Below, in pieces: positions 1-64,000 of a stretch of DNA of 64,000 nt. Origin of the DNA: an uncultured Flavobacteriaceae bacterium (GTDB lineage: Bacteria; Bacteroidota; Bacteroidia; Flavobacteriales; Flavobacteriaceae); assembly GCA_943787365.1 (NCBI GenBank), contig CALSMD010000001.1:1-64000 (forward strand), read 5' to 3'. How positions within the stretch are numbered: position 1 is the stretch's first letter; the number at the start of each line of letters is the position of its first letter. The notes beneath the pieces were generated by a model, which worked only from the letters and a program-made list of their open reading frames with translations, had not been told where the DNA came from and searched no databases. The position numbers were made by a program, and so were the translations under genes.

Positions 1-2969
1 TTCAATCCAAATTGGAGTCAGACAGGATTCACTACGGTTGATATAGCTTACGATCCAACAGGAGAAGGAAACAACACCGTTTTAGCATACACAAACTTCA
101 ATTACCAAGGAACTGAATTTGGTGCTCAAGATGCATCTTCAATGGAGTATTTGCATGTTGATGTTTGGACAGCGACCGCTGGAGCAGTTTTACAGGTTAC
201 ACCAATAAACAATGGTACAGGAGCTGCCGAGGTTCTAACAACTGTTACTTTAGTCGATGCAGGTTGGAGCAGTGTAGATCTTCCAAAAGCATCATTTACA
301 GGGATGATCTGGGACAGTGTTTTACAATTAAAATTTGATGGACAAACAGGGACAACCCCTTCAGATGTCTATATCGATAATATATACTTCTGGAAAACAG
401 CAGTAGCGCCTTTAACAGCGCCTGTAACAAATGCACCAACCCCTGATGCACGAGAAGCAGGAGATGTCATCTCTATTTATAGTGATGCATACTCAAACAT
501 TACTGTCTCTGATTTCAATCCAAATTGGAGTCAGACAGGATTCACTACGGTTGATATAGCTTACGATCCAACAGGAGAAGGAAACAACACCGTTTTAGCA
601 TACACAAACTTCAATTACCAAGGAACTGAATTTGGTGCTCAAGATGCATCTTCAATGGAGTATTTGCATGTTGATGTTTGGACAGCGACCGCTGGAGCAG
701 TTTTACAGGTTACACCAATAAACAATGGTACAGGAGCTGCCGAGGTTCTAACAACTGTTACTTTAGTCGATGCAGGTTGGAGCAGTGTAGATCTTCCAAA
801 AGCATCATTTACAGGGATGATCTGGGACAGTGTTTTACAATTAAAATTTGATGGACAAACAGGGACAACCCCTTCAGATGTCTATATCGATAATATATAC
901 TTCTGGAAAGCAGCAGTAGCGCCTTTAACAGCGCCTGTAACAAATGCACCAACCCCTGATGCACGAGAAGCAGGAGATGTCATCTCTATTTATAGTGATG
1001 CATACTCAAACATTACTGTCTCTGATTTCAATCCAAATTGGAGTCAGACAGGATTCACTACGGTTGATATAGCTTACGATCCAACAGGAGAAGGAAACAA
1101 CACCGTTTTAGCATACACAAACTTCAATTACCAAGGAACTGAATTTGGTGCTCAAGATGCATCTTCAATGGAGTATTTGCATGTTGATGTTTGGACAGCG
1201 ACCGCTGGAGCAGTTTTACAGGTTACACCAATAAACAATGGTACAGGAGCTGCCGAGGTTCTAACAACTGTTACTTTAGTCGATGCAGGTTGGAGCAGTG
1301 TAGATCTTCCAAAAGCATCATTTACAGGGATGATCTGGGACAGTGTTTTACAATTAAAATTTGATGGACAAACAGGGACAACCCCTTCAGATGTCTATAT
1401 CGATAATATATACTTCTGGAAAGCAGCAGTAGCGCCTTTAACAGCGCCTGTAACAAATGCACCAACCCCTGATGCACGAGAAGCAGGAGATGTCATCTCT
1501 ATTTATAGTGATGCATACTCAAACATTACTGTCTCTGATTTCAATCCAAATTGGAGTCAGACAGGATTCACTACGGTTGATATAGCTTACGATCCAACAG
1601 GAGAAGGAAACAACACCGTTTTAGCATACACAAACTTCAATTACCAAGGAACTGAATTTGGTGCTCAAGATGCATCTTCAATGGAGTATTTGCATGTTGA
1701 TGTTTGGACAGCGACCGCTGGAGCAGTTTTACAGGTTACACCAATAAACAATGGTACAGGAGCTGCCGAGGTTCTAACAACTGTTACTTTAGTCGATGCA
1801 GGTTGGAGCAGTGTAGATCTTCCAAAAGCATCATTTACAGGGATGATCTGGGACAGTGTTTTACAATTAAAATTTGATGGACAAACAGGGACAACCCCTT
1901 CAGATGTCTATATCGATAATATATACTTCTGGAAAACAGCAGTAGCGCCTTTAACAGCGCCTGTAACAAATGCACCAACCCCTGATGCACGAGAAGCAGG
2001 AGATGTCATCTCTATTTATAGTGATGCATACTCAAACATTACTGTCTCTGATTTCAATCCAAATTGGAGTCAGACAGGATTCACTACGGTTGATATAGCT
2101 TACGATCCAACAGGAGAAGGAAACAACACCGTTTTAGCATACACAAACTTCAATTACCAAGGAACTGAATTTGGTGCTCAAGATGCATCTTCAATGGAGT
2201 ATTTGCATGTTGATGTTTGGACAGCGACCGCTGGAGCAGTTTTACAGGTTACACCAATAAACAATGGTACAGGAGCTGCCGAGGTTCTAACAACTGTTAC
2301 TTTAGTCGATGCAGGTTGGAGCAGTGTAGATCTTCCAAAAGCATCATTTACAGGGATGATCTGGGACAGTGTTTTACAATTAAAATTTGATGGACAAACA
2401 GGGACAACCCCTTCAGATGTCTATATCGATAATATATACTTCTGGAAAGCAGCAGTAGCGCCTTTAACAGCGCCTGTAACAAATGCACCAACCCCTGATG
2501 CACGAGAAGCAGGAGATGTCATCTCTATTTATAGTGATGCATACTCAAACATTACTGTCTCTGATTTCAATCCAAATTGGAGTCAGACAGGATTCACTAC
2601 GGTTGATATAGCTTACGATCCAACAGGAGAAGGAAACAACACCGTTTTAGCATACACAAACTTCAATTACCAAGGAACTGAATTTGGTGCTCAAGATGCA
2701 TCTTCAATGGAGTATTTGCATGTTGATGTTTGGACAGCGACCGCTGGAGCAGTTTTACAGGTTACACCAATAAACAATGGTACAGGAGCTGCCGAGGTTC
2801 TAACAACTGTTACTTTAGTCGATGCAGGTTGGAGCAGTGTAGATCTTCCAAAAGCATCATTTACAGGGATGATCTGGGACAGTGTTTTACAATTAAAATT
2901 TGATGGACAAACAGGGACAACCCCTTCAGATGTCTATATCGATAATATATACTTCTGGAAAACAGCAGA
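1..2969 (+). repeat. 513-bp tandem repeat array, about 5.8 copies
   Basis: The period is exactly 513 bp (171 codons): the same ATGGAGTATTTGCATG string recurs at 142, 655, 1168, 1681, 2194 and 2707. By eye the copies are identical except one site, at 397, 910, 1423, 1936, 2449 and 2962, which reads a, g, g, a, g, a (Thr or Ala codon). The array stays in frame and its left edge is outside the window. Confidence 0.97.
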
Positions 2970-5900
2970 TACAACTGCACCAGTTATAGAGCTAATAGGT
3001 GCTAATCCACAGGAATTAGCAGTAGGCGATGCTTACGTTGAATTAAATGCTACAGCAACAGATGATACGGATGATGATACAGCTTTGTCAGCCGCTATTG
3101 TAATAGACGCAACAGCAGTAGATACAGCAACAGCTGGATCTTACTCAGTGACCTATAATGTATCGGATGCCGCCGGAAACGCAGCAACCGAAGTTGTAAG
3201 AACCGTAACCGTTGAAGCGGCTACAATATGTACTTCTTCTGAAGGGTTTGAGACGTTCCCATTGGTTGACTGGACGTTATCTTCATCAAACACACCAAAT
3301 AGTGTAACACAATCCGCTTCATGGGCAAACTCTGGCACAAATAGTTTACGTTTTTCGTCCTATAGTAATTCTGGTGGTTCACCATATGATCAGCATGCAG
3401 TGACACCACAATTAGTGACTACTGACGGAGATCAAACGATAAGTTTTTATTACAGATCTTCCAATGGATCCGAAGTATTCAAAGTAGGAACTTCTTCAAC
3501 AGGAAGTGATGTTGCTACCGACTTTACATGGTCTGATGAAATAGTTTCTTCATCTACAGCAGCTCAGTATTCTATTTCTGACCTTCCAGTTGGAACAACA
3601 TATGTCGCAATCCATTATTACAGTAACTATCAGTACTATATGTATGTAGATGATTTCTGTATGCCAGCATTGTATGTTCCTGATTGTGTAGCGCCAACCG
3701 CATTAGTTGCAGCAAATCTTACAACAACAACTGCAGATATTTCTTGGACTTCAGATGGAACTACTTTTAACGTAGAATACGGAACTAGTGGGTTTACACT
3801 AGGAACTGGAACTACTTCTGTAGTTTCAACGAATGCAGCAGCATTGACAGCTTTAGCGACTAACACATCTTACGATGTTTATGTACAGAATGATTGTGGA
3901 ACTAGCGGAATGAGTACTTGGACTGACTTGATTACCTTTACAACCCTTTGTGATGCGGTAACAACATTCCCATGGACTGAGGATTTTGAAGGGATTACAA
4001 CACCAAGCTTACCATCCTGTTGGTCTGAAAACGATAACAATGCTGATACCGATTATTGGAAAACATATGATACTTACGGAGTTGCTAGTAGCAATGCGGC
4101 AGGTATGTATACAGATTATAATATCGATGGTTCTTGGTCTGGCCCAGGTACTAATAATGATGACTATTTAATACTCCCTCAATTTGCGTTAACAGGAAAT
4201 GAGCGTTTAAAATTTAGTGTGAGATCTAGATCTTCTGGAGAGCCAAATGACTATAAAGTTGTACTGTCAACTTCTAGTAATGACCCAACAGATTTTACGA
4301 CAGATCTAATGGCTTTAACAGTATCGACTGCAACCCATACAGAACAGGTAATCGATTTAAGTGCCTATTCTGGGAATGTTTACATTGCAATTCATGTTCC
4401 AGCTGATGGTCTTGATGGTTATTATTTATACGTTGATGATTTCACTGTTGAAGCGATTCCATCCTGTTTAGAAGTTACCGATTTAGCAGTAACCAACCTC
4501 ACGAACATATCAGCAGATTTGAGCTGGACAGCGGGAGCTACAGAAGCAGCTTGGAATCTAGAATATGGCGCTACAGACTTCACTCTAGGCGCAGGAACTA
4601 CGGTTGCTGTAACAGCAAATTCTTACGCACTTATGGGGCTCACAGCCAATACGAGCTACGATTTTTATGTACAATCTGACTGTGGAGCAAATGGAACGAG
4701 TGTAATGGTAGGTCCTTTTACGTTTGCAACTCCTTGTAGTGCATTTACAGTGCCTTATTTTGAAGGTTTTGAAACAGGATACACACATGCGATGCCTGTT
4801 GATGGTTGTCTCGTTCAAGAGTCTTCAATTGGAACGGCTGTTTGGAATGCAAATAATACATATACTTCTTATAACAGAACACCTCGTACAGGTGATTGGA
4901 ATGCTTATGTTGGTTATAATAATACAGATTGGTTGTTTGTCTATATCGATTTAATTGCTGATACCAGTTATACAGCAAGTGTTTATGCACGTCAAGATGG
5001 CTCAACAGCTACGAACTCTGATATTACGATTAGTTATGGAACAAGTGCAGGAGCTTCTGCAATGACCAATTCGATTGTTCCAGCTACTGGAATCATAAAT
5101 GGTGATTATCAGCTCATTTCAGGAGCCTTTACTCCAGCAACTTCAGGTACTTTTGTAATTGGAATTAAAGGGTATATGAATGGTTCTCCTTATTATATTT
5201 CTTTGGATGATATTTCAATTGATTTATCACCGAGTTGTTTGGCTGTAACGGGTCTATCAGCAAGCAACCTCACGACTACATCAGCAGATTTGAGCTGGAC
5301 AGCGGGAGCTACAGAAACAGCTTGGAACCTAGAATATGGCGCTACAGGCTTTGTACAAGGCGCTGGAACAACGGTTGCTGTAACAGCAAATTCTTACGCA
5401 CTCACGGGGCTCGCAGCCAATACAAGCTATGACGTCTATGTGCAAGCGGATTGCGGTGCTGGAGATACCAGTACATGGGTAGGGCCAATAACTATTTTTA
5501 CAGGGTATTGTGTACCCTCATCATCTAGTTCTTCTACTTTTATCGATAGTGTAACTTCAACTGGAGCATTTTCAGATTTGAATAATGGTGCTGATGGATA
5601 CTCTGAGACTGGTTATGCCAATTACTTTAGTACGTATGCTATACAATCTTTAGCAGGAGCTTCGTTTGATTTAACTGCAACTATTGTTGGAGGAACAGCT
5701 GGATTTGCAGTGTGGATTGATTATAATAATGATTTAACATTTGACTCAACTGAAGTTGTTTTCAATACCACAAGTTATGCAAATGGACCGTTTACGGCAA
5801 CAATAGCATTACCGGAAACACTTGCAGATGGTGATTATAGAATGCGACTAATGGTTGATTATAATGATTCAAACCCTAATGATGATGCTTGTGCTTTCAA

Positions 5901-6201
5901 TGGTACGAGAGCAGAAGCTGAAGATTATAAAATCACTATAGATTCTTCTTTAGGAATGGATACCGTATCAAAATCTAACTTCACCTATTTCCCGAACCCA
6001 GTAAACAATGTATTGTCTATCAAAGCGCAAGCAAGTATTGACAGTATCACCGTTTACAATATGTTAGGGCAAACGGTTGTGAGATCGACGCCAAACACTA
6101 CGACAACTACTGTTGATATGTCTGGATTACAGACAGGTGCTTACTTTGTTCAAGTAGCCATCAACAACAGTATAGAAACTGTACGAGTGATTAAAAATTA
6201 A
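1..6201 (+). CDS. Giant T9SS-secreted repeat protein, 5' end outside window
   Basis: The reading frame is open from base 1, so the true start lies upstream; 2066 residues are visible. Residues 1-990 are about 5.8 copies of a 171-residue jelly-roll-like module ending [12 protein letters not shown], which resembles carbohydrate-binding or galactose-binding modules of flavobacterial secreted proteins. Then come a DUF5011/HYR-like Ig domain (about 991-1075), MAM-like jelly rolls (about 1076-1222, 1317-1486, 1580-1744) alternating with fibronectin type III domains (1227-1315, 1489-1578, 1747-1834), a GEVED domain (about 1836-1980) and a C-terminal T9SS type A sorting domain (about 1990-2066, with the typical YFPNPVNN start). 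It is very probably exported by type IX secretion and attached to or released from the surface. Adhesion or polysaccharide binding is an inference; any catalytic domain would lie upstream of the window. Confidence 0.88.
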
Positions 6202-6220
6202 ATTAGATTTCATTATCTAT

Positions 6221-6357
6221 AAGAGAGGGTCTAAAAAGTAAATATATCTGTCATTCTGAATTTATTTCAGAATCTAAAATTATTGAAATTCAATAACAAT
6301 GAGAAGCTGAAACGAGTTCAGCTTGACAATAAAAAGACTTTTTAGCCCCTCTCTTTT
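6221..6357. repeat. Dispersed non-coding element with terminal inverted repeats (copy 1)
   Basis: The ends AAGAGAGGGTCTAAAAAG and CTTTTTAGCCCCTCTCTT are inverted repeats matching at 17 of 18 positions, and the right end runs into a T tract. Inside are two hairpins, ATTCTGAA/TTCAGAAT and AAGCTGAA/TTCAGCTT. Related copies are at 11332-11429 and 36279-36433. No protein is encoded. Its place just after a stop codon and its outer stem plus T tract suggest it also works as a terminator for the upstream gene. Confidence 0.75.
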
Positions 6358-6396
6358 TTATACAACAACAACTCACTTCAATTCAAACACTTTGTG

Positions 6397-6404
6397 TAAC
6401 TTTG
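6397..6404 (+). promoter_or_regulatory. TAnnTTTG -7 box directly before the glycosyltransferase start
   Basis: TAACTTTG matches the Bacteroidota -7 consensus TAnnTTTG and ends 5 bases before the ATG at 6410, which would place the transcript start at or next to the start codon. No clear -33 TTG was found at the usual spacing. Confidence 0.45.
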
Positions 6405-6409
6405 TGTCT

Positions 6410-7420
6410 ATGATTGCAAGTGATTTTTCATTTATCATTCCTGTTTTTAACCGACCTGAAGAAATTAGAGAACTTCTTGAAAGTTTTTGTGCCTTAGAAT
6501 CGCCCAAGACGTTTGAAATTGTCATCATTGAAGACGGCTCTACTTTAGACTCTAAACTCATTGTCGATCATTTTCAAGACCGTCTTAAAATCAGCTATTA
6601 CGCCAAAGAAAACACAGGGCCTGGACATTCCAGAAACTACGGTATGGAACGCGCTAAAGGCCGTTATTTTATTATTTTAGATTCGGATTGCATCCTCCCA
6701 CCACCATATCTAGAAGCCGTTATTTCTAAATTAAACACCCAGTATGTAGATGGATTTGGAGGACCAGATGCTGCCAAAGACACTTTTACAGACCTTCAAA
6801 AAGCAATCAATTTTTCGATGACCTCTTTTATGACCACTGGCGGCATTCGAGGCGGAAAAATCCCCGTTGACAATTACGAACCCCGAAGTTTTAATATGGG
6901 AATTTCTAAAGAAGCCTTTCAAGCCACAGGCGGTTTTGGACGCATACACCCTGGAGAAGACCCTGATTTGTCCATCCGACTCAAAGAAATGGGCTACCAC
7001 CTTCATCTCATCCCCGAAGCGTTTGTGTTTCATAAACGCCGCATATCCCTAGAAAGTTTTTACACACAAGTCAATAAATTTGGGCAAGCCCGCCCCATTC
7101 TCAATAAATGGCACCCCCAATCCAAACGGTTGACCTATTGGTTTCCAACATTGTTCACCCTAGGTTTTGTGGTAAGCAGCCTATTTGCTCTCATTGGTTT
7201 TTATGGGTTTCTGATCATGTATGCACTCTATTTTTTAGCAGCTATGATCGGCGCTTTTCGTGCCACTAACAACATCATAGTCGCCTTTTTAGTACTGCCC
7301 GCCATTGCCATTCAGTTTTTTGGCTATGGGTTTGGATTTCTCAAAGCCACCCTAAAGTTGGGGCTTTCGAGAAAAGATGAGACCCTGCTGTTTCCTAATT
7401 TATTTTTCAGAGCCCAATGA
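6410..7420 (+). CDS. Glycosyltransferase family 2, membrane-associated
   Basis: The 336-residue product is a GT-A fold glycosyltransferase with the N-terminal nucleotide-sugar motif IIPVFNRPEE (residues 9-18), the metal-binding DSD motif (D91-S-D93) and a downstream GEDPDLSIRL segment typical of family 2. Two or three hydrophobic segments follow in the last 100 residues, so the enzyme probably works at the inner face of the cytoplasmic membrane on a lipid-linked or polymeric acceptor. The ATG at 6410 was preferred over an upstream in-frame TTG at 6323, because that region is inside the inverted-repeat element and a -7 box sits just before 6410. It overlaps the next gene by 4 bases (ATGA), so the two are likely translationally coupled. 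The sugar and acceptor cannot be told from sequence. Confidence 0.88.
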   Translation: MIASDFSFIIPVFNRPEEIRELLESFCALESPKTFEIVIIEDGSTLDSKLIVDHFQDRLKISYYAKENTGPGHSRNYGMERAKGRYFIILDSDCILPPPYLEAVISKLNTQYVDGFGGPDAAKDTFTDLQKAINFSMTSFMTTGGIRGGKIPVDNYEPRSFNMGISKEAFQATGGFGRIHPGEDPDLSIRLKEMGYHLHLIPEAFVFHKRRISLESFYTQVNKFGQARPILNKWHPQSKRLTYWFPTLFTLGFVVSSLFALIGFYGFLIMYALYFLAAMIGAFRATNNIIVAFLVLPAIAIQFFGYGFGFLKATLKLGLSRKDETLLFPNLFFRAQ

Positions 7421-8388
7421 TCAAAAAAATTAAACATATAAAATCCAATTTAGTGCAAGGCAAACGTTTGAACGTATTTGTGTTGTTTCTATTTTTGTCG
7501 TTTTTGATTTCATTACTCTCAAAATTGTCAAACACCTATACCCAAACACTTCAATTTGAGCTGCAACCCACACAGCTAAAATCGAACGAAGTACTGGTTT
7601 CAAAGGATGCTAAAACAATCAACGTCACCATTTCAGGCAAAGGATTTGCGCTCCTAAAATACTATATAGAAACACCCACTATTGATGTTGATTTTTCACA
7701 ATTAAACAAAAACAAAGCCCATTATTTTTGGACAGAACGCAGCCAACTTGAAAAAATCATCAATCATTTTGATTCAAAAATCACGGTAAAATCGATCAAC
7801 CCCGACACCCTTTTATTTCCCTACGACCGACAGTTTATTAAAAAAATCGCCGTAGAAGTTTTGGTAAACGCAAATTTTGCAGTCGGATTTGATTTGGTCA
7901 ACCCCTTTCGTGCGGTTCCCGATTCAATTACCCTTATGGGACCTGAATCTCTCGTAAAAACAATTTCATCCATTAAAACAAAACCCCTAGATTTAACAGA
8001 TGTCAACGCCAATATTGATAGGGTAGTAGCTTTGGATATTCCCACCACTTCAGATCAGCTCAGCTATTCTGAGCAAACCGTTTCAGTAAGAGGAGAGGTT
8101 GAGAAATTTACAGAAGGCAGCGTCAATGTACCCGTCACCATTGTGAATGTACCGGACAATCTTACACTTAATTTTTTCCCCAAAGAAATAACCGTCATAT
8201 TCTATGCGTCTCTCAAAGCTTATAACAGCATTGATGCCAGAGATTTTTCTGTTGAATGTGATTTTAATACCTTAACGGCCGAAAATAGTTATCTAAATCC
8301 TGTGTTGGTCAAGCAACCTACAACAGTGAAAACGGCTGCATTAAAAGGCACTGAATTTGAATATGTAATCACGCCAAAAAATGACTAA
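7417..8388 (+). CDS. YbbR-like domain protein
   Basis: The 323-residue protein has one N-terminal membrane segment (about residues 20-38) followed by an extracytoplasmic part made of YbbR-like beta-rich repeats. Recognisable pieces are the LQFELQPTQLKSNEVLVS start and the later VNVPVTIVNVPDNLTLNFFP stretch. In Firmicutes, YbbR proteins (CdaR) regulate a di-adenylate cyclase; in Bacteroidota the role is not established. It overlaps both neighbours: 4 bases with the glycosyltransferase and 8 bases with coaE. The YbbR-coaE pair is, as I recall, common in Flavobacteriia, so this is probably a core operon. Confidence 0.75.
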   Translation: MIKKIKHIKSNLVQGKRLNVFVLFLFLSFLISLLSKLSNTYTQTLQFELQPTQLKSNEVLVSKDAKTINVTISGKGFALLKYYIETPTIDVDFSQLNKNKAHYFWTERSQLEKIINHFDSKITVKSINPDTLLFPYDRQFIKKIAVEVLVNANFAVGFDLVNPFRAVPDSITLMGPESLVKTISSIKTKPLDLTDVNANIDRVVALDIPTTSDQLSYSEQTVSVRGEVEKFTEGSVNVPVTIVNVPDNLTLNFFPKEITVIFYASLKAYNSIDARDFSVECDFNTLTAENSYLNPVLVKQPTTVKTAALKGTEFEYVITPKND

Positions 8389-8977
8389 AATTGTAGGACT
8401 TACCGGCGGTATTGGCAGTGGGAAAACCACCGTGGCTCAAATGTTTAAAGCTTTGGGTGTTCCTGTTTACAATGCAGACGACGAAGCGAAAGCCTTGATG
8501 CAAAGCTCTGAAATCCTAAAACGAGAATTGATACAATTACTCGGGGTTAACTGTTATCAAAACGAACAGTTGAACCGTTCTTTTATTGCTTCTAAAGTAT
8601 TTGCGGATAAAGCGTTGTTAGAAAAAATAAACGCCATCGTTCACCCAAAAGTAGCGGCTCATTTTGAAGCCTGGCATGCCAAACAAAACACTCCTTATGT
8701 AATCAAAGAAGTCGCCATCCTTTTTGAAACGGGATCTCAACATCTTTTTGATTTTATTCTGACGGTCACAGCTCCTGTGGAAACACGCATCCAACGGGTG
8801 ATGGATAGAGATCAAAAAACAAAATCGGATGTCGAATTGGTGATTAAAAACCAATTATCGGAGGATGAAAAAATAAATCAATCACATTTTGTGATTTTTA
8901 ATAACACAATTTTAGAAACACAGCGGAAAGTGCAAGAAATTCACAATGAAATTCTAAAATTGATTGAGAATTCCTAA
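8381..8977 (+). CDS. coaE: Dephospho-CoA kinase
   Basis: CoaE phosphorylates the 3'-hydroxyl of the ribose of dephospho-CoA using ATP, the last step of coenzyme A synthesis, in the cytoplasm. The 198-residue product has the family's full length, a P-loop GLTGGIGSGKTT at residues 6-17, and the substrate-binding motif NADDEAK near residue 30. The DRDQKT lid segment follows at about residue 145. The start overlaps the end of the YbbR-like gene by 8 bases, suggesting translational coupling within the 6410-8977 operon. Confidence 0.95.
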   Translation: MTKIVGLTGGIGSGKTTVAQMFKALGVPVYNADDEAKALMQSSEILKRELIQLLGVNCYQNEQLNRSFIASKVFADKALLEKINAIVHPKVAAHFEAWHAKQNTPYVIKEVAILFETGSQHLFDFILTVTAPVETRIQRVMDRDQKTKSDVELVIKNQLSEDEKINQSHFVIFNNTILETQRKVQEIHNEILKLIENS

Positions 8978-8981
8978 AAAT

Positions 8982-9043
8982 TTAACATTCGTGTTAACTT
9001 GAGGTTAAAAGAAATTTTAACATAATTTAAAACCTTAATTTTG
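8982..9043 (+). promoter_or_regulatory. Promoter region of the two-component operon, with palindrome and -7 box
   Basis: The palindrome TTAACATTCGTGTTAA (8982-8997) has perfect 6-base arms around TTCG. Further GGTTAA and TTTTAACA half-site-like words follow at about 9002-9023. A TAATTTTG -7 box (9036-9043) ends 4 bases before the ATG at 9048. This layout fits a regulator-binding site upstream of a promoter, possibly for autoregulation by the downstream response regulator. The binding protein is an inference. Confidence 0.5.
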
Positions 9044-9047
9044 GCTG

Positions 9048-10616
9048 ATGAATAAAAAATTGTTCACTTTATTGGTCATTCTGATGAGTTTATCACTTAT
9101 CGGAATTATTTTTGTCCAAGCCTATTATATCAATAATTCGCTTGAAACAAAAGAAGAACAATTTACGTTCAACGTAAAAAAGGCTTTGACTTATACCACC
9201 AACCAAGTGGCAGACATTGAGTATAAAAAATATGTCAAGGCACTCAATAAAATTATTTCTGAAGGAAAAGAGCCGGACACTACTGCCATTCGTAATATCA
9301 CCGTTTACAAGCAGGACAACAACACCAATCAAATTATTATCTACAATACCGGAATTCTCGAAGAGAACTTTAAAGTGCCCTCACTTATTGATCTCAATGT
9401 CGACAGTTTAGGCTTGAGTAGTTTTAGAGGAAAAACTACCACCAAAATTTATGAAAATAATGTTTTTGGAGGGGATCTCATCTCGACCACAGAGGAGTCT
9501 TTTGAGAAAGTTCTGAATATGGACAAATTACAAAAAGCTACTTTTGAATCGCAATACAAATCAGAAATCAAAAACACTCCAATCCATCAACGTGTTTCGC
9601 CTTATGGAATTCAAAAATTATTAGTCAAAAAGTTAAGAGAAGACAACATCGGTATTGGTTTTGAATTTGCAATTTTTCACAATGACCTTGGCACTAAAAT
9701 TCAATCTGAAAATTTTGACCAATCTTTGGCTCCTACCATTGGCGCCCCTATTTTTTTAGATGATAATGACGAGAGTGATTTTAAACTTTACATCAATTTT
9801 CCTGAACGTAAAAAATTCATTATTTCTTCAATTATTGGGGTCACATTGTTATCGGTATTATTTACCTTGATTATCATTATTGCTTATACCAGTGCTTTGT
9901 ACCAACTGATCAAACAGCGTAAAATTTCGCAAATGAAATCTGATTTCATTAACAATATGACGCACGAATTTAAAACACCCATCGCTACCATCAATCTAGC
10001 GTTGGATGCCATTAGAAACCCACAAATCATTAACGATCAAGAAAAGGTGAAACGCTACCTTCGAATGATTAAGGAAGAAAATAAGCGTATGAATGCGCAG
10101 GTTGAAAATGTATTACGAATTTCTCAGCTTCAGAAAAAGCAACTCAATATTAGCAAAGACCGTCTAAAATTACACGATTTAATAGAAGATGCCGTAACGC
10201 ATGTGGAGCTCATTGTAGAAGATCGGAAAGGCTATATCAAAACACATTTCAAGGCTGCTAAATCGTCTATATTGGCGAATGAAACCTACTTTACAAATGT
10301 GATCGTAAACATATTAGACAATGCCATAAAATACTCCCCAGAGGCACCTAAAATTGATGTCTTCACTGAAAATGTAGGGAACAACATTTTGTTGAGTGTC
10401 AAAGATCAGGGGATGGGAATGAATAAAGCCGTACAAAAACGTATATTTGAAGAGTTCTATAGAGAATATACGGGCAATGTGCACAACGTTAAAGGCCATG
10501 GATTGGGCTTAGCAAATGTCAAACGAATTGTAGAAAATCATCAAGGAACCGTTTCTGTCGAAAGTGAAAAAGGCAGAGGAAGTACCTTCACTATAAAATT
10601 ACCATTAATCGCATAA
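9048..10616 (+). CDS. Sensor histidine kinase, RprX-like
   Basis: This is the membrane sensor of a two-component system. The 522-residue protein has a first transmembrane segment (about residues 5-27), a roughly 230-residue periplasmic sensor region with no domain I recognise, and a second transmembrane segment (about 262-285). The kinase core contains the H box THEFKTPIA with H306 as the phosphorylation site, an N box NVIVNILDNAIKYS, and ATP-binding G boxes DQGMGM and GHGLGLANV. The order and wording match the RprX family of Bacteroidota. Its response regulator starts 4 bases after the stop. The signal sensed is unknown. Confidence 0.92.
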   Translation: MNKKLFTLLVILMSLSLIGIIFVQAYYINNSLETKEEQFTFNVKKALTYTTNQVADIEYKKYVKALNKIISEGKEPDTTAIRNITVYKQDNNTNQIIIYNTGILEENFKVPSLIDLNVDSLGLSSFRGKTTTKIYENNVFGGDLISTTEESFEKVLNMDKLQKATFESQYKSEIKNTPIHQRVSPYGIQKLLVKKLREDNIGIGFEFAIFHNDLGTKIQSENFDQSLAPTIGAPIFLDDNDESDFKLYINFPERKKFIISSIIGVTLLSVLFTLIIIIAYTSALYQLIKQRKISQMKSDFINNMTHEFKTPIATINLALDAIRNPQIINDQEKVKRYLRMIKEENKRMNAQVENVLRISQLQKKQLNISKDRLKLHDLIEDAVTHVELIVEDRKGYIKTHFKAAKSSILANETYFTNVIVNILDNAIKYSPEAPKIDVFTENVGNNILLSVKDQGMGMNKAVQKRIFEEFYREYTGNVHNVKGHGLGLANVKRIVENHQGTVSVESEKGRGSTFTIKLPLIA

Positions 10617-10620
10617 TATC

Positions 10621-11325
10621 ATGGAAGAAAGTTTAAAAAAAATATTACTAGTCGAAGACGATCCAAATTTCGGAACCGTCCTAAAAGAATATCTGACTCT
10701 CAATGGTTATGAAGTTGTTCATGCCAAAAATGGAATGGAAGGCTTTGAGAAATTCAAAAAAACAGATTACCATTTATGTATTTTAGATGTGATGATGCCC
10801 TATAAAGATGGGTTTACCCTCGCCAAAGAAATACGTGAAAAAAACACAGAAATTCCAATCATTTTCCTCACCGCCAAAGCGCTGAAAGAAGATGTTTTAA
10901 AAGGTTATAAAGTGGGTGCAGATGATTACCTGAACAAGCCTTTTGACAGTGAAGTTCTTTTGATGAAAATCAAAGCGATCATCCAACGAAAAACCGTGGA
11001 TACGCTCGCAGATAGCAAACAATTTGAATTTACTATTGGCGAATTCAGTCTGAACTCTAAGTTGAGATTCTTAAGCCATAAAGGTGAAAAACCAGCTAAG
11101 TTATCACCCAAAGAAAATGAATTGCTTCGCTTGTTAATTTTACACGAAGACGATTTGATGCCTCGCGAAATTGCGTTGACAAAAATATGGAGAGATGATA
11201 ATTATTTCACATCGCGAAGTATGGACGTTTACATTGCCAAATTAAGAAAGTATTTGAAGCTCGATCCGAAAGTAGAAATCCTCAATATTCACGGGGAAGG
11301 TTTTCGATTGGTGGTCAATAAATAA
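10621..11325 (+). CDS. OmpR-family response regulator, RprY-like
   Basis: The 234-residue DNA-binding response regulator has an N-terminal receiver domain (about 6-122) with acidic residues in VEDD, the phosphoacceptor D56 in the CILDVMMP motif, and the conserved switch and lysine positions FLTAKA and NKPF. A C-terminal winged helix of OmpR/PhoB type (about 138-232) contains the segment SRSMDVYIAKLRKYLK. It is very likely phosphorylated by the kinase encoded just upstream. The palindrome at 8982-8997 is a candidate target for autoregulation. Confidence 0.93.
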   Translation: MEESLKKILLVEDDPNFGTVLKEYLTLNGYEVVHAKNGMEGFEKFKKTDYHLCILDVMMPYKDGFTLAKEIREKNTEIPIIFLTAKALKEDVLKGYKVGADDYLNKPFDSEVLLMKIKAIIQRKTVDTLADSKQFEFTIGEFSLNSKLRFLSHKGEKPAKLSPKENELLRLLILHEDDLMPREIALTKIWRDDNYFTSRSMDVYIAKLRKYLKLDPKVEILNIHGEGFRLVVNK

Positions 11326-11331
11326 CAGTTT

Positions 11332-11429
11332 AAAGAGGGGATCTTAAAAGTAAGTAAAGCTGTCATTCTGAATTTATTTCAGAATCTAAAAGCATTGCAA
11401 ATCAATAACTTTTTAGATCTCTTTTTTTA
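11332..11429. repeat. Dispersed non-coding element (copy 2), between convergent genes
   Basis: It shares the core CTGTCATTCTGAATTTATTT with the copy at 6221-6357. Its ends AAAGAGGGGATCTTAAAAG and CTTTTTAGATCTCTTT are imperfect inverted repeats. It lacks the second internal hairpin of copy 1 and overlaps the last codons of miaA, so part of the miaA C terminus is encoded by the element. It may serve as a bidirectional terminator. Confidence 0.65.
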
Positions 11430-12330
11430 GCTCTTTATCTAAGTAATCTATAATATCTTGCAACTCGGTATCGTATTCAAACCACTGCGTTTCGGGGTAC
11501 TTTTGGAACCATGTCATCTGACGTTTGGCAAATCGTCTCGTGTTTTTCTTAATTTCTGAAATCGCAAAATCAAGCGTCCACTGTCCGTCAAAATAATGAA
11601 ACAATTCTTTATACCCCACAGTATTGAGTGCATTTAAGTCTCTGTGTTCAAACACTGTTTTGGCTTCTTCCAACAAACCGTTTTCGATCATTTGATCGAC
11701 CCGATTGTTAATCCGTTCATAAATCAAGGGGCGTTCTGCTTTTAAACCAATTGAAATCGTTTTAAAATTTCTTTGTCCTTTATTTTTGTTTAAAAAAGAC
11801 GCATAAGGCTTTCCTGTGCCTCTACAAATTTCAAGCGCTCGAATGACCCGATGCGGATTTTGGAGTGCAATGGTTCCGTAGCTTTTAGGGTCCAGTCGCT
11901 TTAATTCCTCTTGAAGAACCTCCAACCCTTTTGATTCCAATTCCGAGTTGAGTTCTGCTCTAATTTCCGGTGTAATATCAGGGAATTCGTCAAAGCCTTT
12001 AAGCACGGCATTGACATACAATCCAGAGCCGCCAACCATCACCACAACAGCGTTGGATGCATGTAGTAATTCAAGTTTTTCAAGGGCCTCTTTTTCAAAA
12101 GCACCCACACTATATGACTCTTCAATCGATTTGTGATGGATAAAATGATGGGGTGCAACCGCTAATTCGTCAGGAGTCGGTGCTGCTGTTCCAATGGGAA
12201 TTTCTTTGTAAAACTGACGTGAATCTGCCGAAATAATGTCTGTATTGAACTGCGAAGCCAGCTTCAAACTAAGGGCTGTTTTGCCGATGCCTGTAGGGCC
12301 TACAATCGAAATAAGATACTTATTCATCAT
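11413..12330 (-). CDS. miaA: tRNA dimethylallyltransferase
   Basis: MiaA transfers the dimethylallyl group to N6 of A37 in tRNAs that read UNN codons. The product shows the P-loop GPTGIGKTALS near the N terminus, the DSRQFYKEIPIGTAAPT segment with the catalytic Asp and Thr positions, and the C-terminal RRFAKRQMTWF motif. The length (about 305 residues) is normal. The start is the ATG pair at 12330/12327, not a longer in-frame start at 12366, because the P-loop should lie near the N terminus. The start overlaps the end of the ion-channel gene by about 10 bases, suggesting co-translation. The last codons lie in a dispersed repeat element. Confidence 0.94.
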   Translation of the reverse strand: MMNKYLISIVGPTGIGKTALSLKLASQFNTDIISADSRQFYKEIPIGTAAPTPDELAVAPHHFIHHKSIEESYSVGAFEKEALEKLELLHASNAVVVMVGGSGLYVNAVLKGFDEFPDITPEIRAELNSELESKGLEVLQEELKRLDPKSYGTIALQNPHRVIRALEICRGTGKPYASFLNKNKGQRNFKTISIGLKAERPLIYERINNRVDQMIENGLLEEAKTVFEHRDLNALNTVGYKELFHYFDGQWTLDFAISEIKKNTRRFAKRQMTWFQKYPETQWFEYDTELQDIIDYLDKELKKEI

Positions 12331-13156
12331 GAATTTTATAACCACATTTGTGGCAGTATTCGGCATCGTCTTGGTGGTAGGTTTCGTTACAGTTTGAACA
12401 AGCCTGTGTATTGTGTGGAATCAGTTTTTCTTCTGTTTTGGTCATTTCTGAGGTCACGATCCCCGTAGGAATTGCTATAATTCCATATCCTAAAATCATG
12501 ATTAAAGAGGCGATAAACTGCCCCAAAGCGGTAATAGGAGCAATGTCTCCATAACCAACTGTGGTCAGTGTGACAACCGCCCAATAGACGCTGCGCGGAA
12601 TGCTTGAGAAACCACTGTCTTGTTCGCTTTCTACCAAGTACATCACGGTGCCTAAAATGACACATAGCACGATGACAAACGAAAGAAACACCGCTATTTT
12701 TGCCCGACTTCGTTTCAGGGCTTTTCCGAAATTAGCAGTTTCACCAATGAAACGGGTAAGCTTTAAAATTCTAAATACTCGCATCAATCGCAAGGCTCTT
12801 AAAGCGATCAAAGAATGCGTGCCTACAAAAAATAGAGAAAGATATTTAGGAATGGTTGAGAGTAAGTCGATGATGCCATAAAAACTAAAAATATAGGCTC
12901 TCGGTTTTTTAACAATGATGATACGAACGATGTATTCCAAACTAAATAAAATCGTAATGACCCATTCTGAAGTGTTCAGAATTGCTGAATATTCAGCCTC
13001 AATACTTTCGACACTTTCGAGCATCACTAGCAAGATGCTAATGAGAATGACAATTAAAAGAAGAACATCAAATAATTTACCTGCTGGAGTGTCCGCTTCA
13101 TAAATAATTTCATGAACCTTTTCTCTCCAACTTTTTGATTGATTTGATTTAGACAT
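12320..13156 (-). CDS. Voltage-gated potassium-type ion channel with C-terminal zinc ribbon
   Basis: The 278-residue membrane protein has six predicted transmembrane segments. S4 is arginine-rich (RALRLMRVFRILKLTRF) as in voltage sensors, and the pore carries the potassium selectivity filter TVGYGD. After S6 (about residue 235) there is a short cytoplasmic tail ending in a four-cysteine zinc-ribbon-like motif (CSNC near residue 249, CHKC near residue 270). The tail is unusual for a simple bacterial channel and could be a regulatory metal-binding module. It overlaps miaA downstream. A TATTTTTG box lies just before the start. Confidence 0.9.
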   Translation of the reverse strand: MSKSNQSKSWREKVHEIIYEADTPAGKLFDVLLLIVILISILLVMLESVESIEAEYSAILNTSEWVITILFSLEYIVRIIIVKKPRAYIFSFYGIIDLLSTIPKYLSLFFVGTHSLIALRALRLMRVFRILKLTRFIGETANFGKALKRSRAKIAVFLSFVIVLCVILGTVMYLVESEQDSGFSSIPRSVYWAVVTLTTVGYGDIAPITALGQFIASLIMILGYGIIAIPTGIVTSEMTKTEEKLIPHNTQACSNCNETYHQDDAEYCHKCGYKIHDE

Positions 13157-13160
13157 ATTT

Positions 13161-13168
13161 CAAAAATA
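13161..13168 (-). promoter_or_regulatory. TAnnTTTG -7 box before the ion-channel gene
   Basis: On the minus strand the sequence reads TATTTTTG followed by four bases and then the ATG at 13156. It matches the Bacteroidota -7 consensus and would give an essentially leaderless transcript. No -33 element was recognised. Confidence 0.4.
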
Positions 13169-13178
13169 CTAAAAAAGT

Positions 13179-14546
13179 TTAGTCTTGAAGTTTAATTATT
13201 TTTAATCTTTTGTGACGGCGCATAAAACTTTGAATGATATGCTGCGCATCTTTATTGTGTTCCATCGGAGTTAAAATCGATTTTAACACCGCGGTCGTAT
13301 GAATTTGAAAGTTTAAATTATAGTAGGCATATCCTCTAAAAACACCGTTTTCAATCAGGATTGCACTGCGTTCATCCACTTCACGACCATAATCGATGAG
13401 AATCATGTTTTGATCCTTAAAGGTATGGGATTCAATAAGGTTTAACACTCTTTTATTGTAAGCCTCGGCGGGCTCTTCTGAAATACAGGCGCCAGCACAA
13501 CTTTTAATATCGTATCCAAAACAGGAATTGGCAGTTTTATAGAGCCCACAAAGTTTTTGACACAATTGATTTTGTTCTACAATTTTAGTCATAAAACTTT
13601 TTCCACTGTCATGATTTGAGAAGGTGGTGATGGGTTTTTGATTCCCTTTTATTTTCTCTACTTTTAAATTGATATAGCCCTCAGCATCTCTAAAACTAAA
13701 CAATCCATGGGTAAAAATGGTACGTCGAAGTGCCCGATTGAATTTGGGCTTGTTGCGTTTTATTTCTTCACTTTCTTTGAGCAGGGCAACCAATTCACTG
13801 CCTGTTTCATCATAGGTAACCGTAGCAACTGCGAGCTGAATTTTTTTTGATTTCGGTGTCTGACCTGTAAAATGCTGATTGATTCTACTTTTAATATTTT
13901 TACTTTTGCCAATATATACAATCTCACCATCGGCTTGATGCATATAATACACGCCAGTAACGGATGGTAATTTAGAAATGATATCGGTTAATTTCGGTTC
14001 CATCTGATGTTTTGGATCCAGACGAATGGCGGCTTTGATAATAGTTTTCTCAACATCCTTGTCCAGTAGCATCTTAAACAGTTTGACGGTTGCTGTTGCA
14101 TCGCCCGCAGCACGGTGCCGATCGCTCACGGGAATGCCTAAAGACCGCACGAGTTTTCCCAAGCTGTAGGAGGGAAGGTCAGGAATTAGTTGTTTAGAAA
14201 GCTCAACCGTACATAAATTTTCGCGTTCAAAATCAAAACCAAGACGTCTAAACTCCGTCTTTAAAATTCGATAATCAAACTGGGCATTGTGAGCGACCAA
14301 AATACAATCCTTAGTAATTTCTACAATCCGTTTGGCAACTTCGTAAAACTTGGGAGCAGAGCGCAGCATTTTACTGTTGATTCCCGTCAGATTCACCACA
14401 AACGGTTGGATGTCGCGTTCGGGGTTCACAAGGCTGATAAATTGATCTACAATTTTATGACCGTCAAATTTATAGATGGCAATTTCCGTAATGCCTTCTT
14501 CATTAAATTTTCCTCCGGTGGTTTCTATGTCTAAGACTACGTAGAT
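13179..14546 (-). CDS. Fused DEDD exonuclease / GIY-YIG nuclease, start codon unclear
   Basis: The N-terminal part is a DnaQ-like 3'-5' exonuclease: motif I DIETTG, a later VAHNAQFDYRIL motif II, and HRAAGDATAT motif III. The middle is a UvrC-type GIY-YIG domain (GVYYMHQADGEIVYIGKSKN) and the C terminus resembles Cho/UvrC-like proteins. The combination is known in Bacteroidota and is thought to act in DNA repair. The exonuclease motif I is encoded upstream of the first standard start (GTG at 14429), so the gene must begin further up. Between the TAA of the preceding gene (14556-14558) and DIETTG there is no ATG, GTG or TTG in frame. The coordinate given assumes initiation at an ATC codon (14546), where homologues as I recall them start with Met; 455 residues result. 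Confidence 0.8.
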   Translation of the reverse strand: MYVVLDIETTGGKFNEEGITEIAIYKFDGHKIVDQFISLVNPERDIQPFVVNLTGINSKMLRSAPKFYEVAKRIVEITKDCILVAHNAQFDYRILKTEFRRLGFDFERENLCTVELSKQLIPDLPSYSLGKLVRSLGIPVSDRHRAAGDATATVKLFKMLLDKDVEKTIIKAAIRLDPKHQMEPKLTDIISKLPSVTGVYYMHQADGEIVYIGKSKNIKSRINQHFTGQTPKSKKIQLAVATVTYDETGSELVALLKESEEIKRNKPKFNRALRRTIFTHGLFSFRDAEGYINLKVEKIKGNQKPITTFSNHDSGKSFMTKIVEQNQLCQKLCGLYKTANSCFGYDIKSCAGACISEEPAEAYNKRVLNLIESHTFKDQNMILIDYGREVDERSAILIENGVFRGYAYYNLNFQIHTTAVLKSILTPMEHNKDAQHIIQSFMRRHKRLKIIKLQD

Positions 14547-14555
14547 AGTGCTGTT

Positions 14556-15218
14556 TTAAATGGCATAATTTCTCGCTCCAAAGATACGACTTCCAACGCG
14601 AACCATGGTACTTCCGCAGTCAATAGCTAAAGGATAGTCGCCACTCATTCCCATCGAAATTATTTCAAGTTCTGGGCTTATTTTTTTTAAGCTCTCAAAA
14701 GTACTTTTAAGCGTTGTAAATTCTTCTTTAATTTGAGCGCTGTTCTCCGTAAAACTAGCCATTCCCATCACGCCCACAATCGCTATATTTTTTAAACTTT
14801 TAAAATGATCGGACTCCAATAAAGTATGGGCTGCTTCCGCGGTCATTCCAAATTTGGTGTCTTCTTGAGCAATTTTCAGTTGTAACAGACAGTTGATGGT
14901 ACGCTGGTGTTTTTCCGCTTGCTTATTAATTTCATTGAGTAATTTCTCGGAGTCCACCCCGTGAATCAAATCAACAAATTCAGCCATGTATTTGACTTTA
15001 TTGCGCTGTACATTCCCAATCATGTGCCACTGAATATCTTTAGGCATTTGTTGGTGTTTATCCGCCATTTCTTGAATTTTATTTTCTCCAAAAATGCGTT
15101 GCCCAGATTCGTAGGCTTCCATCAAATCTTCCACGGGTTTTGTTTTAGACACCGCCACCAAGCTTACATGACTCGGAAGTTGAGATTGAATTTCAGATAA
15201 ATTGGTTTTTATAGACAT
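14556..15218 (-). CDS. YggS/PLPBP-family pyridoxal phosphate-binding protein
   Basis: The 220-residue protein is a single-domain fold-III PLP protein of the YggS/PROSC family, which maintains pyridoxal phosphate balance and has no known enzymatic activity. The PLP lysine is in the LVAVSKTKP motif (about residues 20-28). Other family motifs are FGENKIQE, WHMIGNVQRNK and the C-terminal phosphate-binding SMGMSGDYPLAI and GSTMVRVGSRIFG. The preceding gene in the operon is 2 bases away. The stop is in the same frame as the downstream exonuclease coding sequence. Confidence 0.94.
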   Translation of the reverse strand: MSIKTNLSEIQSQLPSHVSLVAVSKTKPVEDLMEAYESGQRIFGENKIQEMADKHQQMPKDIQWHMIGNVQRNKVKYMAEFVDLIHGVDSEKLLNEINKQAEKHQRTINCLLQLKIAQEDTKFGMTAEAAHTLLESDHFKSLKNIAIVGVMGMASFTENSAQIKEEFTTLKSTFESLKKISPELEIISMGMSGDYPLAIDCGSTMVRVGSRIFGARNYAI

Positions 15219-15220
15219 AA

Positions 15221-16456
15221 TTAAAACTCGTATATAGTGATTCCACTTCTTAATTTTGGATAAATGTAGGTGCTTTTTGGAGGCATCACAGCATCCGAAT
15301 CTGCGATGGCCATTAATTCTTTGGCTTCAATAGGAAACAGCCCAAACCCTACAGCATGATCTCCACGATCCACTGTTGTTTTGATCTGCTCCATACTGTC
15401 AGAACCATAAACATACCCAATACGTAAATTGGTACGAACGTTGGTAATTCCTAAAATAGGTTCCAACAGATGCGTTTGTAAAATGTGGGTGTCGAGTTGA
15501 TCGATAGCGGACTGATTGTTTTGCTTTGTTGTACGTAAAGATAAGGAATAAAATGTTCCCTCTAAATACATGGAAATATCGTGTCGTTTCGAACTTTTAT
15601 AAGGTTTTGAGCCTTTATTTTCGAGCTTAAAATCAACACTGATTTTTTCTAAAAAAGCATCGGTGCTTAATCCGTTCAAGTCTTTAATCACTCTGTTATA
15701 ATCGTATATTTTGAGTTGGCTTTCCGGAATTAAATAGCTTAAAAAATGATTGTAAGAAGCCTCAGTTGTAGGGTGTTCCTCTAATTTTAGTTCGCGAGCC
15801 AAAAGTGCCGATGATGCGGAACGGTGGTGTCCATCAGCGATGTAAAGCGAGGGGATGTTTTGAAACGCTTTTTGAATAAAAATAACATCTTCTGGATCAT
15901 CGACACACCAAAGTTTATGGGTTTCATTTTCAGTTGCCCAAGAGTTAAACTCAGATGCCTTTTTTTTGGCATTTTGAATGCCTGTTTCCAACGTCAAATC
16001 GTCCGCGTAAGTAAGCAGTACAGGTGCCGCATTGAACCGAACGGTTTCTAAGTAAGTTTTAAATGTGTTTTCACGTTTCGAAATAGTTGCTTCGTGTTTT
16101 TTGATGACATGATTGTCATAATCTTCTGCACTAGCGGTTGCAATGACGCCACAAAACAAGTGTCCGTTTGCTTGTACTGTTTCATAAATATAATAGGAGG
16201 GAGCAGTGTCTTTAATCAAAACATCTGAGGCTTTAAATGCTTCAAATCTTTTTTTGACCAATTCATACCGCTTTGATTTTTCGGATGCAAAAGAGGGGTC
16301 TTTTTTTATGTTAATAATACTCAAAAAAGAAGCGGGGTTTTCTTTTAATTCTTTTTTTAGTTCGTTCTCAGAATACGTTTTGTAGGACTTTGAACTAAAG
16401 TTTCCAAGATTCGCTTTTGAAGGACGAACAGCCTTAAAGGGATTGATTTTTGCCAT
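15221..16456 (-). CDS. DUF1015 family protein
   Basis: The 411-residue soluble protein belongs to DUF1015. The most characteristic segment is SLYIADGHHRSASS (around residue 210), and the N terminus has the family start in which the protein begins with IKPFKAVRP-like residues (here INPFKAVRPS). The family resembles SpoIIAA-associated or kinase-like proteins in some annotations, but its biochemical role is not established. It is the upstream neighbour of the YggS gene, 2 bases apart, and likely co-transcribed with it. The ATG at 16456 is the natural start given the family N terminus. Confidence 0.85.
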   Translation of the reverse strand: MAKINPFKAVRPSKANLGNFSSKSYKTYSENELKKELKENPASFLSIINIKKDPSFASEKSKRYELVKKRFEAFKASDVLIKDTAPSYYIYETVQANGHLFCGVIATASAEDYDNHVIKKHEATISKRENTFKTYLETVRFNAAPVLLTYADDLTLETGIQNAKKKASEFNSWATENETHKLWCVDDPEDVIFIQKAFQNIPSLYIADGHHRSASSALLARELKLEEHPTTEASYNHFLSYLIPESQLKIYDYNRVIKDLNGLSTDAFLEKISVDFKLENKGSKPYKSSKRHDISMYLEGTFYSLSLRTTKQNNQSAIDQLDTHILQTHLLEPILGITNVRTNLRIGYVYGSDSMEQIKTTVDRGDHAVGFGLFPIEAKELMAIADSDAVMPPKSTYIYPKLRSGITIYEF

Positions 16457-16498
16457 TGTTTTTTAGGGATAAATTTAGGATATATTTGGTATGAATTT

Positions 16499-17386
16499 TT
16501 AAGAAAATTGAGCAGCAACAGTGACTGCTTTGCGTTCTGTTGAATAATCGTAAAAACCTTCGCCAGTTTTAACGCCATATTTCCCGGCACGCACCATGTT
16601 GACTAAGAGTGGGTTTGGAGCGTATTTCGGGTTTTTAAAGCCGTCATACATCACTTCTAAAATAGATAAACAAACGTCGAGTCCAATAAAATCGGCTAAT
16701 TCCAGAGGTCCCATAGGATGGCCCATTCCAAGTTTCATCACCGTATCAATTTCTTTAACTCCTGCAACTCCTGAAAACAAGGTTTCGATGGCTTCATTAA
16801 GCATGGGCATTAAAATACGGTTGGCCACAAATCCGGGGTAATCATTTACAATGACGGGAGTTTTACGAATTTTTTCAGTCAGATTTACGATGAAATCGAT
16901 GACTGTTTTAGATGTACTATAGCCTGCAATAATCTCCACTAACTTCATAAGAGGTACAGGGTTCATAAAATGCATTCCAATCACACGCTCTGGATTTGAG
17001 ATTTTCGCGGCAATTTGTGTAATAGAAATAGAGGACGTATTGGTGGCTAGGATAGTGTCTTCTGAGCAAGTTTTATCTAGTTGTTTAAAGATTTGAAGTT
17101 TTAAGTCCACATTCTCTGTAGCTGCTTCAATGACCAGACTTGTGTTTTGTACCCCTTCAGCAATTGTGGTGAAGGTTGAAATATTAGCCAATGTTTTAAC
17201 TTTGTCGGATGCTGCTATTTTTTCTTTAGCGATTAGACGGTCTAAGTTTTTAGAAATCGTCGCCATCGCGCTTGTCAGCGCTGTTTCATTCACATCGATT
17301 AATTGAACTTTAAAGCCTGCTTGCGCAAACGTGTGAGCAATACCATTACCCATGGTTCCGGCTCCAATAACTGCAATGTTCTTCAT
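16499..17386 (-). CDS. 3-hydroxybutyryl-CoA / 3-hydroxyacyl-CoA dehydrogenase
   Basis: The 295-residue enzyme oxidises (S)-3-hydroxyacyl-CoA to 3-oxoacyl-CoA with NAD(P). It has the N-terminal Rossmann motif GAGTMGNGIAHTFAQAG and the catalytic His in GMHFMNPVPLMKLVEII (about residues 137-153). The C-terminal dimerisation domain includes the LGMGHPMGPLELADFIGLD segment. It is of normal length for the single-domain type (Hbd). Together with the thiolase at 43876-45057 it would serve beta-oxidation or short-chain acyl-CoA metabolism. It lies 10 bases downstream of the Gfo/Idh/MocA gene in the same direction, so the two may be one transcript. Confidence 0.93.
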   Translation of the reverse strand: MKNIAVIGAGTMGNGIAHTFAQAGFKVQLIDVNETALTSAMATISKNLDRLIAKEKIAASDKVKTLANISTFTTIAEGVQNTSLVIEAATENVDLKLQIFKQLDKTCSEDTILATNTSSISITQIAAKISNPERVIGMHFMNPVPLMKLVEIIAGYSTSKTVIDFIVNLTEKIRKTPVIVNDYPGFVANRILMPMLNEAIETLFSGVAGVKEIDTVMKLGMGHPMGPLELADFIGLDVCLSILEVMYDGFKNPKYAPNPLLVNMVRAGKYGVKTGEGFYDYSTERKAVTVAAQFS

Positions 17387-17396
17387 AAGTATATAT

Positions 17397-18359
17397 TTAA
17401 AAACAATCTATAATTTGATACGCGACTCTCAAGGCATCTACGCCATCTCTGAGTGTCACAACAGGTGTAGTGTTGTTGTTTATCGCGTCAGCAAAACTTT
17501 CTAGTTCATCTAAAATAGCGTTATTTGGCGTAATTTCGGGGTTTTCAAAATAGATTTGTTTTTTAACGCCTTCGGCATTTTGTAATACCATATCAAAATC
17601 TCCTGGGGTTTCTGGAGCATCTTTCATTTTTACGACCTCCACTTGTTTCTCTAAAAAGTCAACACTGATATAAGCATCCTTTTGGAAAAAGCGACTTTTT
17701 CGCATATTCTTCATAGAAATACGACTCGCTGTCAGGTTAGCAACACAGCCATTTTCAAACTCAATCCGTGCATTGGCAATATCGGGTGTTTCGCTGATTA
17801 CAGAGACGCCACTCGCAGTAATGTTTTTTACTGGTGATTTGACGACACTTAATATAATGTCAATATCATGAATCATTAAATCCAAAACCACAGGAACATC
17901 GGTTCCACGCGGATTGAATTCAGCCAAACGATGTGTTTCAATAAACATAGGCGATTGGATGTCGTTTTTAACGGCTTTAAATGCGGGGTTAAAACGTTCT
18001 ACGTGTCCAACTTGTCCTCTAAGGTTGTTTTCAGAAACCAACAAACGAATGTGTTCGGCTTCTTCGATCGTATTTGTAATCGGCTTTTCAATAAAAAGAT
18101 GCTTTCCTTTAGTGATGGCTTTGATGGCGCACGTATAATGAGAAAGTGTGGGGGTTACAATGTCAACCACATCCACAGCACTTATAAGTGCTTCTAAGGA
18201 GTTGAAAAACTTGTATCCAAATTCACTTTCAACTTTTTGTCCATTGGATGCATCTGGGTCATAAAACCCTACAAGTTCATATTTTTCAGATTGCTGAAGG
18301 AGTTTAAGATGTATTTTTCCGAGATGACCAGCCCCTAAGACGCCTGCTTTTAGCTTCAT
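17397..18359 (-). CDS. Gfo/Idh/MocA family oxidoreductase
   Basis: The 320-residue NAD(P)-dependent oxidoreductase begins with the Rossmann motif GVLGAGHLGKIHLKLLQ. The family's Lys is in LFIEKPITNT (residues 91-100), and a C-terminal alpha/beta substrate domain follows. The segment TDVPVVLDLMIHDIDIILS carries the conserved catalytic HDID motif. Members act on sugars, inositols or UDP-sugars, and the substrate here cannot be assigned. It is the first gene of the leftward block that starts near 18360. Confidence 0.9.
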   Translation of the reverse strand: MKLKAGVLGAGHLGKIHLKLLQQSEKYELVGFYDPDASNGQKVESEFGYKFFNSLEALISAVDVVDIVTPTLSHYTCAIKAITKGKHLFIEKPITNTIEEAEHIRLLVSENNLRGQVGHVERFNPAFKAVKNDIQSPMFIETHRLAEFNPRGTDVPVVLDLMIHDIDIILSVVKSPVKNITASGVSVISETPDIANARIEFENGCVANLTASRISMKNMRKSRFFQKDAYISVDFLEKQVEVVKMKDAPETPGDFDMVLQNAEGVKKQIYFENPEITPNNAILDELESFADAINNNTTPVVTLRDGVDALRVAYQIIDCF

Positions 18360-18467
18360 AATATGAGTTTTTTTGTAAAATTATGATTTTTTTACAGCAT
18401 ATCTAATATCCTAACAAAATTTTATCAAAAATCAGTTGATTTACTGCTTACTGAAAGTTTTTGAAAA

Positions 18468-18590
18468 CCAACCGTTACGTAGTGAGTGTTTATTGTTATT
18501 TTAAATAAGATAAACAATCGATTTTAGTTGCTTTTTCCGATTATTACAAGAAAACGCCCGCTTATTACGTAGATACGCCGTTCGTTACAT
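18468..18590 (+). promoter_or_regulatory. Four copies of a 13-bp direct repeat upstream of the fibre locus
   Basis: The words CCAACCGTTACGT (18468), CCGATTATTACAA (18537), CCGCTTATTACGT (18558) and CCGTTCGTTACAT (18578) are all in the same orientation. The last three are spaced 21 and 20 bp apart, two turns of the helix. They lie 30-150 bp before the first gene of the surface-fibre locus. Helically phased direct repeats of this kind are typical of LytTR-type or similar response-regulator sites, but the binding protein here is unknown. Confidence 0.55.
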
Positions 18591-18618
18591 GGCACTGTTA
18601 AAATGAAGTGTAGTGTAA

Positions 18619-18626
18619 TATATTTG
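18619..18626 (+). promoter_or_regulatory. TATATTTG -7 box of the surface-fibre locus
   Basis: TATATTTG fits TAnnTTTG exactly and ends 6 bases before the ATG at 18633. It supports that ATG as the start, since a longer in-frame ATG at 18603 would precede the promoter. The phased direct repeats lie directly upstream. Confidence 0.5.
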
Positions 18627-18632
18627 TACTCA

Positions 18633-19226
18633 ATGAAATCAATGAAATCAATTAACAAAATTACAATGACTTGTGGCATCCGTTATATTGCTGTTGCTTT
18701 TGTGATGTTTTCAGTAACGAATGTATTTTCTCAGGGATTGATAAGTCAATCTCCTAAGTTGATAAAATCGGTACTAACCCATGCAGGTTCAAGTACTGTT
18801 TCGTATGAACATTCAGATGCATCAGGCATAACAAGAACCACCAGTGTCCGGCAAAGTATTGGTCAACATGGAACGGTTGGATTGTCAAACACCTCTCTAA
18901 GTTCTGTTCAGCAAGGATTTCTAAATCGTATAAATACATTAAAGGTCGACAATACAAATTCTGAATTTGTTAAAACGTTCAATCTGTTATCTATTTTTCC
19001 AAACCCATTCAAAGCGTTTGTGAAAGTTAAATTTTCAAAACTGCCCGTACATCCAATATTTATAGAAGTGTTTGATGTGAGAGGGCGTTTGGTTTTAGAT
19101 CAAGAATTTCAGCCCTCAGATATGATTACAGTACCAACAGAACGTTTAGAAGACGCCAGTTATATGATCCGAGTTTCAAGTGGAAGTCAGGAGTATCTTA
19201 AAAAGTTAATTAAAGGAATCAATTAA
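18633..19226 (+). CDS. T9SS type A sorting-domain protein, small
   Basis: The product (197 residues from this start) has a signal peptide (hydrophobic stretch IRYIAVAFVMFSVTNVFSQ, cleavage after the SQ region) and a central segment with SVRQSIGQHGTVGL and SVQQGFLNR. This segment resembles Bacteroidota secreted proteins that carry a GQ..QGFQQP-type motif. A C-terminal T9SS type A sorting domain starts at FPNPFKAFVKVKF and ends LKKLIKGIN. It is predicted to cross the outer membrane through the type IX system. It is the first gene of the fibre locus, 9 bases before the next gene. The function is unknown; a surface anchor or adaptor for the downstream fibre proteins is a guess from position. Confidence 0.75.
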   Translation: MKSMKSINKITMTCGIRYIAVAFVMFSVTNVFSQGLISQSPKLIKSVLTHAGSSTVSYEHSDASGITRTTSVRQSIGQHGTVGLSNTSLSSVQQGFLNRINTLKVDNTNSEFVKTFNLLSIFPNPFKAFVKVKFSKLPVHPIFIEVFDVRGRLVLDQEFQPSDMITVPTERLEDASYMIRVSSGSQEYLKKLIKGIN

Positions 19227-19235
19227 ACGAGTTAT

Positions 19236-19874
19236 ATGAATTTGACTGTTTTTAAATATGTTGTATTTTTAGTAGGTGTCTCCGTGAGTTATGCGCAAGA
19301 TATTTATGTAGAAACGTCTCTTTCAAGTGCTTCGTTTGACGATTTTAAAAGCGATGATGGTGTTAACACGCTTGATAATAAGTATTCGAGGCCCGTTGAA
19401 TTTGGAATTGGCGTCGGTGCGATTTTGAATGTCACAGACAACAATCGTTTAAAATGGGATTTGGGCTTGAATTTCAATAAATATAAAATCAATACCAGTT
19501 TAAATACTTCCATTCCAACGGAGTATAATCTCAACTATGTGTCTTTGAAAACAGGGCCTTATTTTTCATTGATCAATCATTCAAGAGTTAAATTACAGCT
19601 TCATGCACACAGTTCTCTAGATCATTTAATTTTCGGATCGAATCAGTATAGCGATGTATATGATGATTTATTGGAGGGGAAAAACTTTAGTAAACTAGTG
19701 ATGAATTACCATTACGGGGTTGCTGTCGAAATCACGTTAAGTAATTCGAGTTCATTATATATGAGCTATGATTCTAAAAATGGACTTACAAATAGCATTG
19801 ATGGCGACGAATCCTACCGATTAAATGCAACGTCTATTTTGATGGGATTCCGTTTTAAATTAAATAAACTCTAG
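19236..19874 (+). CDS. Predicted outer-membrane beta-barrel protein
   Basis: The 212-residue protein has a signal peptide (MNLTVFKYVVFLVGVSVSYAQ) and then alternating polar/hydrophobic strands with aromatic residues, for example LKWDLGLNFNKYKI, VSLKTGPYFSLI and LYMSYDSKNGL. It ends in a strand with a phenylalanine close to the C terminus (LMGFRFKLNKL). This is the pattern of an 8-stranded outer-membrane barrel of the porin or OmpX-like type. It is co-directional and 9 bases from the preceding T9SS gene. It has no enzymatic motif. A role in anchoring or exporting the fibre proteins is suggested only by the neighbourhood. Confidence 0.65.
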   Translation: MNLTVFKYVVFLVGVSVSYAQDIYVETSLSSASFDDFKSDDGVNTLDNKYSRPVEFGIGVGAILNVTDNNRLKWDLGLNFNKYKINTSLNTSIPTEYNLNYVSLKTGPYFSLINHSRVKLQLHAHSSLDHLIFGSNQYSDVYDDLLEGKNFSKLVMNYHYGVAVEITLSNSSSLYMSYDSKNGLTNSIDGDESYRLNATSILMGFRFKLNKL

Positions 19875-19914
19875 ATGTTTAGCAAACTTTATAAAAAACA
19901 ATAATTAAAGACTA

Positions 19915-21084
19915 ATGATGAAAATTCTAAAACAAATAGTAATAGTTTCGATATTCATTTTTATGAGTAAAGGGTTATTCGCTCAGTCTGCAGGAATTAA
20001 TTACCAAGCATTAATTCTCAATTCTGAAGTCATTCAAATTCCTGGTGCGGATGTTGAGGAAAACCAAGTCGCTTTAGGTCTCGAAGATGTTTCATTTCGT
20101 TTTACGATATCAGATGAAACATTTCAAGATTTGTATATTGAAGAACAATCGATTACCACAGATGAAAATGGGATGGTCTCTTTAATAGTTGGTAGTGGAA
20201 CCCCTTTATTCTCAACTTTTGATGCCATTGTGTGGAATGGAACTCTAAAATATTTGAATATTGAAATTGATATTCACAGTCAAAACCAAGGCTATGTTTT
20301 TCTGGATATTCAAAAAATATTGTATTTGCCTCAAAGTGGTACAGGCTCCACAATTGATATTGTAAACGACATGACCAATGTTCCAATGGCTGATAATGAT
20401 GTTGGGGATATTATTTGGATACTAGATGCGGACGGTCTTGGAAATTCTTCATTAATGGTTTGGGACGGTAATCAATGGCGTCCTGCACAAATGGATTTTG
20501 ATCCTGAAAACGAATTTGCACTTGTAGTAGCCTTAGACAATAACAATCGAGACCTTCAATTTCCCACGCCCAATACTGGTGAACAAGTTTGGAATCAAGC
20601 TTGTGATTGTATTCAAGTTTATGATGGTAATACTTGGACGGATATCAGTTCTTTAGGGGCTATTTCGGCGACTAACGGAATCAATATCGGCGCAAATACG
20701 ACTATCAAATTTGGAGGCGCACTTGTAGAGCCAACCAAATTGACGACAGATGCCACCAATACACTTTCCATTGACGGATTGCAAGAAACAACGTCGACTA
20801 TTGATAAAAACATAGTATTGATAGACACAAATTCTGGAGTCATTTCTAGGACGCCTTTAGGCAATGTTTTTCAAGAAGAAGTCACATTAACCATTGCGGC
20901 AAATGATGGCCAAAATCAGTTTGCAACCCCTTCACCAATAACAGACGATAAAAAAATTAATATTTACCGCAATGGCGTTCGTATAGGGTTTACGGTAGTC
21001 AATAACAATACAATGGTAGAGTTAGAACCTGCTGCTGTTTGCTATGCAGGAGATGAAATAAGAATCATACAATTTACTAATTAA
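19915..21084 (+). CDS. Secreted fibre-like protein with Bacteroidota fibre N-domain
   Basis: The 389-residue protein has a signal peptide (ending about KGLFAQ). Then comes a domain with INYQALILN and TTDENGMVSLIVGSG, which resembles the N-terminal domain of Bacteroidota tail-fibre-like surface proteins (FNYQAVVRD...NGLVNLEIG). A middle part contains two W-rich turns (WDGNQW, YDGNTW), as in fibre-type carbohydrate or receptor-binding repeats. The last 70 residues (IYRNGVRIGFTVVNNNTMVELE) are similar to the C-terminal module of the next protein, sharing the YRNG core. Both lie between the beta-barrel gene and the giant fibre gene, so they probably belong to the same surface structure. No catalytic residues were seen. 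Confidence 0.6.
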   Translation: MMKILKQIVIVSIFIFMSKGLFAQSAGINYQALILNSEVIQIPGADVEENQVALGLEDVSFRFTISDETFQDLYIEEQSITTDENGMVSLIVGSGTPLFSTFDAIVWNGTLKYLNIEIDIHSQNQGYVFLDIQKILYLPQSGTGSTIDIVNDMTNVPMADNDVGDIIWILDADGLGNSSLMVWDGNQWRPAQMDFDPENEFALVVALDNNNRDLQFPTPNTGEQVWNQACDCIQVYDGNTWTDISSLGAISATNGINIGANTTIKFGGALVEPTKLTTDATNTLSIDGLQETTSTIDKNIVLIDTNSGVISRTPLGNVFQEEVTLTIAANDGQNQFATPSPITDDKKINIYRNGVRIGFTVVNNNTMVELEPAAVCYAGDEIRIIQFTN

Positions 21085-21129
21085 TAATCTTTAATAACAA
21101 TAATAACAATAATAACAAATCTAAACATT

Positions 21130-22092
21130 ATGAGAACACAAAAACCAAACATTATGAAAAACAATTATTTAAAAGGGGGCATACTAGCCCTGATGATGAT
21201 CGCAGGAACTGCGCTGCAAGCGCAGACGACTGCAACTACAGACGCAGGTCTTGTTAAAGGAGCTGGAGCAGGAGTGTCCGTCAAATTGATAGACAACAAG
21301 GGAACTATCAAATACCTACAAACTAACAATGGTATTACATCCATTACCTCTACTACAGCGGGTAGTGCAACTACAACTACTTGGCAATTAGGTGGTAGCT
21401 TAGTAGATGACACCTATATTGATGTATCTGGTAAAGTCTTTGGTCTTGATAGGATTGAATTAGTTAATATTGCAACTTCTCAAGCTTCTACAAATGCCAC
21501 AAATAAATCTGTTCATGGAGGAACAGGGTCAGGTTGGACATTGCTTGTAAGAGATGAATCAACAGGAGATATTAAAAAGTTAAAAGCTACGGATTTGATT
21601 GTAAGTGGCTTTGTAGATTACACAGCTGATGCGACAGATGAAGGTAATGGATTTAAAGCGATAACGGCTACTGGAATTCCAGCAACAGCTACGGATAGAG
21701 CTAAAATATGGGTGTATCGCAATGGTGCTAAGTTAATTTACGGCGTGGACTTTACTGTTGCGGCTGATGAAGTTACCGTAACGGAAAAATCACCTACTAC
21801 CGCTGGTAGTGCTGCAACTATATCGATTGCTGGTACTGCTTTTACAGCAAATAATATTGTTCCTACAACAATTGTTGCTGGGACTAGTGTAATTGGAAGC
21901 ATTGTCGATGGAACGGCGTCAACAAAAGCTACAGTTACTGTAGATGGGTTTTCTTTCACGGCAAATGCCGTTGGAGTAACCACAATAGTAGCAGGAAGTA
22001 CTATTACTGCTATAGTTGATGGAGTTGGAACATCGACGGATGGTTGGCAATTATATACTGATGATATTTTTGAAATACAGTGGATTAAATAA
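21130..22092 (+). CDS. Secreted protein with YRNG-type C-terminal module
   Basis: The 320-residue protein has a signal peptide (GGILALMMIAGTALQAQ). The in-frame ATG at 21154, just before MKNNYLKGG, is an equally good start. The sequence is low in charge and rich in Thr, Ala, Gly and Val, as in beta-solenoid or fibre shafts. A module IWVYRNGAKLIYGVDFT matches the one at the end of the preceding protein. An insertion splits this module and contains two related segments, FTANNIVPTTIVAGTSVIGS and FTANAVGVTTIVAGSTITA. The final DDIFEIQW strand restores the module. It is predicted to be an extracellular structural protein; its function is unknown. Confidence 0.55.
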   Translation: MRTQKPNIMKNNYLKGGILALMMIAGTALQAQTTATTDAGLVKGAGAGVSVKLIDNKGTIKYLQTNNGITSITSTTAGSATTTTWQLGGSLVDDTYIDVSGKVFGLDRIELVNIATSQASTNATNKSVHGGTGSGWTLLVRDESTGDIKKLKATDLIVSGFVDYTADATDEGNGFKAITATGIPATATDRAKIWVYRNGAKLIYGVDFTVAADEVTVTEKSPTTAGSAATISIAGTAFTANNIVPTTIVAGTSVIGSIVDGTASTKATVTVDGFSFTANAVGVTTIVAGSTITAIVDGVGTSTDGWQLYTDDIFEIQWIK

Positions 22093-22152
22093 CCCCACAC
22101 AACTATTTTCTACAACTTAACACAAGTTGTTAATACAATTTTTATATTATAT

Positions 22153-22191
22153 CTCAGCTGCTTTTTATACCAAAAGGAGCAGTTGAGTTTA
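22153..22191 (+). terminator. Hairpin before the giant fibre gene
   Basis: CTCAGCTGCTTTT (22153-22165) can pair with AAAAGGAGCAGTTGAG (22172-22187) in a stem of about 13 pairs with G-T wobbles, followed by a short T-rich run. A second, smaller hairpin (ACAACTT/AAGTTGT) is at 22112-22130. They may end or attenuate transcription from the preceding gene, which would separate the giant fibre gene into its own transcript. Confidence 0.45.
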
Positions 22192-22274
22192 TTAAGAGTT
22201 CTACATTTATTTAATACCACTCCCATTTTAAGGGAGAATAGCAGATATCAACAGCCATTTTTAACTTATAAACT

Positions 22275-25200
22275 ATGAAAAACACCTTTACTCTAAGCAA
22301 ATCTAGACGCTATATCATCACACTTTTGGTGGTAGGTTTATTGAGCTTTCAATCGCAGGCTCAAGTTGTTAAGGTCATTGACAGAAAAGGAACTATTACT
22401 GATGTCAACAATAATCAAGTAACCACATCGCTCGCTACTGCGAAGCCTACGAATCCAGTAATAGGAGATGTTTGGTTTGAAACTGATACATTGATATCTG
22501 AAATTTGGGATGGTACAAACTGGGTAAAAATAAATACATGGCTTGGGTACAAAACTATCCATCATAACCACGCCACAATGCCTCTTGCCATCACACATGC
22601 ACTTCATAACAATGCAGATATCCATATTGAAGGTGTGGCAGGGCTATCAATTACGAATACAGCTGTAAATGACGGCACAAACTTTTACATAACAAATACA
22701 ACAGGGGCAGATAAAGCTTTATCTTTTGCAGGATTTACAGGAGCCTTTCTAAGGAATGGAGGTGCGGAAGCAGACCGATCTGTTTACGGTTTAACCCTAA
22801 AACCCAATACCCGTTATTTGTGCCATATTACAGAAAATTCAGGATTTTATTTTAACGCAACTGAGGCAGGGGGAAGTGGAGACATTGTGCCACTGTGGAA
22901 ATCTGACACAAATGGAGGATTATACAGTACCAATGATATTGTAAATTACAACGGGGTTTTATACAAAAATCTTACAGGAATGAATCTTGACACAATCCCA
23001 AGCTCAGACACTACAAACTGGGCACAAACAAATTCATATCTTGGTAATCAAACAGTACATCATAATGCTGTTACTACACTTGCCATAAAACACGCAGACC
23101 ACAATAACGCAGATATTCATGTAGAAAATACGGGAGATTTGTCTATAGCAAAAGTAGATGTAAACGACGGAACAAACTTTTATATAACTAATACATCAGG
23201 AATGGACCGACTGTTAACATTCGCCTCTTTTACAGGAGCCTTTCTAAGGAATGGTGGGGCAGAGGCAGATGTGAAAACAGGAGGCTTAACATTAAAATCT
23301 AATACTAGATACCTCGCTCATGTTACAGACAACTCAGGGAGCTTCTATTTCAATGCGACTGAGGCAGGGGGAAGTAATGAAGCCTATTTTGTGCAGGACT
23401 CACAGCCGACAGCTTCTGAAGTAGGGGAAAGATGGTTTAATCCGGTAACCGGCGAATACTACGAGGCGGTTGAATCTAGTGTAGATGCTTTTATTAAATC
23501 GAACGCTAAAAGATATTTGCTTTCCGATGATGCCAACGGGACAGGGACAGAACCCGCAGATTTAGAAGCAATCACGACTTGGCAAGATTTAACAATAAAT
23601 AATAATGACGCTGCGATGACAGGTGTTACCTACAACTTATCTGAAAAAGCATTGCAAGTAGATACAACTGATGGGATTGTTTTCACAGGTGCTTTTGGAA
23701 CAGGAGCAAAAAGTATATTCTCTGTGCTACAAAAAAGAGCAAGTGGCGATGTATACGGTAGGGCATTACAAATGACTACAGGAAACTATCTTATCGGTCA
23801 TTGGAATGCACAAGGAGATGTAATACATATAGAGACTAGCCCCAGCGTTCTTACAGGAGGAAATAATTTATCTAAAAGAATATATGGTTTAGAATATCTC
23901 AACGATGCATCCCTTGTGTTTAGAGGAACAGGAAATGATATAAACACAACTGCAGGTTCTAATTCTATTAGTGGACAAACTACGGCTATAAATGTAGGGT
24001 CAGCAAACACAGAGTCTTCAGATGTTTATGTGCAGGCGTATGTAGAGTTTGATACAGCCTTAACCACCGCACAAAGACAAGACGTAGAAGGATTTCTAGC
24101 ACATAAATTGGGCATAGAAGCAGATTTACCAGCAGGTCATCCACACAAAAGCGCTGCACCAACAACGTCTATCACTTGGGAACTTTTAGCAACCACAAAA
24201 GGTAGATTTAAAGATACTAGCGGCGATTTAGGAACAGCAGGGCAAGTACTTTCCTCTACGGCTGCGGGCACAGACTGGGTAGCTTCTAGTGCTTCTGTTC
24301 AAGACTGGGTAAACATCACCAACGGAGGAACATACGCTATCAATGATCTCGTTTCTTACAGTGGAGTGATTTACAGAAACCTCTTAGGATCAAACCTCGA
24401 CACAATCCCAAGCTCAGACACTACAAACTGGGCACAAACAAATTCATATCTTGGTAATCAAACAGTACATCATAATGCTGTTACTACACTTGCCATAAAA
24501 CACGCAGACCACAATAACGCAGATATTCATGTAGAAAATACGGGAGATTTGTCTATAGCAAAAGTAGATGTAAACGACGGAACAAACTTTTATATAACTA
24601 ATACATCAGGAATGGACCGACTGTTAACATTCGCCTCTTTTACAGGAGCCTTTCTAAGGAATGGTGGGGCAGAGGCAGATGTGAAAACAGGAGGCTTAAC
24701 ATTAAAATCTAATACTAGATACCTCGCTCATGTTACAGACAACTCAGGGAGCTTCTATTTCAATGCGACTGAGGCAGGGGGAAGTGGAGACATTGTGCCA
24801 CTGTGGAAATCTGACACAAATGGAGGATTATACAGTACCAATGATATTGTAAATTACAACGGGGTTTTATACAAAAATCTTACAGGAATGAATCTTGACA
24901 CAATCCCAAGCTCAGACACTACAAACTGGGCACAAACAGATTCATATCTTGGTAATAAAACAATCCATTATAATACATTAAGTTTATCAGCCAATCCAAC
25001 AAAAGAAACATTATCTAGTATAGTTTCAGTAACTTCTACAAATGCTACTTTTGTTTATGATGGGGTAGGAGCTACAATAACTACTAATTCATCATATTCT
25101 GGGTCTTATGATATTGAAGATGCTCTTACAGGAAACGACCATGCCACAGCTGGGCAAGGTACAGAAACTATTACCATAACTTTTGATAGCGATGTTAAAT

Positions 25201-27791
25201 TCTCTAAAATGAGAGGGAACGGTCGTCCAATCGAGTACTACAAAGATCTCTCTATGACAGTGTATGACGCTGGTAATAATTCTTTGGCGACTGCTGTAGA
25301 TACCACCACAACAGGTTCAGAATATTTTGACCTCGTAGTTACTCCTCAGGTAATAAGAAAGATAATTTTAACAGCCACAGATAGGGTAAGTACTAATCCA
25401 GGGGTAAATAACATAGAACTTTTTGGAGCGACGACAAATGATTTAGATATAACTCATGTATTACACAATAACGCAGATATCCATATTGAAAGCATAGGGG
25501 ATTTATCGATTACTAATACAGATGTAAACGACGGAACAAATTTTTACATAACAAATACAACAGGGGCAGATAGAACTTTATCTTTTGTAGGATTTACAGG
25601 AGCCTTTCTAAGGAATGGTGGGGCAGAGGCAGATGTGAAAACAGGAGGCTTAACATTAAAATCTAATACTAGATACCTCGCTCATGTCACAGACAATGCA
25701 GGGAGCTTCTATTTCAATGCGACTGAGGCTAGGGGAAGTGGAGTCATTGTGCCATTATGGAAATCTGACACAAATGGAGGATTATACAGTACCAATGATA
25801 TTGTAAATTACAACGGGGTTTTATACAAAAATCTTACAGGAATGAATCTTGACACAATCCCAAGCTCAGACACTACAAACTGGGCACAAACAAATTCATA
25901 TCTTGGTAATCAAACAGTACATCATAATGCTGTTACTACACTTGCCATAAAACACGCAGACCACAATAACGCAGATATTCATGTAGAAAATACGGGGGAT
26001 TTGTCTATAGCAAAAGTAGATGTAAACGACGGAACAAACTTTTATATAACTAATACATCAGGAATGGACCGACTGTTAACATTCACCTCTTTTACAGGAG
26101 CCTTTCTAAGGAATGGTGGGGCAGAGGCAGATGTGAAAACAGGAGGCTTAACATTAAAATCTAATACTAGATACCTCGCTCACATTACAGACAATGCAGG
26201 GAGCTTCTATTTCAATGCGACTGAGGCTAGGGGAAGTGGAGTCATTGTGCCATTATGGAAATCTGATACCAACGGAGGATCATATGCTATCGACGACATT
26301 ATTAACTACAGTGGAGTTTTGTACAAAAATCTTACAGGTATAAACTTAGATACATTACCAAATGCAGATACAACAAATTGGAAACCAACAGTTATTGATG
26401 AAAATGACGGAATATCAGCTAAGGACTTACTTGTTTTAGATGGAAATGGGTTAGCTATTGGGGGAGTGATTACTACTGATGGAGCACACACAGTCCATAC
26501 TTTTACAACAAGTGGTACATTTGTACCAAACGGGAATACGAACATTGAATACCTTATTGTTGGAGGTGGCGGTTCTGCGGGTATTAGTGGTGGATTCTCT
26601 CCTTCTGGTGGAGGTGGAGGTGGAGGAGTTCTCACAAACACAACCACAATAGCAAACGCCAACACACCAATTGTAGTAGGACAAGGTGGAGTCCCTGTTT
26701 TTACTGGTGTATTTAGTACATCTAGTGCTACAAACGGAGGGGACAGTTCCCTAGGAGGAATTACAGCTACTGGAGGTGGAGCTGGAGGTTCTAGTCATGT
26801 GGTTAACACAATAGGAGGTGTTGCAGCACCCATTTATGGAGCAGGATTAGATGGAGGTTCTGGTGGTGGAGGTGCTAGAGGAGCTGGCACGACAGCAGGT
26901 GGTCAGCCCACAGCAGGTCAAGGTAATGCAGGTGGAGGTGGAATAAATCCTAACTCTGGAGGTGGAGGTGGAGCTACAGCAGCTGGAGCAGATGCAACAG
27001 GAAACACACCAGGTGCAGGTGGAGAGGGATTGTCTTCAAGTATTTCAGGAACATCTCAAGTGTATGGTTCTGGTGGTGGTGGAGCTCATAGGAGTTTTTT
27101 AACGCTAGTCCCTGGAGGAACTAACGCAGGTAATGGTGGATTACCTGGAGGATTGGGAGGAAATGGAATAGATGGATTTGGTGGTGGAGCAGGTGGAACA
27201 GGTAATGCAGGTTCAAGCATAATAACTGGTGCAAACGGCGGAAGTGGTGTTGTAATTATTCGATACTTAACAGATAATGTAACAACTGTACTAGCAACCA
27301 ATAACGGAAATGTAGGAATAGGAACGGATACTCCAACCCACCTCCTTTCAGTTAATGGGAATGCTTCCAAGGTAGGAGGAGGGTCATGGGCTACATTTTC
27401 AGATGAACGCGTAAAAGAAAACATTCGTTCTTATGGTAAAGGACTTGCCGAAATTCTAAAAATAAATCCGATTATCTTTAACTATAATGCAAAATCAGGA
27501 TATACAGGGGAGTTTTTGAAGAAAGACTATGTAGGTATCACCGCACAAGAAATTGCCAAAATACTTCCAGAGACAGTGACAGAATTCGATGATTCCAATG
27601 GGCCAAGTGGATTTGCTGACAAAAGACAATTTGATAGTTCTGAAATCTTATGGACTGTTATCAATGCCATACAAGAACAACAAGCACAGCTAAAAGCGAA
27701 AGAAAAAGCAATAGAGGACTTAAAAGCAAGTAATGAAGCTCTAAAAATTAGAATGGTTAAAATTGAAAAAGCATTAGGGGTTAAGGAATAA
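22275..27791 (+). CDS. Giant secreted fibre protein with S74 intramolecular chaperone domain
   Basis: The 1838-residue protein starts with a signal peptide (ITLLVVGLLSFQSQAQ). About five copies of a 110-residue module follow (SYLGNQTVHHN ... LYFNATEAGGS-like), starting near residues 92, 254, 724, 890 and 1208. They alternate with CBM5/12-like segments (WKSDTNGGLYSTNDIVNYNG) and one LamG-like domain (about 370-631, with the EGFLAHKLGIEADLPAGHPH ending). Residues 1429-1656 are a glycine-rich domain like phage receptor-binding tips. The C terminus is a peptidase S74 chaperone, with the self-cleaving SDERVK motif (S1709, K1714) and a final coiled coil. In phage tail spikes this domain folds the trimer and then cuts itself off. 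Here it follows a Sec-secreted bacterial protein, so a self-assembling surface fibre is likely. Confidence 0.82.
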   Translation: MKNTFTLSKSRRYIITLLVVGLLSFQSQAQVVKVIDRKGTITDVNNNQVTTSLATAKPTNPVIGDVWFETDTLISEIWDGTNWVKINTWLGYKTIHHNHATMPLAITHALHNNADIHIEGVAGLSITNTAVNDGTNFYITNTTGADKALSFAGFTGAFLRNGGAEADRSVYGLTLKPNTRYLCHITENSGFYFNATEAGGSGDIVPLWKSDTNGGLYSTNDIVNYNGVLYKNLTGMNLDTIPSSDTTNWAQTNSYLGNQTVHHNAVTTLAIKHADHNNADIHVENTGDLSIAKVDVNDGTNFYITNTSGMDRLLTFASFTGAFLRNGGAEADVKTGGLTLKSNTRYLAHVTDNSGSFYFNATEAGGSNEAYFVQDSQPTASEVGERWFNPVTGEYYEAVESSVDAFIKSNAKRYLLSDDANGTGTEPADLEAITTWQDLTINNNDAAMTGVTYNLSEKALQVDTTDGIVFTGAFGTGAKSIFSVLQKRASGDVYGRALQMTTGNYLIGHWNAQGDVIHIETSPSVLTGGNNLSKRIYGLEYLNDASLVFRGTGNDINTTAGSNSISGQTTAINVGSANTESSDVYVQAYVEFDTALTTAQRQDVEGFLAHKLGIEADLPAGHPHKSAAPTTSITWELLATTKGRFKDTSGDLGTAGQVLSSTAAGTDWVASSASVQDWVNITNGGTYAINDLVSYSGVIYRNLLGSNLDTIPSSDTTNWAQTNSYLGNQTVHHNAVTTLAIKHADHNNADIHVENTGDLSIAKVDVNDGTNFYITNTSGMDRLLTFASFTGAFLRNGGAEADVKTGGLTLKSNTRYLAHVTDNSGSFYFNATEAGGSGDIVPLWKSDTNGGLYSTNDIVNYNGVLYKNLTGMNLDTIPSSDTTNWAQTDSYLGNKTIHYNTLSLSANPTKETLSSIVSVTSTNATFVYDGVGATITTNSSYSGSYDIEDALTGNDHATAGQGTETITITFDSDVKFSKMRGNGRPIEYYKDLSMTVYDAGNNSLATAVDTTTTGSEYFDLVVTPQVIRKIILTATDRVSTNPGVNNIELFGATTNDLDITHVLHNNADIHIESIGDLSITNTDVNDGTNFYITNTTGADRTLSFVGFTGAFLRNGGAEADVKTGGLTLKSNTRYLAHVTDNAGSFYFNATEARGSGVIVPLWKSDTNGGLYSTNDIVNYNGVLYKNLTGMNLDTIPSSDTTNWAQTNSYLGNQTVHHNAVTTLAIKHADHNNADIHVENTGDLSIAKVDVNDGTNFYITNTSGMDRLLTFTSFTGAFLRNGGAEADVKTGGLTLKSNTRYLAHITDNAGSFYFNATEARGSGVIVPLWKSDTNGGSYAIDDIINYSGVLYKNLTGINLDTLPNADTTNWKPTVIDENDGISAKDLLVLDGNGLAIGGVITTDGAHTVHTFTTSGTFVPNGNTNIEYLIVGGGGSAGISGGFSPSGGGGGGGVLTNTTTIANANTPIVVGQGGVPVFTGVFSTSSATNGGDSSLGGITATGGGAGGSSHVVNTIGGVAAPIYGAGLDGGSGGGGARGAGTTAGGQPTAGQGNAGGGGINPNSGGGGGATAAGADATGNTPGAGGEGLSSSISGTSQVYGSGGGGAHRSFLTLVPGGTNAGNGGLPGGLGGNGIDGFGGGAGGTGNAGSSIITGANGGSGVVIIRYLTDNVTTVLATNNGNVGIGTDTPTHLLSVNGNASKVGGGSWATFSDERVKENIRSYGKGLAEILKINPIIFNYNAKSGYTGEFLKKDYVGITAQEIAKILPETVTEFDDSNGPSGFADKRQFDSSEILWTVINAIQEQQAQLKAKEKAIEDLKASNEALKIRMVKIEKALGVKE
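22991..26232 (+). repeat. Near-identical ~380-bp repeats inside the fibre gene
   Basis: The stretch beginning CACAATCCCAAGCTCAGACA occurs at 22991, 24401 and 25853 and stays almost identical at base level for about 380 bp. Another near-identical stretch (GGGGAAGTGG... to ...GAATCTTGACA) occurs at about 22868, 24778 and 25733. The spacing differs (1410 and 1452 bp) because unrelated domains are inserted between copies. This indicates recent shuffling or gene conversion. Confidence 0.85.
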
Positions 27792-28005
27792 CGATAGCCT
27801 ACAATTTAACATAAATAAATATAAACTATGATGAGAGTATAAGAATCAAGAACTTAGAATAGTTTGTAATAATTAATTAGAGAAATTTAAAATTAAAAAA
27901 GTAAGTAGTATAGTTTGTTTTTGGCTCTATGTTGTTTGTAATGGGTAATCAAATTTGAGTTTACCGCAAATGAAGTAAATCATATTGATAAAATTATTTA
28001 TATTT

Positions 28006-28311
28006 CTATACCCTAGCTCTTTTTTTAGCAAGTTGAATTTTAGAATTTAAGTCCTCTAGTATTCCATTATTAATTTTACTTTCAATGTAATTTATAATAC
28101 CACTCCAATGTACTTTTATTGTCTTTACAGCCTTTTGAAAAGGGGAAATGCCACTGTCATCAGCTCTATCGCACCAGAAGGCTAAATAACCTTCAGCTTG
28201 TTTGTCCTCTATGTCCCAAAAGTCTTTAAAAAGGTATTTAAATCTATAACCTTCGCCTAATTTGGGATACATTTCTAGTAGTAAATCCCTTTTTTCTTTG
28301 ATTTTAGGAGT
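28006..28311 (-). pseudogene. ISL3-family transposase remnant, C-terminal part
   Basis: On the minus strand an open frame reads TPKIKEKRDLLLEMYPKLGE, then YRFKYLFKDFWDI, FQKAVKTIKVHWSGI and a final SKIQLAKKRARV. These match the C-terminal DDE region of ISL3-type transposases (typical HWDGI and NGIAEGINSLIQLAKRRARGY). A TAA stop lies directly upstream of the matching part, and the family's last residues after RARG are missing, so both ends are lost. No terminal inverted repeats were found. It marks an old insertion at the right edge of the fibre locus. Confidence 0.75.
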
Positions 28312-28321
28312 TAATTAATTT

Positions 28322-28648
28322 TTGTTAGTTAATACCTTAAAATTGGAGAGTATTTCAGCAGCAGGTAGTGTAGGCTTCTTATTGATATTTACGGTTGTAA
28401 ACGACACAGGATTTAAACTCTCTAAAGAAATTGGTGGTAAAAAAAGCATCCCTTTGCTTGGAGCAATTTTTTGTTTTATAGCAAAGGTTGCATTGCTTGT
28501 TCAGCATTATTCAGTAAGTAAATCTGATGTATTTATAGCAATCGGAATTATTGGATTCTGTTTTGTAATATATATACAAAAACAGAACATAAAAATAAAT
28601 AAGACTTTTAAAGCCAGTTTAGCAATCTTGCTTCTTAAATCTAATTAG
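28322..28648 (+). CDS. Small hypothetical membrane protein, uncertain
   Basis: An open frame of 108 residues starts at a TTG and has three hydrophobic segments (about residues 14-28, 45-62 and 70-86), ending LLLKSN. I do not recognise it. It lies next to the transposase remnant on the opposite strand. No promoter was seen, and the start could be elsewhere. It may be a fragment of a larger membrane protein or not a gene at all. Confidence 0.35.
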   Translation: MLVNTLKLESISAAGSVGFLLIFTVVNDTGFKLSKEIGGKKSIPLLGAIFCFIAKVALLVQHYSVSKSDVFIAIGIIGFCFVIYIQKQNIKINKTFKASLAILLLKSN

Positions 28649-28734
28649 AGCCTTATAAATTTGACATCATTTAGTCTTTAGTCTATCTTTACTTTTTTTA
28701 AAAGAGGAGAGTTTTCTTCAACGCACTTACAACT

Positions 28735-29376
28735 TTGAAAGATACATTTAAACACAAAGGACTTCGGAAACAATTGGTTGCAACGTTAATCGCTAAGGGA
28801 ATTAAAAATCCTGCAGTTTTAGATGCCATTGACTCTATACCCCGACATCTTTTTATGGATTCTAGTTTTTTAGACCATGCGTATCAAGACAAGGCGTTTC
28901 CCATTGCAGCCAGTCAAACTATCTCACAACCCTACACCGTCGCATTTCAATCGGAGTTGTTAGAAGTTAAGTCTGGAGATAAGATCCTCGAAATTGGTAC
29001 GGGTAGCGGCTATCAAACAGCCGTACTGTGTTTGTTGGGAGCCCAAGTCTATAGTATTGAACGCCAGTTAGAATTGTTTAAAAAAACCAGTCAATTTTTA
29101 CCAAAAATCGGCTATGTGGCCAAACGCTTAATTTTTGGAGACGGCTATAAAGGACTGAAAGAAGAAGCTCCTTTTGACAGTATTATAGTCACTGCCGGCG
29201 CACCTTTTGTCCCGAAACCATTACTATCGCAACTAAAAATAGGAGGACGTTTGGTCATTCCTGTCGGAGACAAAGATCAAATAATGACCCTCTACATTCG
29301 GAAAGGAACCAAAGAATTTGAAAAACACGAATTAGGAAACTTTAAGTTTGTACCGCTTTTAGAAAATAAAAACTAG
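28735..29376 (+). CDS. pcm: Protein-L-isoaspartate O-methyltransferase
   Basis: Pcm methylates L-isoaspartyl residues in damaged proteins using S-adenosylmethionine, which starts their repair to L-aspartate. The 213-residue protein has the substrate segment AASQTISQPYTVAFQ (about residues 58-72) and the SAM-binding motif VLEIGTGSGYQTAVL-like ILEIGTGSGYQTAVLC (about 85-100). The post-I and motif II region GAPFVPKPLLSQLKIGGRL is also present. It starts with TTG at 28735; no ATG lies near the expected N terminus. The stop TAG at 29374-29376 shares the palindrome CTAG with the stop of the convergent DUF5686 gene. Confidence 0.93.
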   Translation: MKDTFKHKGLRKQLVATLIAKGIKNPAVLDAIDSIPRHLFMDSSFLDHAYQDKAFPIAASQTISQPYTVAFQSELLEVKSGDKILEIGTGSGYQTAVLCLLGAQVYSIERQLELFKKTSQFLPKIGYVAKRLIFGDGYKGLKEEAPFDSIIVTAGAPFVPKPLLSQLKIGGRLVIPVGDKDQIMTLYIRKGTKEFEKHELGNFKFVPLLENKN

Positions 29377-31829
29377 AAACTAATTCCAAATAACACCCCA
29401 TCGTTTACAAAGCCAGAATGGTAAGACCGCACATAATCAACCCTTAAAAAACGGTACTTTTTCCATCCGATATTATTTATTCCCAAGCTAAATTCCTGAT
29501 ACGGTTTTTGATCTTTTGCTGAAAACCCATGAACCCCAACAATCAAGTTGTAATTCAGTTTATTAATCAACGGAATTTTACCTAAGATATAACCCTTGAA
29601 ATCATGTTCTAAGTGGTATTCTACATAATTTTCAGAGGTGCTAAAATCATAGTAGCCCACATTTTTAAAACTTGATAAATACCTATTGTCGAGACTTACA
29701 TGGGTTTGATTTCCATTGATGTGTTTAGCATCCATAAACGCTGTTGTGGAAGTGCCGAAAAAAGTACCTCCAAATAAGTTGTAACTAAAATTTCCTTTGT
29801 TTTCGAGACTAAAATTTTGAGAAAGATTCACACTCAGATGGTCATAATTATAGTTTGAATTTGTAGCCCCAAATCCTTTTTCAAAACTAAAATTTAACTT
29901 CGGATATTTGGGCGTATTTAAATTGTATTTACTGCCCGGATAGCTGAGATATTTTTGCCCAAATCGAAACGCACCATTGAATTTAAATTTAAGAATGTTG
30001 TGATTTTCAAAGGGCGCCGAATCAAAATTTAAAGGGTCTAAAGGATTGTTGCTCGAATACGATTTATCATCGTAATTAATAGTCGTATAATCGCTGCTAT
30101 TGAAGAGTCCTCTGCGATTTTCATAACTGAGCGCGGTTCCAAAACGGAAGCCGTTAAAAAGCTCCTGCCCATAATTTATTTTAACAAATCGATTTTCAAA
30201 TAATTTCAAATAATTGTCTTCAAAAAACAAACTACTCGCCTCATTAATGAGACTCGAAATAGGCTCTTGAGCGTTGAACTGCTGGACTTTTATACCTGCG
30301 CTAAATCCAACATTTAAATCATTGACATTGTTGAATTTATACCGAAACCCAACAGTGCCTCGAAGGGTTTGGGTGTCAAAACTATAATTCACTTGATTTT
30401 CTATCGCGAGGTAATTTTTAAATTCATCGTAGCGTTTTGTATAATTGATGTCTAGATTGGTATTAAATCCCTGTACGGTATTAAAACTAAGTCCAGCCAC
30501 GGGACTGCTGATGCTAAACTCCTTGTCCTCAAAAGAATTTTCGTAGGTATATCCAGAAACTAAATTTCCAATTTTAAATTTATTGTAACTCGCATCAATG
30601 GAATCCAAATAGGTTTTGGAATTATATAAAGTTTGAAGACTGTCTTTTTTAATATAATCTTTAAACTCTTCCCTGGTTAATGGTACCGGTCTAAGGGTAT
30701 TCCAATAAGTAGAATCTTTTTTATTGGCTTCGGATTCAAAGGCTAAAACTTCATTCGTAAACACCGACTTCTCAAAATTGGGGTTCAGTTTGTAATTGGA
30801 ATAATTGGCCACAAAACTTCCATTTCCATTAAAACCTAAAAATCCAAATTTAAAACTAATTGTCTGGGAGCGGACCACCCAAAAATCACTTTCTTCATCG
30901 TAAGAAGCGTTTTGTTTAAATGTGATCAAATCTATTGCAGGCGATTGAATTTGCTTGCCCGTAACACTCAGCTCGAGGCCGTAAAACCCCCATTGATCTT
31001 CTACAATATAAACGATCCCCGAAAACACACGGTCGTTCTCACGTCTTGGAATTACTTTAATTTTATTAATCAAACGGCCGCCATTGTCATAAAAAACACC
31101 TTCCAATTTGTAGCGGTAATAATTAAACGCATATTCAGCAATTGGCGACACGATTTCTGAACCCATTTGAATCGTGTTGTAATAAAAATTATAATCGACA
31201 TCGCTCGCATTATTGAAACTGAACCCATTAGAATCTCCACTCACTTTAGAAGCAATTATTTTTTCTGAAAGCTTATCGGGTTTTTGATACTTTATTTTTG
31301 AAACGGTTTCCGATAGATACAAAATTCCCGAACCAGTTGAATCTAAGACGCCGTCCATATCTCCTATTTCTTGGCCTAAAAATTTCTTTGGAGCATCTTT
31401 GAGTCGGATGATGCCTTTGGAATAAAAGTCAGCAGAATACGCATTAATTTTTTCTAGTTGCGCTTTTCGTGCGCCAATGGCGGCACGTATAATACGGTCG
31501 GCAGGATTTTCATTAGAAGAAATGACCACTTCATTTAAGGAGATGTTTTCTTCTAACAAAGTGATGTCCAAAACATAAGGAAATTCTTTAATTTCAATGG
31601 TTTTGGTTTGTGTTTTAAATCCCAAAAACTGAAAAACAATGGTGTAAGTTCCTGATTCAGGAAGTGCCAATTCATAGTCCCCTTGCTCATTTGAGGTGGT
31701 GCCTGTATAGGAATTTTCAATATAAATATTCACAAACGGAATGGGTTGATTGTCAACATCTGAAATGCTGCCTTTGAGTTGAGCGGAAACAGATAAAGAG
31801 CAAAAAAATAATACAATTAAATAACGCAT
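29373..31829 (-). CDS. DUF5686 / carboxypeptidase-like regulatory domain outer-membrane protein
   Basis: The 818-residue protein has a signal peptide (RYLIVLFFCSLSVSAQ) and an N-terminal carboxypeptidase-D-regulatory-like (CarbopepD_reg/CNA B-like) beta sandwich of about 85 residues (LKGSISDVDNQPIPFVNIYI). A large DUF5686 region follows, ending as an outer-membrane beta-barrel with a C-terminal Phe (GVLFGISF). This architecture is typical of Bacteroidota TonB-receptor-like surface proteins without a plug. The function is not known. The ATG at 31829 is preferred over an upstream ATG at 31904, because the signal peptide begins there. It is convergent with pcm, sharing CTAG. Confidence 0.85.
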   Translation of the reverse strand: MRYLIVLFFCSLSVSAQLKGSISDVDNQPIPFVNIYIENSYTGTTSNEQGDYELALPESGTYTIVFQFLGFKTQTKTIEIKEFPYVLDITLLEENISLNEVVISSNENPADRIIRAAIGARKAQLEKINAYSADFYSKGIIRLKDAPKKFLGQEIGDMDGVLDSTGSGILYLSETVSKIKYQKPDKLSEKIIASKVSGDSNGFSFNNASDVDYNFYYNTIQMGSEIVSPIAEYAFNYYRYKLEGVFYDNGGRLINKIKVIPRRENDRVFSGIVYIVEDQWGFYGLELSVTGKQIQSPAIDLITFKQNASYDEESDFWVVRSQTISFKFGFLGFNGNGSFVANYSNYKLNPNFEKSVFTNEVLAFESEANKKDSTYWNTLRPVPLTREEFKDYIKKDSLQTLYNSKTYLDSIDASYNKFKIGNLVSGYTYENSFEDKEFSISSPVAGLSFNTVQGFNTNLDINYTKRYDEFKNYLAIENQVNYSFDTQTLRGTVGFRYKFNNVNDLNVGFSAGIKVQQFNAQEPISSLINEASSLFFEDNYLKLFENRFVKINYGQELFNGFRFGTALSYENRRGLFNSSDYTTINYDDKSYSSNNPLDPLNFDSAPFENHNILKFKFNGAFRFGQKYLSYPGSKYNLNTPKYPKLNFSFEKGFGATNSNYNYDHLSVNLSQNFSLENKGNFSYNLFGGTFFGTSTTAFMDAKHINGNQTHVSLDNRYLSSFKNVGYYDFSTSENYVEYHLEHDFKGYILGKIPLINKLNYNLIVGVHGFSAKDQKPYQEFSLGINNIGWKKYRFLRVDYVRSYHSGFVNDGVLFGISF

Positions 31830-31929
31830 GCTTTTGAATATAGGATTGTAATTTATAAGACGATTGATTTTATGGGGTGTTACAAAAAGTGTTCCGTTTT
31901 TCAAGTGACTACTTTAAAGCTGTAAAAGC

Positions 31930-32388
31930 CTACTTAAAATTCTTCTTCACACGGTCCAAATCACGTTTGTTGTCACGGTCCTTGATGGTATCGCGTTTGT
32001 CAAAAAGTTTCTTCCCTTTTGCGAGAGAAATTCTCAGTTTTGCAAAGCCCTTATCATTGATAAAAAGTTTGAGGGGAATGATGGTCAGCCCCGTGTTTTT
32101 TACTTCTTTTTCGAGTTTTTTGAGTTCTTTCTTGTTGAGTAATAACTTCCGTTCCGCTTTGGGTGCATGGTTGTAGTGATTCCCAAAATCATACTCTTGA
32201 ATGGTCATGTTAATCACAAAAAGTTCACCTCTTAAATTAAATTCACAAAAACTTTCGGTAATGGATGCCTTGCCTTCTCGAATCGATTTGATTTCAGTCC
32301 CTGTCAATACAATACCAGCAATGTACGTATCTAAGAGTTCATACGTAAATCGGGCCTTTTTGTTTAATATGTTAACAGACTTTTTCAT
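31930..32388 (-). CDS. smpB: SsrA-binding protein SmpB
   Basis: SmpB binds tmRNA and delivers it to stalled ribosomes for trans-translation. The 152-residue protein begins NILNKKARFTYELLDTYIAG and continues with the conserved IVLTGTEIKSIREGKASI and NHYNHAPKAERKLLL segments. It ends in the basic tail KKNFK after RDNKRDLDR, which is the C-terminal extension that reaches into the mRNA channel. The length is normal. It lies 100 bases upstream (in transcription order) of the DUF5686 gene. Confidence 0.95.
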   Translation of the reverse strand: MKKSVNILNKKARFTYELLDTYIAGIVLTGTEIKSIREGKASITESFCEFNLRGELFVINMTIQEYDFGNHYNHAPKAERKLLLNKKELKKLEKEVKNTGLTIIPLKLFINDKGFAKLRISLAKGKKLFDKRDTIKDRDNKRDLDRVKKNFK

Positions 32389-32413
32389 CAGTGGTCAAAA
32401 CTAAGCAAAATAT

Positions 32414-32926
32414 TTATTCGATGGCTAAGAGTTGGTGAATAATCTCTCCAGATTCAGTAATATTTATAATGTATAGGTTGGCGTAATTAGTTTCTGTTAT
32501 TTGTTTGTATTGGTTTTTTCCAATAAGTGCGTTGACCATTGCAGGAACCGTATTACTATGCCCCACAATTAATACGGTTTTGCCAGCATTTTTTTTAACA
32601 AAGTCCACACTGTCAAAACCGTTTGGACTGTAGTAGGTCAGTGGGAGTTTCTTTTTTTCTGCGATTGGAAGCGCAGTGTTGCGCGTCCGCTTATAATCCG
32701 TAGAGTAAATGATGTCAAAATCAATACGATTGAAAACAGAACTCCAACGTGCCGCTCTCAAAACGCCCTCCATTACCAAATCAGGATCTCTGTCAGCTGG
32801 ATTTGAAGTGTCTTTTTCCGCATGACGGATAAAGTAAAACGAGCTTACCTTACTATCAGTGGGTGACTGTGCTTGAATTGGAGTCATCCATAGTATTACA
32901 AATAAGGCACTTAGGAATTTTTTCAT
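32414..32926 (-). CDS. Secreted histidine phosphatase-superfamily protein
   Basis: The product is a histidine phosphatase with a signal peptide (MKKFLSALFVILWMTPIQAQ). It contains the catalytic FIRHAEKD motif with the RH pair, STDYKRTRNTA carrying the second Arg, and the distal His in VLIVGHSNTVP. It is similar to SixA or phosphoglycerate-mutase-like phosphatases. The ATG at 32926 is chosen, since an upstream start at 32998 would add a second hydrophobic stretch and there is no need for it. The location would be periplasmic. The substrate is unknown. Confidence 0.88.
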   Translation of the reverse strand: MKKFLSALFVILWMTPIQAQSPTDSKVSSFYFIRHAEKDTSNPADRDPDLVMEGVLRAARWSSVFNRIDFDIIYSTDYKRTRNTALPIAEKKKLPLTYYSPNGFDSVDFVKKNAGKTVLIVGHSNTVPAMVNALIGKNQYKQITETNYANLYIINITESGEIIHQLLAIE

Positions 32927-33135
32927 AGTGGAGGTTTTAAGATAAATAAAGATACTAAAAATAAAAAGCAATGCTGTTCTAACGAATAGAATTTGCATTG
33001 CTTTTTAACTAACTAACCAACACTCATAGGACGAGTCTAAGTTGAAATTGTTACAGTTTTTATTAAAATAAAATCATTTATTCAATTTTATATATTCATT
33101 TTGATAAAACGAGGCCTTCTTTAAGATTTAATGTA

Positions 33136-33143
33136 TAATTTTG
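33136..33143 (+). promoter_or_regulatory. TAATTTTG -7 box upstream of ytxJ
   Basis: TAATTTTG matches TAnnTTTG and lies 62 bases before the ATG at 33206, giving a normal leader. No TTG at the standard spacing was found, so the call rests on the -7 box only. Confidence 0.35.
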
Positions 33144-33205
33144 AAAACTTAATACGAAGGATTATTAGACGCTTCAATTTGATATTAAAACCTAAAAAAT
33201 AACAC

Positions 33206-33586
33206 ATGGGAATTTTCAATTCATTATTTAAATCAGAAACTAAAGATTCAAACTGGCCAGGTCAACAACTCGAATCTGCAGATCAATTGGATACCATCAT
33301 TAGCGCTTCGTTTAAAACACCTCAATTGATATTTAAACATTCAACCCGCTGTAGTATCAGTCGTTTTGTGTTGGCTGATTTTACGTCACATTACACTTAT
33401 GCAGCAGATGAATTTGGAGCCCATTATTTAGATTTATTGAACCATAGAGATATTTCTAACGACATTGCTGAACGCTTTGAGGTACAACACCAATCGCCAC
33501 AATTGATTGTGATCAAAAATGGAAAAGCAATTGCAAATTCATCCCACGAAGGGATTAATGAACTACATCTAACTAACTTTCTATAG
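33206..33586 (+). CDS. ytxJ: Bacillithiol system redox-active protein YtxJ
   Basis: The 126-residue protein has a thioredoxin-like fold with a single redox cysteine in the motif HSTRCSISRFVL (about residues 46-57) and the conserved HRDISNDIAERF and HQSPQLIVIKNGKAI segments. The family (DUF2847, monothiol bacilliredoxin) reduces mixed disulfides between proteins and bacillithiol. The presence of this gene suggests bacillithiol as a low-molecular-weight thiol, as in many Bacteroidota. It is convergent with, and 4 bases from, the TlpA-like gene. Confidence 0.87.
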   Translation: MGIFNSLFKSETKDSNWPGQQLESADQLDTIISASFKTPQLIFKHSTRCSISRFVLADFTSHYTYAADEFGAHYLDLLNHRDISNDIAERFEVQHQSPQLIVIKNGKAIANSSHEGINELHLTNFL

Positions 33587-33590
33587 CCTA

Positions 33591-34625
33591 CTAAATACCG
33601 AGTTCTTCAAAAAGTACAATTAGTTTTTCACTGGATGGACGAGGAGCATCCGCATTTACAATAGTTCCATCGGGAGCGATTAGTATAAATCGAGGAATCC
33701 CACTCACTTTATAATCTTGAACGAAGTCCGCTTTCCATCCAGAGCCCGTAAACAATTGAACCCCTGTTAATTCTTTTTCAGTAACCATTTTTCTCCAAGC
33801 GTCGTGTGCTTTATCCATCGTTCCACTACGTCTGTCATCGTCCACAGAAATGCTAACGAATTCAATGTTTCTATCGTGGTATTTGGATTCTAATTTTTTC
33901 AGATATGGAATTTCAACCTTACAAGGACCGCACCAAGTTGCCCAAATATCAATATACACATACTTCCCTTTCAAGTCGCTTAAGGAAGTCGTTCCGCCTC
34001 TGTGGTTTTCGTAATTTGAAAATGTAGGAGATATGGTTCCTTTTGCAAATAGCTTGCGCATTTCAAGTTTTCCCATGAAATAACCCTTGTAAGCTTTTTG
34101 CATGGATTTAAAATCTTTGTCTTGGTCTTCAAAGTAAGCGGCGTCAAGTTGTTTGTACTCTGTTTTTAATGCATCGTAAGCAATTTCTAATTTATCAAAT
34201 GCTTTTGAGAATTCAGCTTCTGTGCCGTCAAAAAGATCTTCAGATAAATAAGTTTCCTGTAACAGACTGTTGGCAATTATAAAATTACTTCGATCCGCAT
34301 CATCTCCTTTAAACTTTAAAGTTTCATCAAACGCTTTCGTATCGAGAGTAAAGGAAATGGTATTGTCATTCTTTAAATAAATACTACCAACTTCATTGCC
34401 ATCGGAAAACCGATAAAGACCTTCTCTTACATGCAGTGTATCGCTAAACGTCCCATCGTCATTGACTTTGATGTTTTTTGTGTATCCCTTTCGATTGCTA
34501 ATTGTTATGTTTTTAAATTCATTCGCATTGGTGATTTTCCCAGAAAGTGTTGCGTAGTCTTTTGGCGTTTTAGAACAAGATCCAAATAATAGGATTAATG
34601 AAAATAGAGTGAGGATTGATTTCAT
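33591..34625 (-). CDS. TlpA-like thiol-disulfide oxidoreductase lipoprotein
   Basis: The 344-residue protein begins with a lipoprotein signal peptide (lipobox LFGSC, lipid-attached Cys near residue 17). It has an N-terminal DUF4369-like beta domain and a C-terminal thioredoxin domain with the WCGPC active site (in IWATWCGPCKVEIPYL). This arrangement is common in Bacteroidota and sits in the periplasm, where it reduces or exchanges disulfides, for example in cytochrome maturation. The C-terminal SGIPRFILI carries the cis-Pro. It is convergent with ytxJ. Confidence 0.9.
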   Translation of the reverse strand: MKSILTLFSLILLFGSCSKTPKDYATLSGKITNANEFKNITISNRKGYTKNIKVNDDGTFSDTLHVREGLYRFSDGNEVGSIYLKNDNTISFTLDTKAFDETLKFKGDDADRSNFIIANSLLQETYLSEDLFDGTEAEFSKAFDKLEIAYDALKTEYKQLDAAYFEDQDKDFKSMQKAYKGYFMGKLEMRKLFAKGTISPTFSNYENHRGGTTSLSDLKGKYVYIDIWATWCGPCKVEIPYLKKLESKYHDRNIEFVSISVDDDRRSGTMDKAHDAWRKMVTEKELTGVQLFTGSGWKADFVQDYKVSGIPRFILIAPDGTIVNADAPRPSSEKLIVLFEELGI

Positions 34626-34668
34626 AGTATTTATATTTATCGTGTTAAATTTTAAATAATGATGTCAT

Positions 34669-34676
34669 CAAAAATA
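34669..34676 (-). promoter_or_regulatory. TATTTTTG -7 box of the TlpA-like gene
   Basis: On the minus strand TATTTTTG lies 43 bases before the start at 34625. It fits the -7 consensus; a matching -33 element was not found. Confidence 0.35.
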
Positions 34677-34766
34677 AGTTAATCCTCTTAAAAAATTAAA
34701 AAATTAACAATTATTTGCATATCTATTATGGAATGTTCAAATTTGACCAACACAAACACCGATTAA

Positions 34767-36266
34767 ATGCACATTATAAGCACCAAAGCGTTAAGTTTAT
34801 CAACCCTTAAAACCTTAGCGTTTGAAGGTTCAAAAATTGAACTTTCAGACGAAGTGATCCAAAAAATTCAAGAATGTCGAGATTACTTAGATCAAAAAAT
34901 TGAGGCAACTTCCGATCCTATTTATGGCATCAATACTGGGTTTGGATCGTTGTGTGATGTGCGAATTCACTCTGAAAACCTTACAAAATTACAAGAAAAC
35001 TTAGTGCGTTCTCATGCCTGTGGTACAGGAGATTATGTCCCACAACCCATCATAAAACTAATGCTTTTATTGAAAATTAAGTCCTTGAGTTATGGGCACA
35101 GTGGCATTCAGTTAGAAACCGTGAACCGTTTGGTTACATTTTATAACAACGATATTTTACCCGTCATATATACTCAAGGATCGTTGGGTGCTTCTGGGGA
35201 TCTGGCACCCTTAGCGCATTTGGCATTGCCCCTTATTGGCGAAGGGATGGTCTGGTACAAAAACGTTCAGACTCCTGCTTCGGAAGTTTTAAATGCGTTT
35301 GATTGGGAGCCAATCACATTGCAGTCTAAAGAAGGTTTAGCATTGTTGAATGGCACACAATTTATGACGGCTTACGGGATACATTCCTTATTAAAGTCGT
35401 TCAAATTATCTTATATGGCGGACCTTATTGGTGCCCTGTCATTAGATGCTTACAATGGGAGAATTGAACCTTTTGATCCCTTAGTGCATTTGGTACGTCC
35501 TCACAATGGACAGATAAAAACAGCGGAACGCATTCTGAGTTTTTTAGAAGGTAGCGAATTAATGAAGCAGCCCAAAAAGCATGTTCAAGATCCGTATTCG
35601 TTTCGATGTATGCCGCAAGTACATGGGGCGACTAAAGACACCTTGATGTTTGTTAGAAACACGTTTATTACCGAAATAAATGCAGTGACCGACAATCCTA
35701 ACATATTCTCCAAAGACGATAAAATTATTTCTGGCGGGAATTTTCACGGACAACCTTTAGCCTTTGGATTTGATTTTTTAAAAATTGCCATGGCAGAATT
35801 GGGGAATATTTCGGAACGAAGAACTTATCAATTGGTATCAGGCTTGCGAGAATTGCCTTCTTTTCTGGTTGAAAAGTCGGGATTAAATTCAGGATTTATG
35901 ATTCCGCAATACACAGCGGCAAGTATTGTGAGTGCCAATAAGCAATTAGCAACGCCTGCCAGTGTTGATTCCATTGTATCTTCTAACGGACAAGAGGACC
36001 ATGTGAGTATGGGTGCCAATGCGGCTATTCAAACCTATCAAATTTTAGAAAATGTAGAGCGTATTTTAGCAATTGAATTGCTAAATGCTTCTCAAGCATT
36101 GTTTTTTAGAAACCAAAAAACATCTCCATTTTTAAGAGGGATTCTGTCTAGTTTCAGAACGGAAATTCCAAAAGTAACGGAAGATAGAGTACTTCATGAT
36201 GATATACAGGAAGCCATCAAATTCATTCAGACACTTGAACTAGAAAACGATGTCTTATTTGATTAA
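34767..36266 (+). CDS. hutH: Histidine ammonia-lyase
   Basis: HutH removes ammonia from L-histidine to give urocanate. The 499-residue product has the Ala-Ser-Gly triad that forms the MIO electrophile, in GSLGASGDLAPLAHLALPL. Other lyase-family stretches are YGINTGFGSL near residue 53, NDN-like DNPNIF and the QEDHVSMGANAAI motif near 415. No other histidine-degradation gene is adjacent, so the product urocanate must be handled by genes elsewhere. The annotation as histidine rather than tyrosine or phenylalanine lyase rests on overall family resemblance. Confidence 0.9.
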   Translation: MHIISTKALSLSTLKTLAFEGSKIELSDEVIQKIQECRDYLDQKIEATSDPIYGINTGFGSLCDVRIHSENLTKLQENLVRSHACGTGDYVPQPIIKLMLLLKIKSLSYGHSGIQLETVNRLVTFYNNDILPVIYTQGSLGASGDLAPLAHLALPLIGEGMVWYKNVQTPASEVLNAFDWEPITLQSKEGLALLNGTQFMTAYGIHSLLKSFKLSYMADLIGALSLDAYNGRIEPFDPLVHLVRPHNGQIKTAERILSFLEGSELMKQPKKHVQDPYSFRCMPQVHGATKDTLMFVRNTFITEINAVTDNPNIFSKDDKIISGGNFHGQPLAFGFDFLKIAMAELGNISERRTYQLVSGLRELPSFLVEKSGLNSGFMIPQYTAASIVSANKQLATPASVDSIVSSNGQEDHVSMGANAAIQTYQILENVERILAIELLNASQALFFRNQKTSPFLRGILSSFRTEIPKVTEDRVLHDDIQEAIKFIQTLELENDVLFD

Positions 36267-36278
36267 ACCTTGAAAAAA

Positions 36279-36433
36279 AAGAGGCTGTCTAAAAAGTATG
36301 AAAACCTGTCATTCTGAACCTGCCTGACGGTAGGCAGGTTTATTTCAGAATTTTAATACATTGATTTTCAAAATATTATTAGAATCTGAAACTAGTTCAG
36401 ATTGACAAAATGTAGCTTTTTAGACAGCCTCTT
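36279..36433. repeat. Dispersed non-coding element with perfect 18-bp terminal inverted repeats (copy 3)
   Basis: The ends AAGAGGCTGTCTAAAAAG (36279-36296) and CTTTTTAGACAGCCTCTT (36416-36433) are a perfect 18-bp inverted pair. The core again includes CTGTCATTCTGAA and TTTATTTCAGAA, now split by a second palindrome, CCTGCCT/AGGCAGG (36319-36338). Further in is the hairpin AATCTGAA/TTCAGATT. It lies between convergent hutH and clpC and is likely a bidirectional terminator. Confidence 0.8.
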
Positions 36434-36438
36434 CATTG

Positions 36439-38985
36439 TTACAATTCTTTCGCCTCATTGGGCGATGTTATGTTGACGTCTAATTTCGCATCATCTTTGC
36501 CAATATCCATCGTGATGGTGTCCCCTTCATGCACATTGGATTTAATAATTTCCTCTGCTAAGGCATCTTCCACATATTTTTGAATGGCACGTTTTAAAGG
36601 GCGTGCGCCGTATTGCTTGTCAAATCCTTTTTCAGCAATAAAACTTTTTGCTTTTGTGCTTAATTTAAGGGTGTATCCTAATTCTGAAATACGCTCCAAA
36701 AGTTTCGCAAGTTCGATGTCAATAATTTTATCAATATCTTCTTTTTCTAAGTTGTTGAAAACGACCACATCGTCAATTCTGTTTAGAAATTCTGGTGCAA
36801 AAGCTTTTTTAAGTGCGTTTTCAATTACCGAACGTGCATTGGAACTTTCTTGAGATTTTTGAGCGGCAGTTCCAAACCCAACACCAGAGCCAAAATCCTT
36901 CAATTTTCGAGCGCCAATATTCGAGGTCATGATAATGATTGTATTGCTAAAATCAATTTTTCGACCCAAACTATCCGTTAAAAATCCATCATCAAGCACT
37001 TGAAGAAGCATGTTAAATACATCTGGATGTGCTTTTTCAATTTCATCTAAAAGAACCACTGCGTAAGGTTTACGTCTGATTTTTTCGGTCAGTTGTCCAC
37101 CTTCTTCATAACCAACGTATCCTGGAGGTGCACCGACCAATCGTGAGATGGCAAATTTCTCCATGTATTCACTCATGTCAATTCGTATCAATGCATCTTC
37201 ACTATCAAATAATTCTCTAGCAAGTACTTTGGCAAGCTGTGTTTTACCGACGCCAGTTTGTCCTAAAAAGATAAATGACCCAATGGGCTTATTGGGGTCT
37301 TTAAGTCCCGCACGATTCCTCTGAATAGCTTTCACCACCTTTGAAACCGCTTCATCTTGACCAATTACTTTTCCGTTTATGAGCTCTGGAAGTTTTGATA
37401 ATTTATTACTTTCCTTTTGAGCAATACGGTTCACAGGAATGCTAGTCATCATGGAAACTACCTCAGCTACATTGTCTTCACTGACAACAATGCGATTTAA
37501 TTTAGATTCTATTTCCCATTTTTCCTGCGCTTCTGCAAGACTCTTTTCTAAACGTTTTTCGTCATCTCTTAGCTTGGCAGCTTCTTCATATTTCTGTTTT
37601 TTAACCACAGAGTTTTTAGTCACTTTTACTTCTTCAAGTTGTGCTTCTAGTTCCACGATTTGGTCAGGAACATCAATATTTGTGATGTGAACTCTTGAGC
37701 CTGCTTCGTCCAACGCATCAATCGCTTTGTCTGGTAAAAACCGATCGGTCATATAACGATTGGTCAATTTTACACAAGCTTCAATAGCTTCATCTGTGTA
37801 CTCTACATTGTGATGATCTTCGTATTTGTTTTTAATGTTGTTTAATATCTCAATCGTTTCACTCACCGTTGTTGGCTCCACGATGACTTTTTGAAAACGA
37901 CGTTCAAGTGCGCCGTCTTTTTCGATGTGCTGTCTGTATTCGTCAAGAGTTGTAGCGCCTACACATTGCAGTTCGCCACGTGCCAATGCGGGTTTAAACA
38001 TATTAGAAGCATCCAAACTTCCCGTAGCGCCACCGGCCCCTACAATCGTATGGATTTCATCGATGAATAAAATAATATCGTCATTTTTTTCCAACTCATT
38101 CATCACCGCTTTCATGCGCTCTTCAAACTGACCACGGTATTTGGTACCAGCTACAATGCTGGCCAAATCTAAAGTAACCACGCGTTTATTGAATAAAATT
38201 CGAGAGACTTTACGTTTGATGATTCGAATGGCCAAGCCTTCGGCAATAGCAGATTTGCCAACACCAGGTTCACCAATCAACAAAGGATTGTTTTTCTTAC
38301 GACGGCTTAAAATCTGAGAGACACGTTGAATTTCTTTTTCACGTCCGACTACAGGGTCTAATTTCCCTTGTTCTGCCATTTCAGTAAGGTCTCTTCCAAA
38401 ATTATCTAGAACGGGGGTTTTCGATTTTTTCACTCCTTTTTGAACGCTGCTTTGACCAAATGAACTGTCTTTATTTTCATCTTTAGGCATATCTTCACTT
38501 GGAAAAGCGGCTGCTTTTGGAGTCTCCGTGTAGTCGTCGTTTGTGATCATATATTTAAATTGTTCTTTAGCGTTATCGTAATCTACTTTTAGTTTATTCA
38601 ATAGCTTTGTTGTAGGGTCATTTTCATTTCTCAACACACATAAAAGTAAATGTGCTGTATTTATAGATTTACTTTGAAAAAGCTTCGCTTCTAAAAAAGT
38701 TGTTTTTAAAGCCCGTTCTGCTTGACGTGTCAAGTGGAGGTTTTTTTTCTCATCAGAAGCAATCATAATATTGGGGTTGGAAGGACTGAGGATTTCAACC
38801 TTACGACGCAAATGACTAAGATCAACGTCTAAAGCGTTCAAAATATCGATTGCCTTGCCATTGCCATCTCTTAAAAGTCCAAGCATAAGGTGCTCGGTGC
38901 CAATAAAATCATGACCTAATCGGAGTGCTTCTTCTTTACTAAAAGAAATAACATCTTTAACTCTGGGGGAAAAATTATCATCCAT
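36439..38985 (-). CDS. clpC: ATP-dependent Clp protease ATPase subunit ClpC
   Basis: ClpC unfolds substrates and feeds them to ClpP. The 848-residue protein has the Clp N-domain repeats (about 1-145), a first AAA+ domain with Walker A GEPGVGKS and Walker B FIDEIHT, and a UVR-type coiled-coil insert (about 440-480, [19 protein letters not shown]). The second AAA+ domain has Walker A GQTGVGKT and [10 protein letters not shown]. The UVR/M-domain region distinguishes ClpC from ClpA. It starts about 250 bp from divergent gyrA. Confidence 0.95.
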
Positions 38986-39235
38986 AAAAAATCTTTGGTT
39001 AAATTTACAAATTCAAAGGCATTAAATCAAAAACTATACCTTTTTATTTTTTATTTATACAAATGATAGCAAAAACTAATTAAAATCAAAATTTTTAAGC
39101 CACTATTTATTAACCATTTTGCCTCTTAAAATTGTTGATAAATTTGATTAAAAAAAGTCATGAAAATTCACTCAGTAATAATTTGAAAAGTAGTATATTA
39201 GCTAGGTTATTTAATAAATAAAAATATAACGTAGT

Positions 39236-41782
39236 ATGGTAGAAGGAGAAAAGTTAATCCCCATTAATATAGAAGATGAAATGAAGTCAGCTTACATCGA
39301 TTATTCGATGTCGGTAATAGTGTCTCGGGCACTTCCTGACGTAAGGGATGGATTAAAACCTGTGCATCGCCGGGTCTTATTTGGAATGCATGAACTTGGT
39401 GTTCGATCCAATACAGCGCACAAAAAATCGGCAAGAATTGTTGGTGAAGTTTTAGGTAAGTATCACCCACATGGTGATACCTCTGTTTATGACGCAATGG
39501 TTCGTATGGCTCAAGAATGGAGTTTGCGATATATGCTGGTTGATGGGCAAGGGAATTTTGGGTCGATTGATGGTGACAGTCCTGCAGCAATGCGTTATAC
39601 AGAAGCCAGAATGCGTAAAATATCGGAAGATATGCTTGCGGATATTGATAAGGAAACGGTTGATCATAAGTTAAATTTTGATGATACACTTCAAGAACCT
39701 ACTGTATTACCAACACGAATTCCAGGCCTATTAGTAAATGGTGCTTCAGGAATTGCTGTGGGTATGGCCACCAACATGCCTCCTCACAACCTTTCGGAAG
39801 TAGTGGATGGAATTACAGCATATATAGATAACACAGACATCGATATTGATGAATTAATCACATATGTTAAAGCACCTGATTTTCCTACAGGAGGAATTAT
39901 TTATGGCTATGATGGTGTGAAAGAAGCGTTTAAAACAGGTCGTGGCCGTGTCGTTATGCGTGCCAAAGCGAATATAGAAGACGTGAATGGACGTGAGTGC
40001 ATAATCGTTACCGAAATTCCATACCAAGTCAATAAAGCAGACATGATTAAGAAAACTGCTGATTTGGTGAATGATAAAAAGATGGAAGGGATTTCTACCA
40101 TTCGTGATGAATCAGATAGAAATGGAATGCGCATTGTTTATGTTTTAAAAAGAGATGCCATTCCTAATATTGTCTTAAATAAACTTTATAAATATACAGC
40201 ACTTCAGTCTTCTTTTAGTGTGAATAATATTGCGTTGGTAAATGGACGCCCAGAAATGTTGAATCTAAAAGATATGATTCATCATTTTGTAGAGCACCGT
40301 CACGAAGTGGTCGTACGTCGTACAACCTACGAACTTAGAAAAGCCGAAGAACGCGCTCATATATTAGAAGGATTGATCATTGCTTCCGATAATATCGATG
40401 AAGTCATCGCAATTATTAGAGGTTGTTCAAATGCTGAAGAAGCCCGTGAAAAATTAATCGAACGTTTTAAACTGAGCGAACTACAATCCAAAGCGATTGT
40501 TGAAATGCGATTAAGACAATTAACAGGCTTAGAACAAGATAAATTACGTGGCGAGTACGATGCAATCATGAAAACGATTGATGAGTTAAAAGACATTCTT
40601 GATAAAAAAGAACGTCGTATGCTCATCATTAAAGAAGAGCTTGCTGTTGTTAAAGATAAGTATGGTGATGAACGTCGCTCTGTGATTGAATATGCTGGAG
40701 GTGATTTATCGATTGAGGACATGATTCCTAATGAGCAAGTTGTCATTACAATTTCACATGCAGGGTATATCAAACGTACGTCATTAACAGAATATAGAAC
40801 TCAAAATAGAGGTGGAGTTGGACAAAAAGCATCCACCACTCGTAACGAAGATTTCTTAGAACATTTATTTGTAGGAACCAACCACCAGTATATGTTGTTC
40901 TTCACTCAAAAAGGAAAATGTTTCTGGATGCGTGTTTATGAAATCCCAGAAGGTAGTAAAACGTCTAAGGGGCGCGCCATTCAAAATTTAATAAACATAG
41001 AACAAGACGATAAAGTCAAAGCGTTTATTTGTACTCAGGATTTAAAAGACGAAGAATACACGAATTCGCACTATGTGATTATGGCCACCAAAAAAGGTCA
41101 GGTTAAAAAAACATCTTTAGAACAATATTCTCGACCAAGAACGAATGGAATTAATGCCATTACGATCAAAGAAGATGATGAATTACTAGAAGCAAAACTT
41201 ACCACAGGCGAAAGTCAAGTGATGTTAGCATTAAAATCTGGGAAAGCCATTCGATTTGAAGAAGCCAAAACCCGTCCAATGGGCCGTGGTGCTTCAGGAG
41301 TTCGCGGGATTACTTTAGCGCATGAAGCGGATGAGGTGATCGGAATGATTGCTGTAGATGACATGGAAAGTAACATCCTAGTCGTATCTGAAAACGGCTA
41401 TGGTAAACGATCTAGCTTGGAAGATTACCGAATCACAAATAGAGGTGGAAAAGGTGTCAAGACCATTTCAATTACAGATAAAACAGGTAATTTAGTATCC
41501 ATCAAAAATGTAACCGATGAAGATGATTTAATGATCATTAATAAATCAGGCGTTGCAATCCGATTGGCTGTAGAAGATTTAAGAGTGATGGGACGTGCCA
41601 CACAAGGCGTTCGTTTGATCAACCTTAAAGGGAATGATTCGATTGCTGCCGTTGCAAAAGTAATGCGGGAAGATGAAGAAGACATCGAAGCAATTGAAGG
41701 TTTAACGGAAGAAGGCGCTGAAGAAACCACAGGTGCTACTGAAACAGATGACACAACTGTTGATACTCAAGAAGAAGAATAA
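39236..41782 (+). CDS. gyrA: DNA gyrase subunit A
   Basis: GyrA cuts and rejoins DNA during negative supercoiling. The 848-residue protein begins with [20 protein letters not shown] and has the active-site tyrosine in [12 protein letters not shown]. The quinolone-resistance region [17 protein letters not shown] is present with Ser in place of the common second Ser position (HGDTSVYD). The C-terminal beta-pinwheel contains the GyrA box as [10 protein letters not shown]. The acidic tail after about residue 815 is a common GyrA feature. It is divergent from clpC. Confidence 0.97.
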
Positions 41783-41814
41783 CTATTAATACTAACTATT
41801 AAAATTTAAATAAG

Positions 41815-43071
41815 ATGAAAAAATATCTTGTATTTGTAATAGCACTAACTCTAGGATTTTCTGCTGTTGCCCAAAAGAAAGAAATTAAAACAGCGACGAA
41901 GGAGATAGCAAAGGGAAATTATGAAAAAGCAGGCGTGGCACTTGATGCTGCCGAAGCACTTTTAGGTTCTATGGACGAAAAATATAAAAGTCAATATTAC
42001 TTACAAAGAAGTATCTATTACCTAAACAATGGCGAGCCCGATTTTAGTACCATCAAAAAATCGATTGAAGCTTTAAAATTAGTCACTGCACCAGCGCAGG
42101 CACAAGGAGTTAAAGATCAAACGCTAAATTTAAAAGCCCATTTGGTTAATAAAGGAAGTTCCCTTTTGAGAACAGATGAATATGAAGCATCTTCAGGTTA
42201 TTTTGAAAACGCCTATAAATTATCTCCTAACGATACGGTTTATTTGTTTTATGCTGCTTCTACAGCGGTCAATGCCAAGCAATATGACCGTTCCCTTATG
42301 ATGTATGAAGAATTGAGAAGTCTAGGTTATACGGGGATTGAAAAAAATTACCTCGCTACAAACAAAGAAACACAAGTTGAAGAAGCGTTTGGTAATATGA
42401 TGTTGAGAGACCTTTCGGTGAAAGCTAAATCGCATATCAATCCCAAAGATGAAACCACTAAATCTAAGTTTCCAGAAATCATTAAAAACATCGCGCTCAT
42501 ATATGTTCAAAATGGAGACAATGAAAAAGCACTTCAAGCCATGGCTGTAGCAAGAGCAGAAGCTCCTGAAGATTTAAATTTATTATTGACAGAAGCAAAT
42601 GTTTATTACTCAATGGGTAATACCGTAAAATTTAAAGAGTTGTTGGAAGTTGCCATTCAAAAAGATCCTAATAATTCTGAATTACAATATAACTTAGGAG
42701 TTATTTCTGCAGAAACGGATGATTTAGAAAGTTCTAAAAAATATTACCAAAGAGCCATCGAATTAAAGCCAGATTATACCAATGCTTATATAAATTTAGC
42801 GGCTTTAATCTTAGGACAAGAAGAATCAGTGCTAGAGGAAATGAACAAATTAGGATCATCTGCTGCAGACGACCGAAAGTACGATGAATTAAAAGCAAAG
42901 CGAAACCAGTTATACTTAGATGCAATTCCTTATTTAGAAAGTGCATTTGGCATAGATACAAGCAATTATCAAGCGGCTAAAACCTTAGCAAACATATACA
43001 GTGCTGTAGGGAATACGGATAAATACAAAGAATTTAAAGCACTTTCGGATTCATTAAAACCAAAAGAGTAA
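41815..43071 (+). CDS. Periplasmic tetratricopeptide repeat protein
   Basis: The 418-residue protein has a signal peptide (VFVIALTLGFSAVAQ) and about eight TPR-like helical repeats. The clearest are LQYNLGVISAETDDLESSKK and YQRAIELKPDYTNAYINLAA. TPR scaffolds mediate protein contacts, and its partner is unknown. It lies 32 bases after gyrA and may be co-transcribed with it, a gene order I believe is conserved in Flavobacteriia. A strong hairpin terminator follows. Confidence 0.85.
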   Translation: MKKYLVFVIALTLGFSAVAQKKEIKTATKEIAKGNYEKAGVALDAAEALLGSMDEKYKSQYYLQRSIYYLNNGEPDFSTIKKSIEALKLVTAPAQAQGVKDQTLNLKAHLVNKGSSLLRTDEYEASSGYFENAYKLSPNDTVYLFYAASTAVNAKQYDRSLMMYEELRSLGYTGIEKNYLATNKETQVEEAFGNMMLRDLSVKAKSHINPKDETTKSKFPEIIKNIALIYVQNGDNEKALQAMAVARAEAPEDLNLLLTEANVYYSMGNTVKFKELLEVAIQKDPNNSELQYNLGVISAETDDLESSKKYYQRAIELKPDYTNAYINLAALILGQEESVLEEMNKLGSSAADDRKYDELKAKRNQLYLDAIPYLESAFGIDTSNYQAAKTLANIYSAVGNTDKYKEFKALSDSLKPKE

Positions 43072-43090
43072 CGTTTAGTTTTACGATATT

Positions 43091-43120
43091 AAAAAGTCAT
43101 TCAATTTGAATGACTTTTTT
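43091..43120. terminator. Bidirectional rho-independent terminator
   Basis: AAAAAGTCATTC, loop AATTT, GAATGACTTTTTT form a 12-bp stem with an A tract on the left and a T tract on the right, so it can end transcription from both the TPR gene and the convergent NlpC/P60 gene. Confidence 0.88.
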
Positions 43121-43872
43121 TATGGGATAATTTTTTTGATGACTCTCAGTTTGTGAGAGTGTGTTTTAGTATCTACATTATAGATGCCACTTTGATCGAG
43201 GAGGTCAATCCGAACTTTACCATGCGCATGAATAATGTGATGGTCTTCCATGATCATCCCTACATGAATAATCTCCCCTTCATTATTATCAAAAAAAGCT
43301 AAATCACCAGGTTCACTTTCCTCGATAAAACTAAGGGCATCCCCTTGAGATGCTTGTTGAGAGGCATCTCTTAAAATTTTGAATCCATTTAGTTTATAAA
43401 CCATTTGAACGAATCCAGAACAGTCAATCCCAAAAGGTGTTTTTCCTCCCCATAAATAAGGAGTGTTGAGGTATAGTATAGCAGTCTCTACAAGTTTAGA
43501 TTTGTCTTTAGACCCAATAGCTTTTGCTCCTTCAAATGTATGTTTTAAATAGGAGAGGCCATTAAGCGCTGAACCTAACAAAATAGGATGTAATTGTTGT
43601 TTTTGATTTGTGATAAAATCAACCAAATCCGTGGTCATTAAAGGATCGGATTTGTGGAGCTCTTTATATTCCAATTCGTCAATAAATTGAAACTGTTTAT
43701 TGTCAATCCATCCTTCATATTTATCAAATCCCAACCGGATGCGACTCCAAGATTTACGGTGCTCTAAAACCTTAAAATGATCGCCATAGAGTACTTGCGA
43801 AATTAATTCGCTCGTATCCGTAGCTTCAGATCTTAAAGCAACAACGCTGAGGTAGCAAAGGCCGTATTGCAT
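43120..43872 (-). CDS. C40 family (NlpC/P60) peptidoglycan endopeptidase
   Basis: The 250-residue protein carries an N-terminal SH3-like region (about 1-65) with YGDHFKVLEHRKSWSRIRLG and a C-terminal NlpC/P60 domain. The catalytic Cys is in FGIDCSGFVQMVYKLNG, and His residues lie in IHVGMIMEDHHIIHAHG. Such enzymes cut peptide bridges in peptidoglycan, usually D-gamma-Glu-meso-Dap bonds. No obvious signal peptide is visible, which is unusual and could mean the cytosolic recycling type. It lies 3 bases from the thiolase gene and probably shares its transcript. Confidence 0.87.
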   Translation of the reverse strand: MQYGLCYLSVVALRSEATDTSELISQVLYGDHFKVLEHRKSWSRIRLGFDKYEGWIDNKQFQFIDELEYKELHKSDPLMTTDLVDFITNQKQQLHPILLGSALNGLSYLKHTFEGAKAIGSKDKSKLVETAILYLNTPYLWGGKTPFGIDCSGFVQMVYKLNGFKILRDASQQASQGDALSFIEESEPGDLAFFDNNEGEIIHVGMIMEDHHIIHAHGKVRIDLLDQSGIYNVDTKTHSHKLRVIKKIIP

Positions 43873-43875
43873 TCC

Positions 43876-45057
43876 TTAAATATTTCGTTCTAGGATCAAT
43901 GCCGAAGCACCGCCACCGCCATTACAAATCGCTGCAGCTCCAATTTTCCCATTATTTTGTTCGAGGACACTCAATAAGGTTACCACAATTCGAGCACCCG
44001 AACATCCAAGGGGGTGGCCTAAAGAAACGGCACCTCCATTGACATTTACATTTGAATCGTTTAGCCCCAATAATTTCATGTTTGCTAAGCCCACTACCGA
44101 AAATGCTTCATTGAATTCAAAGAAATCTACTTCCGAAATATCAATCGCTGCTTTTGCCAATGCTTTAGGCAGTGCTTTTGAAGGTGCTACAGTGAACCAT
44201 TCGGGTTCTCTTGCAGCATCGGCATAGCCTTTTATAGTGGCTAAAGGTTTCAAACCTAATTCTTTTGCTTTTTCTTTACTCATAAGGACCAATGCAGCGG
44301 CACCATCATTTATGGTGGATGCATTTGCAGCGGTTACAGTTCCGTCTTTTGTGAAAGCAGCACGCAAGCTCGGTATTTTTTCTAAACGAACGTTTGTGTA
44401 TTCTTCATCTCTATCGACAACAATAGGTTCTCCTCTTCGTTGTGGGACTTCTACAGGAACCACTTCAGAATCAAATTTACCTTCATTCCATGCATCTGTA
44501 GAGCGTTTGTACGATTGAATCGCAAAAGCATCTTGTGCTTCTCTTGTAAACTTATATTCTGTTGCACAAGTATCTGCAAAAATTCCCATGGCTTGATTTG
44601 CATAAGCATCCACCAAACCATCTTTCTGTAAGCCATCATCAAATGTCACGGAGCCAAATTTATGTGCCGAACGTGCATGGTGATAGTGCGGAATTGAACT
44701 CATGTTTTCCATACCACCCGCAACAATAATATCAGCATCTCCCAAAGCAATTGATTGGGCGGCTTGCATAATCGTTTTCATTCCAGAGGCACAAACTTTG
44801 TTGACCGTGGTACAGGGTACCGAATCAGGAATGCCCGCATAAATAGCGGCCTGTCTTGCTGGGGCTTGCCCAGTGCCAGCTTGTACAACATTGCCCATTA
44901 GAACCTCATCTACAAGTTCAGGGCTTAGATTGATTTTATCAAGCGCGCCTTTAATAGCAATCGCACCTAATTTTGGCGCAGGAACAGAGGATAAACCTCC
45001 TAAAAAACTCCCGATAGGGGTTCTTGCTGCGGATACAATTACAACGTCTTTACTCAT
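43876..45057 (-). CDS. Acetyl-CoA C-acyltransferase (thiolase)
   Basis: The 393-residue thiolase condenses or splits acyl-CoA units. The nucleophilic Cys is in VCASGMKTIMQAAQSI (about residue 88-89). The other catalytic signatures are GGAVSLGHPLGCSGARI (His near 350) and CNGGGGASALILE (second Cys near 380). The length matches biosynthetic or degradative acetyl-CoA acetyltransferases (AtoB/PhbA type). It is the head of a two-gene leftward operon. Confidence 0.93.
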   Translation of the reverse strand: MSKDVVIVSAARTPIGSFLGGLSSVPAPKLGAIAIKGALDKINLSPELVDEVLMGNVVQAGTGQAPARQAAIYAGIPDSVPCTTVNKVCASGMKTIMQAAQSIALGDADIIVAGGMENMSSIPHYHHARSAHKFGSVTFDDGLQKDGLVDAYANQAMGIFADTCATEYKFTREAQDAFAIQSYKRSTDAWNEGKFDSEVVPVEVPQRRGEPIVVDRDEEYTNVRLEKIPSLRAAFTKDGTVTAANASTINDGAAALVLMSKEKAKELGLKPLATIKGYADAAREPEWFTVAPSKALPKALAKAAIDISEVDFFEFNEAFSVVGLANMKLLGLNDSNVNVNGGAVSLGHPLGCSGARIVVTLLSVLEQNNGKIGAAAICNGGGGASALILERNI

Positions 45058-45276
45058 AATTTAGAATTTAGAGATGGTTCATGCGAAAATAACTAAAATT
45101 TAGGATATATAAAGTAGTAATATTTTAATATAGAGAGAAAAGATACTTCTTTTTATTACTTTTGGGTGTTGACAATCATATAATGTTAGGATTAGTTGAA
45201 GTATAAGCTCTCCAATTGCGAGATGAACCAACTCATATTAAAGCATGGTGTTTGAAACAATAAATAATAAATACAC

Positions 45277-47325
45277 ATGAAAGATATAATGAACCTTTTT
45301 CATAAAAATCACTCCTTAATTTATAAGGTCTTTCTTTTTGTGTTGACCACTTTTGTAATTGTCTATTTGTTTCCGAAAAGTGGAACTTTCAGATACAGTT
45401 TTGAAAAAGGAAAACCTTGGCAGTCCGAAAATCTATACGCACCTTTTGATTTTGCAATCAAAAAAACAGCCGAAGAAATTGAGGCAGAAAAACAGCAAAT
45501 TACACTACAGTCTCCTGTCTTTTTCGATGTGGATACCACCCTAATCACTTCGGTTAAAAAGGAGTATTCTTCAGCATTTGACCGCTTGTTTTTTGAGCTA
45601 CCAAGAGACCAAATCAAAATAGACTTATATTATAGGGGAGTTGTACTTTTGGATGAATTGTATCAAAGTGGTGTACTTCAAGATTCATACGATTATGATA
45701 CCAATCAGCAGATCTCTATTTTGGTTGATAAAACGCAAAGTGGGGTCAAACGTTTTGATAGCTTTTTTCTTCAAACGAATTTAAAATCATTTGTAGAATC
45801 GAGTGTGGAAGCTTTGGGTTTAGAAGCCTATAAGCAACGTTACTTGGCACTGTTTTTTGACGTTGTAAAACCCAATGCTCAATTAAACAAAGTCATTACT
45901 CAAATTTCGTTTGAAGAACGCTTAAGTCAAATGAAATTAGTAAGAGGGCGTGTCGATAAGCAAACCCTTATTATCTCAAAAGGGGAAGTGGTTCAAGGCG
46001 ATAAGTATGCCGTTCTAAACTCATTAGTGTCTGAATATGAATCACAGGTATGGACCGATTCAAACTATACTCTAGTTGTGACGGCTTATACAGTTTTGGT
46101 TTCATTGGCTTTATTGATGCTATTGTTGTTTATGAAAAAATACAGAATGGAGGTGTTTTCAAACAATACCAAAGTCACCTTTATTTTTTTCAATATCGTT
46201 TTGATGGTATTCTTAACCACTTTGGTTGTCAACTTCAATTCATCTTATATTTATATTGTTCCCCTGTGTATTTTGCCTTTAATACTGAAAGCCTTTTTTG
46301 ATGCCCGATTGGGCTTGTTTACGCATGTGATCACGGTACTATTGTTAGGATTTGTAGTCGCAAATAACTATGAGTATATGTTTTTGCAAATCATCGCTGG
46401 TATTGTCACAATCTTAACCGTTTCGGAACTTTATAAGCGCGCAAATTTATTTATATCTGTGGGACAAATCACTCTAATATACATAGTGTCTTATTTTGCA
46501 TTTTTTGTAATTCATGAAGGAAGTATTGATAATTTAAAATGGGAAACCTTTTTGTTGTTTGTTTTGTGTGGATTGGCGACGCTGTTTGTGCAGCCTCTCA
46601 TATATGTGTATGAAAAACTCTTCGGACTTGTTTCGGATGTATCGTTGTTAGAATTGTCAGATACCAACTCTAAACTCTTGAAAGAACTGTCTGATAAGGC
46701 GCCAGGAACCTTCCACCACTCTTTAAATGTAGCAAATTTAGCAGAAGCTGCCGCTAACGAAATAGGCGCCAATACAATGCTTGTAAGGGTAGGAGCCTTG
46801 TATCACGATATCGGCAAAATGAAAAACCCTACCTATTTCACCGAAAACCAAATGACAGGAACCAATGCACATGATGAGTTGTCTCCAAAAGAAAGTGCGA
46901 AAATCATTATCAACCATGTTATTGATGGGGTCGAATTGGCTAAGAAAAACAATTTGCCCGACCGTGTTATAGATTTTATTAGAACGCATCATGGTACAAG
47001 TACTGTGTATTACTTTTATAACAAACAAAAAGAGTCGAATTTAGATTTTGAAACTACAGATTTTTCGTACAATGGACCCAAGCCATTTAATAAAGAAACG
47101 GCCATCCTTATGATGTGTGATAGCGTGGAAGCGGCGTCCAAAAGTTTAAAGGATCCCAATTCCACTAAGATAAATAATTTTGTAGATGCGATTATTTCCA
47201 AACAAATGGATACAGATCAATTTTTGAATGCAGATATTACTTTGAAAGAAATACAATCCATTAAGAAGGTGTTGAAGCAAAAATTGGCCAACATGTACCA
47301 CTTGCGCATTGAATATCCGGACTAA
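45277..47325 (+). CDS. 7TM-HD (PgpH-like) cyclic-di-AMP phosphodiesterase family protein
   Basis: The 682-residue protein has an N-terminal signal or membrane anchor (about 13-33), an extracytoplasmic domain (about 35-265), seven transmembrane helices (about 266-460) and a cytoplasmic HD domain. The metal-binding signatures HHSLNV and HDIGK are in GTFHHSLNVANLAEAA and GALYHDIGKMKNPTYF, followed by RTHHGT. This is the PgpH/7TMR-HD architecture, in which the HD domain hydrolyses c-di-AMP in Listeria. In Bacteroidota the substrate has been assumed by homology. A TACTTTTG box is present at 45157-45164, about 110 bases before the start. Confidence 0.88.
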   Translation: MKDIMNLFHKNHSLIYKVFLFVLTTFVIVYLFPKSGTFRYSFEKGKPWQSENLYAPFDFAIKKTAEEIEAEKQQITLQSPVFFDVDTTLITSVKKEYSSAFDRLFFELPRDQIKIDLYYRGVVLLDELYQSGVLQDSYDYDTNQQISILVDKTQSGVKRFDSFFLQTNLKSFVESSVEALGLEAYKQRYLALFFDVVKPNAQLNKVITQISFEERLSQMKLVRGRVDKQTLIISKGEVVQGDKYAVLNSLVSEYESQVWTDSNYTLVVTAYTVLVSLALLMLLLFMKKYRMEVFSNNTKVTFIFFNIVLMVFLTTLVVNFNSSYIYIVPLCILPLILKAFFDARLGLFTHVITVLLLGFVVANNYEYMFLQIIAGIVTILTVSELYKRANLFISVGQITLIYIVSYFAFFVIHEGSIDNLKWETFLLFVLCGLATLFVQPLIYVYEKLFGLVSDVSLLELSDTNSKLLKELSDKAPGTFHHSLNVANLAEAAANEIGANTMLVRVGALYHDIGKMKNPTYFTENQMTGTNAHDELSPKESAKIIINHVIDGVELAKKNNLPDRVIDFIRTHHGTSTVYYFYNKQKESNLDFETTDFSYNGPKPFNKETAILMMCDSVEAASKSLKDPNSTKINNFVDAIISKQMDTDQFLNADITLKEIQSIKKVLKQKLANMYHLRIEYPD

Positions 47326-47425
47326 ATTAAAAAAGCTTACAAAAAAGTAAAAAAATAGTTTGCGTTCTAGATAATGAAAAGTTACATTTGCAACCGCAAT
47401 TTTAATTGCTGAAGTTCATTTAATA

Positions 47426-47510
47426 GGAGAGGTGCCAGAGTGGTAATGGAGCAGATTGCTAATCTGTCGACGGGTAACTGTCGCCAGGGTTCGAGTCCCT
47501 GTCTCTCCGC
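47426..47510 (+). tRNA. tRNA-Ser (GCT)
   Basis: The cloverleaf has acceptor strands GGAGAGG and TCTCTCC, anticodon GCT at 47458-47460 in an AGATTGCTAATCT arm, the long variable arm of a class II tRNA, and the T-loop GTTCGAGTCCC. About 85 bases. Confidence 0.95.
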
Positions 47511-47540
47511 AAGAAGTAAATTAACAACAGATAATCAATT

Positions 47541-47659
47541 CGGGGTGTATCACGCAAAAAATGCGTGACAGGACGTCGCCCGGCTTGCAAAGCCAACGGA
47601 ATTGTTATCGCGCCACGTTTGGGACGTGGAGGCCGTCACGCTTGAGGCGTGACCACCAC
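47541..47659 (+). pseudogene. Remodelled tRNA-Pro-like sequence, copy A
   Basis: Its first nine bases (CGGGGTGTA) and its anticodon arm (CGCCACGTTTGGGACGTGG) equal the intact tRNA-Pro at 47783. The D arm, however, is interrupted by a TCACGC/GCGTGA hairpin (47550-47568) and a GGCTT/AAGCC hairpin. The T arm is replaced by the hairpin GTCACGCTTGAGGCGTGAC (47635-47653). It is either a decayed tRNA or a tRNA-derived RNA. See findings. Confidence 0.7.
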
Positions 47660-47782
47660 ATTAAAAAGGATATGAATGAATTTTCATGTATTTTTTAGTT
47701 AAGTTCATAGTAGAAGTGAAGCATTAATTTTGGAGCGTAAAATCAAAAAAAGAGGTGCGAGAAGATATTTAGATAACCAATT

Positions 47783-47858
47783 CGGGGTGTAGCGTAGCCC
47801 GGTTATCGCGCCACGTTTGGGACGTGGAGGCCGCAGGTTCGAATCCTGCCACCCCGAC
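47783..47858 (+). tRNA. tRNA-Pro (TGG), copy 1
   Basis: Acceptor CGGGGTG/CACCCCG, anticodon TGG in CACGTTTGGGACGTG, and T arm CAGGTTCGAATCCTG. A TAATTTTG -7-like box is at 47725-47732, before it. Confidence 0.95.
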
Positions 47859-47895
47859 AAAGAGGTCGTCACGCTAGAAGCGTGACCACCCCGAC
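47859..47895 (+). repeat. 37-bp hairpin unit after tRNA-Pro copy 1
   Basis: The unit starts AAAGAGGTC, carries the hairpin GTCACGC/GCGTGAC (47868-47886), and ends CACCCCGAC, a copy of the tRNA-Pro 3' end. The same unit occurs twice in tandem after tRNA-Pro copy 2. Confidence 0.8.
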
Positions 47896-48003
47896 TAAAG
47901 TGTTTTCGTTTATTCGTAGGCACTTTTAAAATTAATAGAATGTCTGTTGTTAATTTGTTTTTTAGTTTTTAATTTATTTTAAGAACAAATTTGATAACAA
48001 ATT

Positions 48004-48121
48004 CGGGGTGTATCACGCAGAAAATGCGTGACAGGACGTAGCCCGGCTTGCAAAGCCAACGGAATTGTTATCGCGCCACGTTTGGGACGTGGAGGCCGTC
48101 ACGCTGAGGCGTGACCACCAC
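48004..48121 (+). pseudogene. Remodelled tRNA-Pro-like sequence, copy B
   Basis: It is a near-identical duplicate of the copy at 47541. By eye the differences are in a hairpin loop (AAAAAAT becomes AGAAAAT), one base GACGTC to GACGTA, and one missing T in the last loop (TTGAG to TGAG). All three hairpin stems are unchanged. Confidence 0.7.
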
Positions 48122-48244
48122 ATTAAAAAGGATATGAATGAATTTTCATGTATTTTTTAGTTAAGTTCATAGTAGAAGTGAAGCATTAATTTTGGAGCGT
48201 AAAATCAAAAAAAGAGGTGCGAAAAGATATTTAGATAACCAATT

Positions 48245-48320
48245 CGGGGTGTAGCGTAGCCCGGTTATCGCGCCACGTTTGGGACGTGGAGGCCGCAGGT
48301 TCGAATCCTGCCACCCCGAC
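48245..48320 (+). tRNA. tRNA-Pro (TGG), copy 2
   Basis: Identical to copy 1 at 47783-47858, lying 462 bp downstream as part of a tandem duplication. Confidence 0.95.
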
Positions 48321-48394
48321 AAAGAGGTCGTCACGCTAGAAGCGTGACCACCCCGACAAAGAGGTCGTCACGCTAGAAGCGTGACCACCCCGAC
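48321..48394 (+). repeat. Two tandem 37-bp hairpin units between tRNA-Pro and tRNA-Arg
   Basis: Two identical 37-bp units (48321-48357, 48358-48394) each hold GTCACGCTAGAAGCGTGAC and end CACCCCGAC. A partial third unit (AAAGAGGTCG) merges into the start of tRNA-Arg. Confidence 0.85.
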
Positions 48395-48399
48395 AAAGA

Positions 48400-48474
48400 G
48401 GTCGCATAGCTCAGCTGGATAGAGCACCTCCCTTCTAAGGAGGCGGTCCTAGGTTCGAATCCTAGTGCGATCAC
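48400..48474 (+). tRNA. tRNA-Arg (TCT)
   Basis: Acceptor GGTCGCA/TGCGATC, D arm GCTCAGCTGGATAGAGC, anticodon TCT in CTCCCTTCTAAGGAG, and T arm CTAGGTTCGAATCCTAG. A terminator follows directly. Confidence 0.95.
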
Positions 48475-48478
48475 TTAA

Positions 48479-48507
48479 AACCTGACTAGAAATAGTCAGG
48501 TTTTTTT
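48479..48507 (+). terminator. Rho-independent terminator of the tRNA cluster
   Basis: AACCTGACTA, GAAA tetraloop, TAGTCAGGTT, then seven T. Its inner CTAGAAATAG is shared with the terminator at 51278-51308. Confidence 0.92.
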
Positions 48508-48591
48508 GTTTCTATAAAATTATTTAACTAATTAAAATCATAGGTTTCAGAAAAAAACATATATCAAATTCAACTTAGAGCGGGGCAGAAT

Positions 48592-50649
48592 TTATTTAGG
48601 AGCATACCTTTTTATAGCGGAACCCAATACCTCTGATCTGTCAAATGACATTGTTTTGGTTTTAAAATTAACATACAACTCCATCTGATCAGAATAATGT
48701 GGACTCTCTGGTCTTCGGCTATTTCCATAAGAAATTACGGATTCATAATAGGTTTTAGTTGGCGTAAAGCGCACCAACCCAATATAAGATTCACCATGAG
48801 TGATCTTTATTTCTCCATCTTTATAAGGCTCTCCTCGCATCGCCGTAACAACATCTGGCAAGCCAAAAACAGGGAGCTCTTTTTCTCCTCTCACTAGTTT
48901 TTGAAAATCTCCTAAGCGAATGCGTTCACTATTAAAATGAGTCAACATATAAGCTTTTGTTGTTTTCAAGGCTTCAAATAATACGTCATGCGTAAAAACA
49001 CGATCTTCAGAAAGTTGATCAAAAAAGGGTCCAAGTTGATAGTATAGTAATGCATAGGCTCCAGCACCATAAGATTTTGGGTTGGTAACACGATCCCAAT
49101 TTTTAATACTCGTTAATAGTGCGCTAACTTCTGGATAGTCCTCCGTTTTCATTTCAAATAATGGATTTAAATCCATATAGTTATAGCTTAGAGGAGTTGG
49201 TAATTGATGGTCATATTTGATGCGTTTGAAACGCTCATAGTCTATGTGTTCTTTTTCTTCAAGCAATTGGAGCAGACGTGTCGATCGATTGTTGTCATAA
49301 GTTTCAAAATTCATGGCGTTTGCAAAATTTTCTGCTTGAGGATTGTCATCTTTTCCTGAAGATTTAAAAGGACTGTGATTTGCGTTGTATACAAACCCTG
49401 ATTTTGGACTGATAACCTGCGGCAACTCTTTAATGGGATAATAGGAATCCCAAAGCGTTTTACGGGTATTTCCGGGAACAACGTCTGTCCAATCATACCC
49501 TTCATTTCGGATGGGAATTTTCCCATTAGAAATATAAAAAATAGTATCATTTCTATCAGCATATCCAATATTGTAACCCGGAAGTGCTTTCATTTCTAAG
49601 GCTTTATAAAACTCTGTAAAATTGGTAGCTTTGTTCATGCGCCACCATTGCTCAACAGCGTTAATATTTGTTGTGCTTGGTGTACGTACTGAGTAAACTC
49701 CTGTTTTATTTTTTAGAGTTGATCCATAGATACTTCGGTAAAACTTTTTCTTAATTGGAATCTTAAGACCTAGTAGTTTGAGGTAAATTTTGGCTTTAAA
49801 TTTTTCTAGCTTGTACGGCTTTCCATCCACTAGATAGACGTCTTTTTTGTGGGGATGCATTTCTAGAGCGTATACATCTGCTTTGTCTGGGTAATTAACC
49901 GTATGTGTCCATCCCAAGAATTCATTGGCTCCCGTAAAAATACAAGGAGACCCAGGGAAGGTGGCTCCAATAATATTGGTACCTTCCTCACTCACTAAAT
50001 GCGCTTCGTACCAAGATGTTGGACCTTCTAAAGGTTGGTGAGTATTGATGGCTAAAAATGTTTCATCTGATTGGGTTCGACTGCGACTGATAGCAATGAG
50101 ATTAGAGCCTTTGGTGTCCTGTTCAATTTCATAGGGCCAAGACAGTTCGTTATTGACAATTCCACTGACAAGATTTGCTGCGCCATTTGAAATAAATAAC
50201 TGAAGTTGTGTATAGCGAAGTATTTTTTGAGGAGTGAGAGGAAAGAGTGAAGATTCTAGAATTTCATCGGGATGTTTTTCAGCAAAGGCATTTAGCCCTT
50301 TTGTAAAACCCTGAAGTAGTTTAATAAATTTTGGATCGAGGGTGTTAAATTGTTCGTTTACTATTTTTTCAGACTGAATTAGTTGGGCAAGAAAATCAGC
50401 AACGGCACCTTTCAAACCTATAAATTTACTCAACAACCCATTTCCAGCGAGATAGGCTTGCTGAATTGTTTTAAAATCATCTTCAGCTTGAGCCCAAGCA
50501 AACCCATAAGCGACTTCAGCATCTGTGGGCGCATATATATGAGGGACACCATATGAATCTCTTACAATTTCAATTGCGTCTGGATCAATTTGGGAGTATA
50601 TGTTAAGGGTAGTCAGTAAAAATAAAAGTATAACAATGGTGTTTTTCAT
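48592..50649 (-). CDS. Penicillin acylase family protein (Ntn hydrolase)
   Basis: The roughly 685-residue protein has a signal peptide (KNTIVILLFLLTTLNIYSQ). The alpha-chain start EIVRDSYGVPHIYAPTDAE is followed by FAWAQAEDDF. The spacer is followed by the likely self-cleavage site GSNLIAISRS, where the Ser begins the beta chain, then THQPLEGPTSWYEAHL and GFPGSP-like TFPGSPCIFTGANEFLGWTH. Family members remove acyl chains from amides, such as penicillins or N-acyl-homoserine lactones. The natural substrate here is unknown; signal quenching is one possibility. The ATG at 50649 is used because the signal peptide starts there. Confidence 0.9.
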   Translation of the reverse strand: MKNTIVILLFLLTTLNIYSQIDPDAIEIVRDSYGVPHIYAPTDAEVAYGFAWAQAEDDFKTIQQAYLAGNGLLSKFIGLKGAVADFLAQLIQSEKIVNEQFNTLDPKFIKLLQGFTKGLNAFAEKHPDEILESSLFPLTPQKILRYTQLQLFISNGAANLVSGIVNNELSWPYEIEQDTKGSNLIAISRSRTQSDETFLAINTHQPLEGPTSWYEAHLVSEEGTNIIGATFPGSPCIFTGANEFLGWTHTVNYPDKADVYALEMHPHKKDVYLVDGKPYKLEKFKAKIYLKLLGLKIPIKKKFYRSIYGSTLKNKTGVYSVRTPSTTNINAVEQWWRMNKATNFTEFYKALEMKALPGYNIGYADRNDTIFYISNGKIPIRNEGYDWTDVVPGNTRKTLWDSYYPIKELPQVISPKSGFVYNANHSPFKSSGKDDNPQAENFANAMNFETYDNNRSTRLLQLLEEKEHIDYERFKRIKYDHQLPTPLSYNYMDLNPLFEMKTEDYPEVSALLTSIKNWDRVTNPKSYGAGAYALLYYQLGPFFDQLSEDRVFTHDVLFEALKTTKAYMLTHFNSERIRLGDFQKLVRGEKELPVFGLPDVVTAMRGEPYKDGEIKITHGESYIGLVRFTPTKTYYESVISYGNSRRPESPHYSDQMELYVNFKTKTMSFDRSEVLGSAIKRYAPK

Positions 50650-50837
50650 AAGAGACTTTGAATAAAATATAAAGATATACAATTAATGATAAGCCCGTTT
50701 AATAAAGTAGCCCTAACAGTTTCCTTATTTCATTATAATTTAATTTTTTTAATTGGTTTTTGTCACATCCATTTAGCTTGGTATTATTTTAAATCAAATA
50801 TTTTATAATACAATCTAATAATTTGTTTATAATTTAT

Positions 50838-50845
50838 TAAATTTG
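50838..50845 (+). promoter_or_regulatory. TAAATTTG -7 box before the small lipoprotein gene
   Basis: TAAATTTG lies 23 bases before the ATG at 50869. It fits TAnnTTTG. The nearest upstream TTG is only 12 bases away, too close for a standard -33. Confidence 0.4.
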
Positions 50846-50868
50846 TTTAAACAAAAATTAAATATATT

Positions 50869-51252
50869 ATGAAAAAAGTACTTTTTACAATTTTATCTTT
50901 ATTAATTATGTCATGCAGTAGTGATGACAATGATAACAGTTCTGCACCAACAGTTAATTCTGATTTGGTAGGTACATGGGTAGGATCAGGGGTAGATGAT
51001 GAGGATCCATTAATGGTTACAATCCAAACAATCGTTTTTAATCAAGACGGTACGGGTTCTCTGACTGATGTGGTTGTACTTGGTGGAGAAACGAATGTTT
51101 CTGAACTTACATGGTATTCGAATGCGACTACAATCTTTGGTACTTTAGAAGGCCAGTTGGATGAAATTGGATATGTTTTGTCTGAACAAAATCAACAGCT
51201 TGAACTTACCTTTCCGGAAGGAGATGCGAATATTTATGTTAGATTAGAGTAA
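50869..51252 (+). CDS. Small lipocalin-like lipoprotein
   Basis: The 127-residue protein has a lipoprotein signal (lipobox LIMSC, lipid Cys about residue 16), then an acidic linker SSDDNDNSS. The beta-rich domain starts LVGTWVGSG and contains VFNQDGTGSLTD, LTWYSNATTIFGTL and YVLSEQNQQLELTF, which resembles the lipocalin-like or DUF5004-type Bacteroidota lipoproteins. The exact family and function are unknown. It carries its own -7 box and a strong terminator. Confidence 0.75.
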   Translation: MKKVLFTILSLLIMSCSSDDNDNSSAPTVNSDLVGTWVGSGVDDEDPLMVTIQTIVFNQDGTGSLTDVVVLGGETNVSELTWYSNATTIFGTLEGQLDEIGYVLSEQNQQLELTFPEGDANIYVRLE

Positions 51253-51277
51253 ACAAATATACAAAACCAATTAAATC

Positions 51278-51308
51278 AAGCCTTACTAGAAATAGTAAGG
51301 CTTTTTTT
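51278..51308 (+). terminator. Rho-independent terminator after the lipoprotein gene
   Basis: AAGCCTTACTA, GAAA loop, TAGTAAGGCTT, and T tract. The stem-loop core repeats that of the tRNA-cluster terminator. Confidence 0.92.
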
Positions 51309-51321
51309 GTTTCTATAGAAA

Positions 51322-51354
51322 TTGCACGGATATGCTTAATTTCCATTAAATTTG
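51322..51354 (+). promoter_or_regulatory. Ancestral trmL promoter, now before a broken copy
   Basis: TTG (51322-51324), 22 bases, then TAAATTTG (51347-51354) is a good Bacteroidota promoter with the expected -33 and -7 spacing. It is followed 23 bases later by the truncated trmL-like start at 51378. Confidence 0.55.
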
Positions 51355-51377
51355 TATCTATAAATAATAAAAAACAA

Positions 51378-51485
51378 ATGCCATTTAGCATCGTTCTTGT
51401 AGAACCAGAAATTCCTAACAATATAGGTCGACTTGGTCTCAGTATTCGTTATGTATTCGATGAAAGTTTGCGCACGTTTTTTTAA
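51378..51485 (+). pseudogene. Truncated duplicate of the trmL 5' end
   Basis: It reads MPFSIVLVEPEIPNN, then IGRLGLS and out-of-family residues to a stop. The first 15 residues match intact trmL (MPFNIVLVEPEIPNN at 53104) except at position 4. It lacks the nine bases that code for TGN in the intact gene. About 15 bases of leader upstream are also shared. It is a duplicated, abandoned gene start on the left flank of the Fic gene. Confidence 0.85.
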
Positions 51486-51542
51486 TAAAACGACAAATGC
51501 GCACGTTTTTTTTAATTAGCGCACGTTTTTTGCTTATATTTG
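51470..51542 (+). promoter_or_regulatory. Fic gene promoter with three GCGCACG direct repeats
   Basis: GCGCACGTTTTT occurs at 51470, 51499 and 51519. TATATTTG (51535-51542) is the -7 box, 16 bases before the TTG start at 51559. The repeats cover the place of the -33 element, so they may be operator or activator sites. No regulator is adjacent. Confidence 0.6.
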
Positions 51543-51558
51543 AGAAAAATTATAAATC

Positions 51559-53091
51559 TTGGAAATAGTAATACCATCAATCGAAACATCCATATTTCAA
51601 GGGAAAACCACTCCAGAAGAAGGGAAAATAGTGGGTTATGGTGCGATTGTTGAAAACTTAAAGTTACCTATCCCATTTCCAAATGTGTTATCTCTAATTA
51701 CTAAAAAAAGTAAAAAACATACGACTGAAGATTGGAACGTATTTCCGAGATCTTACCAACCAGAAGAAACATTATACAAACAACTCGTGTTCGCTATTAA
51801 ATATGAAGGCATTAATCTGTTGGTATTAAAATCGCTATTTAATCTTATATCTAAAGAAAGTATACAAACACTATTGCATATAGAACCTATGGGGCAATAT
51901 AGCCGAAAAATATGGTTTTTATTTGAATGGCTGCAACAAGAAGAAATTGATGTACAGGTAGATTTAAAAAAGAGAACCTACATTCCTTTAGTAGATTCAA
52001 GTATGCAATATGTCTTAAAAGGAAAAGAATCTGCAAAACATAAAATTATTAATAACCTTCCAGGTACAAGAGATTTTTGTCCATTAATATTTAAAACTAA
52101 AAAACTAGAATTTCATATAAATGCAAACATCTCTGGTAAGCAAAACGCATTCCTAAATAATATCCATAAAGATGTATTGCAAAGAGCCTCTTCTTTTTTA
52201 TTGTTGAAAGACTCTAAAGCCTCTTTTACAATCGAGGGTGAAAACCCTGGTAATAATAGAACGATGCGTTGGGGGAAAGCCATTGGTCAGGCAGGTCAAA
52301 AACCATTAAGCATAGAAGAATTAATCCGATTGCAGCAGATTGTAATAGAAAACACTAGGTTTGTTGATATGGGTCTGAGAGACAGAGGCGGCTTTGTTGG
52401 TGAACATGATCGGACTACAGGAGAACCAATTCCGAACCATATTTCTGCAAAAGCAAACGACCTTGAGCAATTATTAAAAGGATTAATTACAGCCAATGAA
52501 GCATTGCAAGACAAAGCCTATGATGCAGTTTTAGCAGCAGCAACCATTGCATTTGGTTTTGTGTTTATACATCCTTTTGTTGATGGGAATGGTCGTTTAC
52601 ATCGTTATATAATTCATCATATTTTGGCAAAAAAAGAATTAACACAGCAAGGAGTTATTTTCCCTGTATCATCATCAATACTAGATCATATTGGTAATTA
52701 CAGAGCTGTCTTAGAATCCTTTTCACACCCTTTACTAGACCATATTGAATGGAAAGAAACAGGAGTTCACAATGTGGAGGTAACCAATAACACGATTGAT
52801 TTTTATCGCTATTTTGATGCTACAAAACAAGCGGAGTTTTTATATGAGTGTGTAGAGGATACTTTAAAAAGAGTCATTCCAGAAGAAGTAGCTTATTTAC
52901 AAAAATATGACTCATTTAAAAGATATCTGGATAACAATTTTGAAATGCCAGATAAGTTGGTTGCTATACTTGTTCGTTTTTTGGAGCAAAATGGAGGCGT
53001 ATTATCAAAAAGAGCCTCAAAAAATGAATTTTCAGTATTAACAGATTTAGAGATAAAAGAGATCGAAGGAAATTATAACATCATATTTTAA
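51559..53091 (+). CDS. Fic/DOC AMP-transferase family protein, class II
   Basis: The 510-residue protein carries a Fic core with the motif HPFVDGNGRLHR (about residues 339-350), whose His and Arg residues are needed for transfer of AMP from ATP to a Ser, Thr or Tyr. An N-terminal SFTIEG segment (about residue 225) matches the inhibitory helix motif (S/T)xxxE(G/N), so the enzyme may be self-inhibited. The C terminus (about 415-510) contains a possible winged-helix or DNA-binding region (VRFLEQNGGVLSKRASKNEFS). TTG at 51559 is the likely start. The gene sits in an insertion between two copies of the trmL start, so it was acquired. Target protein unknown. Confidence 0.88.
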   Translation: MEIVIPSIETSIFQGKTTPEEGKIVGYGAIVENLKLPIPFPNVLSLITKKSKKHTTEDWNVFPRSYQPEETLYKQLVFAIKYEGINLLVLKSLFNLISKESIQTLLHIEPMGQYSRKIWFLFEWLQQEEIDVQVDLKKRTYIPLVDSSMQYVLKGKESAKHKIINNLPGTRDFCPLIFKTKKLEFHINANISGKQNAFLNNIHKDVLQRASSFLLLKDSKASFTIEGENPGNNRTMRWGKAIGQAGQKPLSIEELIRLQQIVIENTRFVDMGLRDRGGFVGEHDRTTGEPIPNHISAKANDLEQLLKGLITANEALQDKAYDAVLAAATIAFGFVFIHPFVDGNGRLHRYIIHHILAKKELTQQGVIFPVSSSILDHIGNYRAVLESFSHPLLDHIEWKETGVHNVEVTNNTIDFYRYFDATKQAEFLYECVEDTLKRVIPEEVAYLQKYDSFKRYLDNNFEMPDKLVAILVRFLEQNGGVLSKRASKNEFSVLTDLEIKEIEGNYNIIF

Positions 53092-53103
53092 TAACAAAAA
53101 AAA

Positions 53104-53571
53104 ATGCCATTTAACATTGTTCTTGTAGAACCAGAAATCCCTAACAACACAGGTAATATAGGTCGGTTGAGCTTAGCCTCAGGCTCTGTATTGCACTTAG
53201 TCAAACCGTTTGGATTTGAATTGAGTGACACACGTCTCAAAAGAGCGGGGCTGGATTATTGGAAACACATTACGGTCAAGATCTACGAGAGCTTGGATGA
53301 GTTTTTAGCCATGAATAAAAATAAGGAAATGGTCTTTCTTTCGAGTGCTGCAAAGAAGAGTTATGTTTCTATCGACTATAAGGACGAACTTTTTTTTGTG
53401 TTTGGAAAAGAGTCCGTTGGTTTGCCAAAAGAACTGGTCGCAAACAACACAGAAAAACTCTATAAAATCCCCATTCACAGCCCGCATGTGAGAAGTTTGA
53501 ACTTAGCCAATGCCGTCAGTATTGTTGTATTTGAAGGACTAAGATCAATGGCGGTTTCTGAGAACGGCTAA
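53104..53571 (+). CDS. trmL: tRNA (cytidine(34)-2'-O)-methyltransferase
   Basis: TrmL methylates the 2'-hydroxyl of the wobble base 34 in tRNA-Leu species using SAM. The 155-residue SPOUT methyltransferase has its N-terminal motif IVLVEPEIPNNTGNIGRL (motif 1). The C-terminal trefoil-knot signatures are FVFGKESVGLPKE and IPIHSPHVRSLNLANAVSIV. It starts 12 bases after the Fic stop, with its own normal promoter now separated from it by the Fic insertion. Transcription from the Fic promoter would now be needed, unless another promoter lies within Fic. Confidence 0.94.
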   Translation: MPFNIVLVEPEIPNNTGNIGRLSLASGSVLHLVKPFGFELSDTRLKRAGLDYWKHITVKIYESLDEFLAMNKNKEMVFLSSAAKKSYVSIDYKDELFFVFGKESVGLPKELVANNTEKLYKIPIHSPHVRSLNLANAVSIVVFEGLRSMAVSENG

Positions 53572-53613
53572 AAAGCGTTGAAGTACACCCTGTACTAGTT
53601 GTTATATCTAAAG

Positions 53614-53988
53614 TTACTCTATCACTCCTGCCCATGCATTGTGAGATTCTCCGAGAGTTATATTCAATGTGCCATTAAAAATAGAAGTAGCTTCCCTTTT
53701 GATTTCCTTTTGAATGTAAGTTGCTAGGTGTTCTGTAGTGCTCAACTGATTTTTAAACTGTGGTAGTTCATCAAGATTTTGATAGTTGAGTTCACTTAAA
53801 ACCTCTTTAGTAATGCGGTGTGCTTCTCCCATATCAATTACGACATTAAACTCATTGAGTTCATCACTTATAAAAGTGACATCTACAGTAAATGTAGCAC
53901 CGTGCATGTTCTGTGCAGGTCCAAAAAAAGGATTTGGCAACGAATGTGCAATCATGATACTCTCTCTAATTTTTACAAAATAGTTCAT
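53614..53988 (-). CDS. Divergent 6-pyruvoyl-tetrahydropterin synthase / QueD homologue
   Basis: The 124-residue protein has the family's N-terminal AH(S)L and MHGATF blocks, the TTEHLATYI motif (PTxExxA) and the C-terminal ESHNAWAGVIE. Normal PTPS or QueD enzymes bind zinc through His in xAHxL and a HGH motif, and use a nearby Cys. Here H15 and H29 are kept, but the third ligand is A31, and the usual Cys position holds an uncharged residue. The fold is therefore likely, but a normal reaction is not. It is the last gene of a five-gene leftward operon with RibD- and alcohol-dehydrogenase-like genes. Confidence 0.75.
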   Translation of the reverse strand: MNYFVKIRESIMIAHSLPNPFFGPAQNMHGATFTVDVTFISDELNEFNVVIDMGEAHRITKEVLSELNYQNLDELPQFKNQLSTTEHLATYIQKEIKREATSIFNGTLNITLGESHNAWAGVIE

Positions 53989-54006
53989 AGTGTTTTTTGT
54001 TTATTT

Positions 54007-54951
54007 TTAATAGTTGATAATGTTAATAATAGTGTCTTGGAATTGTCCTTGTCTTAATGCATTAAAAAAGTCTGGACTTTTTATAAATGGAATTTCGTTG
54101 GTGATTAATTTTTTATAAGTACTGCTGTGATTTTGTAGGATTTCAATCGCTTTAGTTTTTCTGGATTTATAAGTTTCCGTATCTCTTTTTTGAATTGGTA
54201 TTTCAGAAACTTGAACTGATTTTATATGCAATCTTTTGGTGTGAAATCTTCCCCCTAGATTTAATTGTACGCTGCGATTTCCATACCAGCTAAGCTCCAA
54301 AATAGTGCCTTCTTCACAACTGTTGTCGATGCAAAATTGCAATGCTTTTTCATTGGCAGTTGTGTTGTAACATATAGAGAATTCTTCAGGATAATTGTCC
54401 GTCTTAAAACCGAGTTTTTTGGCGATATCTAATTTACGAGGATTGCTTTCTTTTACATAGACATCCAAGTTGTATTCTTTAGCCAATGTGACGGCCAGCA
54501 AACTTCCAATACTTCCAAAACCACACACCAAAATTTTACTAATTTCTGTTGGTTTTCCATCCCAAACCGCATTGATCACAGTCTCCATATTTGCAATTTG
54601 AGAGGCAACTTTCAGATCCATCCCTGTGGGGATAGGGGTCAGACTGTCCTCAGAAATAAGGCAATAATCTTGGTGGGGATGCATAAGGTGGTAAAAGCGT
54701 TTTTCGATTTCAAGGATCATCGAATACCCATATTGAATGGGGAAATTGAAATCTCCTTTTTGGTAAGGGACTTTCATAGTTTCTTGAAGTTCTTTAGGAA
54801 TGTTCCCCGTAGCAACCAAACGCTCGGTGCCTGTGCTGATGTTAGAACAAACCGCCATACCCAACAGCAAACTTGATTCCGTTGGTATCGCCTCGTCTCT
54901 CAAAATAGATTCTTGTGAAGAAAGATGCCATAAACTTTTAGACTGTACCAT
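54007..54951 (-). CDS. Zinc-type alcohol dehydrogenase-like protein (BchC-like)
   Basis: The 314-residue medium-chain dehydrogenase has an N-terminal segment CSNISTGTERLV, like BchC and related enzymes that lack the normal CGICGSD zinc motif. The NAD(P)-binding Rossmann motif is VCGFGSIGSLLAVTLA (about residues 141-156). The catalytic zinc site is not obvious. The gene starts at the TAATG overlap with RibD (one shared base), indicating tight translational coupling. Such enzymes may oxidise or reduce a side-chain alcohol on a heterocyclic product. The substrate is unknown. Confidence 0.75.
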   Translation of the reverse strand: MVQSKSLWHLSSQESILRDEAIPTESSLLLGMAVCSNISTGTERLVATGNIPKELQETMKVPYQKGDFNFPIQYGYSMILEIEKRFYHLMHPHQDYCLISEDSLTPIPTGMDLKVASQIANMETVINAVWDGKPTEISKILVCGFGSIGSLLAVTLAKEYNLDVYVKESNPRKLDIAKKLGFKTDNYPEEFSICYNTTANEKALQFCIDNSCEEGTILELSWYGNRSVQLNLGGRFHTKRLHIKSVQVSEIPIQKRDTETYKSRKTKAIEILQNHSSTYKKLITNEIPFIKSPDFFNALRQGQFQDTIINIINY

Positions 54952-55844
54952 TAGAATTTTGGGTTTAAGTAAGAACGCATCATAATGGCATTTCCAAACG
55001 GATAATATTCTGGGTTATTCAACTGAATTGCTTCTGATACTTCTTTTATTTCATCGAATTCGATCGCATTAATTCCAGAGCCAAAAAGGAGTGGAGCGAT
55101 GTGGAATTCCATCATGCTAATCAGATTATTTTTTAAAAAATGTTTGATGGTTTCCTTTCCGCCTTCCAGCAAAATTGAACGAATTCCTTGGGTTTTTAAG
55201 GCCATTAGTATTTCGCTTGGGTTCAAAACTCCGTTGTTTTTTTCAACAGAAATATAGGTTACCTTCGGATCTTTTAATTTGTCATTCTTGGGTCCGATGC
55301 ATATAATTTTAGAGTTATTATTGGTACACAAGGAATCGTAATTGTTTTCCTCTGAAGTAATGACTATTTTCACGGAGTCTTTTCCCTCCACATGCCGAAC
55401 ATTGAGTTTTGGCTTATCATTTCTCAGCGTATTTCCACCAATCATCACACCATCTACAAGCGCTCTAATGCGATGGGAATGAATTCTGTTCTCCATGTTA
55501 CCTATCCATTTGGAATGACCAGAATTGGTAGCGATTTTCCCATCTAAGCTTTGTGCCACATGCAAATAAACAACTGGTAATTTATTTCCTAAAGGGATCC
55601 ATATAAATGGCAGATACAATTGCAATGCTTTTAAAAGATTTTGATCGACCTCAGGATTTGATTTTATTGAATAAGTATTCTTATTGTTGACAATTAAAAC
55701 TGCGTCTTTTTCGACTGTAGAAGTTATTTCAGAAATAGAAACAACATCATTTTTTATCCTAAGCCCCTGGTTGATCAACCTTAGAGTAGGGAATAATTCT
55801 TTTATTTTTAAAATTGCTCGCCAATGTTCTTTTTTAATATTCAT
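54951..55844 (-). CDS. RibD C-terminal reductase family protein
   Basis: The 297-residue protein contains the bacterial RibD/dihydrofolate-reductase-like reductase fold, with the VAQSLDGKIATNSG entry motif (about residues 93-107), VDGVMIGGNTLRNDKPKLNVR and SILLEGGKETI. Normal RibD has a deaminase domain in front, which is absent here; about 90 N-terminal residues have no recognised fold. RibD-type reductases act on pyrimidine-diamine ribose intermediates using NADPH. In this setting a pteridine or lumazine-like substrate is plausible. It overlaps the flippase by 4 bases. Confidence 0.8.
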   Translation of the reverse strand: MNIKKEHWRAILKIKELFPTLRLINQGLRIKNDVVSISEITSTVEKDAVLIVNNKNTYSIKSNPEVDQNLLKALQLYLPFIWIPLGNKLPVVYLHVAQSLDGKIATNSGHSKWIGNMENRIHSHRIRALVDGVMIGGNTLRNDKPKLNVRHVEGKDSVKIVITSEENNYDSLCTNNNSKIICIGPKNDKLKDPKVTYISVEKNNGVLNPSEILMALKTQGIRSILLEGGKETIKHFLKNNLISMMEFHIAPLLFGSGINAIEFDEIKEVSEAIQLNNPEYYPFGNAIMMRSYLNPKF

Positions 55845-57241
55845 CTGCGTAGGTATTTTTTTAGTTCGTTTAAATGATTTTTTAAAACAATAATTACTAC
55901 AAAAAGTAACAATACTATGGAATAGATTTGAAGGTATTCATGTTTTTTTATGAGTAAAGTGAAACTTAGAAATAAACTAACAAATCCCAAGGTTCGTAAG
56001 GTATTTAAATTTAAAATTGTTTTAGTAATACCGTTAACAATTTTGTAATAAATAATAAGGTTAATACTATTGGAAATGAGTGCAGTGTATAGAATTCCAT
56101 TAATTCCATAAGAAGGAATCAATGCATATAATAACACGATAATGATTAGAACTTTAAAGAAATAGACTTGGTTTAATAATTTTGTTTTTTTCTGTTGAAC
56201 TAATACCATTGAAAAATAACGATTGAGAATATAGGGCACTAATGAAATGCTAAGCAGAGGCAAAAACGAATAAATATTTTGATAGTGTTGTGGTTGGAGG
56301 ATCTCACTAATATTTACCCCAATAAAAAATAATACACAACTAATTACCGCAGCAAAGTCTAGATAAAATTGGGTGAGTGTTGAAATTTCTAAAGTATTAT
56401 TTTTGTTTGGTTTTACAAGAAAAGAATAGAGGAAAGGTCTAATCGCGTTATCTAATATATTAAGAGATAAAACTAAAATAGCTGAGAGACTTAGAAGTAC
56501 ACCAAATTCTGCAACAGTTGTAAGCGGTTTATATTTTTCAAGTATGAATTTGTCAATATTTCCCTCAATAATCAAAAGGATCAGAAAGGGGACAAAAGCT
56601 ATAGAAAACTTTAAACTTTTTATAAGAGAATCATTTTTGAAATTGAAAAGTTTACATTTTTTTTGGTGTAATAAAATATATAAAAACAAAACAAGTTGCA
56701 CTGCAATTGTGCCATACAAATAACCCAGAATGCCTTCAGAAAAAATAACAATTAAAAAAAATTGGAGAAAAGCTTGACCCAAAACCGTAGTACTAATTAT
56801 TTTAGAATACAAATTTGCATTCTTTTGATTTTGGATATAAATTATATATAAATTATTGATCCCGCTCAAAAGTGTTTGAATTAAAAAAAGAATCCCATAA
56901 GGGAAAAAATTTATAGCGTTAACAAAACTAATTTCAAAAATGAAGTTTCCAGCGATCAAAAAAAACACAATCCAAAGTAAACCAAGAGAAATATTAAAAC
57001 TAAAGAGCTGTGAAAAAAGATTTTCCTTTTCTTTTTTTTCACTGTACTCAAAATAAAGCGTACGCATTGCCATATCCGTTTTTAAGAAGGAAAAGGAATT
57101 GAAAATTGCGAAGAATGCGATTAATAAAGTCAGTACTCCATATTCCTCAACAGGGATATAATTGAGGTAAATGGGTAATAGAATAAAACCAAGGCAAGGT
57201 TGGAGAAAACTAATCAAGGTAAATTTCAAAAAGGAAATCAT
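55841..57241 (-). CDS. Oligosaccharide flippase / polysaccharide biosynthesis protein
   Basis: The 466-residue membrane protein has 12-14 predicted transmembrane helices in the MATE/Wzx-like MOP fold, including the N-terminal FLKFTLISFLQPCLGFILLPIY stretch in two parts. Such proteins flip lipid-linked sugars across the cytoplasmic membrane. It stands between a RibD-like gene and an LTA-synthase-like gene, both close or overlapping, so it likely exports the product made by this operon. Confidence 0.85.
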   Translation of the reverse strand: MISFLKFTLISFLQPCLGFILLPIYLNYIPVEEYGVLTLLIAFFAIFNSFSFLKTDMAMRTLYFEYSEKKEKENLFSQLFSFNISLGLLWIVFFLIAGNFIFEISFVNAINFFPYGILFLIQTLLSGINNLYIIYIQNQKNANLYSKIISTTVLGQAFLQFFLIVIFSEGILGYLYGTIAVQLVLFLYILLHQKKCKLFNFKNDSLIKSLKFSIAFVPFLILLIIEGNIDKFILEKYKPLTTVAEFGVLLSLSAILVLSLNILDNAIRPFLYSFLVKPNKNNTLEISTLTQFYLDFAAVISCVLFFIGVNISEILQPQHYQNIYSFLPLLSISLVPYILNRYFSMVLVQQKKTKLLNQVYFFKVLIIIVLLYALIPSYGINGILYTALISNSINLIIYYKIVNGITKTILNLNTLRTLGFVSLFLSFTLLIKKHEYLQIYSIVLLLFVVIIVLKNHLNELKKYLRR

Positions 57242-57246
57242 AGGCT

Positions 57247-58917
57247 TTATGGAATTATACCGTCTGGTAATATTTTAAAATTTTCATGACCAACACCGTA
57301 AGCTTTTAGTAATTTTTTCGTAAAAAGCGTGTAAAATCCTTCGTGTTTAACTGTCTTTTCAATAGTGTGTAAATCCAGATGGTTGTGAAACCCTTCTTTA
57401 TGAAAAGAGCTAATAAAATTTTCATTCTTTGAAATTATGTATAAGGGCGTATTTTTCCCCATTTCTTTTGTGGTTATTTTAGGAGGTTGATGATCTCCAA
57501 ACAGCACAAATATTGTGTTTTCATCGGCTTTGTCTGCTATAAATTTAGTGAGGTAATCATATTGATATTTGGCAGCTTTCAGGTATTTATCTTCACTAAA
57601 AGTTTTATCATTTTTGGTAGTTTTAAAATCCAAAGTATTGTAATCTTTCCAGTTTTTCTGAGATTTTAATGGCGAATGCCATTGAGCGTGAGAATTCAGG
57701 CTCGAAAAAAACATAAAATAAGGAGCGCTATTTTTTATTTTGTTGTAGGCATAATTCAACGTATATTCATCAGGTATCGCTTTGAGAGTCATGAATTTTA
57801 GTAATTTCCCTGTATAATTAAGTTGGTCATGGTTAATGAAATTATCTGTTGCAAATATTTTAGACAATGTTTTCCAATCTATTTTATCGCGTTTTGAATT
57901 AACAATAGAATTTAAGCAATAGTTTTTATAATTATTACTTTTTAAGAAAGAAGGAAGGGATTGAAGATTGTCGTTTTTAGGATCCTTGAAAATTGTTTCA
58001 TATTCTAATTCATTTTCGATTTTTAAACCACAAAGAAAGCTGGAAAAAGCCATCCAAGACCCTCCAGAATATATGGGAGATTCAGTATATGACGCCGCTG
58101 TTTTAAAATCATTAAGCAACAGCCTGTCATTAAACACCTTTAACAAAGGAGATATTTTGTCGTATAAATCTTTCTTTTTGAATAAAATTTGCCCTAAAGA
58201 CTCTACAGAAATAACAATGATGTTTGGTTTTTTCAATAAAGAGATGTTTTCTACACGATTTTGTTTTATAAAATCTTTTTTTACTTTAAACTTATTTTGT
58301 TTTATTGAATAAATACAACTTTTCACCAATGTTATAGTTGGCGATATCACTGTTCTCATTATATAATCTCCTATGGGGCGTTCATTTATTTTGTACAGCC
58401 CTGAAATGCATATATAGAAATATAAAACAAGCAGTGAGGGTTCATGGAACTCTTGACGAATTAGTATTGAAATAAGAAATTCAAAACAAAAATAAAGGAC
58501 TAAAATTACAAGGAATGAAACGGGAATTACTAAATACCGTAATCTGCCCAAAAAAATCAAACCCGACTTCCCCAGTATTAAATCGTTTAGTATTGAAATA
58601 TCACGTTCAAAAAAAATCGTTATTAATTGAGAATAAACAAAAGTGATTGTTCCTAATACACAGAATACAGTACAAATACTTATCAGAAATTCATTGTTTT
58701 TAAAGTATATCAATAAAATAAAAATAATGGCAAAATCGAAATTGATTCTAAAAAAATCTGAAGAATTTTTCCATAATAATATTCTCAATCTGTTTTTTAA
58801 ACTCGTTTTAGAAAATAGATATGAAGGCAACAGCTCTGGTTGATTTTTAAAATTTAAGATATATGCAGGCAAGAAGCATAAAAAATTAATACCTATAAAA
58901 AGTAGAATTCCTGTCAT
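57247..58917 (-). CDS. LTA-synthase / sulfatase-like membrane phosphotransferase
   Basis: The 556-residue protein has about five N-terminal transmembrane segments (to residue 200) and a periplasmic alkaline-phosphatase-superfamily domain. IIVISVESLGQ carries the metal-binding Glu, DHQPP the metal-binding Asp/His, and FSSLNSHAQWHSP a likely active-site segment. Members include lipoteichoic-acid synthases, phosphoethanolamine transferases and sulfatases. The predicted nucleophilic Thr/Ser is in YTESPIYSGGSW. It likely transfers a phospho-group from a lipid to a glycan outside the membrane. It is the first gene of the leftward operon. Confidence 0.82.
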   Translation of the reverse strand: MTGILLFIGINFLCFLPAYILNFKNQPELLPSYLFSKTSLKNRLRILLWKNSSDFFRINFDFAIIFILLIYFKNNEFLISICTVFCVLGTITFVYSQLITIFFERDISILNDLILGKSGLIFLGRLRYLVIPVSFLVILVLYFCFEFLISILIRQEFHEPSLLVLYFYICISGLYKINERPIGDYIMRTVISPTITLVKSCIYSIKQNKFKVKKDFIKQNRVENISLLKKPNIIVISVESLGQILFKKKDLYDKISPLLKVFNDRLLLNDFKTAASYTESPIYSGGSWMAFSSFLCGLKIENELEYETIFKDPKNDNLQSLPSFLKSNNYKNYCLNSIVNSKRDKIDWKTLSKIFATDNFINHDQLNYTGKLLKFMTLKAIPDEYTLNYAYNKIKNSAPYFMFFSSLNSHAQWHSPLKSQKNWKDYNTLDFKTTKNDKTFSEDKYLKAAKYQYDYLTKFIADKADENTIFVLFGDHQPPKITTKEMGKNTPLYIISKNENFISSFHKEGFHNHLDLHTIEKTVKHEGFYTLFTKKLLKAYGVGHENFKILPDGIIP

Positions 58918-59246
58918 TTTGTAAATGGGATGAGTTTATACACCGTTTCTAATGTGTTTAAAAGTGTTTTGATTATCAGACCTCTCTAATGAACCAATAC
59001 AACTTATACATTCTGGTAATTGTTCAATATTTGATAAGCCTCCTTTGGTCTTAGATATAAGTTACCCCTTTGTGAATAGGTTTTATCAAACCAGTTTTTA
59101 ATTTTTTCTTGTTGCATTGAGACAATCATTGAAATCGTTTTTTAATAATTTAGAAAGTACTTCCCCTATTCTCTGTAATTTATTTGTAAATTCACTCCCA
59201 AATATATCAATTTTTAAATCAAATTTTGTGCCAACATTCTCCCTAA
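58918..59246. other. Divergent promoter region of the pterin/glycoconjugate locus
   Basis: This 329-bp non-coding stretch separates the leftward and rightward operons, so it must contain both promoters. I found no exact TAnnTTTG box in either direction and no clear hairpin; the sequence is AT-rich. Confidence 0.6.
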
Positions 59247-59900
59247 ATGAATTATAGTTCTACCTTTCTATGTTTTATGTATGCACTCACTGTTTTTGTG
59301 ACTGTTTTCTTAAGTGTTTTTTTTAATGAGATAAGTTTTTTGGTGTTCATTCCTCTCGTCTGCTTTCCAGTTTTTTGTTACAAGACCAAAGGTCCAAGTT
59401 TCCAATTAGTTCCCAATTGGATCACCTTAATAAAATTAGTATTAACAATCGTTTTAATTTTTTTATTCCCTCAAGTAGAGGCGGCTTTAATTTCAATACT
59501 TTGTTTTACAATTATTGGAATCGATGTTCTGGACGGATTCATAGCTCGAAAGCTGCAGCAGACTTCTGAATTTGGAGCCATTTTTGATGCAGAGTCAGAT
59601 GCTTTATATGTACTCGTTTGCTCGGTTGGAGTCTGTCTTTTTTATGAAATGCCATTTTGGGTTTTATTTATGGGGTTGATCCGCTACCTTTATGAAATCC
59701 CTGTATTTTTTCTAAAGAAAAAAGAAACAAAACCCAAAGAAGGAAGGAGTATTTATGTGATTTTAGCCGGCATTGTATTTATCCTCATTGCCATTTCTTT
59801 TGTTTTAGGAACCTATCAACTCCATGCATTGGCAGCGGCAAATATTATTTTAGCATATTCATTCTCTAGAGGATTTTACGAAGATTTTATAAAAATATGA
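59247..59900 (+). CDS. CDP-alcohol phosphatidyltransferase
   Basis: The 217-residue membrane enzyme has six predicted helices. It carries the complete family signature DG-xx-AR-x8-G-xxx-D-xxx-D in DGFIARKLQQTSEFGAIFDA followed by ESD (about residues 95-119). Such enzymes join a CDP-alcohol, for example CDP-diacylglycerol, to an acceptor alcohol, producing a phospholipid or phosphate-linked polyol. The acceptor is unknown. It overlaps the next gene by 4 bases and is divergent from the flippase/LTA-like operon. Confidence 0.92.
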   Translation: MNYSSTFLCFMYALTVFVTVFLSVFFNEISFLVFIPLVCFPVFCYKTKGPSFQLVPNWITLIKLVLTIVLIFLFPQVEAALISILCFTIIGIDVLDGFIARKLQQTSEFGAIFDAESDALYVLVCSVGVCLFYEMPFWVLFMGLIRYLYEIPVFFLKKKETKPKEGRSIYVILAGIVFILIAISFVLGTYQLHALAAANIILAYSFSRGFYEDFIKI

Positions 59901-60850
59901 TTTACTTAGTCGCTCCCCCTATTGGAAGTGAGCCCACTGGTGGCTCTCTGTATAACCACTATATTACTTCTGAAAATGAGTTAGTCACACTATTGGAAGT
60001 TACCGAAGTGAATGAAATTGAAAACAAGATTGATCCAAACGCAATTGTAATCATTGACAGTCTATTGTTGGTCGATTATTTTAAAAGCCAATTGCATGAA
60101 AAATATAAAACTATAGGGATGATTCATTTGCCTACCTTTTTTTTTAATGAAAGCAAAAAAAATAAACATGAATTAAGTTATTACCAGAAAATCCCATTAC
60201 TCGTTACAGGAGATTCTTTTAAGTTGAACCTTATCCAAAAGTATAATTTAAAAGCAGAAAATATAACCACCGTTACGCCTGGGGTATTAGATATTATAAA
60301 AAAGAAGAAATTCAATAAACTGGTAAATAAAATTGTACTTGTAGCTTCTGTAACTAAAAATAAAGGGATTTTAGAATTCTTAAACCTAATGAAAGATCTG
60401 AGTGATTTCCCTTGGGAAATTCATCTGTATGGTCCCAAAGCCGACCCAGAGTATTATCAAGAATTACAAGAATTGATCGTTGACAGTAATATGAAAGAAC
60501 GCGTGTTTTTTCATGGCTATTTAGAACATTCAGAATTATTAAAGATGCTTTTAAATTACGATTTATTCGTTAATTTTTCAGTGTACGAAACCTTTGGAAT
60601 GGCCATTTATGAAGCCTTGCAAATTGGGTTGCCAGTAATGTCTTATAAGACAAATTTGGAAAGTACGTTTACAAAGCGGTCCAATTTTAGAAATTTTGAT
60701 ACAATCGAAGCGTTCAAAAATGAATTAGTGGAATTATTTACTGAAGTAAAAACATCTAAAAAATACCAAGCAAAAGAGGAGGTCGTGCCCAGAAGCTGGA
60801 CGGATGTTAAAGAAGATTTTAATGCAGTAGTCAAACGAATTATAATTTAA
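59897..60850 (+). CDS. Glycosyltransferase family 4 (GT-B)
   Basis: The 317-residue enzyme has the N-terminal APPIGSEPTGGSLYN motif (GG loop) and the C-terminal UDP/GDP-sugar-binding block NFSVYETFGMAIYEALQIGLP with the EX7E-like Glu pair. Length and layout fit GT4. It is translationally coupled to the CDP-alcohol phosphatidyltransferase (4-base ATGA overlap). It likely glycosylates the lipid made by that enzyme. Confidence 0.88.
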   Translation: MIYLVAPPIGSEPTGGSLYNHYITSENELVTLLEVTEVNEIENKIDPNAIVIIDSLLLVDYFKSQLHEKYKTIGMIHLPTFFFNESKKNKHELSYYQKIPLLVTGDSFKLNLIQKYNLKAENITTVTPGVLDIIKKKKFNKLVNKIVLVASVTKNKGILEFLNLMKDLSDFPWEIHLYGPKADPEYYQELQELIVDSNMKERVFFHGYLEHSELLKMLLNYDLFVNFSVYETFGMAIYEALQIGLPVMSYKTNLESTFTKRSNFRNFDTIEAFKNELVELFTEVKTSKKYQAKEEVVPRSWTDVKEDFNAVVKRIII

Positions 60851-60886
60851 GAACTAATTTTTAACGGTAGTAGTAGTTACTGTTCT

Positions 60887-60905
60887 TGTCAATGTTATAT
60901 TGACA
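60887..60905. other. Perfect inverted repeat between convergent genes
   Basis: TGTCAAT, loop GTTAT, ATTGACA. The stem has no T tract on either side, so it is not a standard terminator; its purpose is unclear. Confidence 0.45.
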
Positions 60906-60930
60906 CAAACAACTGATGAGTATGTAACTG

Positions 60931-62115
60931 TCAATCTACCAACCGAACTTCTACAACAATTTTCTTTCCATCTGAAGTGGTGAAAAATAAATACAAATCC
61001 CCGCCATCGGAGAGTTTAAAAAGAATTTTAAGAGCCTCTATTTTTTCTACGAAATTACGCGTTTTCACATTCGCTTTTAGTCCGCCAATGGCTTTTTTTA
61101 AAGACTTCTTTTGGTAAGGGAAGCAATTAGAAATTTGATATATTTTGCCTGGAAAATCAACTATCTTTTCATCGCCGGTATATAAATGCGTGTGCGGGTC
61201 TAGTTTGTCTAGCCTATATTTAGTTGAAATTAATTTAAACGCACCAGACTTCATCACGGCGGCATTTGGTTCGTAGAGATACGTCTTTGGGGAGCTAAAT
61301 GTCGCTTCTACATTTTCTTCTTGGGGTATTTCAAAGGAAAAGTGTTCCGTGTTTTTAGGATGGCTGTTAAGCGTCTGAAGCGTCGCCGTGCCATTAAAGT
61401 CTTTTTCCTGATGAAATAATAACTCTTTTACCTCGTTTTTCACCGCCACAATATAAACAGTTTTCACATGTTTCAAGGCTGTGGTTCCAACGCTAATATC
61501 AAGCATTGGTGACATTTTAATAAGCACATTTTTAGTGTGTTTAAAAAATAAATCTTGATGTGTAATCACATTTGGACTGCAATCTTCAATCAGGAATTTT
61601 TTATTCTTTTGTGCATCCCGTCTCGAAGGGTCAATGTACATCCAATCAAACGTATCGGAACATGATTTTAAAAATTCAATTCCATCTTTGTTATGAGATT
61701 CTATGTTTTTAGCTCCTAAAATCTCAAAATTATAAGCGGCTATCTCAGCCAATTTGGAGTCCATTTCACAATGCACCACCGACTTAAATTGTTTTGAAAA
61801 ATAATAGCTATCGACACCAAATCCGCCCGTCAAATCTACAAGTGATTCGCCTTGCATAAACTCACTTTTTATAAGGGCTGCCGTTTCGGAAGACGTCTGT
61901 TCAATATTGAGTTTGTTGGGGTAATAAATTCCAGGCGTCTCAAACCAAGTTTTTAATTTTGGAGCACACTTTTTCTTTGCTTCAATTTGCTCAATCAATT
62001 CCTTAATATCAAGCCCCTCAAAAGGACTTCCTTTTAGAATTAACTCATGAATATTTGAGTTTATATGGGTATTTATAAAATCTTGTATATCGCTATTTAG
62101 AAGAATTTTGTTCAC
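60931..62115 (-). CDS. PG_1098-like class I SAM-dependent methyltransferase
   Basis: The 394-residue protein has a Rossmann methyltransferase core with motif I LVDLTGGFGVDSYYFSK and WMYIDPSRRDAQK as motif IV (DPxR). A C-terminal THUMP-like region ends LKANVKTRNF and beyond. This is the structure type of P. gingivalis PG_1098. The target, likely an RNA, is not established. It forms a leftward cluster with TrmH- and RsmE-type methyltransferases. Confidence 0.86.
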   Translation of the reverse strand: MNKILLNSDIQDFINTHINSNIHELILKGSPFEGLDIKELIEQIEAKKKCAPKLKTWFETPGIYYPNKLNIEQTSSETAALIKSEFMQGESLVDLTGGFGVDSYYFSKQFKSVVHCEMDSKLAEIAAYNFEILGAKNIESHNKDGIEFLKSCSDTFDWMYIDPSRRDAQKNKKFLIEDCSPNVITHQDLFFKHTKNVLIKMSPMLDISVGTTALKHVKTVYIVAVKNEVKELLFHQEKDFNGTATLQTLNSHPKNTEHFSFEIPQEENVEATFSSPKTYLYEPNAAVMKSGAFKLISTKYRLDKLDPHTHLYTGDEKIVDFPGKIYQISNCFPYQKKSLKKAIGGLKANVKTRNFVEKIEALKILFKLSDGGDLYLFFTTSDGKKIVVEVRLVD

Positions 62116-62121
62116 GTGAAA

Positions 62122-62631
62122 CTAGCTGTTTTTTGATAATTTTTTAGTGAATTCATACAGTGCAATACTGGTGGCTTGCACCACATTCATGCTGCTATTT
62201 TGTCCATACATTTCAATATGAACCACAGAATCGCAACACTCTAAAATGGAAGCTGAAATCCCATGACTTTCATCGCCAATCACGAATGCGATTTTAGAAT
62301 TTTTCTTAAGTTTCAGTTCCGAAATCGGAATGCTCTTGTCTGTAATCTCAAGTGCAATAAGTATATAATTTTGAGCCTTTAATTCTTGAATTTTATCCGA
62401 AAGCGTTTCGACTTGTTCAAAAGAAACCGATTGTTCCGTTGCTCTAGACGTTCTAGTAAATTTTCGACCCAGCTCCACAACAGGACCGCCAAGTATTAAG
62501 TGTTCAATACCAAACGCATCAGCCGTTCTAAACAAGCTGCCCAAATTGGCAGCATGCGATACATTGTCACTTATTAAAACAATTGGAAACTGTTGTTTTG
62601 TAAACTTAGAAGTGTAATGATTGAGTTGCAT
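62122..62631 (-). CDS. TrmH/SpoU-family RNA methyltransferase
   Basis: The product (169 residues from the ATG at 62631) is a SPOUT enzyme with the N-terminal IVLISDNVSHAANLGSLFR motif and the knot motifs FVIGDESHGIS and EMYGQNSSMNVVQATSIALY. It transfers a methyl group from SAM to a 2'-hydroxyl of tRNA or rRNA; which site is not determined. The ATG at 62631 was preferred over a TTG at 62649, which would overlap the preceding gene more. It is in the same leftward transcript as DUF4159. Confidence 0.9.
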   Translation of the reverse strand: MQLNHYTSKFTKQQFPIVLISDNVSHAANLGSLFRTADAFGIEHLILGGPVVELGRKFTRTSRATEQSVSFEQVETLSDKIQELKAQNYILIALEITDKSIPISELKLKKNSKIAFVIGDESHGISASILECCDSVVHIEMYGQNSSMNVVQATSIALYEFTKKLSKNS

Positions 62632-62638
62632 GGAGCGT

Positions 62639-63283
62639 CTAGTTTTCAAAGGCGTATTTAATAATATTCGCCCCCATTTTCAAGGCTTTTAAGCGCATCG
62701 CTTCGGGATCGTTGTGCACATTCGCATCTTCCCATCCATCACCTAAATCACTTTCAAAAGTGAATAATAAAACTAGTTTTCCTTCATGAAAATAACCCAA
62801 TGCTTTTGGTGCCAATCCATCGTGCTCGTGAATTTTCGGCAACCCTCTTGGGAACGAAAACGCACTGTTGTATATCGGATGTGATAAAGAAATTTCACTC
62901 ATCTTTTTATCTGGAAATACTGTTTTTAGAGCTTCTAAAATATAAGGCTTCATGCCGTAATTGTCATCAATATGTAAAAATCCACCAGACAATAAATAGG
63001 CTCTTAAATTTTCGGAATCAGATTCTGAAAATGCCACATTCCCATGACCTGTCATGTGTATAAACGGGTATTCAAAAATAGCAGCACTTCCCACTTCCAC
63101 GGTTTGGGGTTTGGCGTCCATGGCCGTTTGAATGTTGGAATTACAAAACTGAATTAAATTTTTTAAAGCTGTCGGATTGCTATACCAATCGCCACCGCCA
63201 TCATATTTTAAAACCGCTAAATTTTGACTTCCACAGAAGTGAATTCCTAAAATCAAAAATATATATACATACCGTTTATTCAT
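62639..63283 (-). CDS. DUF4159 family secreted protein
   Basis: The 214-residue protein has a signal peptide (YVYIFLILGIHFCGSQ). Its DUF4159 domain includes LKYDGGGDWYSNPTALKNL, FIHMTGHGNVAFSESD, YLLSGGFLHIDDNYG and GDGWEDANVHND. The fold resembles class I glutamine amidotransferase or ThuA-like domains, and the function is unknown. It overlaps rsmE by 8 bases at its start and precedes the TrmH-like gene, so it is likely co-transcribed with both. Confidence 0.88.
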   Translation of the reverse strand: MNKRYVYIFLILGIHFCGSQNLAVLKYDGGGDWYSNPTALKNLIQFCNSNIQTAMDAKPQTVEVGSAAIFEYPFIHMTGHGNVAFSESDSENLRAYLLSGGFLHIDDNYGMKPYILEALKTVFPDKKMSEISLSHPIYNSAFSFPRGLPKIHEHDGLAPKALGYFHEGKLVLLFTFESDLGDGWEDANVHNDPEAMRLKALKMGANIIKYAFEN

Positions 63284-63980
63284 TGCAAAGTTGAATTGTG
63301 TGACTCGCCACGATTCCAGCCGTTTCGGTGCGAAGTCTTGACGCTCCTAAAGATACAGGAATATACTGATGTTTCAAAGCTTCCTCAATTTCTTTGGGAC
63401 TAAAATCGCCTTCGGGACCAATTAATATCGTGATGGATTCTCCAGCTTTGATTTGATCTTTAAATTTTAATTTCTCTCCGTCTTCGCAGTGCGCTATAAA
63501 TTTAGAACCTTCTTGAGCTGTTTTTATGAAATCAGAAAAACGAATGGCGGGAGCCAAAGTTGGCAAATAGGAGTGAAGCGATTGTTTCATCGCAGATTGT
63601 AAGATTTTCTCAAACCGTTCTGTTTTGATGACTTTTCGCTCACTGTTCTGACAAATAATTGGTGTGATTTGATCCACGCCAATTTCAGTGGCTTTTTCGA
63701 TAAACCACTCGTAACGATCGTTCATTTTTGTGGGTGCAACGGCTAGGTTAATTGTATAAGATCTTGGCGCTTCAAAGGTTGATTTTAAGATGGTAACCAC
63801 ACATTTGTTATGGTTTGGGATGACCACTTCTGCTTCAAACATCCACCCTTTTCCGTTGGTGATTAGAAGCAAATCTCCCGTAGATTTCCGCAATACTTTT
63901 ACAATATGACGACTTTCATCTTTTGAAAAGTTAAAAGTTTCTGTAGACGCCTCCAGCTCTGAATTGTAGAATAATTGCAT
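63276..63980 (-). CDS. rsmE: 16S rRNA (uracil(1498)-N3)-methyltransferase
   Basis: RsmE methylates N3 of U1498 in 16S rRNA in the assembled 30S subunit, using SAM. The 234-residue SPOUT protein has an N-terminal PUA-like domain (to about residue 68; SRHIVKVLRKSTGD) and the knot domain with EWFIEKATEIGVDQITPI and ILIGPEGDFSPKEI. The final SLGASRLRTETAGIVA motif is also present. The length is normal and the start at 63980 fits. It is the first gene of the leftward group. Confidence 0.96.
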   Translation of the reverse strand: MQLFYNSELEASTETFNFSKDESRHIVKVLRKSTGDLLLITNGKGWMFEAEVVIPNHNKCVVTILKSTFEAPRSYTINLAVAPTKMNDRYEWFIEKATEIGVDQITPIICQNSERKVIKTERFEKILQSAMKQSLHSYLPTLAPAIRFSDFIKTAQEGSKFIAHCEDGEKLKFKDQIKAGESITILIGPEGDFSPKEIEEALKHQYIPVSLGASRLRTETAGIVASHTIQLCNE

Positions 63981-64000
63981 TTGAGTTATAGTTTAAGTCG

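Follow-up and report, generated by a model that had tools for sequence, protein, structure and literature searches.

A seven-gene cassette around a PTPS-IV family protein in a Flavobacteriaceae genome: a candidate GTP-derived pathway with an optional lipid module

In the window analysed here (the whole stretch of 64,000 nucleotides from an uncultured Flavobacteriaceae bacterium), genes resembling those of pterin and riboflavin chemistry stand beside genes of lipid and glycan synthesis, which raises the question of whether the locus encodes one pathway and what that pathway would make. A sequence-only reading had described seven open reading frames as a leftward operon and a divergent rightward pair; all lie where it placed them (Table 1), and the family names that it gave to six agree with Pfam (PTPS, RibD_C, Polysacc_synt, Sulfatase, CDP-OH_P_transf, and Glycos_transf_1).

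Table 1. Features of the cassette region, with positions in the window, strand, and the evidence for each assignment.
Feature	Position	Strand	Evidence
PTPS-IV-type protein, FGPAQ signature, 124 aa	53614..53988	-	Pfam PTPS 1.3e-22; family profile; residue columns
Medium-chain dehydrogenase, 314 aa, without conserved cysteines, BchC-like only distantly	54007..54951	-	
RibD_C reductase, without deaminase domain, ~85 extra N-terminal residues	54951..55844	-	Pfam RibD_C 3.6e-33
MOP-type flippase, 466 aa	55841..57241	-	Pfam Polysacc_synt 4.8e-07
LtaS-like membrane phosphotransferase, 556 aa	57247..58917	-	Pfam Sulfatase 8.5e-08
Divergent intergenic region, presumed promoters of both transcription units (inferred)	58918..59246	.	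Layout
CDP-alcohol phosphatidyltransferase, 217 aa	59247..59900	+	Pfam CDP-OH_P_transf 8.9e-19; NCBIfam; motif
GT4 glycosyltransferase, 317 aa	59897..60850	+	Pfam Glycos_transf_1 3.2e-18
Transferred cassette	53572..60937	.	Breaks in similarity at junction; flanking genes; GC

The leftward genes are separated successively by an 18 bp gap, a 1-bp overlap, a 4-bp overlap, and a 5 bp gap, and the CDP-alcohol phosphatidyltransferase and GT4 genes overlap by 4 bases. The cassette measures 7.4 kb, is flanked by trmL and a methyltransferase gene, and has a GC content of 0.315, versus 0.375 in the rest of the window. The assembly contains the junction a second time (L172); against that copy, similarity ends at 53572 and returns at 60938. 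In four genomes of the same genus that lack the cassette it ends at 53537-53558 and returns at 60941-60974. Of 18 genomes of the genus, 11 have trmL and the methyltransferase gene as direct neighbours, with no more than 126 bp between them. Given this empty site in relatives, the seven genes are one unit, inserted at one site. The Bacteroidota promoter pattern TTTG/TAnnTTTG occurs four times across the window, which does not exceed chance expectation, and is absent from the divergent intergenic region. An Rfam search returned tRNAs only, and a defence system was rejected, the seven proteins having no PADLOC matches.

Conservation was assessed in 80 scanned loci and in 55 drawn loci, the latter being PTPS-IV matches from samples of five taxa in which domains of at least 50 bits were counted; five weak Bacteroidota matches were left out of the 55, and L042 and five others were omitted from single counts as copies. 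The drawn loci contain the dehydrogenase (50), GT4 (53), a methyltransferase (47), RibA or RibD (42), and the CDP-alcohol phosphotransferase (25; 12/36 in alphaproteobacteria, 7/9 in actinobacteria, 5/7 in gammaproteobacteria, and 1/2 in Bacteroidota). The core (dehydrogenase, PTPS-IV, GT4, methyltransferase, and RibA or RibD) occurs in alpha- and gammaproteobacteria, actinobacteria, cyanobacteria, planctomycetes, and Bacteroidota, and of 289 alphaproteobacterial genomes sampled, 36 have the PTPS-IV marker, which is also present in a Pelagibacteraceae genome (L078). All six non-flippase families stand together in 9 of the 80 scanned loci and, counting the window, in 6 of the 55 drawn ones, and flippase homologues occur in the same cluster at L046 and L057. 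The full set also has culturable carriers, among them Tabrizicola sp. (L112) and Pseudohoeflea suaedae (L102). A low GC content and heavy use of the insertion site would suit chance neighbours in a surface-glycan island; this reading is scarcely credible, since several phyla repeatedly have these families side by side, in part fused, versus 0/20 control loci with any cluster family above 60 bits.

Recurrence does not extend to a fixed set of seven. That the genes form one system, as the sequence-only reading proposed, holds as regards the cassette with its empty site, the loci with six families, and the GT4-RibA fusions described below, but not as regards the lipid genes as a fixed part: the phosphotransferase is missing from 30 of the 55 drawn loci, some of these cut by contig ends. 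SAR11-like loci carry the core without it, and a distant Bacteroidota operon consists of a RibA-RibD fusion, dehydrogenase, PTPS, and methyltransferase, with no lipid family recognised nearby in 3/3 loci. In G095, which besides the window is the one strong Bacteroidota match among the drawn loci, PTPS stands with GT4 and a methyltransferase, with no dehydrogenase, RibD, or phosphotransferase within reach, and other loci have MdoH, YfhO-like, or EamA genes in place of the lipid genes. The gene-neighbourhood survey that had been proposed as a check therefore gives a divided answer: the six families recur together, and the enzyme and lipid groups are separable in relatives, so that lipid is to be seen as one destination and does not define the pathway. 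The lipid module, though linked to the core, is optional.

The PTPS-IV family profile matches SCO6650 (PDB 3d7j, E 4.7e-56), its closest solved homologue. The window protein belongs to this subfamily by its FGPAQ signature, which is near-invariant (A25 in 94/94 and Q26 in 93/94 sequences), and by the adjacent RibD_C gene; neither RibA nor a methyltransferase is among the genes of the window's cassette. PTPS enzymes use a Cys nucleophile with an Asp-His pair and bind zinc through three His. In 94 of 94 PTPS-IV sequences the catalytic Cys is missing between H15 and A31, the HGH motif reads HGA with loss of the third zinc His, and the His of the triad or pair is replaced by Tyr, the Asp being kept in 2/94. 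The window protein scores 45 bits against NCBIfam QueD (cut-off 89), and its genome encodes two PTPS-family paralogues in which Cys, HGH, and Asp-His are intact. Catalytic PTPS or QueD identity was consequently rejected, and the name "pterin synthase" misleads because these residues are gone from all 94 sequences.

These substitutions, set beside two intact paralogues, make a glycosylated tetrahydrobiopterin-like pterin produced by canonical chemistry improbable, even though a PTPS-family protein, a dehydrogenase, and a GT4 stand together here and glycosylated biopterins occur in cyanobacteria and green sulphur bacteria; moreover, the cyclohydrolase found in the clusters is GTP cyclohydrolase II rather than I, and SCO6650 reportedly does not catalyse the PTPS reaction. 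Queuosine or other deazapurine precursor chemistry, to which the kinship of QueD and PTPS might point, deserves almost no credence, as the genome has the two paralogues with intact motifs, and QueC, QueE, and QueF are not among the conserved neighbour families given a name. Barely more can be said for F420 or another deazaflavin, which a passage of one review asserts for PTPS-IV on unpublished grounds (PMC5041015) and whose precursor F0 is compatible with ribityl-pyrimidine logic: among 11 cluster-carrying genomes, CofH exceeds its cut-off in two (Nostoc and G939, a large actinobacterium), while five, including the window's genome and G009, lack any match to it.

Of the name "BchC-like" given earlier to the dehydrogenase, a weak likeness remains (27 bits against an NCBIfam cut-off of 291). 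The Pfam zinc dehydrogenase score is also below cut-off (20.5 versus 31.8 bits), and Cys exceeds 50% in no alignment column of 84 dehydrogenases; identity with BchC or a zinc alcohol dehydrogenase was rejected on the missed BchC cut-off and the missing zinc-ligand cysteines. The gene lies on the same strand as PTPS and within 300 bp of it in 131 of 146 loci having both (near-copies included).

In the reductase, the RibD_C domain spans residues 90-261, and Pfam finds no deaminase domain; a bifunctional RibD is ruled out by the missing N-terminal deaminase, and deaminase-profile matches occur in eight Arthrobacter-type loci only. D101, G102, R127, D143, R150, E227, G228, and G229, which we take to be substrate-site residues, are at least 95% conserved (n=52). 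NCBIfam scores favour bacterial RibD, whereas solved structures favour the stand-alone diaminopyrimidinone reductase type, the nearest including the 2,5-diamino-pyrimidinone reductases 2azn and 6p8c by profile. The archaeal/fungal-order riboflavin pathway likewise has a reductase without deaminase, but the cluster's reductase is accompanied by GT4 and lipid genes. The window's own genome has another, longer RibD-like match, on C5, and its one GTP cyclohydrolase II match lies outside the cassette.

Among the scanned loci 38 of 80 have RibA, and among the drawn loci 22 of 55. At the column of E. coli Tyr105, one set has Tyr in 40/40, and a wider set (n=59) has Tyr in 52, Met in 5, and 2 unparsed, one of these Thr-Tyr. 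Met-type RibA is found in 5/5 large actinobacterial genomes, in loci ordered PTPS, GT4, methyltransferase, LPG-type flippase, creatininase, RibA; these differ from the window in their Met-type RibA, in an LPG-synthase-type flippase instead of MOP, and in lacking RibD, which means that not every cluster includes the ribityl step. SCO6655, with Met, is said to stop at a formylated product, and ArfB is an archaeal creatininase-family enzyme that removes that formyl group. As judged from these five other loci, the actinobacterial order fits the Streptomyces coelicolor numbering from SCO6650 to SCO6655, the latter being listed as a GTP cyclohydrolase II (PMC2853524).

Fusions tie several of these activities together. 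RibA-RibD_C fusions without deaminase form seven ORFs in Bacteroidota, Nostoc, and Actinomycetota (5/7 confirmed by Pfam). Two planctomycetes have GT4-RibA and GT4-RibA-HAD fusions; at both loci GT4 is fused to GTP cyclohydrolase II, its GT4 part being missed by the cluster GT4 profile at 50 bits and found by Pfam, and sugar and pyrimidine chemistry therefore go together. There are also one GT4-methyltransferase and two phosphotransferase-FkbM methyltransferase fusions, and none of a core enzyme with a lipid enzyme among the fused ORFs of the surveyed loci. The window's GT4 falls in the cluster's main GT4 family (263 bits against a profile that includes it); the GT4 next to PTPS in L043, L052, and L053 reaches only 39-52 bits and may be another GT4.

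The CDP-alcohol phosphotransferase family motif, D-x2-DG-x2-AR-x8-G-x3-D-x3-D, is complete in the window protein and present in 24/27 cluster members. NCBIfam leans to cardiolipin and phosphatidylglycerophosphate synthases, and among solved structures a choline/ethanolamine phosphotransferase is the one match (E 4.7e-4). In the LtaS-like family, E239, S287, H410, D475, and H476 are invariant (n=16); the family profile weakly matches 3lxq (E 0.0038) and LTA primase 4uop (E 0.0067), the single protein has no match among solved structures, and the predicted model (mean pLDDT 75) shows helices at the N-terminus and a confidently predicted C-terminal domain. The enzyme recalls LTA synthase/primase systems, although it is remote in sequence and stands here beside pyrimidine chemistry. 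The two phosphotransferases tend to occur together: in the 80 scanned loci both are found in 14, the CDP-alcohol enzyme only in 6, the LtaS-like only in 1, and neither in 59 (p 3.5e-10); for the drawn loci the counts are 7, 18, 1, and 29, with p 0.018 only after fused ORFs are split into domains (0.26 by a one-label-per-ORF count).

On one reading, the core makes a soluble, exported pterin- or pyrimidine-glycoside, with the phosphotransferase, flippase, and LtaS-like enzyme building or modifying an accompanying envelope glycan, or having themselves been captured as a further cargo. We regard this as rather unlikely. It would explain why many loci have the core without lipid genes, why others have MdoH, YfhO-like, or EamA genes instead, and why core and lipid enzymes are not fused; it fits less well with a phosphotransferase that recurs in 25/55 drawn loci across four taxa, whose divergence correlates with dehydrogenase divergence (Mantel r 0.913, n=46, 0/999 permutations, relatedness uncontrolled), and which alternates with MdoH (25 and 9 drawn loci, both in none, p 0.0026; 19 and 29 scanned loci alone, both in 1). 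MdoH, in this alternative module, is shared with osmoregulated glucan (MdoH/OpgB) systems.

We tentatively prefer the reading that the window holds a laterally acquired, lipid-equipped PTPS-IV cluster working by a five-step GTP-to-lipid scheme, of which we infer every chemical step, the lipid linkage with least certainty. (i) GTP cyclohydrolase II, which is a cluster gene in many relatives and in this genome is presumably supplied in trans by the housekeeping gene, would open GTP to 2,5-diamino-6-ribosylamino-4(3H)-pyrimidinone 5'-phosphate; (ii) the RibD_C reductase, without deaminase, would yield the ribityl form with the 2-amino group retained; (iii) the dehydrogenase and PTPS-IV, which retains the presumed pterin-binding Glu and not PTPS catalysis, would form a pterin-like head group; (iv) GT4 would add a sugar, with methylation too in most relatives; and (v) in this variant, the CDP-alcohol phosphotransferase would link a polyol or sugar phosphate to lipid, the flippase would turn the lipid outward, and the LtaS-like enzyme would add a phospho-alcohol outside. 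The route from GTP to a ribityl-diaminopyrimidine, followed by glycosylation, can fairly be inferred; a pteridine bound to lipid, as the sequence-only reading imagined, is plausible.

The PTPS-IV subfamily was described with AGeNNT (PMC5445326) and belongs to a PTPS-I to -VI scheme (PMC5041015). Its neighbourhood with RibA/RibD is already in print: PMC5445326 includes PF00925, labelled FolE2 there, and RibD_C, and shares with the window the FGPAQ signature and the RibD_C neighbour. Where its text deals with PTPS-IV, neither a pathway nor a product is given, and there is no mention of a dehydrogenase, GT4, phosphotransferase, flippase, LtaS-like protein, MdoH, creatininase, or fusion. In the open-licence literature we found nothing on this cluster's lipid module, fusions, or product, and no lipid-linked pterin.

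Although PTPS-IV has been named and a crystal structure is available, no demonstrated function was found in the literature; the fusions, the pairing of Met-type RibA with creatininase, and the alternative export modules now provide an ordered, testable pathway. Should the core reading alone prove right, there would still be a cluster for a GTP-derived metabolite whose product is yet to be found. A broader reading, which we put forward more tentatively still, is of a new class of membrane lipid with a GTP-derived, glycosylated, ribityl-pterin-like head on a phospholipid-type anchor, displayed outside the cell and made by a mobile cluster of several phyla, whose sister versions may send the head group to an MdoH-made glucan or to another exporter. 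If the lipid reading is true, this lipid class would be new and possibly light-absorbing or redox-active.

All seven open reading frames named by the sequence-only reading were confirmed on the sequence with their positions and spacing: leftward genes for a PTPS-family protein, a dehydrogenase, RibD, a MOP flippase and an LtaS-like protein, and rightward genes for a CDP-alcohol phosphatidyltransferase (hereafter phosphotransferase) and GT4. Family profiles upheld its family names, except that RibD comprises just the reductase domain and that the "BchC-like" label reflects a distant resemblance (27 bits to the BchC profile, cut-off 291). In 18 genomes of the same genus, compared through the flanking genes trmL and a methyltransferase gene, the flanks are separated by no more than 126 bp in 11 and by about 1.8 kb in one, and are on two contigs in one; one genome has the methyltransferase gene alone, two have neither orthologue, and two (the window's genome and G009) carry the cassette. 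Alignment with a second copy of the junction in the same assembly ends at 53572 and restarts at 60938; the PTPS stop lies 41 bp inside the first of these points and the GT4 stop 87 bp short of the second. Breakpoints in four empty-site genomes of the genus fall within about 40 bp of the same two points. Because the flanks adjoin in relatives and similarity breaks at the block edges, the seven genes are one block, without other content. Its GC content is 0.315 against 0.375, below all 185 overlapping same-length stretches leftward.

The trmL/methyltransferase junction is an insertion hot spot. Pieces and repeated genes that we take to be Rhs-like and transposase-like, respectively, occupy the site in G009 and in the assembly's second contig with this junction, presumably from another strain; the several transposase-like genes there are near-identical and 188 aa long. 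Copies of the trmL 5' end adjoin the Fic gene, and G009 holds a duplicated 65-bp segment from the 3' end of the methyltransferase gene.

Features at the borders of the cassette
Feature	Position or locus	Evidence
Junction hot spot (side observation)	51361-51421, 53090-53154; L172 (second junction copy, same assembly); L173	
Fic-domain protein beside the cassette	51559-53091	PADLOC candidate defence model PDC-S24, E 1.3e-188
Border protein of the insertion site, probably a SAM methyltransferase	60931-62115	PG_1098 ferredoxin-like and THUMP-like domains

Judged by sequence, the cassette's PTPS protein is assigned to the FGPAQ-marked PTPS-IV family, whose profile matches SCO6650 (PDB 3d7j) at 4.7e-56 and true PTPS at 3.4e-07 to 6.9e-06. 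An alignment of 94 sequences, some of them near-copies, shows no catalytic Cys, Ala in place of the third zinc His and Tyr in place of the triad His (roles that we assume for these residues); the triad Asp is retained in two sequences, and H15, H29, E86 and E114 are invariant. SCO6650 is said in its publication to lack the zinc, the triad and PTPS activity alike. Two further PTPS-family proteins of the window's genome have the classical residues. The neighbourhood core of RibA-family (GTP cyclohydrolase II) and RibD_C genes around PTPS-IV is already published, the relevant section of PMC5445326 describing a cluster of 561 sequences with these neighbours; a passage of PMC5041015 assigns PTPS-IV to F420 on unpublished grounds. 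For the whole cassette, its modules and its fusions, no published account was found in the open-licence literature.

A contig scan with PTPS-IV confirmed at least 586 places, of which the 80 nearest the window were retained; since this set is biased, evenly drawn genomes were also searched (E <= 1e-25). Matches were found in 36/289 alphaproteobacteria, 9/246 actinobacteria, 7/229 gammaproteobacteria and 1/146 cyanobacteria, each sample being the taxon of its seed genome, a known carrier that it contains. In Bacteroidota 7/395 match at 1e-12, two of them strongly, including the window's genome; the five weak matches were excluded, leaving 55 drawn loci (36+9+7+1+2). Among these, dehydrogenase occurs in 50, GT4 in 53, methyltransferase in 47, RibD in 37, RibA in 22, phosphotransferase in 25, creatininase in 12, LPG-type flippase in 11, MdoH (osmoregulated glucan) in nine and LtaS-like in eight, all lower bounds because contig ends cut several loci. 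No cluster family exceeded 60 bits in any of twenty 20-kb control stretches, which came from 20 of the genomes (19 alphaproteobacterial, one actinobacterial) and lay some 10 to 80 kb from the fetched loci.

A cytochrome b561 gene recurs (26 of the 80 nearest of at least 586 places, 9/55 drawn; e.g. L031, L033, L059, L063), hinting at a product with a redox role. Eight Arthrobacter-type loci (L037, L080, L084, L097, L105, L110, L116, L230) combine dehydrogenase, PTPS-IV and GT4 with a gene of the deaminase family at a distance of some 3 kb (in L084 by Pfam), and their product is possibly deaminated. Two Streptomyces plasmid records (L038, L040) hold a PTPS-IV-like gene and, in the fetched stretches, none of the remaining cluster families.

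The seven families had been proposed to form a single pathway, and six of them do recur together: PTPS, dehydrogenase, RibD, phosphotransferase, GT4 and LtaS-like co-occur in 9 of the 80 nearest of at least 586 places and in 6/55 drawn loci (the gammaproteobacterial L057 counted in both sets, the window in the latter), and with a flippase of either type in 7/80 and 3/55. Three plasmid loci (L031, L033, L035) also carry the six, and L031 and L033 have a flippase as well. Among the surveyed loci, the window's own MOP flippase appears elsewhere only in L046 (Flavobacteriaceae), L057 and G009; L046 and L057 additionally hold three methyltransferases, one PEMT-like. Dehydrogenase and phosphotransferase distances correlate (r 0.913, n=46, relatedness uncorrected), which fits joint inheritance. 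The dehydrogenase tree places the window beside L057 within a mainly Bacteroidota group (98/82), just a hint of cross-phylum transfer because the branches are long.

Phosphotransferase and LtaS-like co-occur at p 3.5e-10 in the 80 nearest of at least 586 places, and at p 0.018 in drawn loci after domain splitting (0.26 before). Phosphotransferase and MdoH alternate, both being present in 0/55 drawn loci and in one of the 80 nearest of at least 586. In a distant group of Bacteroidota, a RibA-RibD fusion, dehydrogenase, methyltransferase and a PTPS-IV-like protein without FGPAQ form an operon, and no lipid family was recognised within about 10 kb of it in 3/3 loci. Compact PTPS-IV clusters (L070, L074, L075, L077, L078, L081-L083, L213) contain creatininase, RibA, RibD and EamA transporters and no lipid module; L078 is from Pelagibacteraceae (SAR11) and the others look similar, which is striking for such small genomes.

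RibA-RibD_C fusions without deaminase were found in seven ORFs (three distant Bacteroidota, two Nostoc, two actinobacteria; five confirmed by Pfam, the other two recognised by custom profiles), and two planctomycetes carry GT4-RibA and GT4-RibA-HAD fusions. L049 encodes a GT4-methyltransferase fusion (methyltransferase part below the Pfam cut-off, 282 bits by custom profile). The fusions place cyclohydrolase, reductase and sugar transfer in one pathway. L219 and L220 have phosphotransferase-FkbM fusions, and no fused ORF of the surveyed loci joins the cyclohydrolase, reductase or sugar-transfer enzymes to the phosphotransferase.

At the column of E. coli Tyr105, Tyr is present in 40/40 cluster RibA and 52/59 of a larger set; the five RibA with Met belong to as many large actinobacterial genomes, 8.2 to 9.9 Mb in size and presumably Streptomyces-like, and all lie at loci with creatininase and without RibD. 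This pairing is one-way, because 11 loci with Tyr-type RibA have creatininase too. The reaction of Met-bearing SCO6655 reportedly ends at a formylated intermediate, whose formyl group is removed by the archaeal creatininase-family enzyme ArfB. The one creatininase scored against NCBIfam, from L078, has its best match in MftE (105 bits, cut-off 172), and its match to ArfB is weak (31.6 bits, cut-off 180).

The cassette genes very likely form one system. As a single pathway of enzyme and lipid groups, the earlier proposal holds insofar as the phosphotransferase recurs with the core, but not for the core-only Bacteroidota operon (3/3 loci). From the fusions and family logic, a GTP-derived pyrimidine is likely reduced without deamination and then glycosylated; that the product is lipid-bound is plausible, if somewhat short of an even chance. 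Because phosphotransferase and MdoH alternate and a core-only operon exists, the pathway is the core itself, with the lipid module as one among several destinations.
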